From a virus: a DNA stretch of 30,724 bases. This document shows positions 1 to 30,724 of the stretch, one piece after another. The DNA lies in the IMG/VR virus record IMGVR_UViG_3300036045_000255, positions 1-30,724 of that record. One strand, written 5' to 3'. The position numbers were made by a program, and so were the translations under genes. Position 1 is the first letter of the stretch; every line of letters starts with the position of its first letter. The notes beneath the pieces are model-generated. The model worked only from the letters and a program-made list of their open reading frames with translations. It had not been told where the DNA came from and made no database searches.

Positions 1-126
1 TTCAGCAAGCTCAAGCACTTCCGTGCCGTCGCAACCCGCTACGACAAACGCGACGACAACTTCCTCGCCTCCGTCCAACTCGCATCCCTGCGCATCTGGT
101 TGCGGACATATGAGTCGGTGACCTAG
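1..126 (+). CDS. IS5-family transposase, C-terminal fragment
   Basis: The first 41 codons of the window read in frame as the end of an IS5-family DDE transposase, with TAG at 124-126. The visible peptide has the family's closing pattern: FSKLKHFRAVATRYDKRDD, then NFLA and a hydrophobic IWLRTYES tail. The conserved RYDKR stretch lies just after the last catalytic acidic residue in these enzymes, so only the end of the protein is visible and the 5' part is beyond the left edge. It is convergent with the phage tail gene that begins immediately to its right. Family assignment is from recognised motif pattern; the subgroup is not certain. Confidence 0.85.
   Translation, partial: FSKLKHFRAVATRYDKRDDNFLASVQLASLRIWLRTYESVT
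1..126 (+). mobile_element. Right end of an IS5-family insertion sequence, inserted in the tail gene
   Basis: Phage coding sequence on the minus strand is clean down to about position 127, and transposase coding occupies everything to the left, so the element boundary is at about 120-127. No non-coding tail separates the transposase stop from phage sequence. The terminal inverted repeat therefore appears to lie inside the last transposase codons. CTAG at 123-126 may be the target site, with the TAG stop formed at the junction. The other end, its inverted repeat and any target duplication are outside the window, so the boundary is inferred from coding content alone. Confidence 0.7.
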
Positions 127-2481
127 CGCGGCCAGCGACACCGCGCCGAGCCTGCCGGTCAGCCAGTGGCCGAGCCGCCAGTTCGGCCCATCGGTCCAGA
201 CGCCGGTCAGTTCCGGAAAGAACGGATAGGGCCGCGCGTCCCAGGTCCAGGCGGCGCATTCGGGGACATGGACCATCCGGCCGCCGTAGATCGCGGACGT
301 CGGGTTGTTCGCGGCCTGACCCCACCAGAGGTAGCTCGCCTCGAGATAGGCACGCTGGATCGCGTCGTCTCGCCAGCCGCGCGAGAAGAAGGGCGTGAAG
401 CTCTCGGACGACTTCGGGTCGAAGAACACGTTCGGCTGGTTCGTGCCCCGGTCGATGGCGGGGCAACCCAGTTCCGTGAACCAGACGGGCTTCGATTGCG
501 GCACCCATGCCGTGGGCGTGCCGCTCTCCACCCCGCCCGGCCGGTTGAAATGCGCGTTCGACCACCAGGCGCGCAGATCCTTGTAGCGGAACACCCAGGG
601 CTTGCCCACGGCTCCATCCGTGATGGGAGTCCGCAGTTGCGCCGACCGGTCGGCGGCGCTGGCATAGAACCAGTCGAAGCCCTCGCCGCCCGCGATGTTG
701 GCCTGCAGGTAGCCCCGGTCATGGATGGCGGGCCAGCCCTCGAGCGCGTCGGCATGGTCGAACCCGTCGCGCCAGTCCGACATCGGCATGTAGTTGTCGA
801 TGCCGATGAAATCGATGTTGGCGTCTGACCAGAGCGGGTCGAGGTGGAAGAACACGTCGCCACTACCGTCGCCGGGCTGGTGGCCGAAATACTCCGACCA
901 GTCCGAGGCGTAGCCGACCTTGGTGCCCGCACCGAGGACCGACTTCACGTCGGCCGCCAGTGCCTTGAAGGCGGTCACGGCCGGATAGACGCTGGCGCTC
1001 GACCGGATCGTGGTCAGCCCGCGCATCTCGGTCCCGATGAGGAAGGCATCGACACCGCCCGCGACCGCGCAGAGATGGGCGTAGTGCAGGATCATCCGGC
1101 GCAGGCCCCAGTCACCCGCAGGGCCGGTCCAGCTGACCGTGTCTCCGGTAACGGCAAACTGCGCCGGTGTGGCCGCGCCGAAGAAGCTGGAGACCTGCGT
1201 CGCCGCTGCGGCAGTCTTGTCGGCGGTCCCGGCGAAGCCTGCCGCCGGGGAACAGGTGATCCGCCCGCGCCACGGGAAACTCGGCTGGCCCGGCGTCGCG
1301 GCATTCGCGCTGTAGGGGTTCGGCAGGGTGTTGCCGGGCGACACGTCCATCAGCAGGAAGGGATAGAAGGTGACGCGCAGCCCACGCGCCTTCATCTCGC
1401 GGATCGCCTGAACCACTGCGAAGTCGGCGGGCGTGCCGCCATAAACTGGCCGGTCTTCAGCATCGCGGCTGACCAGATGCGCATTGGCCCGCGCCACGCC
1501 ATTGACCGTCCAGACCTTCGGGCTGGTGACTTTGGTCGCCACCTCGACGCCGGGCTTGATCGTGCAGTTGCCTGCGCGCAGGTCATTGCCGAACCAGGCC
1601 ACGACGAGGCTGACGCTTTCGACCGCCGGGGCCATGGCCTGCAGCCGGTCCAGCGCCACGACGATGTCGGCCTCATCAGGCAGCGCGTTCAGGTTCTCGG
1701 CCGAGGTCGTGCCGCCGGTGGTCTGGCCGAACACGGTGGTGGATGCGCCCACGGTCTTGCGGACAGCCTCGGTCGCATAGGTGAACTCGCCCGAGGCGGG
1801 GATCATGGTGACTGCCTTGACCAGCCCCTCGGCCGTGTCGGGATCTGCGAGCGGCCGGAACACCTCGAACGAAAGCTGCGGCAGGCGGTTGCCGTAGGTC
1901 GAGAGCGCCAGTTCCTCGAAGACGACATAGGCCGTGCCGCGATAGCCGGGCGTATTGGCCGCGCCCATCTTCGCCGCAATGAACGGGTCGGCGGTCTGGG
2001 TCTCGTTGCCGGGATACCAGCGCCAGGTGATGCCGGTCATGTCCAGCGGTTTGCCATCGGCCCAGACGCGGCCGATGCCGGTGATCGGGCCCTCGCACAG
2101 GGCGACCGCGAAGGACGCAAAGTAGAGGTACTCGGTGGTCCGGACCCTCCCGCCGCCACCGCCCTTGCCACCACCCTGCGTCGTGGTCTTGGTCTCCTCG
2201 CGGAAATCGGTGGCCCAGATGATGTTGCCGCCGATGCGCATGCGGCCGTAAAGGCGCGGAATAATGGCCCCCTCGGTCGCGGAGGTGATGCGCAGGCTGT
2301 CGAGGCGCTGGCCCTCGATCTTCTGCGCAGGCGCCAGCGAGGACACGATCCAGCTGTCGACGACCGAACCGATGGTGGAGCCGATGAAACCACCGATGGC
2401 AGCGCCAGAAAAGCCGAGGATCGCGCCGCCAAAAGCCCCGCCGATGGCGGAGCCGACAGCGCCAAGGACGAGCGTGGCCAT
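127..2481 (-). pseudogene. GTA gp15-like megatron / TIM-barrel baseplate protein, interrupted by IS
   Basis: This is the large tail-tip protein of GTA-like siphoviruses, which sits below the hub and carries host-contact domains. Translation from ATG at 2481 gives a glycine/alanine-rich hydrophobic N-terminus (about residues 5-45), then PRLYGRMRIGGNIIWATDF, typical of this family. From about residue 300 a GTA TIM-barrel-like domain follows, with motifs such as YGGTPADF, GLRVTFYPF, PWRGRIT, IGTEMRGLT and FIGIDNYMPMSDWRD. It ends at GHWLTGRLGAVSLAAL, where the IS begins. About 785 codons remain; the RcGTA homologue is around 1300 residues, so the distal tail domain is separated or lost. The frame stays open through the IS to the left edge, giving a meaningless extension. 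It starts 9 bp after the NlpC/P60 gene. Without the distal part, infection by particles is probably impaired (inference). Confidence 0.88.
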
Positions 2482-2490
2482 GGGGAAATC

Positions 2491-2925
2491 TCAGCGTGCG
2501 GGAAACAGGAAGGCGAAGGCGATGCGGCGTCGCCAAGTGGGCGTCAGCGGTTCCTCGATCACGCCGAGGCGTTCATAGGCGTGCAGGAAGGTGTCGGGGC
2601 CGGTGAGGATCCCGATATGCTTGGCGATGGCGCGGGGCATCATCCGGAACAGGATCAGCGCACTTGGCCCAGCCTCGGATGGATCCAGTTCCGGCATCAT
2701 CCGTCTCGCCCCGTCGGCCAGCACCTCGCACGGGCCGGTCTCGCCCCAATCGCGGCTGTAGGGCGGGATCGGAAACGGCTCGGGCCCCACCACCTCGCGC
2801 CAGACGCCCCGTGCCAGGCCGAGGCAGTCGCAGCCGACCCCGCGCAGGCTGGCCTGGTCGTGATAGGGCGTGCCGAGCCAGGACCGTGCAACGGCGATGA
2901 CGGTGTCGGGATCGGCGGCCCTCAC
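2491..2925 (-). CDS. NlpC/P60 family tail peptidase (GTA gp14-like)
   Basis: This predicted 144-aa cell-wall hydrolase belongs to the tail tip, where the NlpC/P60 domain helps the tail pass peptidoglycan. The catalytic cysteine lies in GVGCDCLGLARGVW (about residue 32) and the histidine in AKHIGILTGPD, with FLHAYE downstream; the N-terminal ARSWLGTPYHDQ is also typical. The start chosen is GTG at 2925, which overlaps the stop of the hub gene as GTGA. The frame is open further upstream, but that stretch is out-of-frame hub sequence. The whole family domain is present and no defect is visible. Gene order hub, peptidase, megatron matches RcGTA gp13-gp14-gp15. Confidence 0.92.
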   Translation of the reverse strand: MRAADPDTVIAVARSWLGTPYHDQASLRGVGCDCLGLARGVWREVVGPEPFPIPPYSRDWGETGPCEVLADGARRMMPELDPSEAGPSALILFRMMPRAIAKHIGILTGPDTFLHAYERLGVIEEPLTPTWRRRIAFAFLFPAR

Positions 2926-3806
2926 AGCACTGCCCCCTCGTGGCCGCCATCCTTGGTGGCATAGCGCAGCACGGCGTCCTGCCCCGGAATGTGCGGGAAG
3001 CCGCGAAAGCTGGCGACATTGGCGAACTTCGTTCCGCAGGTCGCGATCCGCTTGTCGCAGCCCGCCCGGATGATGAACGCATCGGTCACCGTGATCGGGC
3101 GCACCGGTGCTTCCAACAGGGTCAGGATCGCCACGCCATCGACGAGGTAATGCGACAGCACCTCGACCCGCCGCCCGGCATTCGCGCCGGTCGACCATTC
3201 CACCAGCCCGAAGGCAAACCAGCCCGCCGCGAACGTCCCGAGGCCGGAAGCGGTGAAGGCCCGATCCCGCAGCACATCGATGATCGCGCCGGTGCCCGTG
3301 AAGGCCGGTGCCTCGAGGTTCACCCCGCAGCGCGGATCGCCCAGCGCGGCATCGCAACTCGCCTGAAACGTCCGCCCCACGGTCTGGCCGAGGACATGGG
3401 CAAGGCTGCGCACCTCGGCGACGAAGGCCAGCCGCCCGCGCCGGATCTGACCGATGGCCCCGCGGCGCAGCAGCACGCGCTGCGCCGGGTTCGCCCAGTT
3501 CACCCGCCAGACCTCGACCGCCGCATTGTCCCATCGGCCGTCGAGGATGTCGGTCTCGGTGATCCGGTCCGACGACAGCACCCCTTGCGCGTCCTGCGCG
3601 TCGACGGACAGATCAGAGCCTGATCGGACCTCGGAGGCTGTCAGCCCGCTTTCCGGTTCGAACTCGGTGCCGTCGAACGACAGGGTCCGGTCGTGGTCGG
3701 TGAAGCCGAAGGTCACGCCATCGGCGCGGCTGATGCGCCAGCACCAGGCGAGCGTCGTTGTGCCTTCGTCCAGATGCGGCTGCAGCGCAGGGTTCAGGGA
3801 CTTCAT
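2922..3806 (-). CDS. Tail hub protein, DUF2163 (GTA gp13-like), with Fe-S cysteine quartet
   Basis: This 294-aa protein matches the DUF2163 hub that closes the tail tube and links distal tail protein to megatron; it is related to lambda gpL. The N-terminal MKSLNPALQPHLDEGTTTLA and WRISRADGVTFGFTDHDR are diagnostic. Four cysteines at residues 151, 160, 250 and 257 form the pattern C-x8-C and C-x6-C, the spacing known for the iron-sulfur ligands of lambda gpL-type proteins. The start is ATG at 3806, which would overlap the TGA of the upstream distal tail gene as ATGA. Because of a one-base frameshift in that upstream gene, both genes now share one open frame from about 4433 to 2922. That fusion is not the natural gene structure. 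Confidence 0.92.
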   Translation of the reverse strand: MKSLNPALQPHLDEGTTTLAWCWRISRADGVTFGFTDHDRTLSFDGTEFEPESGLTASEVRSGSDLSVDAQDAQGVLSSDRITETDILDGRWDNAAVEVWRVNWANPAQRVLLRRGAIGQIRRGRLAFVAEVRSLAHVLGQTVGRTFQASCDAALGDPRCGVNLEAPAFTGTGAIIDVLRDRAFTASGLGTFAAGWFAFGLVEWSTGANAGRRVEVLSHYLVDGVAILTLLEAPVRPITVTDAFIIRAGCDKRIATCGTKFANVASFRGFPHIPGQDAVLRYATKDGGHEGAVL

Positions 3807-4430
3807 GTGCGGATTTCCACGAGGGGGATCGAGGTGATCGAGCCGAGGCGATCGAGGTCGAGGGTGACGTCGAGGGCGTCGGTGTCGAAGCGGACGGGGA
3901 CGTCGAATTCGAAGCCTGCGGTGATGGCGACGCCTGCCGTTGGGGGCGGTGGTGAAAGTGATGAGGCCGGTGGTCGTGGAAACTGACCAGCCGGAAGCCT
4001 GGGGCGTGCCGTTCAGGGCTACGGTTACAGTCCCGGCGACGGGCTTGGCGATGGCCCGCGTCCAGGACTGCGCGCCGGAGGTGTAGAGCTTGGTCAGCTG
4101 AAACAGGGTGGCTGACCCGTTGCCAGTGCCGATGGGCTGTTCGTTCGGACCTGGCGTCTGCGATGGCAGGCAGGACTTGAAATCGGCCCAGTCCTTGAAG
4201 CGAAAGCCGTGGAGACGGCCATTCCGCGCCTCGAAGAAGGCCACGACCGCCGCCAGATCGTCGGCGCGACGGATGCCGTAGGCGACGTCATAGCGGCGGC
4301 GCGAGTTGGCCCAGCTGGCGTTGCGCTCCTCGGCGCCGCTCGCCAGTTCGACGATCTGGGTGCGCCGCTCGGGCCCGCCGCGCGCTCCGCGGCTGATGTT
4401 GTCCGGAAACCGGACCTCGTGGAAGGCCAT
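3803..4430 (-). pseudogene. Distal tail protein, DUF2460 (GTA gp12-like), frameshifted near its 3' end
   Basis: The first about 160 codons read MAFHEVRFPDNISRGARGG, then WANSRRRYDVAYGIR, FFEARNGRLHGFRFKDW and TTTGLITFTTAP, clearly the DUF2460 family that forms the ring between tail tube and hub. After TTAP the zero frame turns into an arginine-rich string, while the next frame gives the expected ending GVAITAGFEFDVPVRFDTDA ... IPLVEIRT and TGA at 3805-3803. Removing one base at about 3940-3946 (a G5 run next to TT on the plus strand) restores TTAPTAGVA. The span is 628 bp, one more than a multiple of three, consistent with a single insertion. The repaired protein would be 208 aa, close to the family's usual size. 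It starts at ATG 4430, overlapping the tape-measure stop. A sequencing error is possible. Confidence 0.85.
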
Positions 4431-6892
4431 CACATTCCCCTCCGGCCCAGCGACACGGCGCGGGCGATGTCGCTGGCGACCTGCGTCCGGGACTGGCGGA
4501 AGCTCTCGGCGTCGCGCGCGTTGATCGTGACGTTGACGGTCGAGGCGCCCGCCTGGCCGTAGCCCGCCGCCTCCCGTCGCGAGAGCACCCGCTCCCCGCG
4601 TTGCAGGATCGCGGGCACTTCGTCGGGCCGCAGCCCGGCCCAGCCCCCGTTGTGCATGCGAGGGGCACCGGCGAAGGCCAAGGCCGGGACCATCCGGCCG
4701 GGACCAGGGGCGCCGACCATGCCGCCCGTGTGCAGGATGTTCGCGAAGATGCCACCCGCCCCGCCCAGCGCGCCGGAAAGGGCGTTCGCAATCGGGCCGA
4801 GGATGAAGCGCCGCGCTGCCAGTTTGGCGAGGTCGGCGATCATCGACGTGACGAGGTCGCGGAAGTCGATCTTGCCGGTCTTCACGAAGTCACCGATGGC
4901 GTTCTCGGCGCTTTGGAACGCGCCCACGAGCGCGCTGCCGATATCCCCGCCGATGTCGCGCGCCTTGGCGGCATAGTCGGCAAGCGCGGCCGTGACGGCC
5001 TGCCAGCCGGTCAGGGCGGTCTCCGCACCTTCGGCCGCAGCGGCTCCGGCGTCGCGTGCTGCGCCACCAGCGCCATCGGCGGCGGTGGCCGTGTCGTTCA
5101 GCCCGGCCGTGAGGGCATCGGCCGAGGCGGCTGCATCGGCGAGTGCAGTCTCTGCCTCGGTTCCGGTGCCGGTCACGGCATCCTTCAGCGCCTGCCAGCT
5201 GGCCAATGGCCGACCGGCGGCATCGGCCAGCATGCCTGCCGCTTCGCGATAGCCGTCGGCCCGGGCGCGGGCGTCCTCGGCCATCGCGCCAAGCCCGAGG
5301 TCGGGCGGCTCGAGATAGGTGCGTGCCAGCGCGGCGGAGAACGCATCGGCCGCCGCAGCCCCTGCGGCCGTTGCCGCGCCCTCGAAGGGATTGCCGATGC
5401 GGCCGAGTTCCACCGGGTCGAGGGTGCCGATCCTCACCCCGCCTTCGCCGGTCGCCCATTCCGGCAAAAGCGCCAGCGCCGCGTTCAGGGTCTCGATGAA
5501 GCTGTTGATGCGCGTGACGACGCCGTTCAGCATCGCCTCGACGCCGGAGATCAGCCCGTTCGCGGCCTGGAAGGCGAAGTCGCCGATGGCCCCGGGCAGA
5601 ACGCCCCAAATCGCCACCGCCGCGTCATAAGCCCCCTGGAAGATCGCGGCCGTCCGGTCGCCGAAGCTGACGACACCTGCGATGGTGCCTTCCAGCGCAG
5701 AAAGCCCCGCCGCCTTCAGCCCCTCCCATCCGGCCGCCATTTGCGCCAGCGCCCCGTCCAACGACGGGCCGATGCGCGACCAGACTTCACGGGCCAGACC
5801 CCCGAGCAGCCGGAATGCCTCGCCCACGCCGCCGACCCGGGCCACCAGTTGCGAGAACTGATACACCAGCTCGCCCGCCCCGACGATCAGGGCTCCGATG
5901 CCGGTGCGGATCAGGGCGCCGCGCAGGAACACGAGCGCCGTTGCAAGGCCGCGCACCGACAGGGCCGCGGCGGCGAGACCCGCCACCCAGCGCCCGGCCA
6001 TGACGGCCGCGAACGTCGCGGCATAGGACGCCAGACGCCCGAGGTTGCCGATCAGCCCGTCGATGGCCGAGCGCAGGATGCCGCCATCCGAGGCCAGCGC
6101 AACGAAGGCATTGGCCAGCGCCTCGATGGTCGGAGCGACTGCCACGGCGATGCGGTTCCGAAGGCCATCGAACACCAGCGAGACCGTGCCCAGCGCCAGT
6201 TGCGTGCGGCGCAGGGCTTCCAGCGCATCACCATCCAGCACCGCGCCAAGGTCCGAGGCCTGATCCCCAAGTCGGGCCATCTCGGCCCCGCCATTGCGCA
6301 GAAGCGGAAGCAAGCGCGTGGCGTCCGAGGCCATCGCCTCGAGATAGAAGGTCATCTCCTGCTGGCTCAGGCCCGCCCGCTCCAGCGTATCGACGTAGAG
6401 TTGCAGTGCCTCCGGCCCCGACAGACGTGCGAACTGGTCGGCGGTGACGCCAACGCGCGGGGCCACGTTCTCGAAGAAGTCGGCCATCGGCCCGCCGCCG
6501 GTCTGCAGGAAATCCCCGACCCGGTCGTTCACGTCCTTCAGGATATCGGCCAGCTTCTCCTGCTCGATGCCAACCGTCCGCGCCCCGGCCGACCAACGCT
6601 GCAGCGCCTCAGGCGTCGCATTGGCGACCTGCGCGAACTGCCGGATCTGTGCGGCACTCTCGGCCGTCGACCGGACGATCAGCCCGAGCGAGGCAGTAGC
6701 GGCGGCAGCGGCGGCCCCGAGGGCGATGCCTGCGCGACGCGCAAAGGCGGCCAGACGGGTGTTGGCAAGTTCCATCTCGCGCGACAGGCGACCGAAGCCG
6801 CGGCCTCCTGCTTCACCGACACCTTCCAGTTCGGCTCGCACGCGGCGTCCGCCCTCCGCCACGAGGCGGACGGAGACCTTCTTTTCAGCCAT
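4430..6892 (-). CDS. Tail tape measure protein (820 aa)
   Basis: This is the tape measure that sets tail length and is ejected with DNA. It is alanine/glycine-rich, with heptad-like helical stretches and hydrophobic segments around residues 57-73 (ALGAAAAAATASLGLIV) and in the middle (LIRTGIGALIVGAGELVYQF). The C-terminus has the recognisable lambda/GTA ending: ANILHTGGMVG, FAGAPRMHNGGWAGLRPDE, VPAILQRGERVLSRREA, then VNVTINARD. By the usual relation of about 0.15 nm per residue, a tail near 120 nm would be expected (inference). ATG at 6892 lies inside the last codons of the chaperone extension frame (8-bp overlap), and the TGA overlaps the start of the distal tail gene. The length is ordinary for a siphovirus and no disruption is seen. 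Confidence 0.93.
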   Translation of the reverse strand: MAEKKVSVRLVAEGGRRVRAELEGVGEAGGRGFGRLSREMELANTRLAAFARRAGIALGAAAAAATASLGLIVRSTAESAAQIRQFAQVANATPEALQRWSAGARTVGIEQEKLADILKDVNDRVGDFLQTGGGPMADFFENVAPRVGVTADQFARLSGPEALQLYVDTLERAGLSQQEMTFYLEAMASDATRLLPLLRNGGAEMARLGDQASDLGAVLDGDALEALRRTQLALGTVSLVFDGLRNRIAVAVAPTIEALANAFVALASDGGILRSAIDGLIGNLGRLASYAATFAAVMAGRWVAGLAAAALSVRGLATALVFLRGALIRTGIGALIVGAGELVYQFSQLVARVGGVGEAFRLLGGLAREVWSRIGPSLDGALAQMAAGWEGLKAAGLSALEGTIAGVVSFGDRTAAIFQGAYDAAVAIWGVLPGAIGDFAFQAANGLISGVEAMLNGVVTRINSFIETLNAALALLPEWATGEGGVRIGTLDPVELGRIGNPFEGAATAAGAAAADAFSAALARTYLEPPDLGLGAMAEDARARADGYREAAGMLADAAGRPLASWQALKDAVTGTGTEAETALADAAASADALTAGLNDTATAADGAGGAARDAGAAAAEGAETALTGWQAVTAALADYAAKARDIGGDIGSALVGAFQSAENAIGDFVKTGKIDFRDLVTSMIADLAKLAARRFILGPIANALSGALGGAGGIFANILHTGGMVGAPGPGRMVPALAFAGAPRMHNGGWAGLRPDEVPAILQRGERVLSRREAAGYGQAGASTVNVTINARDAESFRQSRTQVASDIARAVSLGRRGM

Positions 6893-7208
6893 TCCGGCGT
6901 CCTTCCCTCTGCTCGTTCAGTTTGCGCACCATCACCGCCTCGATTTCGGGCAGCAGTTCGGCGGCGATCAGGGCATTGACGCCCAGCGCCTGCGCCAATG
7001 ACAGCGCGGCGCCCATGTCCCATCCGATCACCGCCCCCGGCGCGATGCGGAGTTGGCCGCCGAGGCGCTGGGTCAGATCCCAGACCTGCCAGCCTTCGAC
7101 GGTCTGCGGCCGGTTCAGTCTTGCGGGGCAGTCGGGGCAGGGGCCCGAGCAGGCCGCGCAATAGCCGTCGCCCCCGCTGAAGGACCAGTCGGCGAGGGCG
7201 CGGAGGCG
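6885..7208 (-). CDS. Tail assembly chaperone extension (gpT-like), probably made by -1 frameshift
   Basis: This frame encodes RLRALADWSFSGGDGYCAAC, then GPCPDCPARLN, VEGWQVWDLTQRLGGQLRIA, PGAVIGWDMGAALSLAQALG and a helical end at TGA 6887-6885. It resembles the small cysteine-containing protein commonly found between tail chaperone and tape measure in these phages. There is no ATG, GTG or TTG start near the beginning of the domain; the first possible starts (GTG, ATG) fall in the middle, at AVIGWDM. The frame joins the upstream chaperone exactly at A AAA AAC (7214-7208), giving a 222-aa fusion in the manner of lambda gpG-T. The fusion is inference from the slippery site, frame geometry and gene position. 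The CxxC pairs could bind metal. Confidence 0.75.
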   Translation of the reverse strand, partial: RLRALADWSFSGGDGYCAACSGPCPDCPARLNRPQTVEGWQVWDLTQRLGGQLRIAPGAVIGWDMGAALSLAQALGVNALIAAELLPEIEAVMVRKLNEQREGRRNG

Positions 7209-7552
7209 TTTTTTTCCGCATCCAGCATCAGGCCGCGGGCAACGTATTGCGCCTGGAAGGCTTCGAAGACGGGCCAGATTTCGAGAAGGGCGTCGATCCC
7301 GGCTGGGCTGACAGGCACGAGGTTACCCGCTTCGTCGCCGACACCTTCCCATTCCAGCACCGCGCGGCGCGCGACGGCCTTGGCCATGGCCAGCGCCATG
7401 TCCTCCTGGCTGGAGGCTTCCGAAAGGCCGTCGATCAAGGGATCGGCGCGGGCCGAGACCATCAGCGCGGTGGTCAGGGGAGCGACCAGGACCCTCAGGC
7501 CGGGCAGCAGGTCCAGCCATTCGGGCCGGTTCGACAGATTCAGACGGATCAT
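7115..7552 (-). CDS. Tail assembly chaperone, short form (gpG-like)
   Basis: This 145-aa protein begins MIRLNLSNRPEWLDLLPGLR and continues through ALLEIWPVFEAFQAQYVARG and LMLDAEKNAS; the family is recognised as a phage tail assembly chaperone that binds the tape measure during tail polymerisation. The start is ATG 7552, two bases after the tail tube stop. After the slippery site the zero frame has only a low-complexity Ala/Pro tail (SAPSPTGPSAGATAIARPAR and more) ending at TGA 7115. That is typical of a short form whose C-terminus matters little, while a minority of ribosomes shift to the longer form. Confidence 0.85.
   Translation of the reverse strand: MIRLNLSNRPEWLDLLPGLRVLVAPLTTALMVSARADPLIDGLSEASSQEDMALAMAKAVARRAVLEWEGVGDEAGNLVPVSPAGIDALLEIWPVFEAFQAQYVARGLMLDAEKNASAPSPTGPSAGATAIARPARAPAPTAPQD
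7208..7214 (-). promoter_or_regulatory. Slippery heptamer A AAA AAC for -1 ribosomal frameshifting
   Basis: On the minus strand the zero-frame codons GAA AAA AAC contain A AAA AAC, which fits the X XXY YYZ rule for tandem -1 slippage. After slippage the next codon is CGC and translation enters the downstream chaperone frame. The position is exactly where double-strand tailed phages place the frameshift between the two tail assembly chaperone products. I did not fold a downstream structure. Confidence 0.7.
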
Positions 7553-7554
7553 GG

Positions 7555-8493
7555 TCAGTATCCCGTGACGGTGTTGACGAGGACGGCGGTGCACATGCGG
7601 GCGGGGCTGGCGGCTTTCGCCGCCTGCCAGTCGAAGGTGGCCTGGATGCCTTGCGGCCCGGGGATCTCGATCCGCGGGACCGGCAGATAGACGGCATGGG
7701 CCGTGAAGGTGAAACTGGCGTTCGCGCCGAGGCTGTAGGCGAACTCGAGTTCGCAGGGCGTGCTGTCGATGGCTTGGGTCACCAGTGCAGAGTCCGCGAA
7801 GCGCACCTCGATCCGGCCGGTCAGCGCCGCCATGCCGGGATCGGCGCCCTCGATCTTGCCGTCGTTGCGGATGGTCTCGATCCGGTCGAGGCCATTGGCA
7901 TAGGTGATCTCGGCCGAAACGACATTGCCCAGCGCCGTGCCGTTGCGCTTCACCACCCCGTTGAAATGCCCGAACCGCTGCAGGGCGAGCGCGGTCGGCG
8001 TGCCTGCGGCCGTGGTGGCTGCGATGGCCTCGCCTTGGGCAATCAGGCGGGCAGTGGCTGTCAGCAGGCCCGAGCGGTTCATCTGCCAGGACAACTGGTC
8101 CATCACGCAGCCCACATACATCGCGAACCGCGGCACCTCGGGCATGGCCACTTCGATGGCCATCGAAGGCAGGGTCCAGTTCCCCGATTGGAAGGTATGG
8201 GTTTTGGGCGTGGTGCCGGTCGTTGTGGGGGCACCGAAGGCGGCCTTGAGCCAAAAACCAAAGGCCTCGACGTCGATCGGCACCACCACCTCGCCATCGG
8301 CGGTGACGGCATCCTTGATGGGGGCCAGGGGATCGCGGCCGTAGCCCAGCAGTTCCGAATTCAGCAGCGGCTGCTCTGCGCCCAGTGTGGTGCGGGCAAA
8401 GGGCATCAGCCGATAGCCGTTGGCGGGCGGGGTGCCGTAGACGGTTTCGAACGCAAGCGCCATCAGCGCCCGCGCTCCGTGTGCGCGTGCCAT
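7555..8493 (-). CDS. Phage tail tube protein (major tail protein)
   Basis: This 312-aa protein matches the family of phage tail tube proteins that contain a duplicated tube fold. Motifs include LMALAFETVYGTPPANGYRL near the N-terminus and ELLGYGRDPLAPIKDAVTAD, followed by a central FGHFNGVVKRNGTALGNVVS block. It polymerises as hexameric rings to form the tail tube around the tape measure. ATG 8493 is preceded by a GGAG-like sequence. The position between tail terminator and tail chaperone is the usual one. The length is compatible with the larger duplicated type of tube subunit. No defect is seen. Confidence 0.85.
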   Translation of the reverse strand: MARAHGARALMALAFETVYGTPPANGYRLMPFARTTLGAEQPLLNSELLGYGRDPLAPIKDAVTADGEVVVPIDVEAFGFWLKAAFGAPTTTGTTPKTHTFQSGNWTLPSMAIEVAMPEVPRFAMYVGCVMDQLSWQMNRSGLLTATARLIAQGEAIAATTAAGTPTALALQRFGHFNGVVKRNGTALGNVVSAEITYANGLDRIETIRNDGKIEGADPGMAALTGRIEVRFADSALVTQAIDSTPCELEFAYSLGANASFTFTAHAVYLPVPRIEIPGPQGIQATFDWQAAKAASPARMCTAVLVNTVTGY

Positions 8494-8517
8494 GGGGTCT
8501 CCTTGGATGTGGGGGTG

Positions 8518-8946
8518 TCAGGCCAGGGGGCCGGTCGTGGTGTAGTGCAGGACGACGGTGATCACCGCCGCCTTCAGGGCCGCCGCGCCCTCGACAGTCA
8601 GATCGACCGAGGCCGGGGCCTCCGGTTCGACCCAGTCACAAAGGCCGCCAAGGGTGGGGTCGGCTTCAATCGCCGCGCCGATGGCGGTGATCAGGTCATC
8701 AAAGGCGCTGGCCCGGCCGGTGCCCGCCTGGACGACGACCTCCAGCTCGGCGCGGTGCTGGTAGTGGTAGCGCAGGGGCGACAGCGTCACTTCCGGCTCG
8801 CCCGGCTGACCATCGCGCAGGATGATCAGCCCGGCCGCGGGGATCCGCTCGGGCAGCACCTCGTCACGCAGGGTGAGGGCGGCAAGCGACTGCAACCGCG
8901 CAAGCAGCGCGGCGAGGACGGTTTCGCGGGTGGCGGGCATTGACAT
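8518..8946 (-). CDS. Probable tail terminator / minor tail protein (142 aa)
   Basis: The protein begins MSMPATRETVLAALLARLQS and has the alternating helix-strand pattern of small tail terminator proteins that cap the tube before joining to the head. I recognise it mainly by position, just upstream of the tube gene, and by size; related proteins are often given misleading enzyme names. There are two possible starts, ATG 8946 and ATG 8940. On the minus strand GGGAGG lies 11 nt before the first and GAGG 9 nt before the second, so the start is uncertain by two codons. Upstream is the divergent toxin cassette, so this gene may need its own promoter or readthrough from the head genes across the insertion. 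Confidence 0.65.
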   Translation of the reverse strand: MSMPATRETVLAALLARLQSLAALTLRDEVLPERIPAAGLIILRDGQPGEPEVTLSPLRYHYQHRAELEVVVQAGTGRASAFDDLITAIGAAIEADPTLGGLCDWVEPEAPASVDLTVEGAAALKAAVITVVLHYTTTGPLA

Positions 8947-8986
8947 AAACCTCGCAGCCTCCCTTTAGAGGTTGCCGTGTTGCAGG

Positions 8987-8998
8987 CACCGTACGGTG
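8987..8998. promoter_or_regulatory. Perfect 12-bp palindrome in the divergent intergenic region
   Basis: CACCGTACGGTG is a perfect palindrome midway between the divergently read tail terminator gene (start 8946) and toxin gene (start 9059). It is a candidate operator or part of a promoter for the toxin cassette. No convincing -35/-10 pair could be assigned to either strand in the surrounding 112 bp. A palindrome of this size in high-GC DNA may be chance. Confidence 0.3.
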
Positions 8999-9058
8999 GG
9001 GTGAACGCTTCTTTACCAACTGCCTCTACAAACCACCCGCGGGTCAGCGGGAGGTTCC

Positions 9059-10738
9059 ATGCAGCACAACTTACGGGAATTTCTCCGCCACGGCGGCAGC
9101 GGGCAGTACGTTTTCGTGCGGCAGAACGGGACCGTGTTCGGCTATCGCGCGGGCTTTTCTATCAAGTCGACTTTCCATGGCTACGCGGACCTGCGAGCCG
9201 ATTTCACCGACCGATTGGACCGCGTGATCGCCGACAACAGCCGGATGCTGTTGAACGCCTTGACGCCCCCGGACACCGTGCCGTGGGTGACCGAAGCCGA
9301 CCTGCGCGATGTTTCGGACGCGAAGGAAGAGGCGTTGCGCCAGTGGGACACTCGCCTGACGGCCATCTTCGAGGAATATGAGACCCACCCGCAGCGCCTT
9401 CGCCCCCTGCGAACCGCCATGGAAGAACGCTTGCTTCGGGCCTTCGCAGGGCTCGTCAACCAGCTTCGGCAGCAGGATTTGGGGATCGAGCGGTACATCT
9501 GGCGTTCCCAGGACGACGCGAAGGTCCGTGACAGCCATGCAGAGTACGACGATCAGGTGTTTCGCTGGGACGAGCCGCCCGCAGGCGGCCATCCGGGACA
9601 GGCGCACAACTGTCGGTGTTTCGCAGAGCCCATCGCGCCAGGATCGCGGAATGATGTGATACTGGCAGAACTTGCCCTTCCAGCCGAGGCTCCCGTGGAC
9701 GCCATCTTGCGTCGCCTTGGTCTCCGTGCCGTCGCGATCACACCGCTTGGAGCTGCCGCCCTGGCGGCTTTGGCCGCCAGCGATGCCCTGAAGGAATTCA
9801 CGCGTCTGGCCACCGAACGCCGCCTGCAACGTGCGGCCGAAATCCTTGGCGTCGATCCCGGATCGGCCGAAGGGCTCCTTGCGGCTATGGCTCACGAACT
9901 GGTGCAGGAAGCAGTCATCTCTGGTCTCGGGTCAAGTTTGCCGAAGTCGGTTGAGGCTGCACAGATCGCAGGGCAGGCGGCCGCGCTATACGAGATGTTG
10001 AACCCCGGCACCATCGTGCGTGTCATCGAAGGGGACAGGGCCGCACAACTCGCCCTGGGAGACTTCGTGCAGCGGGCATACAGCGCTTTTTCAGAAGGCC
10101 GATTGCGACTGCAGGACGGCACGATTGCCCAAGGCTGGGTCGAGGTTTTCCCCGAACTCACCGAGGGCGAGCGCCGGTTGGGTGAACTTCCCGGCTTCAC
10201 GCCGGAACGCATCGACCAGTGGCTGGAAACCTACCCGGCCGAGGTGCTTGGCCTGCCGAACCACACGGGTTCGCCCCCTGTCGAAGATCCTACCGGCAAC
10301 ATCATCTCCACGCCGATCCCGGATGAAGCGGGGCCGAACATTGTCGAGGTGCGACCCGGCGAGCCTACGCCGATCGGCCCCAACGATGACGACGCGACAC
10401 GGCGTGCCATTCAGCGCGAGAACGAGTCCGCGCAACTTCTCGCCGGAAGTGGCCTTGACGTTGTGCAGAACCCGGTAGTGTCGGGGCCGAAGAAACCCGA
10501 CTATCTGATCAATGGCGAGATTTATGATCATTATGCGCCATCGACGGATGTGCCTCGGAACATTTGGAGCGAAGTTCAAGGCAAGGTAGAGAGGGGGCAA
10601 ACGAACAACGTCGTCATCAGTCTTCGGGACAGCGATGTGCAGGAGGAGGCTTTGCGCAGGCAGTTTGAAGAATGGCCAATCGAAGGTCTGAGAGAAGTCA
10701 TCATCATTCGCCGGGACGGCACCATAGGGAGACTCTGA
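9059..10738 (+). CDS. MuF-domain polymorphic toxin with C-terminal CdiA-type tRNase domain
   Basis: This 559-aa protein is modular. Around residues 145-192 it has a Mu F / SPP1 gp7-like head-morphogenesis motif, RYIWRSQDDAKVRDSHAEYD, ending with GQAHNCRCF. A long helical middle follows, with a Pro/Gly-rich linker around residues 400-440. The last 112 residues, starting at about 448 (RRAIQRENESAQLLAGSGLD), match the CdiA C-terminal tRNase family: KKPDYLINGEIYDHYAP, NIWSEVQGKVERGQ, FEEWPIEGLREVIIIRRDG. Candidate PD-(D/E)xK-type catalytic residues are E454, D481, D490 and K509. A clear GGAGG lies 4 nt before ATG 9059. It is read against the flanking phage genes and overlaps a small downstream gene. 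Known MuF toxins are thought to be packaged in or released with phage particles; here the target (tRNA) and delivery are inference. Confidence 0.85.
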   Translation: MQHNLREFLRHGGSGQYVFVRQNGTVFGYRAGFSIKSTFHGYADLRADFTDRLDRVIADNSRMLLNALTPPDTVPWVTEADLRDVSDAKEEALRQWDTRLTAIFEEYETHPQRLRPLRTAMEERLLRAFAGLVNQLRQQDLGIERYIWRSQDDAKVRDSHAEYDDQVFRWDEPPAGGHPGQAHNCRCFAEPIAPGSRNDVILAELALPAEAPVDAILRRLGLRAVAITPLGAAALAALAASDALKEFTRLATERRLQRAAEILGVDPGSAEGLLAAMAHELVQEAVISGLGSSLPKSVEAAQIAGQAAALYEMLNPGTIVRVIEGDRAAQLALGDFVQRAYSAFSEGRLRLQDGTIAQGWVEVFPELTEGERRLGELPGFTPERIDQWLETYPAEVLGLPNHTGSPPVEDPTGNIISTPIPDEAGPNIVEVRPGEPTPIGPNDDDATRRAIQRENESAQLLAGSGLDVVQNPVVSGPKKPDYLINGEIYDHYAPSTDVPRNIWSEVQGKVERGQTNNVVISLRDSDVQEEALRRQFEEWPIEGLREVIIIRRDGTIGRL

Positions 10739-11046
10739 TGGCGATATTCTACACCGCCTATTCCGACTTAGACCTGCCTGACCTCACGCAGCGACTAAAC
10801 GCAGCAGCTAGGAGTGCCGGAGACGTCTGGGAAGCTTGGAGTGCAAGTGATGACCTGGGGCCGTTCCATTTGGAAATCATGGCCGAATATGGTGTTCAAG
10901 ACAGCTTCAAGAGCGAGTGTTTCACACGACACTCGAAAGACCATACCGTGCAGGCCCGACAGGCAATGCTTGCCTTCTTCGAGTCCTTGCCAGGACGAAA
11001 GCTGCTTCTGAACGGCGACGTGTTTGTCGCGTTCCGTCCCGCTTGA
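10738..11046 (+). CDS. Probable immunity protein for the MuF-CdiA toxin
   Basis: This 102-aa protein (MAIFYTAYSDLDLPDLTQRL ... RKLLLNGDVFVAFRPA) starts at ATG 10738-10740, overlapping the toxin stop as TGATG, with GGGAG about 6 nt upstream. It is small, mildly acidic in its first half, and has no signal peptide or membrane segment, so it should be cytoplasmic. Its job as antitoxin is inferred from the strict position after a CdiA-type nuclease domain. I do not recognise a specific immunity family with certainty. Base composition by eye is less GC-rich than the phage genes on either side, as often seen for toxin-immunity cargo. A frame open upstream to 10672 is only the out-of-frame toxin end. 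Confidence 0.75.
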   Translation: MAIFYTAYSDLDLPDLTQRLNAAARSAGDVWEAWSASDDLGPFHLEIMAEYGVQDSFKSECFTRHSKDHTVQARQAMLAFFESLPGRKLLLNGDVFVAFRPA

Positions 11047-11082
11047 CGCTTCGGCACTGAATCTGAGGTGCGATCCTGTCTT

Positions 11083-11712
11083 TCAAGGATTTGATGCGCG
11101 CCACCCCGCGACGATCCGCCCCGGCACGCCGTCGATGGCCTGTTCCGCATCCCGCGCCAGATCCAGCCGTTTGCGCAGCTTGACCTGCGGTACCAGCAGG
11201 AAGATCGGCGCAGTCACCAAGCCCCGGCCGGTTTTCGACCGTGATGCCACCGCCCGGCCCTTGCTGTTCAGCCGACCCTCTGCCACCAGCAGGCACGGCC
11301 CCCGGCGCCTATAGATGAACCGCAGGTTCAAACCGGTGCGTCGCTCCCATTCACTGGGGGTGATGCGGCCGCCGCGGGTGGATTTGCCTGCGGCGGGGGT
11401 GGGGATGGCCAGCCAGAACCCGTTTCGCGACCGGATCAACGGCCCCGCGTCATGCGCGCCGACGATCACCGGGGCGTTCGACCAGACCAGCGCCGCGGCG
11501 TTCAGGCTTTCGCCGCCCTTGGGATAGGTGGCTAGCCGGATAGAGTTGCCGAGCCGGGTGCCCAGCCCGGCGCCGGTAATCTGGCCGCGCCAAGCGGACT
11601 TCAAGTTCGTGCCCGCCTCGCGCATGGCGGTGGTGACGGCCCTTTCACCGGCAGCGATTTCCGCCTGCATCAGGGCGGCGAGGTCGGGGCTGATCTCGAG
11701 CTTCAGCTTCAT
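11083..11712 (-). CDS. DUF6441 family head-tail completion protein
   Basis: This 209-aa protein begins MKLKLEISPDLAALMQAEIA and contains WRGQITGAGLGTRLGNSIRL, FWLAIPTPAAGKSTRGGRIT, PSEWERRTGLNLRFIYRRRG and a basic C-terminus. I recognise it as the DUF6441 family found in lambda/GTA-like prophages next to the head-tail joining gene. The role, probably neck or tail completion, is by analogy to HK97 gp10-type proteins. ATG 11712 overlaps the preceding stop as ATGA. Downstream, instead of the tail terminator that would normally follow, is the convergent toxin cassette; only 36 bp separate its TGA from the immunity gene stop and no good terminator hairpin is visible there. Confidence 0.78.
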   Translation of the reverse strand: MKLKLEISPDLAALMQAEIAAGERAVTTAMREAGTNLKSAWRGQITGAGLGTRLGNSIRLATYPKGGESLNAAALVWSNAPVIVGAHDAGPLIRSRNGFWLAIPTPAAGKSTRGGRITPSEWERRTGLNLRFIYRRRGPCLLVAEGRLNSKGRAVASRSKTGRGLVTAPIFLLVPQVKLRKRLDLARDAEQAIDGVPGRIVAGWRASNP

Positions 11713-12023
11713 GCAGGCCTCAGGTCCAGCGTCCAGATCAGCCGTTCGCGGTCGCGCAGCGGCTCTCCCTGGATCACATTGCTGTCCGCGCCGATGACGA
11801 TCACGTCACCCGGGCGCGGGGCGGGCAGGTCGGCCACGCGCACATCGACCACCGTCGTGTCGCTGACGAACCGCCCCGCGCCGAAGTCGGTGACGCGGTC
11901 GGGCGCGCGGCGGATGACGCGGATCGGGCGTTCGTCGGATGTGGTGGCCGAGATCCAGAGGGCCGGGGCCGCCATGGAGGCATGGGTGAAGATGCGGTCC
12001 ATGGCGGCAGCGAAGACGGACAT
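11709..12023 (-). CDS. Head-tail joining protein (gpFII-like)
   Basis: This 104-aa protein begins MSVFAAAMDRIFTHASMAAP and ends IWTLDLRPA. The beta-rich middle, with DVRVADLPAPRPGDVIVIG, is typical of lambda gpFII-like joining proteins, which bind the connector and receive the tail. Similar prophage proteins carry the misleading name of ATP-binding sugar transporter. It lies 11 bp after the capsid gene and overlaps DUF6441 by 4 bp, so translation is probably coupled. Confidence 0.75.
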   Translation of the reverse strand: MSVFAAAMDRIFTHASMAAPALWISATTSDERPIRVIRRAPDRVTDFGAGRFVSDTTVVDVRVADLPAPRPGDVIVIGADSNVIQGEPLRDRERLIWTLDLRPA

Positions 12024-12034
12024 GGGTGCGTCCG

Positions 12035-13060
12035 TCAGTTCGACGTGTGGAGGCGGATCGCCAGCCGGGGCCGCTTGTTGACCGGCAGGATCGACGCCTC
12101 GGTCATCACGTCGATCCAGCGGCCCTTCTCGTCGAGATGCTGGCGGGCATAGAGCGGCAGGCCGATGGTGTTGGCGGTTTCCAGGAGGTTCGCCGGGCCG
12201 CCGTAGGTGGTGAAGGTGTCCATCGTGCCGAGCGGGAAGGCGATCCCTTCGTTCGCCGGGACCAGCCGTTCGGTGGCCTTGGTCGAGAGGGTGACGGTGC
12301 CGGAATATTCCTCGAAGAGGATCCCGGCGAAGGGGAAGTTGCGGCGCACATCCTCGCGCAGGGGCTGGGCACCGGTCGAGGCGTAGAACTTGTAGGCCTC
12401 TTCGGTCTTGGGATGCGCGATCAGCTTGTCGAAGAACTCGCGGCTGACGAGGGCGTGGACCGAGGTCATCGCTTCGCCCAAGAGGTTGTCTTCGATGGCC
12501 CGCAGCACCTCGCGGACCTTGCCCTGCACGTTCGTTCCGGCAGTGCCCAGCACGAAGTCGACCGAGATCTGCGCCAGGCCGAATTCGGTGAAGTAGTTGT
12601 AGAGGGTGGTCCCGGCGCCGTCCTTCACGATTCCGCGGAGCGCGTTCATCTCCATGTATTCGCGGGTCTGGGCGTGCTTGCGGCGCATCAGCAGAAGCTT
12701 GCGGTTCATCACCTCGACCAGCGGATCGGCCGCATCGAACGCGCCGCTCAGCGCGGGGGCGCCTTGGATGTCGGCAGGCAGGACCACGTCGTCATGCGGG
12801 ATCCACGGCAGGGCAAAGCTGCGCATGGACCGACCCTCGCGGGTGCCGACCGTGGCCGGGCCGCCGAGGGGGACGGAGGGCAGAAGGCTCAGGACGCCTT
12901 CGTATTGCTCGATGATGACCGAGCGCTGGCTGACGCCTTCGAAGCGGAAGAGGCCGATCTGTGCGAGGCGGGTATAGAGGTTGGGCAGGATGTTGATGGC
13001 CTGCGTCATCTCGGCCAGCGAATAGCCGCCAGCGTCGAAGGGATTGCGGACGAGGGTCAT
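12035..13060 (-). CDS. Major capsid protein, lambda gpE type
   Basis: This 341-aa protein has exactly the length of lambda gpE and the pattern of the phage capsid E family: NPFDAGGYSLAEMTQAINIL, GLFRFEGVSQRSVIIEQYEG, LPSVPLGGPATVGTREGRSM, then VMNRKLLLMRRKHAQTREYM and a C-terminal FAGILFEEYSGTV and EGIAFPLGTMDTFTTYGGPA. It builds the icosahedral shell with the HK97 fold. ATG 13060 has GGAG about 7 nt upstream. It follows the decoration gene, as in lambda (D then E). It is intact. This head type differs from the HK97-type capsid of the true RcGTA. Confidence 0.93.
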   Translation of the reverse strand: MTLVRNPFDAGGYSLAEMTQAINILPNLYTRLAQIGLFRFEGVSQRSVIIEQYEGVLSLLPSVPLGGPATVGTREGRSMRSFALPWIPHDDVVLPADIQGAPALSGAFDAADPLVEVMNRKLLLMRRKHAQTREYMEMNALRGIVKDGAGTTLYNYFTEFGLAQISVDFVLGTAGTNVQGKVREVLRAIEDNLLGEAMTSVHALVSREFFDKLIAHPKTEEAYKFYASTGAQPLREDVRRNFPFAGILFEEYSGTVTLSTKATERLVPANEGIAFPLGTMDTFTTYGGPANLLETANTIGLPLYARQHLDEKGRWIDVMTEASILPVNKRPRLAIRLHTSN

Positions 13061-13108
13061 GGTGGGGCTCCGGGGAATGAAGGGAGGGGCGCGGCCGGGT
13101 GGGCAGCG

Positions 13109-13489
13109 TCAGACGCCGTCGCGGGCGATGATGCCGACGGCGGCCAGCTGGGTGATCTTGGCGGCGATCTTTGCCGCGTCGTTGACGGTGGCCTCGTAGG
13201 CGAGGGCGGCGCGCGAGACGATGGCCGGGCCGCGCGTGACCACGATGCCAACGGCGTCTGCCAGCGTGGCGTTCACTGGGTAGAGGAGCACGGCGACGGC
13301 CGTTTGCGAACCGTCGGCACCGGTCGCGGGCGAGAGGGTGTATTTGCCGCTGGCGGTGATGCGGCCCAGGACCGACCCTGCTGGATAGGACAGGCCAAGC
13401 TGCAGGGTGATCACCTCGCGGGTGTAGTTCGGGTTGACCTCATATTTGAGGACATCGCCCATGCTGGGCGGTTCCGTCAGGACGGGCAT
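13109..13489 (-). CDS. Head decoration protein, lambda gpD type
   Basis: This 126-aa protein begins MPVLTEPPSMGDVLKYEVNP and continues NYTREVITLQLGLSYPAGSV and LGRITASGKYTL, the usual pattern of the gpD head decoration family, which forms trimers on the expanded capsid surface and stabilises packaged heads. ATG 13489 has GGAG about 8 nt upstream. It sits between the protease/scaffold gene and the capsid gene, as in lambda. It is a little longer than lambda gpD (110 aa). Confidence 0.88.
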   Translation of the reverse strand: MPVLTEPPSMGDVLKYEVNPNYTREVITLQLGLSYPAGSVLGRITASGKYTLSPATGADGSQTAVAVLLYPVNATLADAVGIVVTRGPAIVSRAALAYEATVNDAAKIAAKITQLAAVGIIARDGV

Positions 13490-13542
13490 GGTTCAGTCTC
13501 CAGGATGTTGGGGGTGGGGGCGCCCGATCCGGGCAGTGCGCG

Positions 13543-13917
13543 TCAGCGCGAGGCGGCGGCCGACTTTTTCGCGGCTGCGACGATGGGGCTTTCCTTGGTG
13601 CCAGCCGCAGGAGCGGTGGCGATGATGCCCGCGGCATCACTCCGGGCGGCAAGATCGGCCAGGACCTTGGCGCGCAGGGCTTCCGGCTTCACGCCCTTGG
13701 CCACGGCATCGGCGGCATCGATCTGGATGCCGAGCCGGGCGGCCTGCGCGCAGACTTGCGCGACCTCCGCCGCCTCGGCCCGGATCGCTTCGGGCGACAT
13801 CGCGGCCGCCGCGGTTTGCGGCGGCGCGCTTGCCGCGGGCGGGGCCGGTTCCGGCGGGGTGCTGGCGGCAGGCGCAGTCGCAGGCTGCGCATGGTCTTCG
13901 GGGGCAGTGGTCATCAT
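13543..13917 (-). CDS. Possible internally started capsid scaffold (Nu3-like)
   Basis: Within the protease gene, two adjacent in-frame ATG codons (13917 and 13914; protein MMTTAPEDHAQPATAPAAS) mark the junction between protease and the helical C-terminal region. They are preceded on the minus strand by the purine run AAGGGAAAGGG (13932-13922), 4 to 7 nt upstream, a good ribosome binding site for this genome. The product would be about 124 aa, alanine-rich and helical, as expected for a scaffold. This mirrors lambda Nu3 inside gene C. Use of the start is inference. Confidence 0.5.
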   Translation of the reverse strand: MMTTAPEDHAQPATAPAASTPPEPAPPAASAPPQTAAAAMSPEAIRAEAAEVAQVCAQAARLGIQIDAADAVAKGVKPEALRAKVLADLAARSDAAGIIATAPAAGTKESPIVAAAKKSAAASR

Positions 13918-14868
13918 CGGGCCCTTTCCCTTGGGGTTGGATTTGAGGGTGGATGTGCCGCGGGGTGCGGCGACGAAAGCGCGGAAGGCGGTGACGGGAT
14001 CGGCCACCTCATCTGCGAGACCGGCGAACACCGCCGCCTCCCCGCGGAACACAGCCGCCTCGGTGCCCAGCGCGCGTTGAGTGTCGAGGCGGCGGCCGCG
14101 CCCTTCGGCGACAGTCTCGGCGAAGAGCTGGCGCAAATCCTCGAGTTCACCCGCGATCCGGGCGCGGACGGCCTCGGGAAGCGGTTGATAGGGGTTCGCA
14201 TCGACCTTGCGGGCCCCGGCATGGATCAGCGTGACGGCGATGCCCTTCTGGTCAAGCGCCCCGCTCATGTCGCTGTGCATGGCGACGACGCCGATGCTGC
14301 CGACAGCGCCGGTGCGGGGCAGGATGATCCGGTCGGTCTGAGAAGCCAGCGTGTAGGCGGCGGACAATGCGTGATCGGCCACGAAGGCGTGGACCGGCTT
14401 CTGTGCCCGGGCGGACCGGATGCGGTCTGCCAGATCGAAGGCCCCCGCGACCTCACCACCGAAGCTGTCGATATCGAGGGCGATGCCGCGGATCGCAGGA
14501 TTGGCCAGCGCCGCCTGCAACTGCGCCGCGATCCCCTCATAGGAGGTCAGGCCCGAGGATTGCCCGATCCAGGCACCGCGATGCACCAGCGTGCCCGCGA
14601 TCTCGATGACGGCGATCCCATCCACCACAGCGAAGGGCTGGCTGCCGTTCCGCGCCTGACGGCTGGTCAGGTCGTCGCCGAAGAGAGAGGCGCGGGCAGG
14701 GAGGTTGGCGGCATCCCGGTCTTCGGGCGAGATTTCCATACCTTCGATGCTGATGTCCCGCCCGGTAATCCGCGGGCCAAGGCCAGTCAGGAAGGCCAGC
14801 GCCTTGGCAGGGTCGATCATCAGCGGCGTGTTGAAAGCGCGCTGGGCGATCTGGGTGTGATGCATCAT
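13543..14868 (-). CDS. Prohead protease, S49 (SppA/lambda gpC type) with C-terminal scaffold region
   Basis: This 441-aa protein starts at ATG 14868, overlapping the portal stop as ATGA. Residues about 80-300 form an S49 serine peptidase: IAVIEIAGTLVHRGAW, IRGIALDIDSFGGEVAGAFD, catalytic Ser169 in ADHALSAAYTLA, GAVGSIGVVAMHSDMS, and the likely dyad Lys221 in IHAGARKVDANPYQPLP. After residue 305 comes an Ala/Pro-rich linker and a helical C-terminus (RAEAAEVAQVCAQAARLGIQ), which resembles a capsid scaffold. In lambda, gene C encodes the protease and Nu3 scaffold starts inside it, and the same design seems present here. It matures the prohead by cleaving scaffold and itself. Longer upstream frame extensions overlap the portal gene and are not likely real. 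Confidence 0.9.
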   Translation of the reverse strand: MMHHTQIAQRAFNTPLMIDPAKALAFLTGLGPRITGRDISIEGMEISPEDRDAANLPARASLFGDDLTSRQARNGSQPFAVVDGIAVIEIAGTLVHRGAWIGQSSGLTSYEGIAAQLQAALANPAIRGIALDIDSFGGEVAGAFDLADRIRSARAQKPVHAFVADHALSAAYTLASQTDRIILPRTGAVGSIGVVAMHSDMSGALDQKGIAVTLIHAGARKVDANPYQPLPEAVRARIAGELEDLRQLFAETVAEGRGRRLDTQRALGTEAAVFRGEAAVFAGLADEVADPVTAFRAFVAAPRGTSTLKSNPKGKGPMMTTAPEDHAQPATAPAASTPPEPAPPAASAPPQTAAAAMSPEAIRAEAAEVAQVCAQAARLGIQIDAADAVAKGVKPEALRAKVLADLAARSDAAGIIATAPAAGTKESPIVAAAKKSAAASR

Positions 14869-16376
14869 GCGTTCTCCGCGGGCCGGGGTTCCCGGTCCTC
14901 GCCATCCTCTTCCCGATTGCCGTCTTCCTGCTGATCTTGCTGCCGGTCGTTGGCGCCACCCGGCCCAGCGCCGCCACCCGCCGCCTGTGCGGGCGATCCG
15001 GGCCGCCGGAAGTCTAGGCCCAGTTCCGCCTCGCGCTTGCGCTCGGCGGCGATTTCGCGGTCGACCTGTTCGGCGTCGTAGCCGCGTTCGGCGATGGCCT
15101 GCGTGCGGGATTTCAGGCCCGCCTCGATCTGCAGGATCTCGGCCGCGGCATCCTTGGCCGGGTCGATCCAGTCCCATTTGGTGGGGAGCCAGTCGCAGGC
15201 GAGGTATTGCCGCCGCTCCTTGGCAAAGCCCGGCAGGTCGATGGCACCGGCCAGCACCGCCATGTCCATCCAGCGGGTCCAGACCGCGCGGCAGAGCTGA
15301 TAGACCATCACCGAATGCTGGAAGGCCGAGATCCGGCGGCGGAAGTCTACGAGCGCAATGCGAGCGTTCGAGAAGTTCCCCTTGGCGGTGTCACCGGTCA
15401 GGTAGCCATAGGGCACGCCCAGCGCCGCGCCGATCTGCAACAGCGTCCGGTACTGGAATGGCTCATAGGTGCTGCCGGAGTCAGGGGTAGACGGAGTGGT
15501 GACATCCTCACCGGGATCGAGCCGCACCACCTGGCCCGGCTCCACCTCGAGATCGTCCTCTGCTGGATCGAGGGCGGTTTCCGGCGCTGGCGAGGTGATG
15601 AACATCGCGAACATCGCCGCGGTCTTCTTCCGCTCGAGTTCCGCGTCGTCATAGAGATCGAGGGTGAAGAGCTTCACTACCGCCGCAGCAAAGCGCGACA
15701 CGCCGCGCAGCTGGCCAGCCTCGACTGGGTCAAGGATGTGGATCACCTCGGAGGCTGGAACCCACACCGTCTCGCCCGCCAGCCCCGGATCGGTCATGTC
15801 GCCCGGGTGGCGGCGCAGGAAGTGATAGGCCACCCGCCGCCCGATCCCATCGAACTCTATGCCCTGCCGGATCGACCCCGCGCCGGGCAACGTGCGCGTC
15901 AGGTCCTGGGGCAGCATTTCTGACGGCAGCATCTGCAGCTGCATCGGTACGGTCAGCCCATCTTCGGGACGCCGCGTGCGGATGCGCAGGAAGACCTCGC
16001 CTGCCAGAAACACCTCGCGCGCCGCCCTACGCTGCAGGCCGAAGAAGTCTGTCAGCCCCTCGGCATCGGCCTCGTCGGTCCAGGCGAGCCAGAGCTTCTG
16101 CAACTCCTCCTTCTTGCCGGGATCGGTGATCTTGGACGAGGGCTTGATCCCGTCGCCCACGACATGGTTGGCAAAGGCATCGACCGCATTCGCGGCATAG
16201 CCGTTGTTCCGCACCAGCCAGCGGGCGCGGGCGGTGATCGTCTCGCCCGATGCCGCGATCAGCGTGTTCACATGCGCCCGGGTCGCGCGGAACCCGCGCA
16301 TGCGGCGATGGGACTGCGCCGCGTCAAACCCGCCGATGATGGACCCGAGCCGCTGGCGGAAGGCGTCGAGCACCAT
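14865..16376 (-). CDS. Portal protein, lambda gpB type
   Basis: This protein of about 503 aa forms the dodecameric portal through which DNA is packaged. Recognisable segments are SHRRMRGFRATRAHVNTLIA, ARWLVRNNGYAANAVDAFAN, HVVGDGIKPSS, FLAGEVFLRIRTRRPEDGL, VIHILDPVEAGQLRGVSRFA and GVPYGYLTGDTAKGNFSNAR, all typical of the lambda-type portal family. The C-terminus is low-complexity and charged (RQQDQQEDGNREEDGEDREP). The start used is ATG 16376; a GTG at 16382 overlapping the upstream stop as GTGA is an alternative adding two codons. It is intact, with length like lambda gpB (533 aa). Confidence 0.92.
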   Translation of the reverse strand: MVLDAFRQRLGSIIGGFDAAQSHRRMRGFRATRAHVNTLIAASGETITARARWLVRNNGYAANAVDAFANHVVGDGIKPSSKITDPGKKEELQKLWLAWTDEADAEGLTDFFGLQRRAAREVFLAGEVFLRIRTRRPEDGLTVPMQLQMLPSEMLPQDLTRTLPGAGSIRQGIEFDGIGRRVAYHFLRRHPGDMTDPGLAGETVWVPASEVIHILDPVEAGQLRGVSRFAAAVVKLFTLDLYDDAELERKKTAAMFAMFITSPAPETALDPAEDDLEVEPGQVVRLDPGEDVTTPSTPDSGSTYEPFQYRTLLQIGAALGVPYGYLTGDTAKGNFSNARIALVDFRRRISAFQHSVMVYQLCRAVWTRWMDMAVLAGAIDLPGFAKERRQYLACDWLPTKWDWIDPAKDAAAEILQIEAGLKSRTQAIAERGYDAEQVDREIAAERKREAELGLDFRRPGSPAQAAGGGAGPGGANDRQQDQQEDGNREEDGEDREPRPAENA

Positions 16377-16378
16377 GG

Positions 16379-16594
16379 TCACAGACCCTTGGTCGCGACG
16401 GTGCCCCAGCGGCGACGCCGGGCAGACGTGCCGCTGGCCGCTGCGATCCGCGCCTCCAGATCGCGGATGGCCGCCGCCAGTTCGGCGTCCGAGCCATAGG
16501 TCACGGTCTTGCCATCGTAGCTCACGCTGCGCAGCCCGGCGAAGCGGGCCTCCGGCAGCGCGGTCAGCAGGGCCTGCATGCGGTCGAGATCCAT
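16379..16594 (-). CDS. Head-tail connector, gpW-like
   Basis: This 71-aa protein, MDLDRMQALLTALPEARFAG followed by LRSVSYDGKTVTYGSDAELA and AAIRDLEARIAA, matches the small gpW-type connector that binds the portal vertex after packaging. The short helix, beta-hairpin (SYDGKTVTYGS) and second helix fit the gpW fold. ATG 16594 overlaps the terminase stop as TGATG. The basic C-terminus (SARRRRWGTVATKGL) is typical. The order terminase, gpW, portal is as in lambda. Confidence 0.85.
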   Translation of the reverse strand: MDLDRMQALLTALPEARFAGLRSVSYDGKTVTYGSDAELAAAIRDLEARIAAASGTSARRRRWGTVATKGL

Positions 16595-18636
16595 CAGTCC
16601 CTCATGAAGTTCGGGGTGTAGGCCCGCCGTTTCCGGCGTGGCGTGGTCAGGGTTCCGGCCTTTGGTTGGGCCGGGTCTTGTGTGGCGATGTCGGTTGCGG
16701 TCGCCGTGGGCATGCGCGTTTCCACACCGGCCTGCGCCTCCAGCCGCCGCCAGGTCGCCTCGTCCCACCGGTCGGCGCCGAGGATCCACGCGGCGGCGCG
16801 GGCATAGACCCGGCAGTCCAGCGCCTCGTTCCGCTCGCGCATCTTCTGCCACTCCTGGTGGGCATAGCCGCGCTTGTTGCGGATGGTGACCAGCTGTTCG
16901 GCGACCAGCTGCTTCAGCCATTCGGTGTCGACCCAGGCTGGCAGGTGGATGCTGCCGGGGGCGTCGAGCATTCCGGTGGCTCGATCTTCATCACTCGGCC
17001 GTTCAATGCGCAGGAACCTGTAGGTCTCCGCCTTGAACGTCGCCGTGGCAACCGACCAGAGCCGCGCACCCCGGCGCAGGCGTTTGCCGCCGATGGTGGC
17101 GTCGACATAGGTCGGGCCTGAGACCGGCGCGGACCGGTTGAACCCTTCGAGGCCCTTCAAGGGCGCGACCTGTTCGAACCCGACCTTGCGCGACCAGGCA
17201 TAGACCGCAGCAGCCTCGTAACCGGTATCGACGCCAAGCCGCGCCACCGTCATGAAGGCGCCGTTGGCATGTTGCCACGATTGGCTGAGCAGGGCGGTCA
17301 GCTTGTCCCAGGCGGCCGGATCGTCAGGCCCGCCCGGGATGACGATGTGATCGACGAGCCAGCTTTCCATGCCTCGGCCCCAGGCCCAGATGTCGACCTC
17401 GATGCGGTCCCTCTGGACGTCGGCCCCGGCGGTGAGGAACAGCCCCGCCATCGGCACCGTGCCTGGCTTCCAGGCTTCGCGCCGATCCGCCAGCCGCTGC
17501 CATTCCGGAGCGTCGCCGCTTTCGACCCACGTCTCGCCCAGCAGCGTGTTGCGTGCCGCGCGCAGCGTCTCGTCCGACCCTTGGGCCGCAAGCCATTCCC
17601 GCGCGACGTCGGACCAGCTTTTCCAGCCCAAAGGCGAGTAGAGGGCCGAGAGGTGGAACCCGATGGCTTTGGGATCAGCGGATACGGCCGTCGCCCGCCA
17701 TTCGCCGCGGGCCAGCATCTCCGTCTTGTGGTGCTCGGCGATGGGGTGCTCGCAGCCCTCGCAGTGATAGGCCGCCGTTTCCGGCTTCCCGTTCGCCCAG
17801 CGCAGTCGGTCGAACTGCAGCCATTGCATGGCGCCGCAGTGGGGACAGGGCACGAAGTAGCGCCGCTGGTCGCTCGCCTCGAACTCGCGCTCGATGCGCG
17901 ACAGCCCCCGGATCGTGGGCGTCGAGACCATGAACACCTTGCGCCGGTGCGAGAAGGTGGTGGTCCGGGCTTCGGCCAGCGTGACCGGATCGCCCTCCTC
18001 GTCGGCCGAGGCGGGATAGGCGTCGACCTCGTCGAGAAACACATAGCGCGCGGGCATCGACCGCAGGCCGGTCGCGCTGTTCGCGCCGGTCAGCACCAGG
18101 ATGCCGCCGGGGAATTCCTTCGACAGCATCGAATTCCCGGCATCCCGCGACCGGGCCGGGTTCACCCGCTCGCGCAGCGCTGGGCTATCCGCGATCAGCG
18201 GATCAAGACGGCCGCGCGAGGTGCGCTTGGCCAGTTCCAGGCTCGGCAGCACCGCGAGCATCGGACCCGGCGCGTGGTGGATGACAAAGCCGATCCAGTT
18301 GTTCCCGGCCTCTGTCGCCCCCACCTGCGCAGCTTTCATGAAGGTGATGCGCTGGGCGGGATGGCTGGGCGACAGCGCATCCATGATCTCGCGCAGATAG
18401 GGCGCGCGGGCGGTGCGATACCGCCCCGGTTCGGCCGCGCCCCGCGATGACAGCCATCGATGCTGATCCGCCCATTCCGACACCGTCAGGTTCGGGTCTG
18501 GGCGCAGGCCCTGACGCCAGACCCGGAGCAGGTCCTCGGCCCCATCGAAGCCGAGGTCGAGGTCGGCCGTCAGATCGTTGTCGTCATCCGAGGGAAACCC
18601 GGAGGTCGGCGAGGGCGTCGAGCTGTTCGCGGACAT
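16594..18636 (-). CDS. Terminase large subunit, GpA type
   Basis: This 680-aa protein is the packaging motor and DNA cutter of lambda-type phages. The N-terminal ATPase contains a variant Walker A at about residues 100-110 (KAAQVGATEAGNNW) and Walker B at about 200 (ARYVFLDEVDAYPASADEEG). A zinc-ribbon-like pair CPHCG and CEGCEHP lies at about 267-295. The C-terminal nuclease has the acidic strand AGADVQRDRIEVDIWAWGRG and VDTGYEAAAVYAW. The C-terminus is basic. ATG 18636 is the only sensible start and overlaps the small subunit by 53 bp. GpA-type enzymes usually cut at cos sites, so cohesive-end packaging is likely (inference); I could not identify a cos site. Confidence 0.94.
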   Translation of the reverse strand: MSANSSTPSPTSGFPSDDDNDLTADLDLGFDGAEDLLRVWRQGLRPDPNLTVSEWADQHRWLSSRGAAEPGRYRTARAPYLREIMDALSPSHPAQRITFMKAAQVGATEAGNNWIGFVIHHAPGPMLAVLPSLELAKRTSRGRLDPLIADSPALRERVNPARSRDAGNSMLSKEFPGGILVLTGANSATGLRSMPARYVFLDEVDAYPASADEEGDPVTLAEARTTTFSHRRKVFMVSTPTIRGLSRIEREFEASDQRRYFVPCPHCGAMQWLQFDRLRWANGKPETAAYHCEGCEHPIAEHHKTEMLARGEWRATAVSADPKAIGFHLSALYSPLGWKSWSDVAREWLAAQGSDETLRAARNTLLGETWVESGDAPEWQRLADRREAWKPGTVPMAGLFLTAGADVQRDRIEVDIWAWGRGMESWLVDHIVIPGGPDDPAAWDKLTALLSQSWQHANGAFMTVARLGVDTGYEAAAVYAWSRKVGFEQVAPLKGLEGFNRSAPVSGPTYVDATIGGKRLRRGARLWSVATATFKAETYRFLRIERPSDEDRATGMLDAPGSIHLPAWVDTEWLKQLVAEQLVTIRNKRGYAHQEWQKMRERNEALDCRVYARAAAWILGADRWDEATWRRLEAQAGVETRMPTATATDIATQDPAQPKAGTLTTPRRKRRAYTPNFMRD

Positions 18637-19120
18637 GGGCTTCCAGCACCCTCTGCATGATCGCGGTCTCGATCGTCACCGATGCCCCGGATTGCCGTTC
18701 CACCTCCGCCATGATCTGCGCCGCCATAAGGGCTGCCACCCGTCCGGGCCAGGTGACCCAGACATCCCGTTCCTGCCGCGCCAGGCGAAACACCAGCGTT
18801 TCCGCCCGCGCGCGGTCGACCAGCGTGCCCTTCTTCTTCTGGACCGCGATCTGCTTGTCCTGCGCGGCATAGACCGTCAGAAGCGTGCGCGCCTTGATGT
18901 AGGACGAGGTCTCGCCCGCACCGCTGGCCAACCCATCCCCACCCAAGCTGCGCCGCTGCTGGTCGGGGTCCGTCATCTCCGCCCGCCGCACGTCCGAGGC
19001 CGCGGCATTGATCGACCCGTCGTCGTAGACCACCAGCCGCCCGTTTTTGCGCGCCTTCTGCACCCCGCCGCGGGACAGGCCGGAATGGGCCGCATACTCG
19101 CGTTCGCTCATGCCTTTCAT
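18584..19120 (-). CDS. Terminase small subunit (Nu1-like, DNA-binding)
   Basis: This protein of about 178 aa starts with a winged-helix/HTH segment, MKGMSEREYAAHSGLSRGGV then QKARKNGRLVVYDDGSINAA, typical of Nu1-like small terminase subunits, and continues as a long charged helix (YIKARTLLTVYAAQDKQIAV, VDRARAETLVFRLARQERDV) for assembly with the large subunit. It would recognise the phage packaging site. I chose ATG 19120 because the HTH begins there. ATG 19111 and GTG 19183 are alternatives, and the latter adds a 21-residue leader without a visible ribosome site. It is the first gene of the head operon; an AT-rich divergent region precedes it. Confidence 0.82.
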   Translation of the reverse strand: MKGMSEREYAAHSGLSRGGVQKARKNGRLVVYDDGSINAAASDVRRAEMTDPDQQRRSLGGDGLASGAGETSSYIKARTLLTVYAAQDKQIAVQKKKGTLVDRARAETLVFRLARQERDVWVTWPGRVAALMAAQIMAEVERQSGASVTIETAIMQRVLEAHVREQLDALADLRVSLG

Positions 19121-19236
19121 GGTGCGGATAATCCGATCAAGCTGATGATATCTCTTGGTATTCAATTGATTAGAGGGCGACACAGAGCGAGTCTGATCGC
19201 AAGGAAACGATGCAACTCAGCGAAGGACGCCCCGCC

Positions 19237-19464
19237 ATGACCACCCGCCGCGCCACCTCGAACGACAAGGCCCTCGACGCATTCGTCGCCGCCAAGGCAG
19301 AGATCGACACGATGCTGGAGCGCCTGAAGGCCCTCAGCGACGACCATTTCGAATTCGATCCGGACGCCATCAACTGGGGCGCCGTCGGATCGCTCAACAG
19401 CGTTGCCGCCGATCTGCGCAAGATCACCGACTTCCTCTTTGGCGAGGGTGAACACGCCTCCTGA
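19237..19464 (+). CDS. Small prophage protein, unknown function (75 aa)
   Basis: The protein reads MTTRRATSNDKALDAFVAAK, then AEIDTMLERLKALSDDHFEF, DPDAINWGAVGSLNSVAADL and ends in a helix before FLFGEGEHAS. It is acidic and mostly helical, with no signal or membrane segment. Small proteins of this pattern are familiar near terminase genes of Rhodobacteraceae prophages, but I know no function. Two starts are possible: ATG 19237, with GAAGGA upstream, or ATG 19210 (nine more codons), with AAGGA 4 nt before it. It is divergent from the terminase operon. Confidence 0.7.
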   Translation: MTTRRATSNDKALDAFVAAKAEIDTMLERLKALSDDHFEFDPDAINWGAVGSLNSVAADLRKITDFLFGEGEHAS

Positions 19465-19487
19465 CGGGCCCACACGGCGCGACGGCC

Positions 19488-19540
19488 GCCCCGTCCGATG
19501 ACGGGGCTTGCCTCCGTAGAAGGCGCGCACAACGCGCGCC
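19488..19540. other. Two GC-rich hairpins between the two small plus-strand genes
   Basis: GCCCCGTC-CGAT-GACGGGGC (19488-19507) is a perfect 8-bp stem with a 4-nt loop, and GGCGCGC-ACAAC-GCGCGCC (19522-19540) is a perfect 7-bp stem. They lie in the 95-bp gap before the DUF3489 gene. Neither is followed by a T-run on the plus strand, so a classical terminator is not supported. They may attenuate transcription or shape the leader of the next gene; the second ends 19 nt before its ATG. Confidence 0.4.
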
Positions 19541-19559
19541 ACCGCACCCGGAGGCCCCG

Positions 19560-20117
19560 ATGACCACCCCGTCCGACACCCAATCCCTGATCCTGTCTCG
19601 CGCTGCCACCCGGCCCGGCAACCTCGCCCTGCCGCTGCCCGAGGGGCTGGTCGGCGCCGCCGCCAAGATGGTGGTCGGCAAGATGATCGCCCGCGGCTGG
19701 CTGGAGGAGGTCGAGGCAAACCTGCGTCAAGGCGAACCGATGTGGCGCGAGACCGGCGATGGCCACGGCACCACGCTGATCGCCACCGCGGCCGGGCTGG
19801 AGGCCATCGGCATCGAGCCGGTGGTGGCCAGCGCTGTCGCCAGCGCGCGGAAGGCGAAGTCGAGGCCGCAGGCGGAAAAGACGCACGACGACACCGCGAA
19901 ACCTGTCGCCATCCGCGCTGGCACCAAGCAGGCCCAGATCATCGCCATGCTCCAGCGGCCCGAGGGCGCGACGGTCGCCGAGATGGTCGAGGCCTCCGGA
20001 TGGCTGGCCCATACCGTCCGCGGCTGCATCTCGGGGGCGCTGAAGAAGAAGCTGGGTCTGCCCATCACCGCCGAGAAGGTTGACGGCAGGGGGACGGTGT
20101 ATCGGGTCGCGGTATGA
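19560..20117 (+). CDS. DUF3489 domain protein (185 aa), putative DNA-binding
   Basis: The C-terminal half contains AIRAGTKQAQIIAMLQRPEG, ATVAEMVEASGWLAHTVRGC and ISGALKKKLGLPITAEKV, the DUF3489 pattern, which looks like a winged-helix DNA-binding fold. The N-terminal half (LILSRAATRPGNLALPLPEG and a WLEEVEAN region) resembles a second helix-turn-helix-like part. Such genes are common beside prophage packaging genes in alphaproteobacteria, and a regulatory role is inferred, not known. ATG 19560 has GGAGG 5 nt upstream. It ends 35 bp from the convergent repeat-protein gene. Confidence 0.8.
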   Translation: MTTPSDTQSLILSRAATRPGNLALPLPEGLVGAAAKMVVGKMIARGWLEEVEANLRQGEPMWRETGDGHGTTLIATAAGLEAIGIEPVVASAVASARKAKSRPQAEKTHDDTAKPVAIRAGTKQAQIIAMLQRPEGATVAEMVEASGWLAHTVRGCISGALKKKLGLPITAEKVDGRGTVYRVAV

Positions 20118-20152
20118 CAGCCTTGAGTAGCGAATCCTACATCTTTAAGTTG

Positions 20153-21010
20153 CTACGCGTCTTCGGTTCCGGCACCCAGCGCTTTGAGCAGCTGCTGGTG
20201 GCGATCATAAGCATCACGTGAACTGTGCGTGTAGGTGGTTATCGAAAAGCCGCTGCCCGTATTTTCAGAGACTTTCTCTTGGACTCGACCGTCTGCCAAG
20301 AAATCAACCTTGCGGCCACCATGGCTTTCGATTTCATGCTTTTCCGCGAAAGCATCCAAGAGGTCCCAAATTGGGTTGCGTGTCTGTGGCTTTGATCGTT
20401 TCTGGCGGCCCTTTGATGGTTGAATTGGCAATACGCCAGAATCATCCCACCCGTCAGAGTTCGTCGAGCTGCTTTCCGAATTGTCACCGACGGAAGCATC
20501 AGAACGATGCCTGTCCGACACGCCGTTATCCCCGCCGTTCTCCTTGTAGGCCCGGACCCTGTTAGCTTCTTGGTTGATTCGTTGCCTGTAGGCATAGTCG
20601 TCTTCAAACCAGCCTTGGCGCGCACTCTGGCCGTTATTTGCCAGGTACTGCTCGTTCGCTTCCTGCCGCATCCTAGTGTTGAAGGAGTCGTCCCCTTCGA
20701 ACCAGCCTTGCCTCGGTGTTTCGCCCGAAATTCGCGAAACTGAACTCACATTCGCTTCGTGCTCTATCCGCGAACGATAGTCGTCGTTTGACTCGAACCA
20801 GCCCTGACTAGGTGCAGATCCAGTATTGCTCTCAATTGTGCGCTCATTCGCTTCATCGGCAATACGGCTTGCGTAGGCGTCGTCGCTCTCGAACCAGCCT
20901 TGCTTAGGCGCAGAGCCAGTGGAGTCCGCAATTATGCGTTCGTTGCTCTCTCTTTCGATTCGATCTCGATAATCAGAGTCCGACTCGAACCAGCCTTGAC
21001 CAGATCCCAT
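20153..21010 (-). CDS. Repeat protein with five QGWFE units, unknown function (285 aa)
   Basis: Translation from ATG 21010 (GGAG 7 nt upstream) starts MGSGQGWFESDSDYRDRIER. Five tandem units of about 32 residues begin at residues 5, 37, 69, 101 and 132, each with QGWFE, an acidic/aromatic D-x-D/A-Y step, an R-I/M motif, EAN (ESN in unit 1) and a TGSAP-like spacer. A Ser/Asp-rich linker follows (about 160-200), then a compact C-terminal domain of about 75 residues with NPIWDLLDAFAEKHEIESHG and SITTYTHSSRDAYDRHQQLL. There is no signal peptide or membrane segment. GC is visibly lower than in the phage genes. I have seen QGWFES-type repeats in uncharacterised bacterial proteins but know no function. 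It may be horizontally acquired cargo of the prophage. Confidence 0.75.
   Translation of the reverse strand: MGSGQGWFESDSDYRDRIERESNERIIADSTGSAPKQGWFESDDAYASRIADEANERTIESNTGSAPSQGWFESNDDYRSRIEHEANVSSVSRISGETPRQGWFEGDDSFNTRMRQEANEQYLANNGQSARQGWFEDDYAYRQRINQEANRVRAYKENGGDNGVSDRHRSDASVGDNSESSSTNSDGWDDSGVLPIQPSKGRQKRSKPQTRNPIWDLLDAFAEKHEIESHGGRKVDFLADGRVQEKVSENTGSGFSITTYTHSSRDAYDRHQQLLKALGAGTEDA
20531..20998 (-). repeat. Five tandem ~96-bp coding repeats (QGWFE units)
   Basis: Three units are exactly 32 codons, the fourth 31, and the fifth degenerates after EAN-RVRAY. At DNA level the plus strand repeatedly shows a conserved TCGAACCAGCC block at the QGWFES start of units 1-4 (unit 5 has a variant). 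Units 1 and 2 are most alike and 4 and 5 most diverged, consistent with stepwise duplication. Confidence 0.85.
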
Positions 21011-21038
21011 GTTGCCGCTCCATGGCCGCTCTAGGGAA

Positions 21039-21067
21039 AGTATAGCCGAAGATTGACCCCTCGTCAC
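21039..21067 (-). promoter_or_regulatory. Possible sigma70-type promoter for the repeat-protein gene
   Basis: On the minus strand GTGACG (21067-21062), a 17-nt spacer and TATACT (21044-21039) are followed by a roughly 22-nt leader with GGAG and ATG 21010. The -10 is good and the -35 partial. The 135-bp gap (21011-21145) otherwise shows no gene; an open frame extending into it is unlikely coding. Confidence 0.4.
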
Positions 21068-21145
21068 CATCGGTGGCCAAGCGTCTCCCCTCCTTCCAAG
21101 AACGCACATGAGCGCACGAGCGACGTAAGCACGCTCCTTTTGCAC

Positions 21146-22477
21146 TCACTGTTTGTGGCTGCGTACCGCGCACCTCCCCGTCGCCATCTCCCAGCGTCGC
21201 ACGGCCACATCGCAATAGACCGGGTCCAGTTCCACCGCGCAGCAGCGCCGCCCGGTGCGTTCCGCGGCGATCAATTGGGTTCCGGAGCCGCAGAAGGGCT
21301 CGTACACCAGGTCGCCGGGGTTGGTGAAGGCCGCCAGCACAGCCTCCACCAGCGCCACGGGGAATACGGCCGGGTGTGACCCGGCGGCACCCAAGCCCCC
21401 TTTATGGCGCATGATGCGGAAGACGCTGTCGGGGATGCGATGGCTCTGGATCGCATTGCCGTAGCCGGTCTTGCGGTGAACCGTGCCGTCAGCCCCGCGC
21501 AGGCCGCCGCCGCCGAGGGTTTCGCCCGCGTGCTTGCTCTCGACCGTCTTGTTGGGTTTGCGGGGCTGGCGGTTGAAATGGAAGACGAACTCGTGGGACG
21601 GCGCCAGCCGCCCATTCCAGTCGCCCGGCAGGCCGGGCCCCTGGTCCCATACATACCAGCCGAAGCGCCGCCAACCCTGCGCGCGCATCCAGTCGACCCA
21701 GCCCTCCCAATACGGGATCCATTCGCCGTCGCGATGGACGAGGCCGAGGTTCACCAGCAGCTGGGCATCGGCGGTGACCGGGGCCGCGGCGAAGACGCCC
21801 TGCATCAGCGCATCCCAATCGCCGACCTTTTCCTTCGCCGCGCCATAGTCGCGCTGCTGGGCGTAGGGCGGGGAGGTGAACATCAGCGAGGCCTGCGCTC
21901 CGTCCATCAGCCGCGCCACCACGGCCGGGTCGGTCGCATCGCCGCAGATCAGCCGGTGGTCGCCCAGCGCCCAGATGTCTCCGGGGCGGGTAATAGGTTC
22001 GGCCGGGGCCTCGGGGATGGTGTCGGCGGTGTCGTCGTCGATGGGCGCGCGGTCGTTGGCATTGTGCAGCAGCGCGTCCAGTTCATCTTCGGGGATCCCG
22101 ATCAGCCCGAGGTCGAAATCCTCGGCCATCAGCCCGCGCAATTCCTCGAGCAGAAGCGCCTCGTCCCACCCGCCCAGTTCGGTCAGCTTGTTGTCGGCGA
22201 TCCGGTAGGCCCGGCGCTGCGCCTCTGTCAGATGGCCCAGCACGATCACCGGGGCCTCTGCCAGCCCGAGCTGGGCTGCGGCCAGGATGCGGCCATGGCC
22301 CGCGATCAACTCGCCGTCGGCGGCGACGAGGCAGGGGACGGTCCATCCGAACTCGGCCATGCTCGCGGCGATCTTCGTGACCTGGTCGGTATCATGGGTC
22401 TTGGCGTTGCGGGCGTAGGGCCGCAGACGGGCCAGAGGCCAGTGTTCGATCCGGCCGGGCAGGAGGGGCGCATTCAT
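21146..22477 (-). CDS. ParB-domain DNA methyltransferase (N4/N6 type), copy 1
   Basis: This 443-aa protein has a ParB/Srx-like N-terminal domain (LRPYARNAKTHDTDQV, GELIAGHGRILAAAQLGL at about 50-75) and a beta-class methyltransferase domain: TSPPYAQQRDYG at about residue 200 for target-base catalysis and YEPFCGSGTQLIAAERTGRR at about 392 for SAM binding. The SPPY motif suggests N4-cytosine or N6-adenine methylation. ATG 22477 overlaps the stop of copy 2 as ATGA. No restriction partner is adjacent, so it may protect phage DNA from host restriction or mark it for regulation (inference). It is intact. Confidence 0.88.
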   Translation of the reverse strand: MNAPLLPGRIEHWPLARLRPYARNAKTHDTDQVTKIAASMAEFGWTVPCLVAADGELIAGHGRILAAAQLGLAEAPVIVLGHLTEAQRRAYRIADNKLTELGGWDEALLLEELRGLMAEDFDLGLIGIPEDELDALLHNANDRAPIDDDTADTIPEAPAEPITRPGDIWALGDHRLICGDATDPAVVARLMDGAQASLMFTSPPYAQQRDYGAAKEKVGDWDALMQGVFAAAPVTADAQLLVNLGLVHRDGEWIPYWEGWVDWMRAQGWRRFGWYVWDQGPGLPGDWNGRLAPSHEFVFHFNRQPRKPNKTVESKHAGETLGGGGLRGADGTVHRKTGYGNAIQSHRIPDSVFRIMRHKGGLGAAGSHPAVFPVALVEAVLAAFTNPGDLVYEPFCGSGTQLIAAERTGRRCCAVELDPVYCDVAVRRWEMATGRCAVRSHKQ

Positions 22478-23736
22478 GCCGCGAGCCGCTTGGCCTTGAG
22501 GGCGGCGAAGGTCTCGCCGGTTTCCGCCAGCAGGGCCTCATGCCCTGTGAAGGATTGCCAGCGCTCGATGGCGACATCGACATAGGCCGGGTTCAACTCG
22601 ATCCCGAAGCAGACCCGGCCGGTGGTTTCGGCCGCGATCATTGTCGTGCCGGATCCCATGAAGGGCTCATAGACCGCCTGGCCGGGGGACGAGTTGTTCA
22701 GGATCGGGCGGCGCATGCATTCGACCGGCTTCTGGGTGCCATGCACGGTGTCGGCATCCTGATCCCGGTTGGCGATCTGCCACAGCGTGGTCTGCTTGCG
22801 GTCGCCCGCCCAATGGCCCTTGCCCTTGGCGCGCACCGCATACCAGCAGGGTTCGTGCTGCCAGTGGTAATCGCCGCGGCTCAGGACCAGCCGGTCCTTG
22901 GCCCAGATGATCTGTGACCGGATGACGAAGCCAGCGGCCAGCAGGCTGTCCGCCACGGTGGCGGCATGCAACGCGCCGTGCCAGACATAGGCGACGTCGC
23001 CAGGGAACAGCGCCCAGGCTTCGTGCCAATCGGCACGGTCGTCGTTCAGCACCTTGCCGGTGCGCTTGGTTTTTGCCGCGCCCGCCTGGTTGCGCCAGGA
23101 GGGATCGTACTCCACGCCATAGGGCGGGTCGGTGACCATCAGCAGGGGGCGAACATCGCCCAGCAGGCGCCCAAGGACATCGGCCGCAGTGCTGTCGCCA
23201 CAGATCAGCCGGTGCGCGCCCAGCTGCCAGAGGTCGCCGGGCACGGACACTGGCGTGACCGGAAGCTCCGGCACATCGTCCTCGCCCTCGACCGGACCAT
23301 CGTCGCCCAGCGCCTCGGGATCCCGCAGCAGCGCGTCGAGGTCATCATCGCTGATGCCAAGCAGCGTCAGGTCGAAATCCTCGGCCAGCAACCCTGCGAT
23401 CTCGTCGTGCAACAGGGCTTCGTCCCATTCGCCCAGTTCGGTCAGCTTGTTGTCCGCGATCCTGTAGGCCCGGCGCTCGGCCTCGTCGAGGTGGCTGAGC
23501 CGGATCACCGGCACCTCGGTCAGCCCGAGCATGGTCGCAGCCAGCACCCGGCCATGGCCCGCGATCAGCTCGCCGTCGTCGGCAACCATGCAGGGCACGG
23601 TCCAACCGAACTTGGCCATGCTGGCTGCGATCTTCGCCACCTGATCGTCGCCATGCATCTTGGCATTGCGGGCATAGGGGCGCAGCCGGGCAATCGGCCA
23701 AGATTCAACCTGGCTCGGCGCGAAGACGAGGTCCAT
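22474..23736 (-). CDS. ParB-domain DNA methyltransferase (probable N6-adenine), copy 2
   Basis: This 420-aa paralogue of the next gene shares the ParB-like N-terminus almost residue by residue (LRPYARNAKMHGDDQVAKIA, GELIAGHGRVLAATMLGL, YRIADNKLTELGEWDEALL) but has a different methyltransferase domain: VTDPPYGVEYDP at about 200, a WAKDRLVLSRGDYHWQHEPC segment, GTQKPVECMRRPI and YEPFMGSGTTMIAAETTGR at about 356. DPPY with a later FMGSGT indicates beta-class adenine or cytosine-N4 methylation. ATG 23736 is the start, with a terminator-like hairpin 38 bp upstream. It is first of a two-gene methylase pair typical of Rhodobacteraceae prophages beside terminase. Confidence 0.88.
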   Translation of the reverse strand: MDLVFAPSQVESWPIARLRPYARNAKMHGDDQVAKIAASMAKFGWTVPCMVADDGELIAGHGRVLAATMLGLTEVPVIRLSHLDEAERRAYRIADNKLTELGEWDEALLHDEIAGLLAEDFDLTLLGISDDDLDALLRDPEALGDDGPVEGEDDVPELPVTPVSVPGDLWQLGAHRLICGDSTAADVLGRLLGDVRPLLMVTDPPYGVEYDPSWRNQAGAAKTKRTGKVLNDDRADWHEAWALFPGDVAYVWHGALHAATVADSLLAAGFVIRSQIIWAKDRLVLSRGDYHWQHEPCWYAVRAKGKGHWAGDRKQTTLWQIANRDQDADTVHGTQKPVECMRRPILNNSSPGQAVYEPFMGSGTTMIAAETTGRVCFGIELNPAYVDVAIERWQSFTGHEALLAETGETFAALKAKRLAA

Positions 23737-23773
23737 GGGATGGGGCTCGGGATGTGGGGAGGGGAAATGAAAA

Positions 23774-23801
23774 GCGCCCGCGAGGGGGTTTCTCCGGGCG
23801 C
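23774..23801 (-). terminator. Rho-independent terminator-like hairpin upstream of the methylase pair
   Basis: Read on the minus strand, GCGCCCGGAG and CTCGCGGGCGC pair with one bulged G around the loop AAACCCC, followed by TTTTC. It lies 38 bp before ATG 23736 and about 350 bp after the helicase stop. It could end the defence operon transcript or act as an attenuator for the methylases. Confidence 0.6.
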
Positions 23802-23912
23802 AATTCTTCGATGATCAAGAGGTAGGTCAATGGGGGCAGGTCTGTCAACCCGAAAAGTGAAGCGGGTTCAACGGCTTCTGACGAATTGGCTTTCCGTGGC
23901 GGCTTCTGGCCA

Positions 23913-24049
23913 CCTGGCTTCCCCGAAGATGGCTCCCCTGGCTTCCCACCGGGAATCCACCCCGGCCAGATCGTGATTCCGCAAGCCGCTGATCTGACTC
24001 AAGATTTTCGGATCCGGGTCGCAAGGTGGCTTCCGCCTGGCTTCCCCGG
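23913..24049. repeat. Three copies of CCTGGCTTCCC plus related GGCTTCC motifs
   Basis: CCTGGCTTCCC occurs at 23913, 23937 and 24036 on the plus strand, each followed by C or ACC and GG/GA. Related GGCTTCC occurs at 24028 and GGCTTCTG-type variants near 23874 and 23901. Viewed on the minus strand this is an irregular series of GGGAAGCCAGG boxes. Function is unknown. Confidence 0.55.
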
Positions 24050-24148
24050 TGAAAGTGCCTCACGCTAGCGAACCGCCGCGCTGCGCCCCCCCGCATACGT
24101 TCGGGGCCGGGGAGGAACCAGAGGAGGGGGGCAGTCCCACCTCGTCGG

Positions 24149-26239
24149 TCAGTTGCCCTTGAGGAAGTCGTCGACGAACTCCGACACGGGAGTTACGCCG
24201 GTGACCAGCAGGTGATCCCTCGCCCTTGTGCAGGCAACATAGAGCAGGTGCCGTTCCGTGTTGTAGACTTCCTCGAGGTCCGCGTCGTCAGCCACTGACT
24301 CGATCCGCTCTGATTGCGGGATCACCTCGTCGTCGCAGGCCATGACCACCACCGACCGGAACTCCAGCCCCTTCGCGAAGTGCATTGTACTGATGGCGAC
24401 TGCCCCGTCCTCCACTTCGACCTTTTCACTCAATTCGACCGCGCGAACGCCCGCAGCTTTCGCGGCAGCACGCGCACGTTTCAGTTCCGCGTCAGACCTG
24501 ACGAAAATACCAACCTCGCGCGGTGCGCAGCCCTGCTTCAGTCGATCACTGATCCATCCTGCAACCGCGCGGCATTCGTGATCCTCGTCGCTGCAGGCCA
24601 TGACCATGGGCGGAGGACCGTCGAACATCGACACCGTGCCGCGCCGACCTTCGGTATTGCCGTCCACATCCGAAACGGTTGACGGCAGGAGCCGATCGGC
24701 GTGGGTGCGGATCTGATGTGACGTGCGGTAGTTGATGCGCAGCGTGAAAGATCGGCCACGGACATCAAGGCCCAGCGCCCTCCAGGAAAACGGCTGCTGA
24801 AAGATGCGCTGGCCGAGATCACCGGCGAAGAAGATGCCATCGCTGCGCCCTGCAGCCAAGGCAGCGAAGAACCTCGCCTCAGCCACTCCTAGGTCCTGCG
24901 CCTCGTCGACCACCGCAAAATCGTAGGGCCGAGTGCTGCCTTGGGTGAAACCATCCGCCAGACGCCCGAAGACGTCCGACCACGTCACAGCGCCACGTTC
25001 CCGTAGCCCCGCGCGGACGCGTTCAAAGATGGCCCAGAGGGTCTCGCGCTGCTTGCCTCCGATCCGGGTCTTCCGCCCAAGGCGCGACACGTCGCGATAA
25101 TCCTCCCACGACCGAAGCTGCCAGGCGTCCACGACGTCGTTCCATTCTCCGATCAGGAACTGGAGCGAAAACCGGTGCCCTTCCACCTCGGCCGCCGCCT
25201 TTTCGATCAGAGACCGGACCAGCGCGCCTGGGGCGATCTGGGGTTGTCCGAAACGATCGGAGTGAAGGTCATACCCTAAGGCCGAGACCGCCTTGACGAT
25301 GATCCGCGCCGAAACTGTGGGCTCGTTGCCCACGAGGCTGGCCAACTTGGCTCGCAGGGCATTCGCCAGTGGCTTCGAGAACGTTGTAAGCAAGACCTTG
25401 GCAGAAGGATTGGCGCGGGCAAGATGGACCGCTCGATGCAGCGCCACGATGGTCTTTCCCGTCCCGGCCGAACCCGAAACCCGGGTCGGGCCGGAGAACG
25501 ACCGCTCGACAAGATCGGCCTGGGCCGGATGCAGGAACACCGCCCACTTGTCCCAGGGATAGTCCAGCGCCTGCTTCAGCTCCTCGGCATTGGTCAGAAC
25601 GCGGAAGCGGCGCTGGGCGTCGGGGTGGGCAAAGGGATCGGCCTCGACAGGAACAGGCTCGGGCGGTTGCGGTTTCTCGCCCACCGCCAGTTTCAGCAGA
25701 GCTTCCTGCGCCTCTTGCGGCAAGTGTTCGATGATGTCGAACAGGGTGTCCTCGGTTGCTGCCCGAACGTCGTTCACCCATTCCTCGGGCACGCCAAAGG
25801 CCATCAGTTCGAACTTGCGCAGATTGTCGAACAGGCGGGCCGCGGGCTTTGTGGCAGGCGCGGGTGTAGCGGCCACCTCTTTGGGCTTGAAGATTTCCAC
25901 CTCTTCAACCCGCTCGCGCACCTCGACCATCTGCATGGCGCCCGTCGTCGGGTGGCGTTCGATCTTCCGCCTTTCGGCCCATTTGTAGGCGTCGTCGTGG
26001 TGATCGACATAGACCAGAAGGATGCTGGCGGTCGTGCGGTGAACGATGATCCGGATGTCGGCATTTACTTGCAACGACCAGAAGTTTGCGTCCTTGGCGC
26101 GGTCCAGCTTGTGGAAGGATAGGCCGTTTGAAGTCGGGTCCAGTTGCAGGTCGAACGCGGTGGTCTTGGCCGCCTTCTGCTCCTGCGCGGTCAGGCGGCC
26201 GAGACTGTCGGTGAAAGTGTCGGCGATCCGGAACTCCAT
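24149..26239 (-). CDS. UvrD/Rep-like superfamily 1 helicase with RelE-like N-terminal domain
   Basis: This protein of about 696 aa has a RelE/ParE-toxin-like N-terminal domain (residues about 1-90: ITDSF-like entry, FHKLDRAKDANFWSLQVNAD, IRIIVHRTTASILLVYVDHH, DDAYKWAERRKIERHP). The SF1 helicase follows: Walker A GSAGTGKTIVALHRA at about 260, Walker B FAVVDEAQDLG at about 440, GDLGQRIFQQPFSW (motif III), RSFTLRINYRTS (IV), STMHFAKGLEFRSVVVMACD (V) and ERHLLYVACTRARDHLLV (VI). All motifs are intact, so it should be an active 3'-5' DNA translocase. The start is ATG 26239, directly overlapping the GIY-YIG gene stop; GTG 26242 is possible. It is the last gene of the defence operon. The RelE-like part may be a nuclease or merely structural; this is not known. 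Confidence 0.85.
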   Translation of the reverse strand: MEFRIADTFTDSLGRLTAQEQKAAKTTAFDLQLDPTSNGLSFHKLDRAKDANFWSLQVNADIRIIVHRTTASILLVYVDHHDDAYKWAERRKIERHPTTGAMQMVEVRERVEEVEIFKPKEVAATPAPATKPAARLFDNLRKFELMAFGVPEEWVNDVRAATEDTLFDIIEHLPQEAQEALLKLAVGEKPQPPEPVPVEADPFAHPDAQRRFRVLTNAEELKQALDYPWDKWAVFLHPAQADLVERSFSGPTRVSGSAGTGKTIVALHRAVHLARANPSAKVLLTTFSKPLANALRAKLASLVGNEPTVSARIIVKAVSALGYDLHSDRFGQPQIAPGALVRSLIEKAAAEVEGHRFSLQFLIGEWNDVVDAWQLRSWEDYRDVSRLGRKTRIGGKQRETLWAIFERVRAGLRERGAVTWSDVFGRLADGFTQGSTRPYDFAVVDEAQDLGVAEARFFAALAAGRSDGIFFAGDLGQRIFQQPFSWRALGLDVRGRSFTLRINYRTSHQIRTHADRLLPSTVSDVDGNTEGRRGTVSMFDGPPPMVMACSDEDHECRAVAGWISDRLKQGCAPREVGIFVRSDAELKRARAAAKAAGVRAVELSEKVEVEDGAVAISTMHFAKGLEFRSVVVMACDDEVIPQSERIESVADDADLEEVYNTERHLLYVACTRARDHLLVTGVTPVSEFVDDFLKGN

Positions 26240-26808
26240 CACTGTTCCCCTGCCTCCGCTTCGTCTTCCTCAGCGGGCACGCTGTCCCAGATGTCTTTGA
26301 TCATATCAATCTGAGAGGGATACACATTTTCGAGGTCCCGATACTGTGAGAATTTCTGGGCCGCCCCAAAATTTGGACCTCTCCGGTTAAGTGGTGGCTC
26401 GGCACTAACTATTATTATTCCTTCTAGTGAGTTGAGTACCTCATTGAGTTCAAGCCCATTGGCGTTGACTTGATCCTGCAAGATATACCCGTCTCCCTCG
26501 TGCAGAATTCCTTTTAGGCCAAACCATGAGAACTTTGTCCACCTCTCAGAGAGATGATCGTTTGTGTGGCTTCGCAGCCTTCCGAATAGAGTTGCGTTTC
26601 CGAAGCCAGCCTGTCCGGTATAAAGCAGCCTGAAGTTATCGTCATACAGGCAGTATATTCCGACTTGATCGCGAAAGTTGACTTGTTGCTGTCGCCTTTC
26701 AACCACGTGGCTGCCGATTAAGTGTCCTCGTGGGTTTCCTCGCCGACCGCCAGGATTCCAGTGAACCGCCTCGCGCTTCCAGAATAACCCATAGTTCTTG
26801 ATCATCAC
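26239..26808 (-). CDS. GIY-YIG nuclease-domain protein (189 aa)
   Basis: Residues 50-65 give VGIYCLYDDNFRLLYTG, a GIY-YIG signature with YTG in place of YIG. Arginines follow in LFGRLRSH (77, 79), and the C-terminal family pattern LEGIIIVSAEPPLNRRG provides the conserved glutamate (129) and asparagine (141). These are the residues GIY-YIG nucleases use for DNA cleavage, so activity is plausible. The N-terminal 45 residues (WKREAVHWNPGGRRGNPRG) are basic and may bind DNA. ATG 26808 overlaps the Mod stop as ATGA, and its own stop overlaps the helicase start. GC is distinctly lower than in the flanking genes, with many A/T-ending codons, pointing to separate acquisition. It may be a second nuclease of the restriction system (inference). 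Confidence 0.82.
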   Translation of the reverse strand: MMIKNYGLFWKREAVHWNPGGRRGNPRGHLIGSHVVERRQQQVNFRDQVGIYCLYDDNFRLLYTGQAGFGNATLFGRLRSHTNDHLSERWTKFSWFGLKGILHEGDGYILQDQVNANGLELNEVLNSLEGIIIVSAEPPLNRRGPNFGAAQKFSQYRDLENVYPSQIDMIKDIWDSVPAEEDEAEAGEQ

Positions 26809-29717
26809 TCCACCGCAAACACCTTCATCACCTCATCGCCAAGGTGGTTGATCACCTTCACCGCGATCCGCCCGGACTTCGGCTTCGCGAACGGGCGCGA
26901 GGTGTCGGAATAGAGGCTCTCCCAGGCCTCCTCGTCGATCTCGGCCTTCAGCGTGGTCTTCAGCGCCTTGTAGGGGTCGTTGGCGCCGAGGAAATAGGCG
27001 TGGCGGACGAAGAACGACTCCTCGTTGTAGTCGGTGTCGAGCATCCACAGGGCGATGCCGTCCGTCCCCTCGCTCTGCACTTCGCCGGTCTGGGGCTTGA
27101 ACACGTCCACGCCGAAGACCTGCACTTGCACCATGCCATCCCCCGCATCGGTGATCCGGATATCCGGTTCGCCGAAGATCACGAACAGGTTGCCCGCGCC
27201 GGTGGATTTCAGGTCGCCGCCCATGTGCAGGTCGGGGTTCATCCGGGCCTTCAGGATGCGGATGCGGCCCAGCTTGTCGAACTCGCTGCTATGGGCGTCA
27301 TAGTTGAAGGCGCAGGCGATCAGCACGTCGAAACCGGCGGCGCCTGCCTCGCGCGCCGCCGCCACCAGATCGGGGCGGGACACCGTGCCGAACTCGGGGC
27401 CGATGAACACGCCCGCGCGGCGCTGGGTGTCGCCTTCCATGAAGGTGCCCTCGGCGGCGATCCAGTTGCCGGGCCAACCCTTGAGGCTGGAAAAGGTGAT
27501 CCGGTCCTCCTTATGCGCCTGCTGCACGCCTGCGGCTTTCAGGTTTTCCAGGATCATATGGGCGAAGTCGGTGAAGTCGCGCGGGGCCTCGGCGGCCTTG
27601 CGCTTGCCCTCGGCGGCATCAAAGGTGTCGATCAGCTCGTCATCCCAATCGACGGCAAGGGTGCGGTGGGGCGACAGGCTTTCCACGGTGAAGGGGCCTG
27701 CGACGCGGACCTTGGAGGCGTCGGCAAAGGGCTTGTCGTAGAGGTATTCGAACTCGGCCTTCGCCGCGATGCTGGCGTCGATTTCGCGCTGGCGGGCGAT
27801 GCGCGCCTCCCAGAACCGGCTTAGCGCGGCTTGCGCGGGGGCGGGCCAGCCGGAGGGGGCCTCGCGCGGGATTTCCCATTCCATCAACCCGTTCGCCGGG
27901 GCCATTTCGCCGGAGGGGAGCTTGACCTGCCCGCTCGCGGTGAAGTCGATCCTGGCGCCCGCGCGGCCGCCGGTTTCCACCTTGAAGGGGGTGGGGTGGA
28001 GGGCCAAGGCGGCGTTCAGGGCGGCGATGGCGTCCTCGACGGCGGGCTGGAGCCGCTCCCAGATCACGTCGATTTCGGCGTTGTTGGCGATGGATTTCAG
28101 CGTGATGTGCGGCACGCGGTCATAGACGAAGCCCAGGCGGATGCTGCCGTGGGTGGGGGTGGATTTGGGGACCGATCGCGTGACCTCGGCCTCTTTCGCC
28201 TGCCCCTCGGCACTGTCGGCCAGCAGGTAATAGGGATAGCGCGCGCCCATCAGGCGGGAGCGGGCGAGCGCGATGGCGACGCGGCTGGTGTCGATGGTGA
28301 TCCAGCGCCGCCCCCATTGTTCGGCGACATAGGCCGTGGTGCCCGAGCCGCAGGTGGGATCGAGCACCAGATCGCCGGGGTCGGTGGTCATCAGGATGCA
28401 GCGGGCAATCGCACCATCCGAAGTCTCGACAACATACTGTTTGTCACTTCGAATAACTACATCTTCCCAAATGTTATTCGCTTCATAGCCGGGGTAGTCT
28501 TCAAGAAACCGCCGATACCTGATGCTCTTGCCTGTGTTGCCGACCCTGCCTCCCTTGACGAGACGTTCCAACCCCGGTTTGTTTGTCTTCCAGCTTCTGC
28601 CCGCGTTCGATGAGAATACTAGCCCTTCGAAGGGCTGCGGAAATGTGCAGGTCGGGGTAAATCCCGACGAAACCAGATCGCCATACTGGAATGTGCGGAC
28701 ACTGGCGGGAATCGTCTCTGGCACGTCCTTTTCGGTCCGAGTGAGCGGGCGATATAAACCAGTGTCAACCTCATAAGCGGTATCGTATCTTGCGCCTGTG
28801 GTCGCACCCTCGCCCTGCTTTTTCACAAGCAAAGGTTTCCTAAATTTATACTTTTCTCTGTCCTTTGCAAACCAAACAATAAAGTCGGCCACAGACTTCA
28901 AGCTATTTGAGCCGAGTCCGCCTGTGGTCTTGAGTGTGATCAAGGAACAGAAATTCTCATCCCCAAACACCTCATCCATCAGCGCCCGCACGCGGTGCAC
29001 GTTCTCGTCGCCGATCTGCACGAAGATGCTGCCGCTCTCGCTCAGCAGGTCGCGCGCCACGGTCAGCCGGTCGCGCAGGTAGGTCAGGTAGGAATGGATG
29101 CCGTCCTTCCAGGTGTCGCGAAAGGCGCGGACCTGTTCGGGTTCGCGCGTCACATGGGTCTTGTCGCCATCCTTGACATCGCGGCTGGTGGTGGACCACT
29201 GGAAGTTGGAGTTGAACTTGATGCCATAGGGCGGGTCGAAATAGATGCACTGCACCTGACCGCGCAGCCCTTCCCGCTCGGCGAGGGATGCCATCACCGA
29301 CAGGCTGTCGCCGGAAATCATCCGGTTCGACCAGTGCTGGTCGTGCTGGTAGAACTCGGTCGCAGCCTCGGCATCGGGCAGGCCGTTGAAATCGGCGAAC
29401 ATGTCGAATTGCGGCGCGTCCTTGGCGGCCTTGGCCCGGTTGGCCGATTCGCGTTTCAGGTCGTCGATGATGACCTTGGGGTGGACCTTTTCCTGGATGT
29501 ACAGCGGCGGGGCCTGAACGATCAGGTCGGACCAGTCCTGCTCATCCTTGCCGCGCCAGACCAGTTGCGGGTCCAGATCGCGGTTGCGGCGTTCGTAGGC
29601 CAGCTGGATGGGCGTCTTGTCCTGATCGCGCATCAGGCTTTCAAACTCCGCCGTCGGAATGTTCTTGCGCGTGGCGTCGTGGGTGAGGGTTTCGACCTCG
29701 ATGGGTTTCTTGGCCAT
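26805..29717 (-). CDS. Type III-like Mod DNA methyltransferase (970 aa)
   Basis: This beta-class N6-adenine methyltransferase resembles type III Mod but is large. The N-terminus has DKTPIQLAYERRNRDLDPQL and QEKVHPKVIIDDLKRESANR. The catalytic motif is IYFDPPYGIKFNSNFQW at about residue 160, followed by FGDENFCSLI. A variable target-recognition part covers about residues 250-432, then LDPTCGSGTTAYVAEQWGRR (SAM binding) at about 450. A long C-terminal region (550-970) with VEVFK-like and FGVDVFKPQTGEVQSEG segments is typical of the enlarged Mod partner of BPTD_3080-type endonucleases. ATG 29717 is 3 bp after the upstream stop. The recognition region (about 28420-28960) has a much lower GC than the rest. 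It modifies host DNA and probably guides the restriction subunit. Confidence 0.9.
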   Translation of the reverse strand: MAKKPIEVETLTHDATRKNIPTAEFESLMRDQDKTPIQLAYERRNRDLDPQLVWRGKDEQDWSDLIVQAPPLYIQEKVHPKVIIDDLKRESANRAKAAKDAPQFDMFADFNGLPDAEAATEFYQHDQHWSNRMISGDSLSVMASLAEREGLRGQVQCIYFDPPYGIKFNSNFQWSTTSRDVKDGDKTHVTREPEQVRAFRDTWKDGIHSYLTYLRDRLTVARDLLSESGSIFVQIGDENVHRVRALMDEVFGDENFCSLITLKTTGGLGSNSLKSVADFIVWFAKDREKYKFRKPLLVKKQGEGATTGARYDTAYEVDTGLYRPLTRTEKDVPETIPASVRTFQYGDLVSSGFTPTCTFPQPFEGLVFSSNAGRSWKTNKPGLERLVKGGRVGNTGKSIRYRRFLEDYPGYEANNIWEDVVIRSDKQYVVETSDGAIARCILMTTDPGDLVLDPTCGSGTTAYVAEQWGRRWITIDTSRVAIALARSRLMGARYPYYLLADSAEGQAKEAEVTRSVPKSTPTHGSIRLGFVYDRVPHITLKSIANNAEIDVIWERLQPAVEDAIAALNAALALHPTPFKVETGGRAGARIDFTASGQVKLPSGEMAPANGLMEWEIPREAPSGWPAPAQAALSRFWEARIARQREIDASIAAKAEFEYLYDKPFADASKVRVAGPFTVESLSPHRTLAVDWDDELIDTFDAAEGKRKAAEAPRDFTDFAHMILENLKAAGVQQAHKEDRITFSSLKGWPGNWIAAEGTFMEGDTQRRAGVFIGPEFGTVSRPDLVAAAREAGAAGFDVLIACAFNYDAHSSEFDKLGRIRILKARMNPDLHMGGDLKSTGAGNLFVIFGEPDIRITDAGDGMVQVQVFGVDVFKPQTGEVQSEGTDGIALWMLDTDYNEESFFVRHAYFLGANDPYKALKTTLKAEIDEEAWESLYSDTSRPFAKPKSGRIAVKVINHLGDEVMKVFAVE

Positions 29718-29720
29718 GGG

Positions 29721-30140
29721 TCAGCCTCTTCTTCTTTGGACAGTTACTGAAAAGCCGGTCGCGCGGTCGATCTGAAGCCAGGGGGTCAGCAGTGCTTCGC
29801 CTTTATCCGTCAGGTGAAACATGCCGTCGTCCATGCGAACGCACCCAGCATGGTCGAGAGCCTGCATGACGGAGCGATCCGGGTGGATGAAGCCGTCGTC
29901 CAGTGGAATGCCGGTCAGTGGTATCGGTCCATTTGCGATCTGGAGATATGCCAAGAGGTAGGCCGAGCAGCGGGGGCTGCGCCAATCGATGACGCGGTCG
30001 CTTTCGTACCACCATGCTTTGCGAGCGGCCTCGCTTCGCGGTGCGGGCTCCAGCCGCTTGTTGGACGATGCTTCCGAAACACTCGGGTCGAAGAAGGAAG
30101 ACCAATTATTGAGGATCTCGCGGGCGTCATGGAAGTTCAT
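29721..30140 (-). CDS. Small protein between Res and Mod, unknown function (139 aa)
   Basis: The sequence begins MNFHDAREILNNWSSFFDPS and contains RKAWWYESDRVIDWRSPRCS, AYLLAYLQIANGPIPLTGIP and a C-terminal winged-helix-like stretch: VMQALDHAGCVRMDDGMFHL, TDKGEALLTPWLQIDRATGF. The latter pattern suggests a small DNA-binding wing (inference). ATG 30140 overlaps the endonuclease stop as ATGA and the stop is 3 bp before Mod, so it is coupled to both. I do not recognise a named family. It could be an adaptor or regulator of the restriction complex. Confidence 0.75.
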   Translation of the reverse strand: MNFHDAREILNNWSSFFDPSVSEASSNKRLEPAPRSEAARKAWWYESDRVIDWRSPRCSAYLLAYLQIANGPIPLTGIPLDDGFIHPDRSVMQALDHAGCVRMDDGMFHLTDKGEALLTPWLQIDRATGFSVTVQRRRG

Positions 30141-30724
30141 TCGATCAGGTCTCCCTGACGCGCGGGGCCGGCTACGAGTGTTTCAAGCAGTTTGTCGAAC
30201 TCATCCTCCATCTGGTAGACCGCGGTGAACTCGGCAAATTCCCAGCGCCCGAACTTGCCGAGGTTGTTCACGCCCGGCACCCAGTAGGCGCGCATGGTGT
30301 TCGCCTTGTCCTTGGCGTCCTCGCCGCGGAAGCCCTTGACCTCGACGATGAGGTTCAGGGGGTCGGAGTGGCCGTCGTCGATGCGGACGATGAAGTCGGG
30401 CATATACTTGCGCGGGGTGGAGCCGGACAGGTAGGGCACCTCGAGCCCCAGTCCCTGGTTCTTGACGTAGGACAGGACGCGCGGGTGGCCTTCGGCGACG
30501 CGGGCGAACTCCGCCTCCCAGTCGCTGTCGCAGACCACCCAGTTGACGTGGGATTTGTCGGGACGGGTCTGCCAGCGCAGCGCCTTGGAGGTGGTGAAGT
30601 TGACGAAGGCGGTGGTGCCGGTGGGGTTGTAGGGGTCGAGGATCGCCTTGATCTGGTTCTCGCCCTTGAGCGTTTCGGTGATGGCCGCCTTGATCCGCTC
30701 GGCCGCCATGTCGGCGATTTCGCG
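30137..30724 (-). CDS. Type III-like restriction endonuclease subunit, C-terminal part (partial)
   Basis: The frame is open to the right edge (RE-IAD before MAAERIKAAITETLKGENQI), so only the last about 195 residues are visible; the helicase part lies outside. The visible portion has a PD-(D/E)xK nuclease core: KYMPDFIVRIDDGHSDPLNL followed by IVEVKGFRGEDAKDKANTM, with Asp of PDF and Glu-x-Lys of EVK as catalytic residues. The ending WVPGVNNLGKFGRWEFAEFT is typical of BPTD_3080-type enzymes. It is the first visible gene of the five-gene operon. ATG 30709 is internal, not a start. Confidence 0.87.
   Translation of the reverse strand, partial: REIADMAAERIKAAITETLKGENQIKAILDPYNPTGTTAFVNFTTSKALRWQTRPDKSHVNWVVCDSDWEAEFARVAEGHPRVLSYVKNQGLGLEVPYLSGSTPRKYMPDFIVRIDDGHSDPLNLIVEVKGFRGEDAKDKANTMRAYWVPGVNNLGKFGRWEFAEFTAVYQMEDEFDKLLETLVAGPARQGDLIE

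What the first reader, a model, noticed from the sequence alone, without database searches (positions are those of the whole stretch)
9059..11046. Phage-borne MuF-CdiA tRNase toxin with immunity gene, inserted antisense inside the structural operon
A MuF head-morphogenesis motif (RYIWRSQDDAKVRDSHAEYD, HNCRC) is joined to a C-terminal domain of the CdiA tRNase type, with E454, D481, D490 and K509 in a plausible PD-(D/E)xK arrangement, followed by an overlapping small gene. Polymorphic MuF toxins are established for temperate phages, mainly of Firmicutes. Here one lies in an alphaproteobacterial lambda/GTA mosaic, opposite in direction to the tail and head genes that flank it. Inference: it is a movable competition cassette whose toxin rides in the particle or kills cells lacking the immunity protein.
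Basis: partly seen in the sequence, partly recalled or inferred. Interest (0 to 1): 0.82.

Follow-up and report, generated by a model that had tools for sequence, protein, structure and literature searches.

The report
GTA-regulated toxin cassette in a phage
A phage of Rhodobacterales bacteria carries a tRNA-cutting toxin and its antidote whose promoter matches those that switch on the hosts' gene transfer agents, suggesting that these bacteria may make competitor-killing toxins together with their DNA-sharing particles.

Summary
ORF 9059-10738 joins a MuF module to a CdiA-C tRNase domain (4g6v_A, E 5e-29; E454, D481, D490 and K509 invariant). The 102-aa downstream protein folds most like the CdiI of that same solved complex.

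Relatives in 41 virus and 75 genome loci keep the MuF module and swap at least five toxin/immunity pairs, with orphan and immunity arrays. In phages the cassette is one cargo of a hotspot between the tail terminator and DUF6441; most other phages carry unrelated inserts there. This explains the antisense orientation.

The surprise is the promoter. Window 8990-9019 (CGTACGGT-N14-TTTACC) matches a motif learned, without MuF genes, from promoters of Rhodobacteraceae gene-transfer-agent (GTA) endolysin genes. It lies 38-41 nt before the ATG in 23/23 phage and most of 28 solitary chromosomal MuF toxins; control genes almost never score. The MuF-derived pattern in turn finds GTA lysis and TspA-like tailspike promoters genome-wide. 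In Rhodobacter capsulatus GafA binds the promoters of those genes.

So this is a MuF polymorphic toxin apparently wired to the host GTA programme. Co-regulation is well supported; delivery inside GTA (or phage) particles is inferred. I found no published GTA-MuF link.

The parts
8518..8946 (-). tail terminator; left border of the cargo hotspot
   Evidence: phrog_4204, E 1e-42; borders other inserts in 68 related loci
8990..9019 (+). GTA-late-type promoter element CGTACGGT-N14-TTTACCAA (putative GafA site plus CtrA half-site), 39 nt before the toxin ATG
   Evidence: only exact match in the window, 0 expected in shuffles; best PWM score in the window, 18.4 against 12.4 for the next; PWM learned from GTA endolysin promoters
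9059..10738 (+). MuF polymorphic toxin, 559 aa
   Evidence: PF04233 and PF18451
9059..9670 (+). conserved MuF module, aa 1-204
   Evidence: 82-93% identical in most phage homologues
9671..10351 (+). exchangeable middle region, aa 205-431 (at least three variants or absent in relatives)
10400..10735 (+). CdiA-C tRNase toxin domain, aa 448-559; E454, D481, D490, K509
   Evidence: 4g6v_A, E 5e-29; invariant residues
10738..11046 (+). immunity gene, 102 aa
   Evidence: overlaps the toxin stop by one base; travels with this toxin type; AlphaFold model pLDDT 92.5, best PDB match 4g6v_B, the CdiI of the same complex
11083..11712 (-). DUF6441 protein; right border of the cargo hotspot
   Evidence: PF20039, E 5e-45

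Best explanation
The cassette is a polymorphic MuF toxin/immunity pair transcribed from a promoter of the Rhodobacterales GTA late class. SHOWN BY SEQUENCE: the toxin and immunity families; swapping of toxin modules on one conserved MuF module; the location in a phage cargo hotspot; the motif shared with GTA lysis and TspA-like promoters at fixed spacing and distance. INFERRED: GafA (with CtrA) of the host switches the toxin on in the cells that make GTAs; the MuF module puts the toxin into particles made at that moment, most likely GTA heads, otherwise co-produced phage heads; the tRNase kills or arrests recipients that lack the immunity gene. The phage is then a vehicle that spreads a host-regulated weapon, and the immunity gene protects its lysogens.
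For: Toxin. Immunity. Polymorphism on one N-terminus (CdiA_C, EndoU, RNase A-type, a colicin-DNase/WHH type and at least two unclassified types), with orphan and immunity arrays. Promoter: (a) the MuF-derived pattern CGNACGGT-N14-TTWACC gave 28 hits against 8 for the reversed control in 18 genomes and 59 against 32 in 151; of 56 hits read, 11 were MuF, 16 GTA endolysin and 6 TspA-like spikes. (b) Reverse test: an unsupervised motif from 30 endolysin promoters chosen without regard to MuF is CGnaCGgt-N14-TTAACc. It scores above the 99% null in 23/23 phage and 23/28 solitary MuF promoters, in nearly all of them 38-41 nt before the ATG, but in 5/526 control promoters (joint test). (c) The 14-base spacing is exact in both gene classes. 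(d) MuF genes only about 50% identical, on plasmids or other contigs, keep it. (e) The GTA g1 promoters of several genomes carry CGNACGGT between -35 and -10. (f) The holin behind the endolysin is Pfam GTA_holin_3TM, 'for gene-transfer release'. (g) Papers: GafA binds the g1, gafA and lysis promoters (PMC6363796) and the tspA promoter (PMC13420450); CtrA-P acts with GafA on late genes with putative CtrA half-sites (PMC9638019). All 12 tested genomes with solitary toxins carry a GTA gp10 homologue.
Against: No expression, binding or particle data for any MuF toxin of this family. GafA binding to CGNACGGT itself is inferred, not shown. The phage copies descend from one another, so 23/23 is not 23 independent events. 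Five of 28 solitary copies lack a good motif (L053, L067, L070, L097, and L092 just under the 99% cut). 23 of the 56 pattern hits read lie upstream of other genes, some of them chance. RcGTA is not known to contain a MuF protein. GTAs are near-universal in this family, so co-occurrence with GTA is weak evidence.
Confidence: 0.6

Rival explanations
1. Ordinary MuF polymorphic phage toxin: made in the lytic cycle, packed into this phage's own head through the portal and injected with phage DNA; the GTA-like promoter only adds expression or is an evolutionary relic.
For: MuF proteins bind portals and a MuF toxin was found in phage StB12 particles (PMC5576092); the MuF module is highly conserved among these phages; many copies lie in prophages.
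Against: The cassette is antisense and away from the portal, whereas 85% of phage muf genes lie near a portal or terminase gene. Of 72 informative related phages 68 have other cargo and no detectable MuF gene in the locus. About 25 relatives sit alone in chromosomes with no shared neighbours. The motif is kept in both classes and in 50%-identical relatives.
Confidence: 0.2
2. Addiction, exclusion or bacteriocin module: the toxin acts inside the lysogen or is released by GTA-mediated lysis as a diffusible toxin; the MuF module has no particle role.
For: The promoter class is that of the lysis genes and the TspA-like spike, so toxin would appear as cells lyse; stand-alone copies exist outside phages; immunity arrays fit selection for protection.
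Against: A conserved 204-aa MuF module would be unexplained; CdiA-type nuclease domains need a delivery route, and no receptor-binding or translocation domain was recognised in the middle region.
Confidence: 0.1
3. The shared motif is a general CtrA-dependent late promoter of Rhodobacterales, so the toxin is tied to CtrA/quorum-sensing physiology rather than to GTA production specifically.
For: TTAACC resembles the CtrA half-site; the pattern also precedes an autoinducer synthase and three BrnA-type antitoxin genes.
Against: The CGNACGGT half is also at the core of the g1 promoter, to which CtrA does not bind in R. capsulatus; 22 of the 45 non-MuF hits read are GTA lysis or TspA-like genes.
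Confidence: 0.1

Closest known systems
MuF polymorphic toxins of temperate phages (Jamet et al. 2017, PMC5576092); Apk2 and Bxa (PMC11699363)
   Same: N-terminal MuF, swapped C-terminal toxins shared with other toxin families (that paper names the cd13442 tRNase of B. pseudomallei CdiA-2), adjacent immunity genes
   Different: Those lie mostly near portal or terminase genes, mainly in Firmicutes (Bxa in Bacteroides), and are described as exclusive to phages and prophages. Here the gene is antisense in a cargo hotspot or alone in Rhodobacterales chromosomes, with a GTA-late-type promoter.
CdiA-CT/CdiI complex of Burkholderia pseudomallei (PDB 4g6v)
   Same: Toxin domain homologous over 108 residues with the four putative active-site residues; the immunity model is closest to 4g6v_B
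   Different: Joined to MuF instead of a two-partner-secretion adhesin; immunity sequence not detectably similar by phmmer
RcGTA late genes: lysis cassette rcc00555/6 and tailspike tspA (PMC6363796, PMC9638019, PMC13420450)
   Same: Promoter architecture CGNACGGT-N14-TTWACC at a short distance before the start codon (endolysin 41-58 nt; spikes 68-161 nt; MuF 41-43 nt from TTWACC to the ATG)
   Different: Encodes a toxin/immunity pair, patchily distributed (7 of 151 genomes), not a known GTA component
Rhs/CDI orphan toxin-immunity arrays (from general knowledge)
   Same: Displaced C-terminal modules and extra immunity genes behind the intact toxin (L099, L115, L023, L088)
   Different: On a MuF scaffold, and partly in phages

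Membership tests
MuF polymorphic toxin | N-terminal MuF domain over the curated cut-off | tested here: met
   PF04233, 50.1 bits against cut-off 29.6
MuF polymorphic toxin | C-terminal domain swapped among homologues and shared with other toxin families | tested here: met
   at least five toxin types on one N-terminus; the same domain in an E. coli haemagglutinin
MuF polymorphic toxin | immunity gene directly downstream and specific for the toxin type | tested here: met
MuF polymorphic toxin | gene in the packaging module near portal or terminase | tested here: not met
   between tail terminator and DUF6441, antisense; or solitary. In the source paper this is typical (85%), not universal, so it does not exclude membership
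MuF polymorphic toxin | toxin present in particles, toxicity neutralised by immunity | not testable with these tools
   needs experiments
CdiA-CT tRNase / CdiI family of 4g6v | homologous nuclease domain with conserved active-site residues | tested here: met
CdiA-CT tRNase / CdiI family of 4g6v | immunity protein of the same CdiI fold | tested here: met
   best PDB match 4g6v_B, TM 0.67, E 1.7e-3, probability 1.00; modest E-value
Contact-dependent inhibition (CDI) system | CdiB/CdiA two-partner secretion | tested here: not met
   MuF N-terminus, no adhesin domain; the cassette is not a CDI system
GTA late regulon | promoter motif of GTA late genes | tested here: met
GTA late regulon | GafA/CtrA-dependent expression | not testable with these tools
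   needs reporter, RT-qPCR or EMSA
GTA structural component | presence in GTA particles | not testable with these tools
   needs proteomics of particles

The most novel reading that the evidence does not exclude
Rhodobacterales arm their gene transfer agents: a chromosomal (and phage-borne) family of MuF toxins is made with GTA particles, loaded into them and injected together with donor DNA, so that GTAs reward immune kin with genes and kill or arrest non-immune recipients; phages have captured the weapon and keep it under host GTA control.
Probability: 0.4. Interest if true: 0.94.

Novelty: new variant of a known kind. Interest (0 to 1): 0.8.

Why it matters
Why bacteria keep GTAs, whose producers die by lysis, is a long-standing question. 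A toxin/immunity pair under the GTA late promoter would give producers a kin-selected benefit (killing or excluding non-kin, favouring immune kin) and makes that testable in a standard laboratory system (Rhodobacter capsulatus). It also places MuF toxins outside phages and suggests a regulatory tie in which phage cargo is controlled by a host-domesticated phage.

Tried and rejected
(1) GTA promoter as an exact copy: AACGGT-N14-TTWACCAA hits only MuF promoters; the relaxed form was needed. (2) A first Gibbs run on 160-nt endolysin upstreams locked on to the conserved coding end of the preceding gene and gave no MuF signal; it was repeated on the last 92 nt. That region choice was mine and was made after the first failure, with the motif position already known. 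(3) A shared chromosomal neighbour for solitary toxins: none found. (4) Empty hotspot in sister phages: none found, other cargo instead. (5) GTA-type motif in other hotspot cargo: none above the 99.9% null. (6) A GafA-like regulator in the phage: no informative Pfam or PHROG hit in the unassigned ORFs; not excluded. (7) TspA match by PDB sequence: no TspA entry found; identity rests on domain layout and what looks like lysS next to it in L190. (8) Full-length MuF model: pLDDT 62.5, pTM 0.31, too poor for fold search.

Full report
OBSERVATION. Pfam gives Phage_Mu_F (E 5.4e-13) and CdiA_C (E 5.1e-20), both above curated cut-offs. phmmer aligns residues 448-556 with chain A of 4g6v, the Burkholderia pseudomallei CdiA-CT/CdiI complex, at E 5e-29. 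E454, D481, D490 and K509 are invariant in ten homologues, including one from an E. coli plasmid haemagglutinin. The 102-aa product has no convincing sequence match to a PDB chain but is weakly similar to the gene behind that E. coli homologue (29% over 56 aa). Its AlphaFold model (pLDDT 92.5) has 4g6v_B, the immunity partner of the very same toxin, as best match (E 1.7e-3, TM 0.67). So the toxin and its partner point independently to one known complex.

RECURRENCE AND POLYMORPHISM. A scan of IMG/VR found 41 loci and a scan of species genomes 75, nearly all Rhodobacterales. Residues 1-204 stay 82-93% identical in most phage copies while the rest changes. C-termini are CdiA_C, bacterial EndoU, CdiA-CT RNase A, a Colicin-DNase/WHH type on a Pukyongiella plasmid, and at least two types without a Pfam match; small genes follow most of them. 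Orphan C-terminal modules and immunity arrays occur: L115 holds five further immunity-type genes behind the toxin's own, L099 repeated toxin/immunity pairs. R. capsulatus SB1003 plasmid pRCB133 carries a 5'-truncated relative with another toxin type and immunity gene and, behind it, a gene 90% identical to the window's immunity gene. These are the marks of a polymorphic toxin system.

WHERE IT SITS IN PHAGES. Where both borders are visible the cassette lies between the tail terminator and DUF6441, opposite to both, apart from a few rearranged or tandem loci. Eighty relatives of the tail terminator were fetched: of the 72 that reach DUF6441 or MuF, 68 carry other inserts of 525-2931 bp, often of lower GC, 4 carry MuF and none is empty. 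The junction is a cargo hotspot, and those 68 phages show no MuF gene in the sequence read. The MuF protein is therefore probably not needed for their heads. The antisense orientation is that of an inserted cargo gene.

SOLITARY RELATIVES. About 25 genome loci have no phage neighbour and no shared neighbour of any kind, unlike the MuF toxins of Jamet et al., which are mostly near portal or terminase genes and in prophages. In the MuF tree (midpoint root, for drawing only) phage copies form one group (100/99) that also holds six solitary ones, among several solitary lineages. A chromosomal origin with capture by phages fits but depends on the root.

THE PROMOTER. Reading the upstream DNA showed one block shared by phage and solitary genes. 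As CGNACGGT-N14-TTWACC it occurs once in the window (8990-9017, 0 expected). Scanned in 18 genomes it gave 28 hits against 8 for the reversed control, and in 151 Rhodobacteraceae genomes 59 against 32. Of the 56 hits whose DNA was read, 11 precede MuF genes, 16 a GH108 endolysin and 6 a beta-helix spike. The endolysin is followed by a holin that Pfam names GTA_holin_3TM, so this is the GTA lysis cassette. The spike has the layout of TspA as described in PMC13420450 (about 180-residue N-terminal domain, then beta-helix; Pfam), and in one locus what looks like lysS lies next to it.

REVERSE TEST. Endolysin promoters were collected by protein similarity alone, and a Gibbs sampler given their last 92 bases returned CGnaCGgt-N14-TTAACc. 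This matrix puts 23 of 23 phage MuF promoters and 23 of 28 solitary ones above the 99% null, nearly all at 38-41 nt from the ATG (one, L076, scores at another place), against 5 of 526 other upstream regions in the same loci. With score above 12 and distance 36-46 nt required together, 1 of 526 controls passes. The 14-base spacing is exact in both classes. MuF genes only 48-55% identical (L044, L112-L114, L329) keep it. In the window and ten other phage loci the MuF promoter is the best-scoring site. The g1 promoter of several of the GTA clusters read has CGNACGGT between its -35 and -10. A caveat on method: the first sampler run on 160 bases found the coding end of the preceding gene instead and the region was then shortened.

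WHAT IS KNOWN OF THAT PROMOTER CLASS. In R. capsulatus GafA binds the g1, gafA and lysis-cassette promoters (PMC6363796) and the tspA promoter (PMC13420450); CtrA-P acts with GafA on late genes, whose promoters hold putative CtrA half-sites (PMC9638019). I read CGNACGGT as the likely GafA site and TTWACC as the CtrA half-site; this is inference.

MECHANISM. Most likely the host GTA regulators switch on the toxin when cells make and release GTAs. A MuF domain is a head-associated, portal-binding module (SPP1 gp7; a MuF toxin was found in StB12 particles, PMC5576092). Particles assembled then are GTAs and, in an induced lysogen, phages. Delivery in GTA heads is my preferred reading (0.4 as a stand-alone claim); delivery in phage heads and release by GTA lysis are the rivals. 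Twelve of twelve genomes with solitary toxins that were tested carry a GTA gp10 homologue, but so do most relatives.

NOVELTY. The protein is a new member of the MuF toxins, with one typical feature (packaging-module location) tested and not met. The GTA-type promoter, the solitary loci and the phage hotspot make it a new variant. Full-text searches for GTA with MuF or polymorphic toxin found nothing relevant; most subscription papers are not covered.

Noticed in passing
window 8947-11082 and L242-L321: The junction between tail terminator and DUF6441 is a cargo hotspot in this phage family: 68 of 72 informative relatives carry other inserts, with diverse unrelated ORFs in either orientation.
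   Followed up: partly
L115:8620-10930: Immunity array: five further immunity-type genes behind one MuF toxin and its own immunity gene, in a prophage of a MAG labelled Exiguobacterium (probably mislabelled Rhodobacterales).
   Followed up: partly
L045:7986-9377 (R. capsulatus SB1003 plasmid pRCB133): The GTA model strain carries a truncated relative with another toxin and immunity gene plus an orphan gene 90% identical to the window's immunity gene.
   Followed up: partly
L044:8001-10195 (Pukyongiella litopenaei plasmid p3): MuF module 49% identical joined to a WHH/colicin-DNase toxin with an SMI1/KNR4 immunity gene, with no phage genes annotated nearby and with the same promoter motif.
   Followed up: yes
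L203, L208, L184, L189, L201: The GTA-type motif also precedes an autoinducer synthase, a PF04860 portal gene and three BrnA-type antitoxin genes: candidate further regulon members.
   Followed up: partly
window 20153-21145: A 330-aa minus-strand ORF has a weak, sub-threshold match to Ntox43 (E 8e-4); identity unknown.
   Followed up: no
window 21146-23736: Two adjacent ParB-like/DNA-methyltransferase fusion genes, and a third methyltransferase-type gene at 26805-29717.
   Followed up: no
L006:6143-7004: A MuF-CdiA_C toxin gene cut short in its nuclease domain, followed by what look like IS66-type transposition genes.
   Followed up: no

Follow-up and report, generated by a model that had tools for sequence, protein, structure and literature searches.

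The five-repeat gene

The window, by which we mean the whole stretch of viral DNA analysed (30,724 nucleotides, positions 1 to 30,724 of IMG/VR record IMGVR_UViG_3300036045_000255), carries on its minus strand a gene (20153..21010, with the ATG at 21010 and the stop codon ending at 20153) that encodes a protein of 285 residues with five tandem units, each of which opens with the motif QGWFE. On the same strand, units 1, 2 and 3 (20903..20998, QGWFESDSDYRDRIERESNERIIADSTGSAPK; 20807..20902; 20711..20806) have 32 residues each, unit 4 (20618..20710) has 31, and unit 5 (20522..20617), the last third of which has diverged, again has 32, so that all five occurrences of QGWFE begin at residues 5, 37, 69, 101 and 132. 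Two or more copies of GWFE appeared in none of 20,000 shuffled versions of the protein, and over their first 26 positions the units share 38-58% of their residues pairwise. The first-pass annotation had described five 32-residue units with invariant QGWFE and EAN-like motifs, of which the number of units and the QGWFE hold as stated, while unit 4 is one residue shorter and the EAN of units 2-5 reads ESN in unit 1. The array, with a net charge of -13, is followed, as had likewise been described, by an acidic linker rich in Ser, Asp and Asn (approximately residues 164-200; 20411..20521, minus strand) and a small C-terminal region (approximately residues 201-285; 20153..20410, minus strand).

The same residue is often encoded by different codons in different units, and no tandem repeat was detected at the DNA level in 20153-21010, which together argue for an old protein repeat and not for a recent DNA duplication. 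The GC content of the gene is 54% (GC3 58%) as compared to 65-69% (GC3 82-86%) for four neighbouring phage genes, and the scan for promoter sites found two promoter-like sites where 0.4 would be expected, including the sigma-70-like GTGACG-17-TATACT (21039..21067, minus strand), with a GGAG resembling a ribosome-binding site 7 nt before the ATG (21018..21021, minus strand); the lower-GC DNA and the likely promoter of its own claimed earlier for this gene are thus both borne out. A match to a characterised family, which would have spoken against the first-pass annotation, did not emerge: the window protein matched no curated family above the cut-off in Pfam, PHROGs (lowest E 0.054), NCBIfam (lowest E 2.6) or PADLOC, and no PDB sequence.

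The prophage slot and its contents

The gene occupies a variable slot of 1028 bp and 54% GC (20118..21145), which runs from the end of a minus-strand DNA methylase gene (PF01555; 21146..22477), up to 96% identical in relatives, to the end of a convergent, plus-strand gene for a DUF3489 protein (PF11994 by family match; 19560..20117), which is kept in relatives. The earlier placement between methylases and terminase is correct, with the qualification that the DUF3489 gene and a small ORF at 19210-19464, both on the opposite strand (+), also intervene before the gene for the terminase small subunit. The terminase of the window shares 62% identity with its counterparts in Rhodobacter capsulatus phages, and the 7.1 kb around the slot match plasmids of Roseicitreum antarcticum and Paracoccus aminovorans with 80-82% identity over 74-78%, and both observations point to a prophage of Rhodobacterales type.

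Related loci were collected by a search with the neighbouring methylase, which returned at least 598 relatives in IMG/VR, and the counts that follow refer to the best 80 of these. The order methylase, methylase, slot, DUF3489, small ORF, terminase small subunit and terminase large subunit is found in most of these 80, and both flanks of the slot in 79 of them, the remaining locus (L085) having no DUF3489 match. The five-repeat protein occurs in none of the 80 related loci, and the DNA of the window slot gave no blastn match in any of them. Two of the 79 slots with both flanks are shorter than 200 bp; among the other 77, the GC content of the slot is below that of its locus in 70 (mean 0.575 versus 0.640), and 64 hold an ORF of at least 70 residues, these falling into 37 clusters when the longest ORF of each slot is taken, some of which are likely not genes. 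The 13 slots that have no ORF of 70 residues include eight of nearly constant length (L044, L048, L056, L063, L086 and L088 with 215 bp, L071 and L076 with 218 bp), apparently the empty state of the slot, which makes them useful for defining the insertion point. The Roseicitreum slot holds one unrelated hypothetical gene.

For the annotation of the cargo, 38 representatives were used (the 37 clusters, with the longer ORF for L029 and L043, and the Roseicitreum slot gene), among which Pfam recognised nine families with one member each, including NYN, Abi_C, HNH_3, RusA, NOV_C and DUF4145, and PADLOC three, again with one member each (AbiJ, homing endonuclease and TmtA). With three PADLOC families represented once each among 38, and with most of the cargo having no named function, the designation "defence slot" would be weakly founded. 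What the related loci do have in common are conserved flanks with replaceable contents, as in a prophage accessory-gene hotspot: these prophages possess a slot for cargo, in most cases about as large as a single gene, that adjoins a place used by restriction-modification systems, and the five-repeat gene is almost certainly one of its cargo genes. The context survey proposed in the first-pass annotation therefore upholds its reading as prophage cargo, given that the same slot of Rhodobacterales-type prophages holds other genes in relatives (37 ORF clusters among the best 80 of at least 598).

Prophage hotspots with antiviral genes are known from P2/P4-like and other phages, according to Rousset et al. 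2022 (PMC9122126). The present slot resembles the P2/P4-like hotspots in being a fixed site in related prophages with interchangeable accessory genes; it differs from them in the phages concerned, in its site between methylase and DUF3489 genes beside the terminase genes, and in that few of its members have a recognised defence domain. Literature searches for DUF3489 together with prophage gave no paper, and those for hypervariable prophage cargo in alphaproteobacteria gave, as judged from the listings, nothing on this slot.

Several slot ORFs without a recognised family, in L025, L043, L045, L054, L058 and L084, have, by eye, strongly hydrophobic stretches, which resemble the tails of two homologues of the repeat protein described below; they are perhaps membrane proteins. 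The gap that separates the small opposite-strand ORF from the gene for the terminase small subunit also varies in length among the best 80 of at least 598 relatives (L016-L095), so that a second cargo slot may exist next to the terminase genes. Beyond the methylases, the window carries a type III restriction-modification system on the minus strand (24149-30724), which comprises a Mod gene (26805-29717; 1260 bits to the PADLOC family MTase_III) and, close to where the record ends, the C-terminal part of Res (30137-30709), together with a gene for a UvrD-type helicase (24149-26242) and an ORF of 189 residues (26239-26808, minus strand). In the Roseicitreum plasmid pRA03 (L100), a type ISP restriction-modification system is found a short distance past the methylases, in a place like that of the type III system of the window, so that the region may represent a second site at which defence genes vary.

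Homologues and predicted fold of the array

A scan of a genome collection (84,980 species) with a degenerate pattern returned three contigs, namely two real homologues and one chance match (L011; L002-L010 and L099 were likewise set aside as chance pattern matches). The homologues are a protein of 271 residues from a contig assigned by binning to Methanoregula (archaea; L012) and one of 337 residues in a Gemmataceae assembly (L013), with arrays 54% and 48% identical to that of the window protein. Both have exactly five units with a spacing of 32. The count of units across homologues suggested earlier thus gave five in each, and a repeat absent from all homologues, which would have refuted the first-pass reading, is not what is seen. 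Over the 15 units of the three proteins, G2, E5, R13 and E17 are the same throughout, Y10 and A18 are kept in 14, and Q1, W3, F4 and D7 each vary in two. Units in the same place are more alike between proteins than units in different places (0.506 versus 0.466; p=0.009 over 20,000 permutations), which indicates that the five-unit array was inherited as a whole and that, as judged from the sequences, a single ancestor with five units is the most likely origin of the three proteins. The protein distance is dN 0.32-0.47, with silent sites saturated. After the array, both homologues continue into hydrophobic segments whose length would suffice to cross a membrane, and the window protein has none. 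It has to be noted that the rule of five units rests on the three family members known.

Searches for further members yielded none within the scope covered. With tblastn, neither the window protein (at 1e-5) nor the Methanoregula protein (at E 1) matched phages (50,697 records) or plasmids, and pattern and profile scans of IMG/VR, which may leave out the window record itself, found no further member. Profile searches of genome samples from outside the alphaproteobacteria, in sets that overlap, added nothing to the known members in the phylum sample of Gemmataceae (0/391), in that of Methanoregula (0/391), in family genomes (0/94) or in two orders (0/231 and 0/101), and a profile search of related records was equally negative (0/31, namely 29 of the 80 from IMG/VR and two plasmids). 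As the sampled genomes gave back just the two known members, the family appears to be rare and scattered, as would be the case for a horizontally moved gene, and horizontal transfer is our best reading of its distribution. The C-terminal region alone gave phage matches at E 5 and plasmid matches at E 0.1-9, which were taken as chance; among the candidates rejected were two Sinorhizobium regions (L096 and L097), presumably LysR-like reading frames, and a Rhizobium match to a frame of nine residues. A profile of the three arrays gave one row against PDB sequences (E 1.3), also attributed to chance. In the literature, the string QGWFE led to retrovirus papers, judged by title, and no paper was found for GWFES together with tandem repeat.

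Structure prediction, another of the analyses suggested earlier, gave one helix per unit. The AlphaFold model of the window protein has five helices (residues 11-31, 43-63, 75-95, 107-125 and 138-158) connected by loops of 11-12 residues, with a pLDDT of about 60-84 in the array and mostly below 50 in the tail; the linker is at about 31-34, and the C-terminal region, modelled as helix-strands-helix with a pLDDT mostly below 55, belongs to no family. The model of the Methanoregula array has a pLDDT of 76.8 and a pTM of 0.67, the two models being built on alignments of the same three proteins and hence not independent. With VIA-align, the best solved match of the window model is PDB 8FJE (Z 7.5, rmsd 3.9, 129 aligned), which is also the best for the Methanoregula array (Z 11.0, rmsd 3.1, 127 of 136 residues aligned, with Z 4.9 for the match that follows). 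Foldseek places 8FJE first for the Methanoregula model, with a probability of 0.98 and a TM of 0.60 by target, but an E of 0.41, and for the window model 8FJE is absent among the best 50 matches listed. The 8FJE match spans nearly the whole array, yet its Z lies under the level trusted for helical repeats, for which values below about 13 can reflect a common arrangement. A viral structure library gave no match at E 0.001. Arm-binding domains of P4 integrase, which came first in Foldseek for the window model, and PC4/Sub1/Pur-alpha-like rows for the C-terminal region (Z 2.9-3.4, rmsd 6-8) were set aside, as the model parts concerned have a pLDDT mostly below 55.

An alternative to a closed array is an open helical solenoid, or an array of beads on a string, in which each unit would bind a single partner molecule or, where the partner is linear, a single turn of it. 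The near-identical units of the window protein with their spacing of 32, the loops of 11-12 residues between the modelled helices, and the divergence of the last third of unit 5, as might be seen in an end cap, are consistent with such an arrangement. Against it stand the presence of five units in all three proteins, with the identity of the units kept by place, whereas open repeat arrays commonly vary in copy number, and a best structural match that is a closed bundle; a fixed count with place-specific units would be predicted for a closed ring more than for an open solenoid, and we regard the solenoid as possible, if rather doubtful. Closure of the five helices into a ring, which rests on the models, is evenly balanced in our judgement. 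Five repeats are present in all three proteins as counted by units, each predicted to be helical, which is what a closed pseudo-C5 protein would have. In a simple helical wheel (100 degrees), R13 and E17 share a face with Y10, I14 and A18, and these residues may pair between helices or line a pocket.

The match 8FJE is the design E8, which PMC10643118 presents as a closed pseudo-C5 helical bundle of five repeats. The array would resemble E8 in its five repeats, all predicted to be helical, and in the pseudo-C5 match, and differs from it in being natural and in having a single-helix unit of 32 residues with a QGWFE turn, whereas the E8 unit is a helix-turn-helix; sequence identity between the two is 9-13%. 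As judged from the listings, the literature searched has nothing on a pseudo-fivefold helical ring fold like this one. Repeat proteins and cargo genes in prophage hotspots are known as kinds, and it is this repeat family, its predicted closed five-helix form and this slot that are absent from the libraries and literature searched, with too few members for strong claims. The binding surface that the first-pass annotation had suggested from the repeated W/F/D/Y pattern has indirect support at most: the residues that never vary are G, E, R and E, with Y and A and then Q, W, F and D nearly invariant, and what the models match best is a ring that is closed around a central pocket, as opposed to an open surface.

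Proposed function and alternatives

In the explanation that we favour, tentatively and at somewhat less than even likelihood for the whole of it, the gene would be a self-promoted, single-gene cargo (a moron) in the replaceable slot of a Rhodobacterales-type prophage. Each 32-residue unit would form a Q-G-W-F-E-S-D turn followed by one helix of approximately 21 residues, and the five helices would lie next to one another in a closed, pseudo five-fold symmetric ring, in which the invariant G, W/F, E, R, Y and E would hold the helices together around a central pocket or channel. This ring would be an inherited module on exchangeable C-terminal parts, namely membrane-spanning segments in the two homologues, and a flexible acidic linker with a small soluble domain in the window protein. 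Soluble or tethered to the membrane, the ring may bind a ligand or partner in the cytoplasm, with the attached membrane segment or soluble domain giving the output. As prophage cargo, the protein would have the host cell or competing phages as its target, possibly in superinfection defence. A constant array with three different tails points to a module with exchangeable output, and a ring joined to exchangeable C-terminal parts would most likely be a receptor or docking ring; that the array is such a receptor or docking module is a reading we put forward with reserve, as just short of an even chance. A host- or competitor-directed role is our best reading from the slot context.

A narrower alternative is that the ring acts as a sensor of infecting phages, with the tail, or in the homologues a membrane segment, harming the cell or blocking entry. 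Slot mates such as the Abi_C/AbiJ, HNH, NYN and NOV_C proteins, restriction-modification systems just beyond the methylases in the window and in one relative, and the methylase fragment near the Methanoregula homologue would fit with superinfection defence of this kind, as would the defence genes of known prophage hotspots (PMC9122126). The Methanoregula homologue is also accompanied by genes of metallophosphatase and AAA_23/SMC-like type, a pair that was read as Mre11/Rad50. It has to be weighed against this that none of the three proteins has a match in PADLOC-DB 2.0.0 at E 0.01, that most of the slot cargo has no defence signature, and that no defence island was found among the genes scanned around the Gemmataceae homologue; superinfection defence by such a sensor is in our view a fairly unlikely option, and an antiviral role in general is given the same low standing.

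Less probable by far is a counter-defence role, in which the acidic repeat would mimic DNA and occupy a host nuclease. The net charge of the window array and the acidic linker would suit such a protein, but the Methanoregula array has a net charge of 0, two homologues have membrane segments, and the invariant R would be left unexplained. That the repeat is a relative of the RNase-like toxin domain Ntox43 (PF15537) is highly improbable. This domain is the best Pfam match of the window protein (20.6 bits) and the Methanoregula protein (23.8 bits), but both scores lie under the curated cut-off of 25 bits, and the Gemmataceae protein has no match. The best stretch (window residues 25-50, profile positions about 15-42 of 127) is the repeat itself, such that the two are alike over about 26 residues at a sub-cut-off score, with the rest of the domain uncovered. 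Two conserved histidines are ascribed to Ntox43 in PMC3482391, and these are missing in the repeat, which has no histidine among its conserved unit positions and one in the whole window array. A phage structural or packaging protein, for which the position beside the terminase genes alone speaks, is just as improbable given its absence from all 80 methylase-keeping loci (the best 80 of at least 598), from the 50,697 phage records and from the IMG/VR scans, its low GC, and the other genes that occupy the same slot in relatives.

Returning to the closed ring with exchangeable outputs, a wider extension, which we consider unlikely though worth stating, is that closed five-helix pseudocyclic rings form a natural family without a name so far, whose members are cytoplasmic receptor modules with interchangeable outputs (a membrane pore or anchor, or a soluble effector) and have spread between archaea, planctomycetes and Rhodobacterales prophages, serving in the latter as a single-gene defence sensor; they would be nature's equivalent of the designed pseudo-C5 proteins with ligand pockets. 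If the explanation favoured here is right, a fold whose best match to date is a computer-designed protein would have a natural example, in a 32-residue, one-helix, five-unit form simple enough to crystallise, and the slot of the Rhodobacterales-type prophages would offer dozens of unrelated single genes that could be screened together for antiviral or host-directed activity.

Elsewhere in the window, a gene at 9059-10738 (plus strand) encodes a phage Mu F-like head protein (PF04233) with a C-terminal CdiA_C toxin domain (PF18451, 5e-20), and is overlapped by an ORF of 124 residues at 10672-11046 (plus strand), which belongs to no family and lies in a GC dip (53%). The two look like a MuF polymorphic toxin and its immunity gene, and are encoded on the strand opposite to most of the structural genes.
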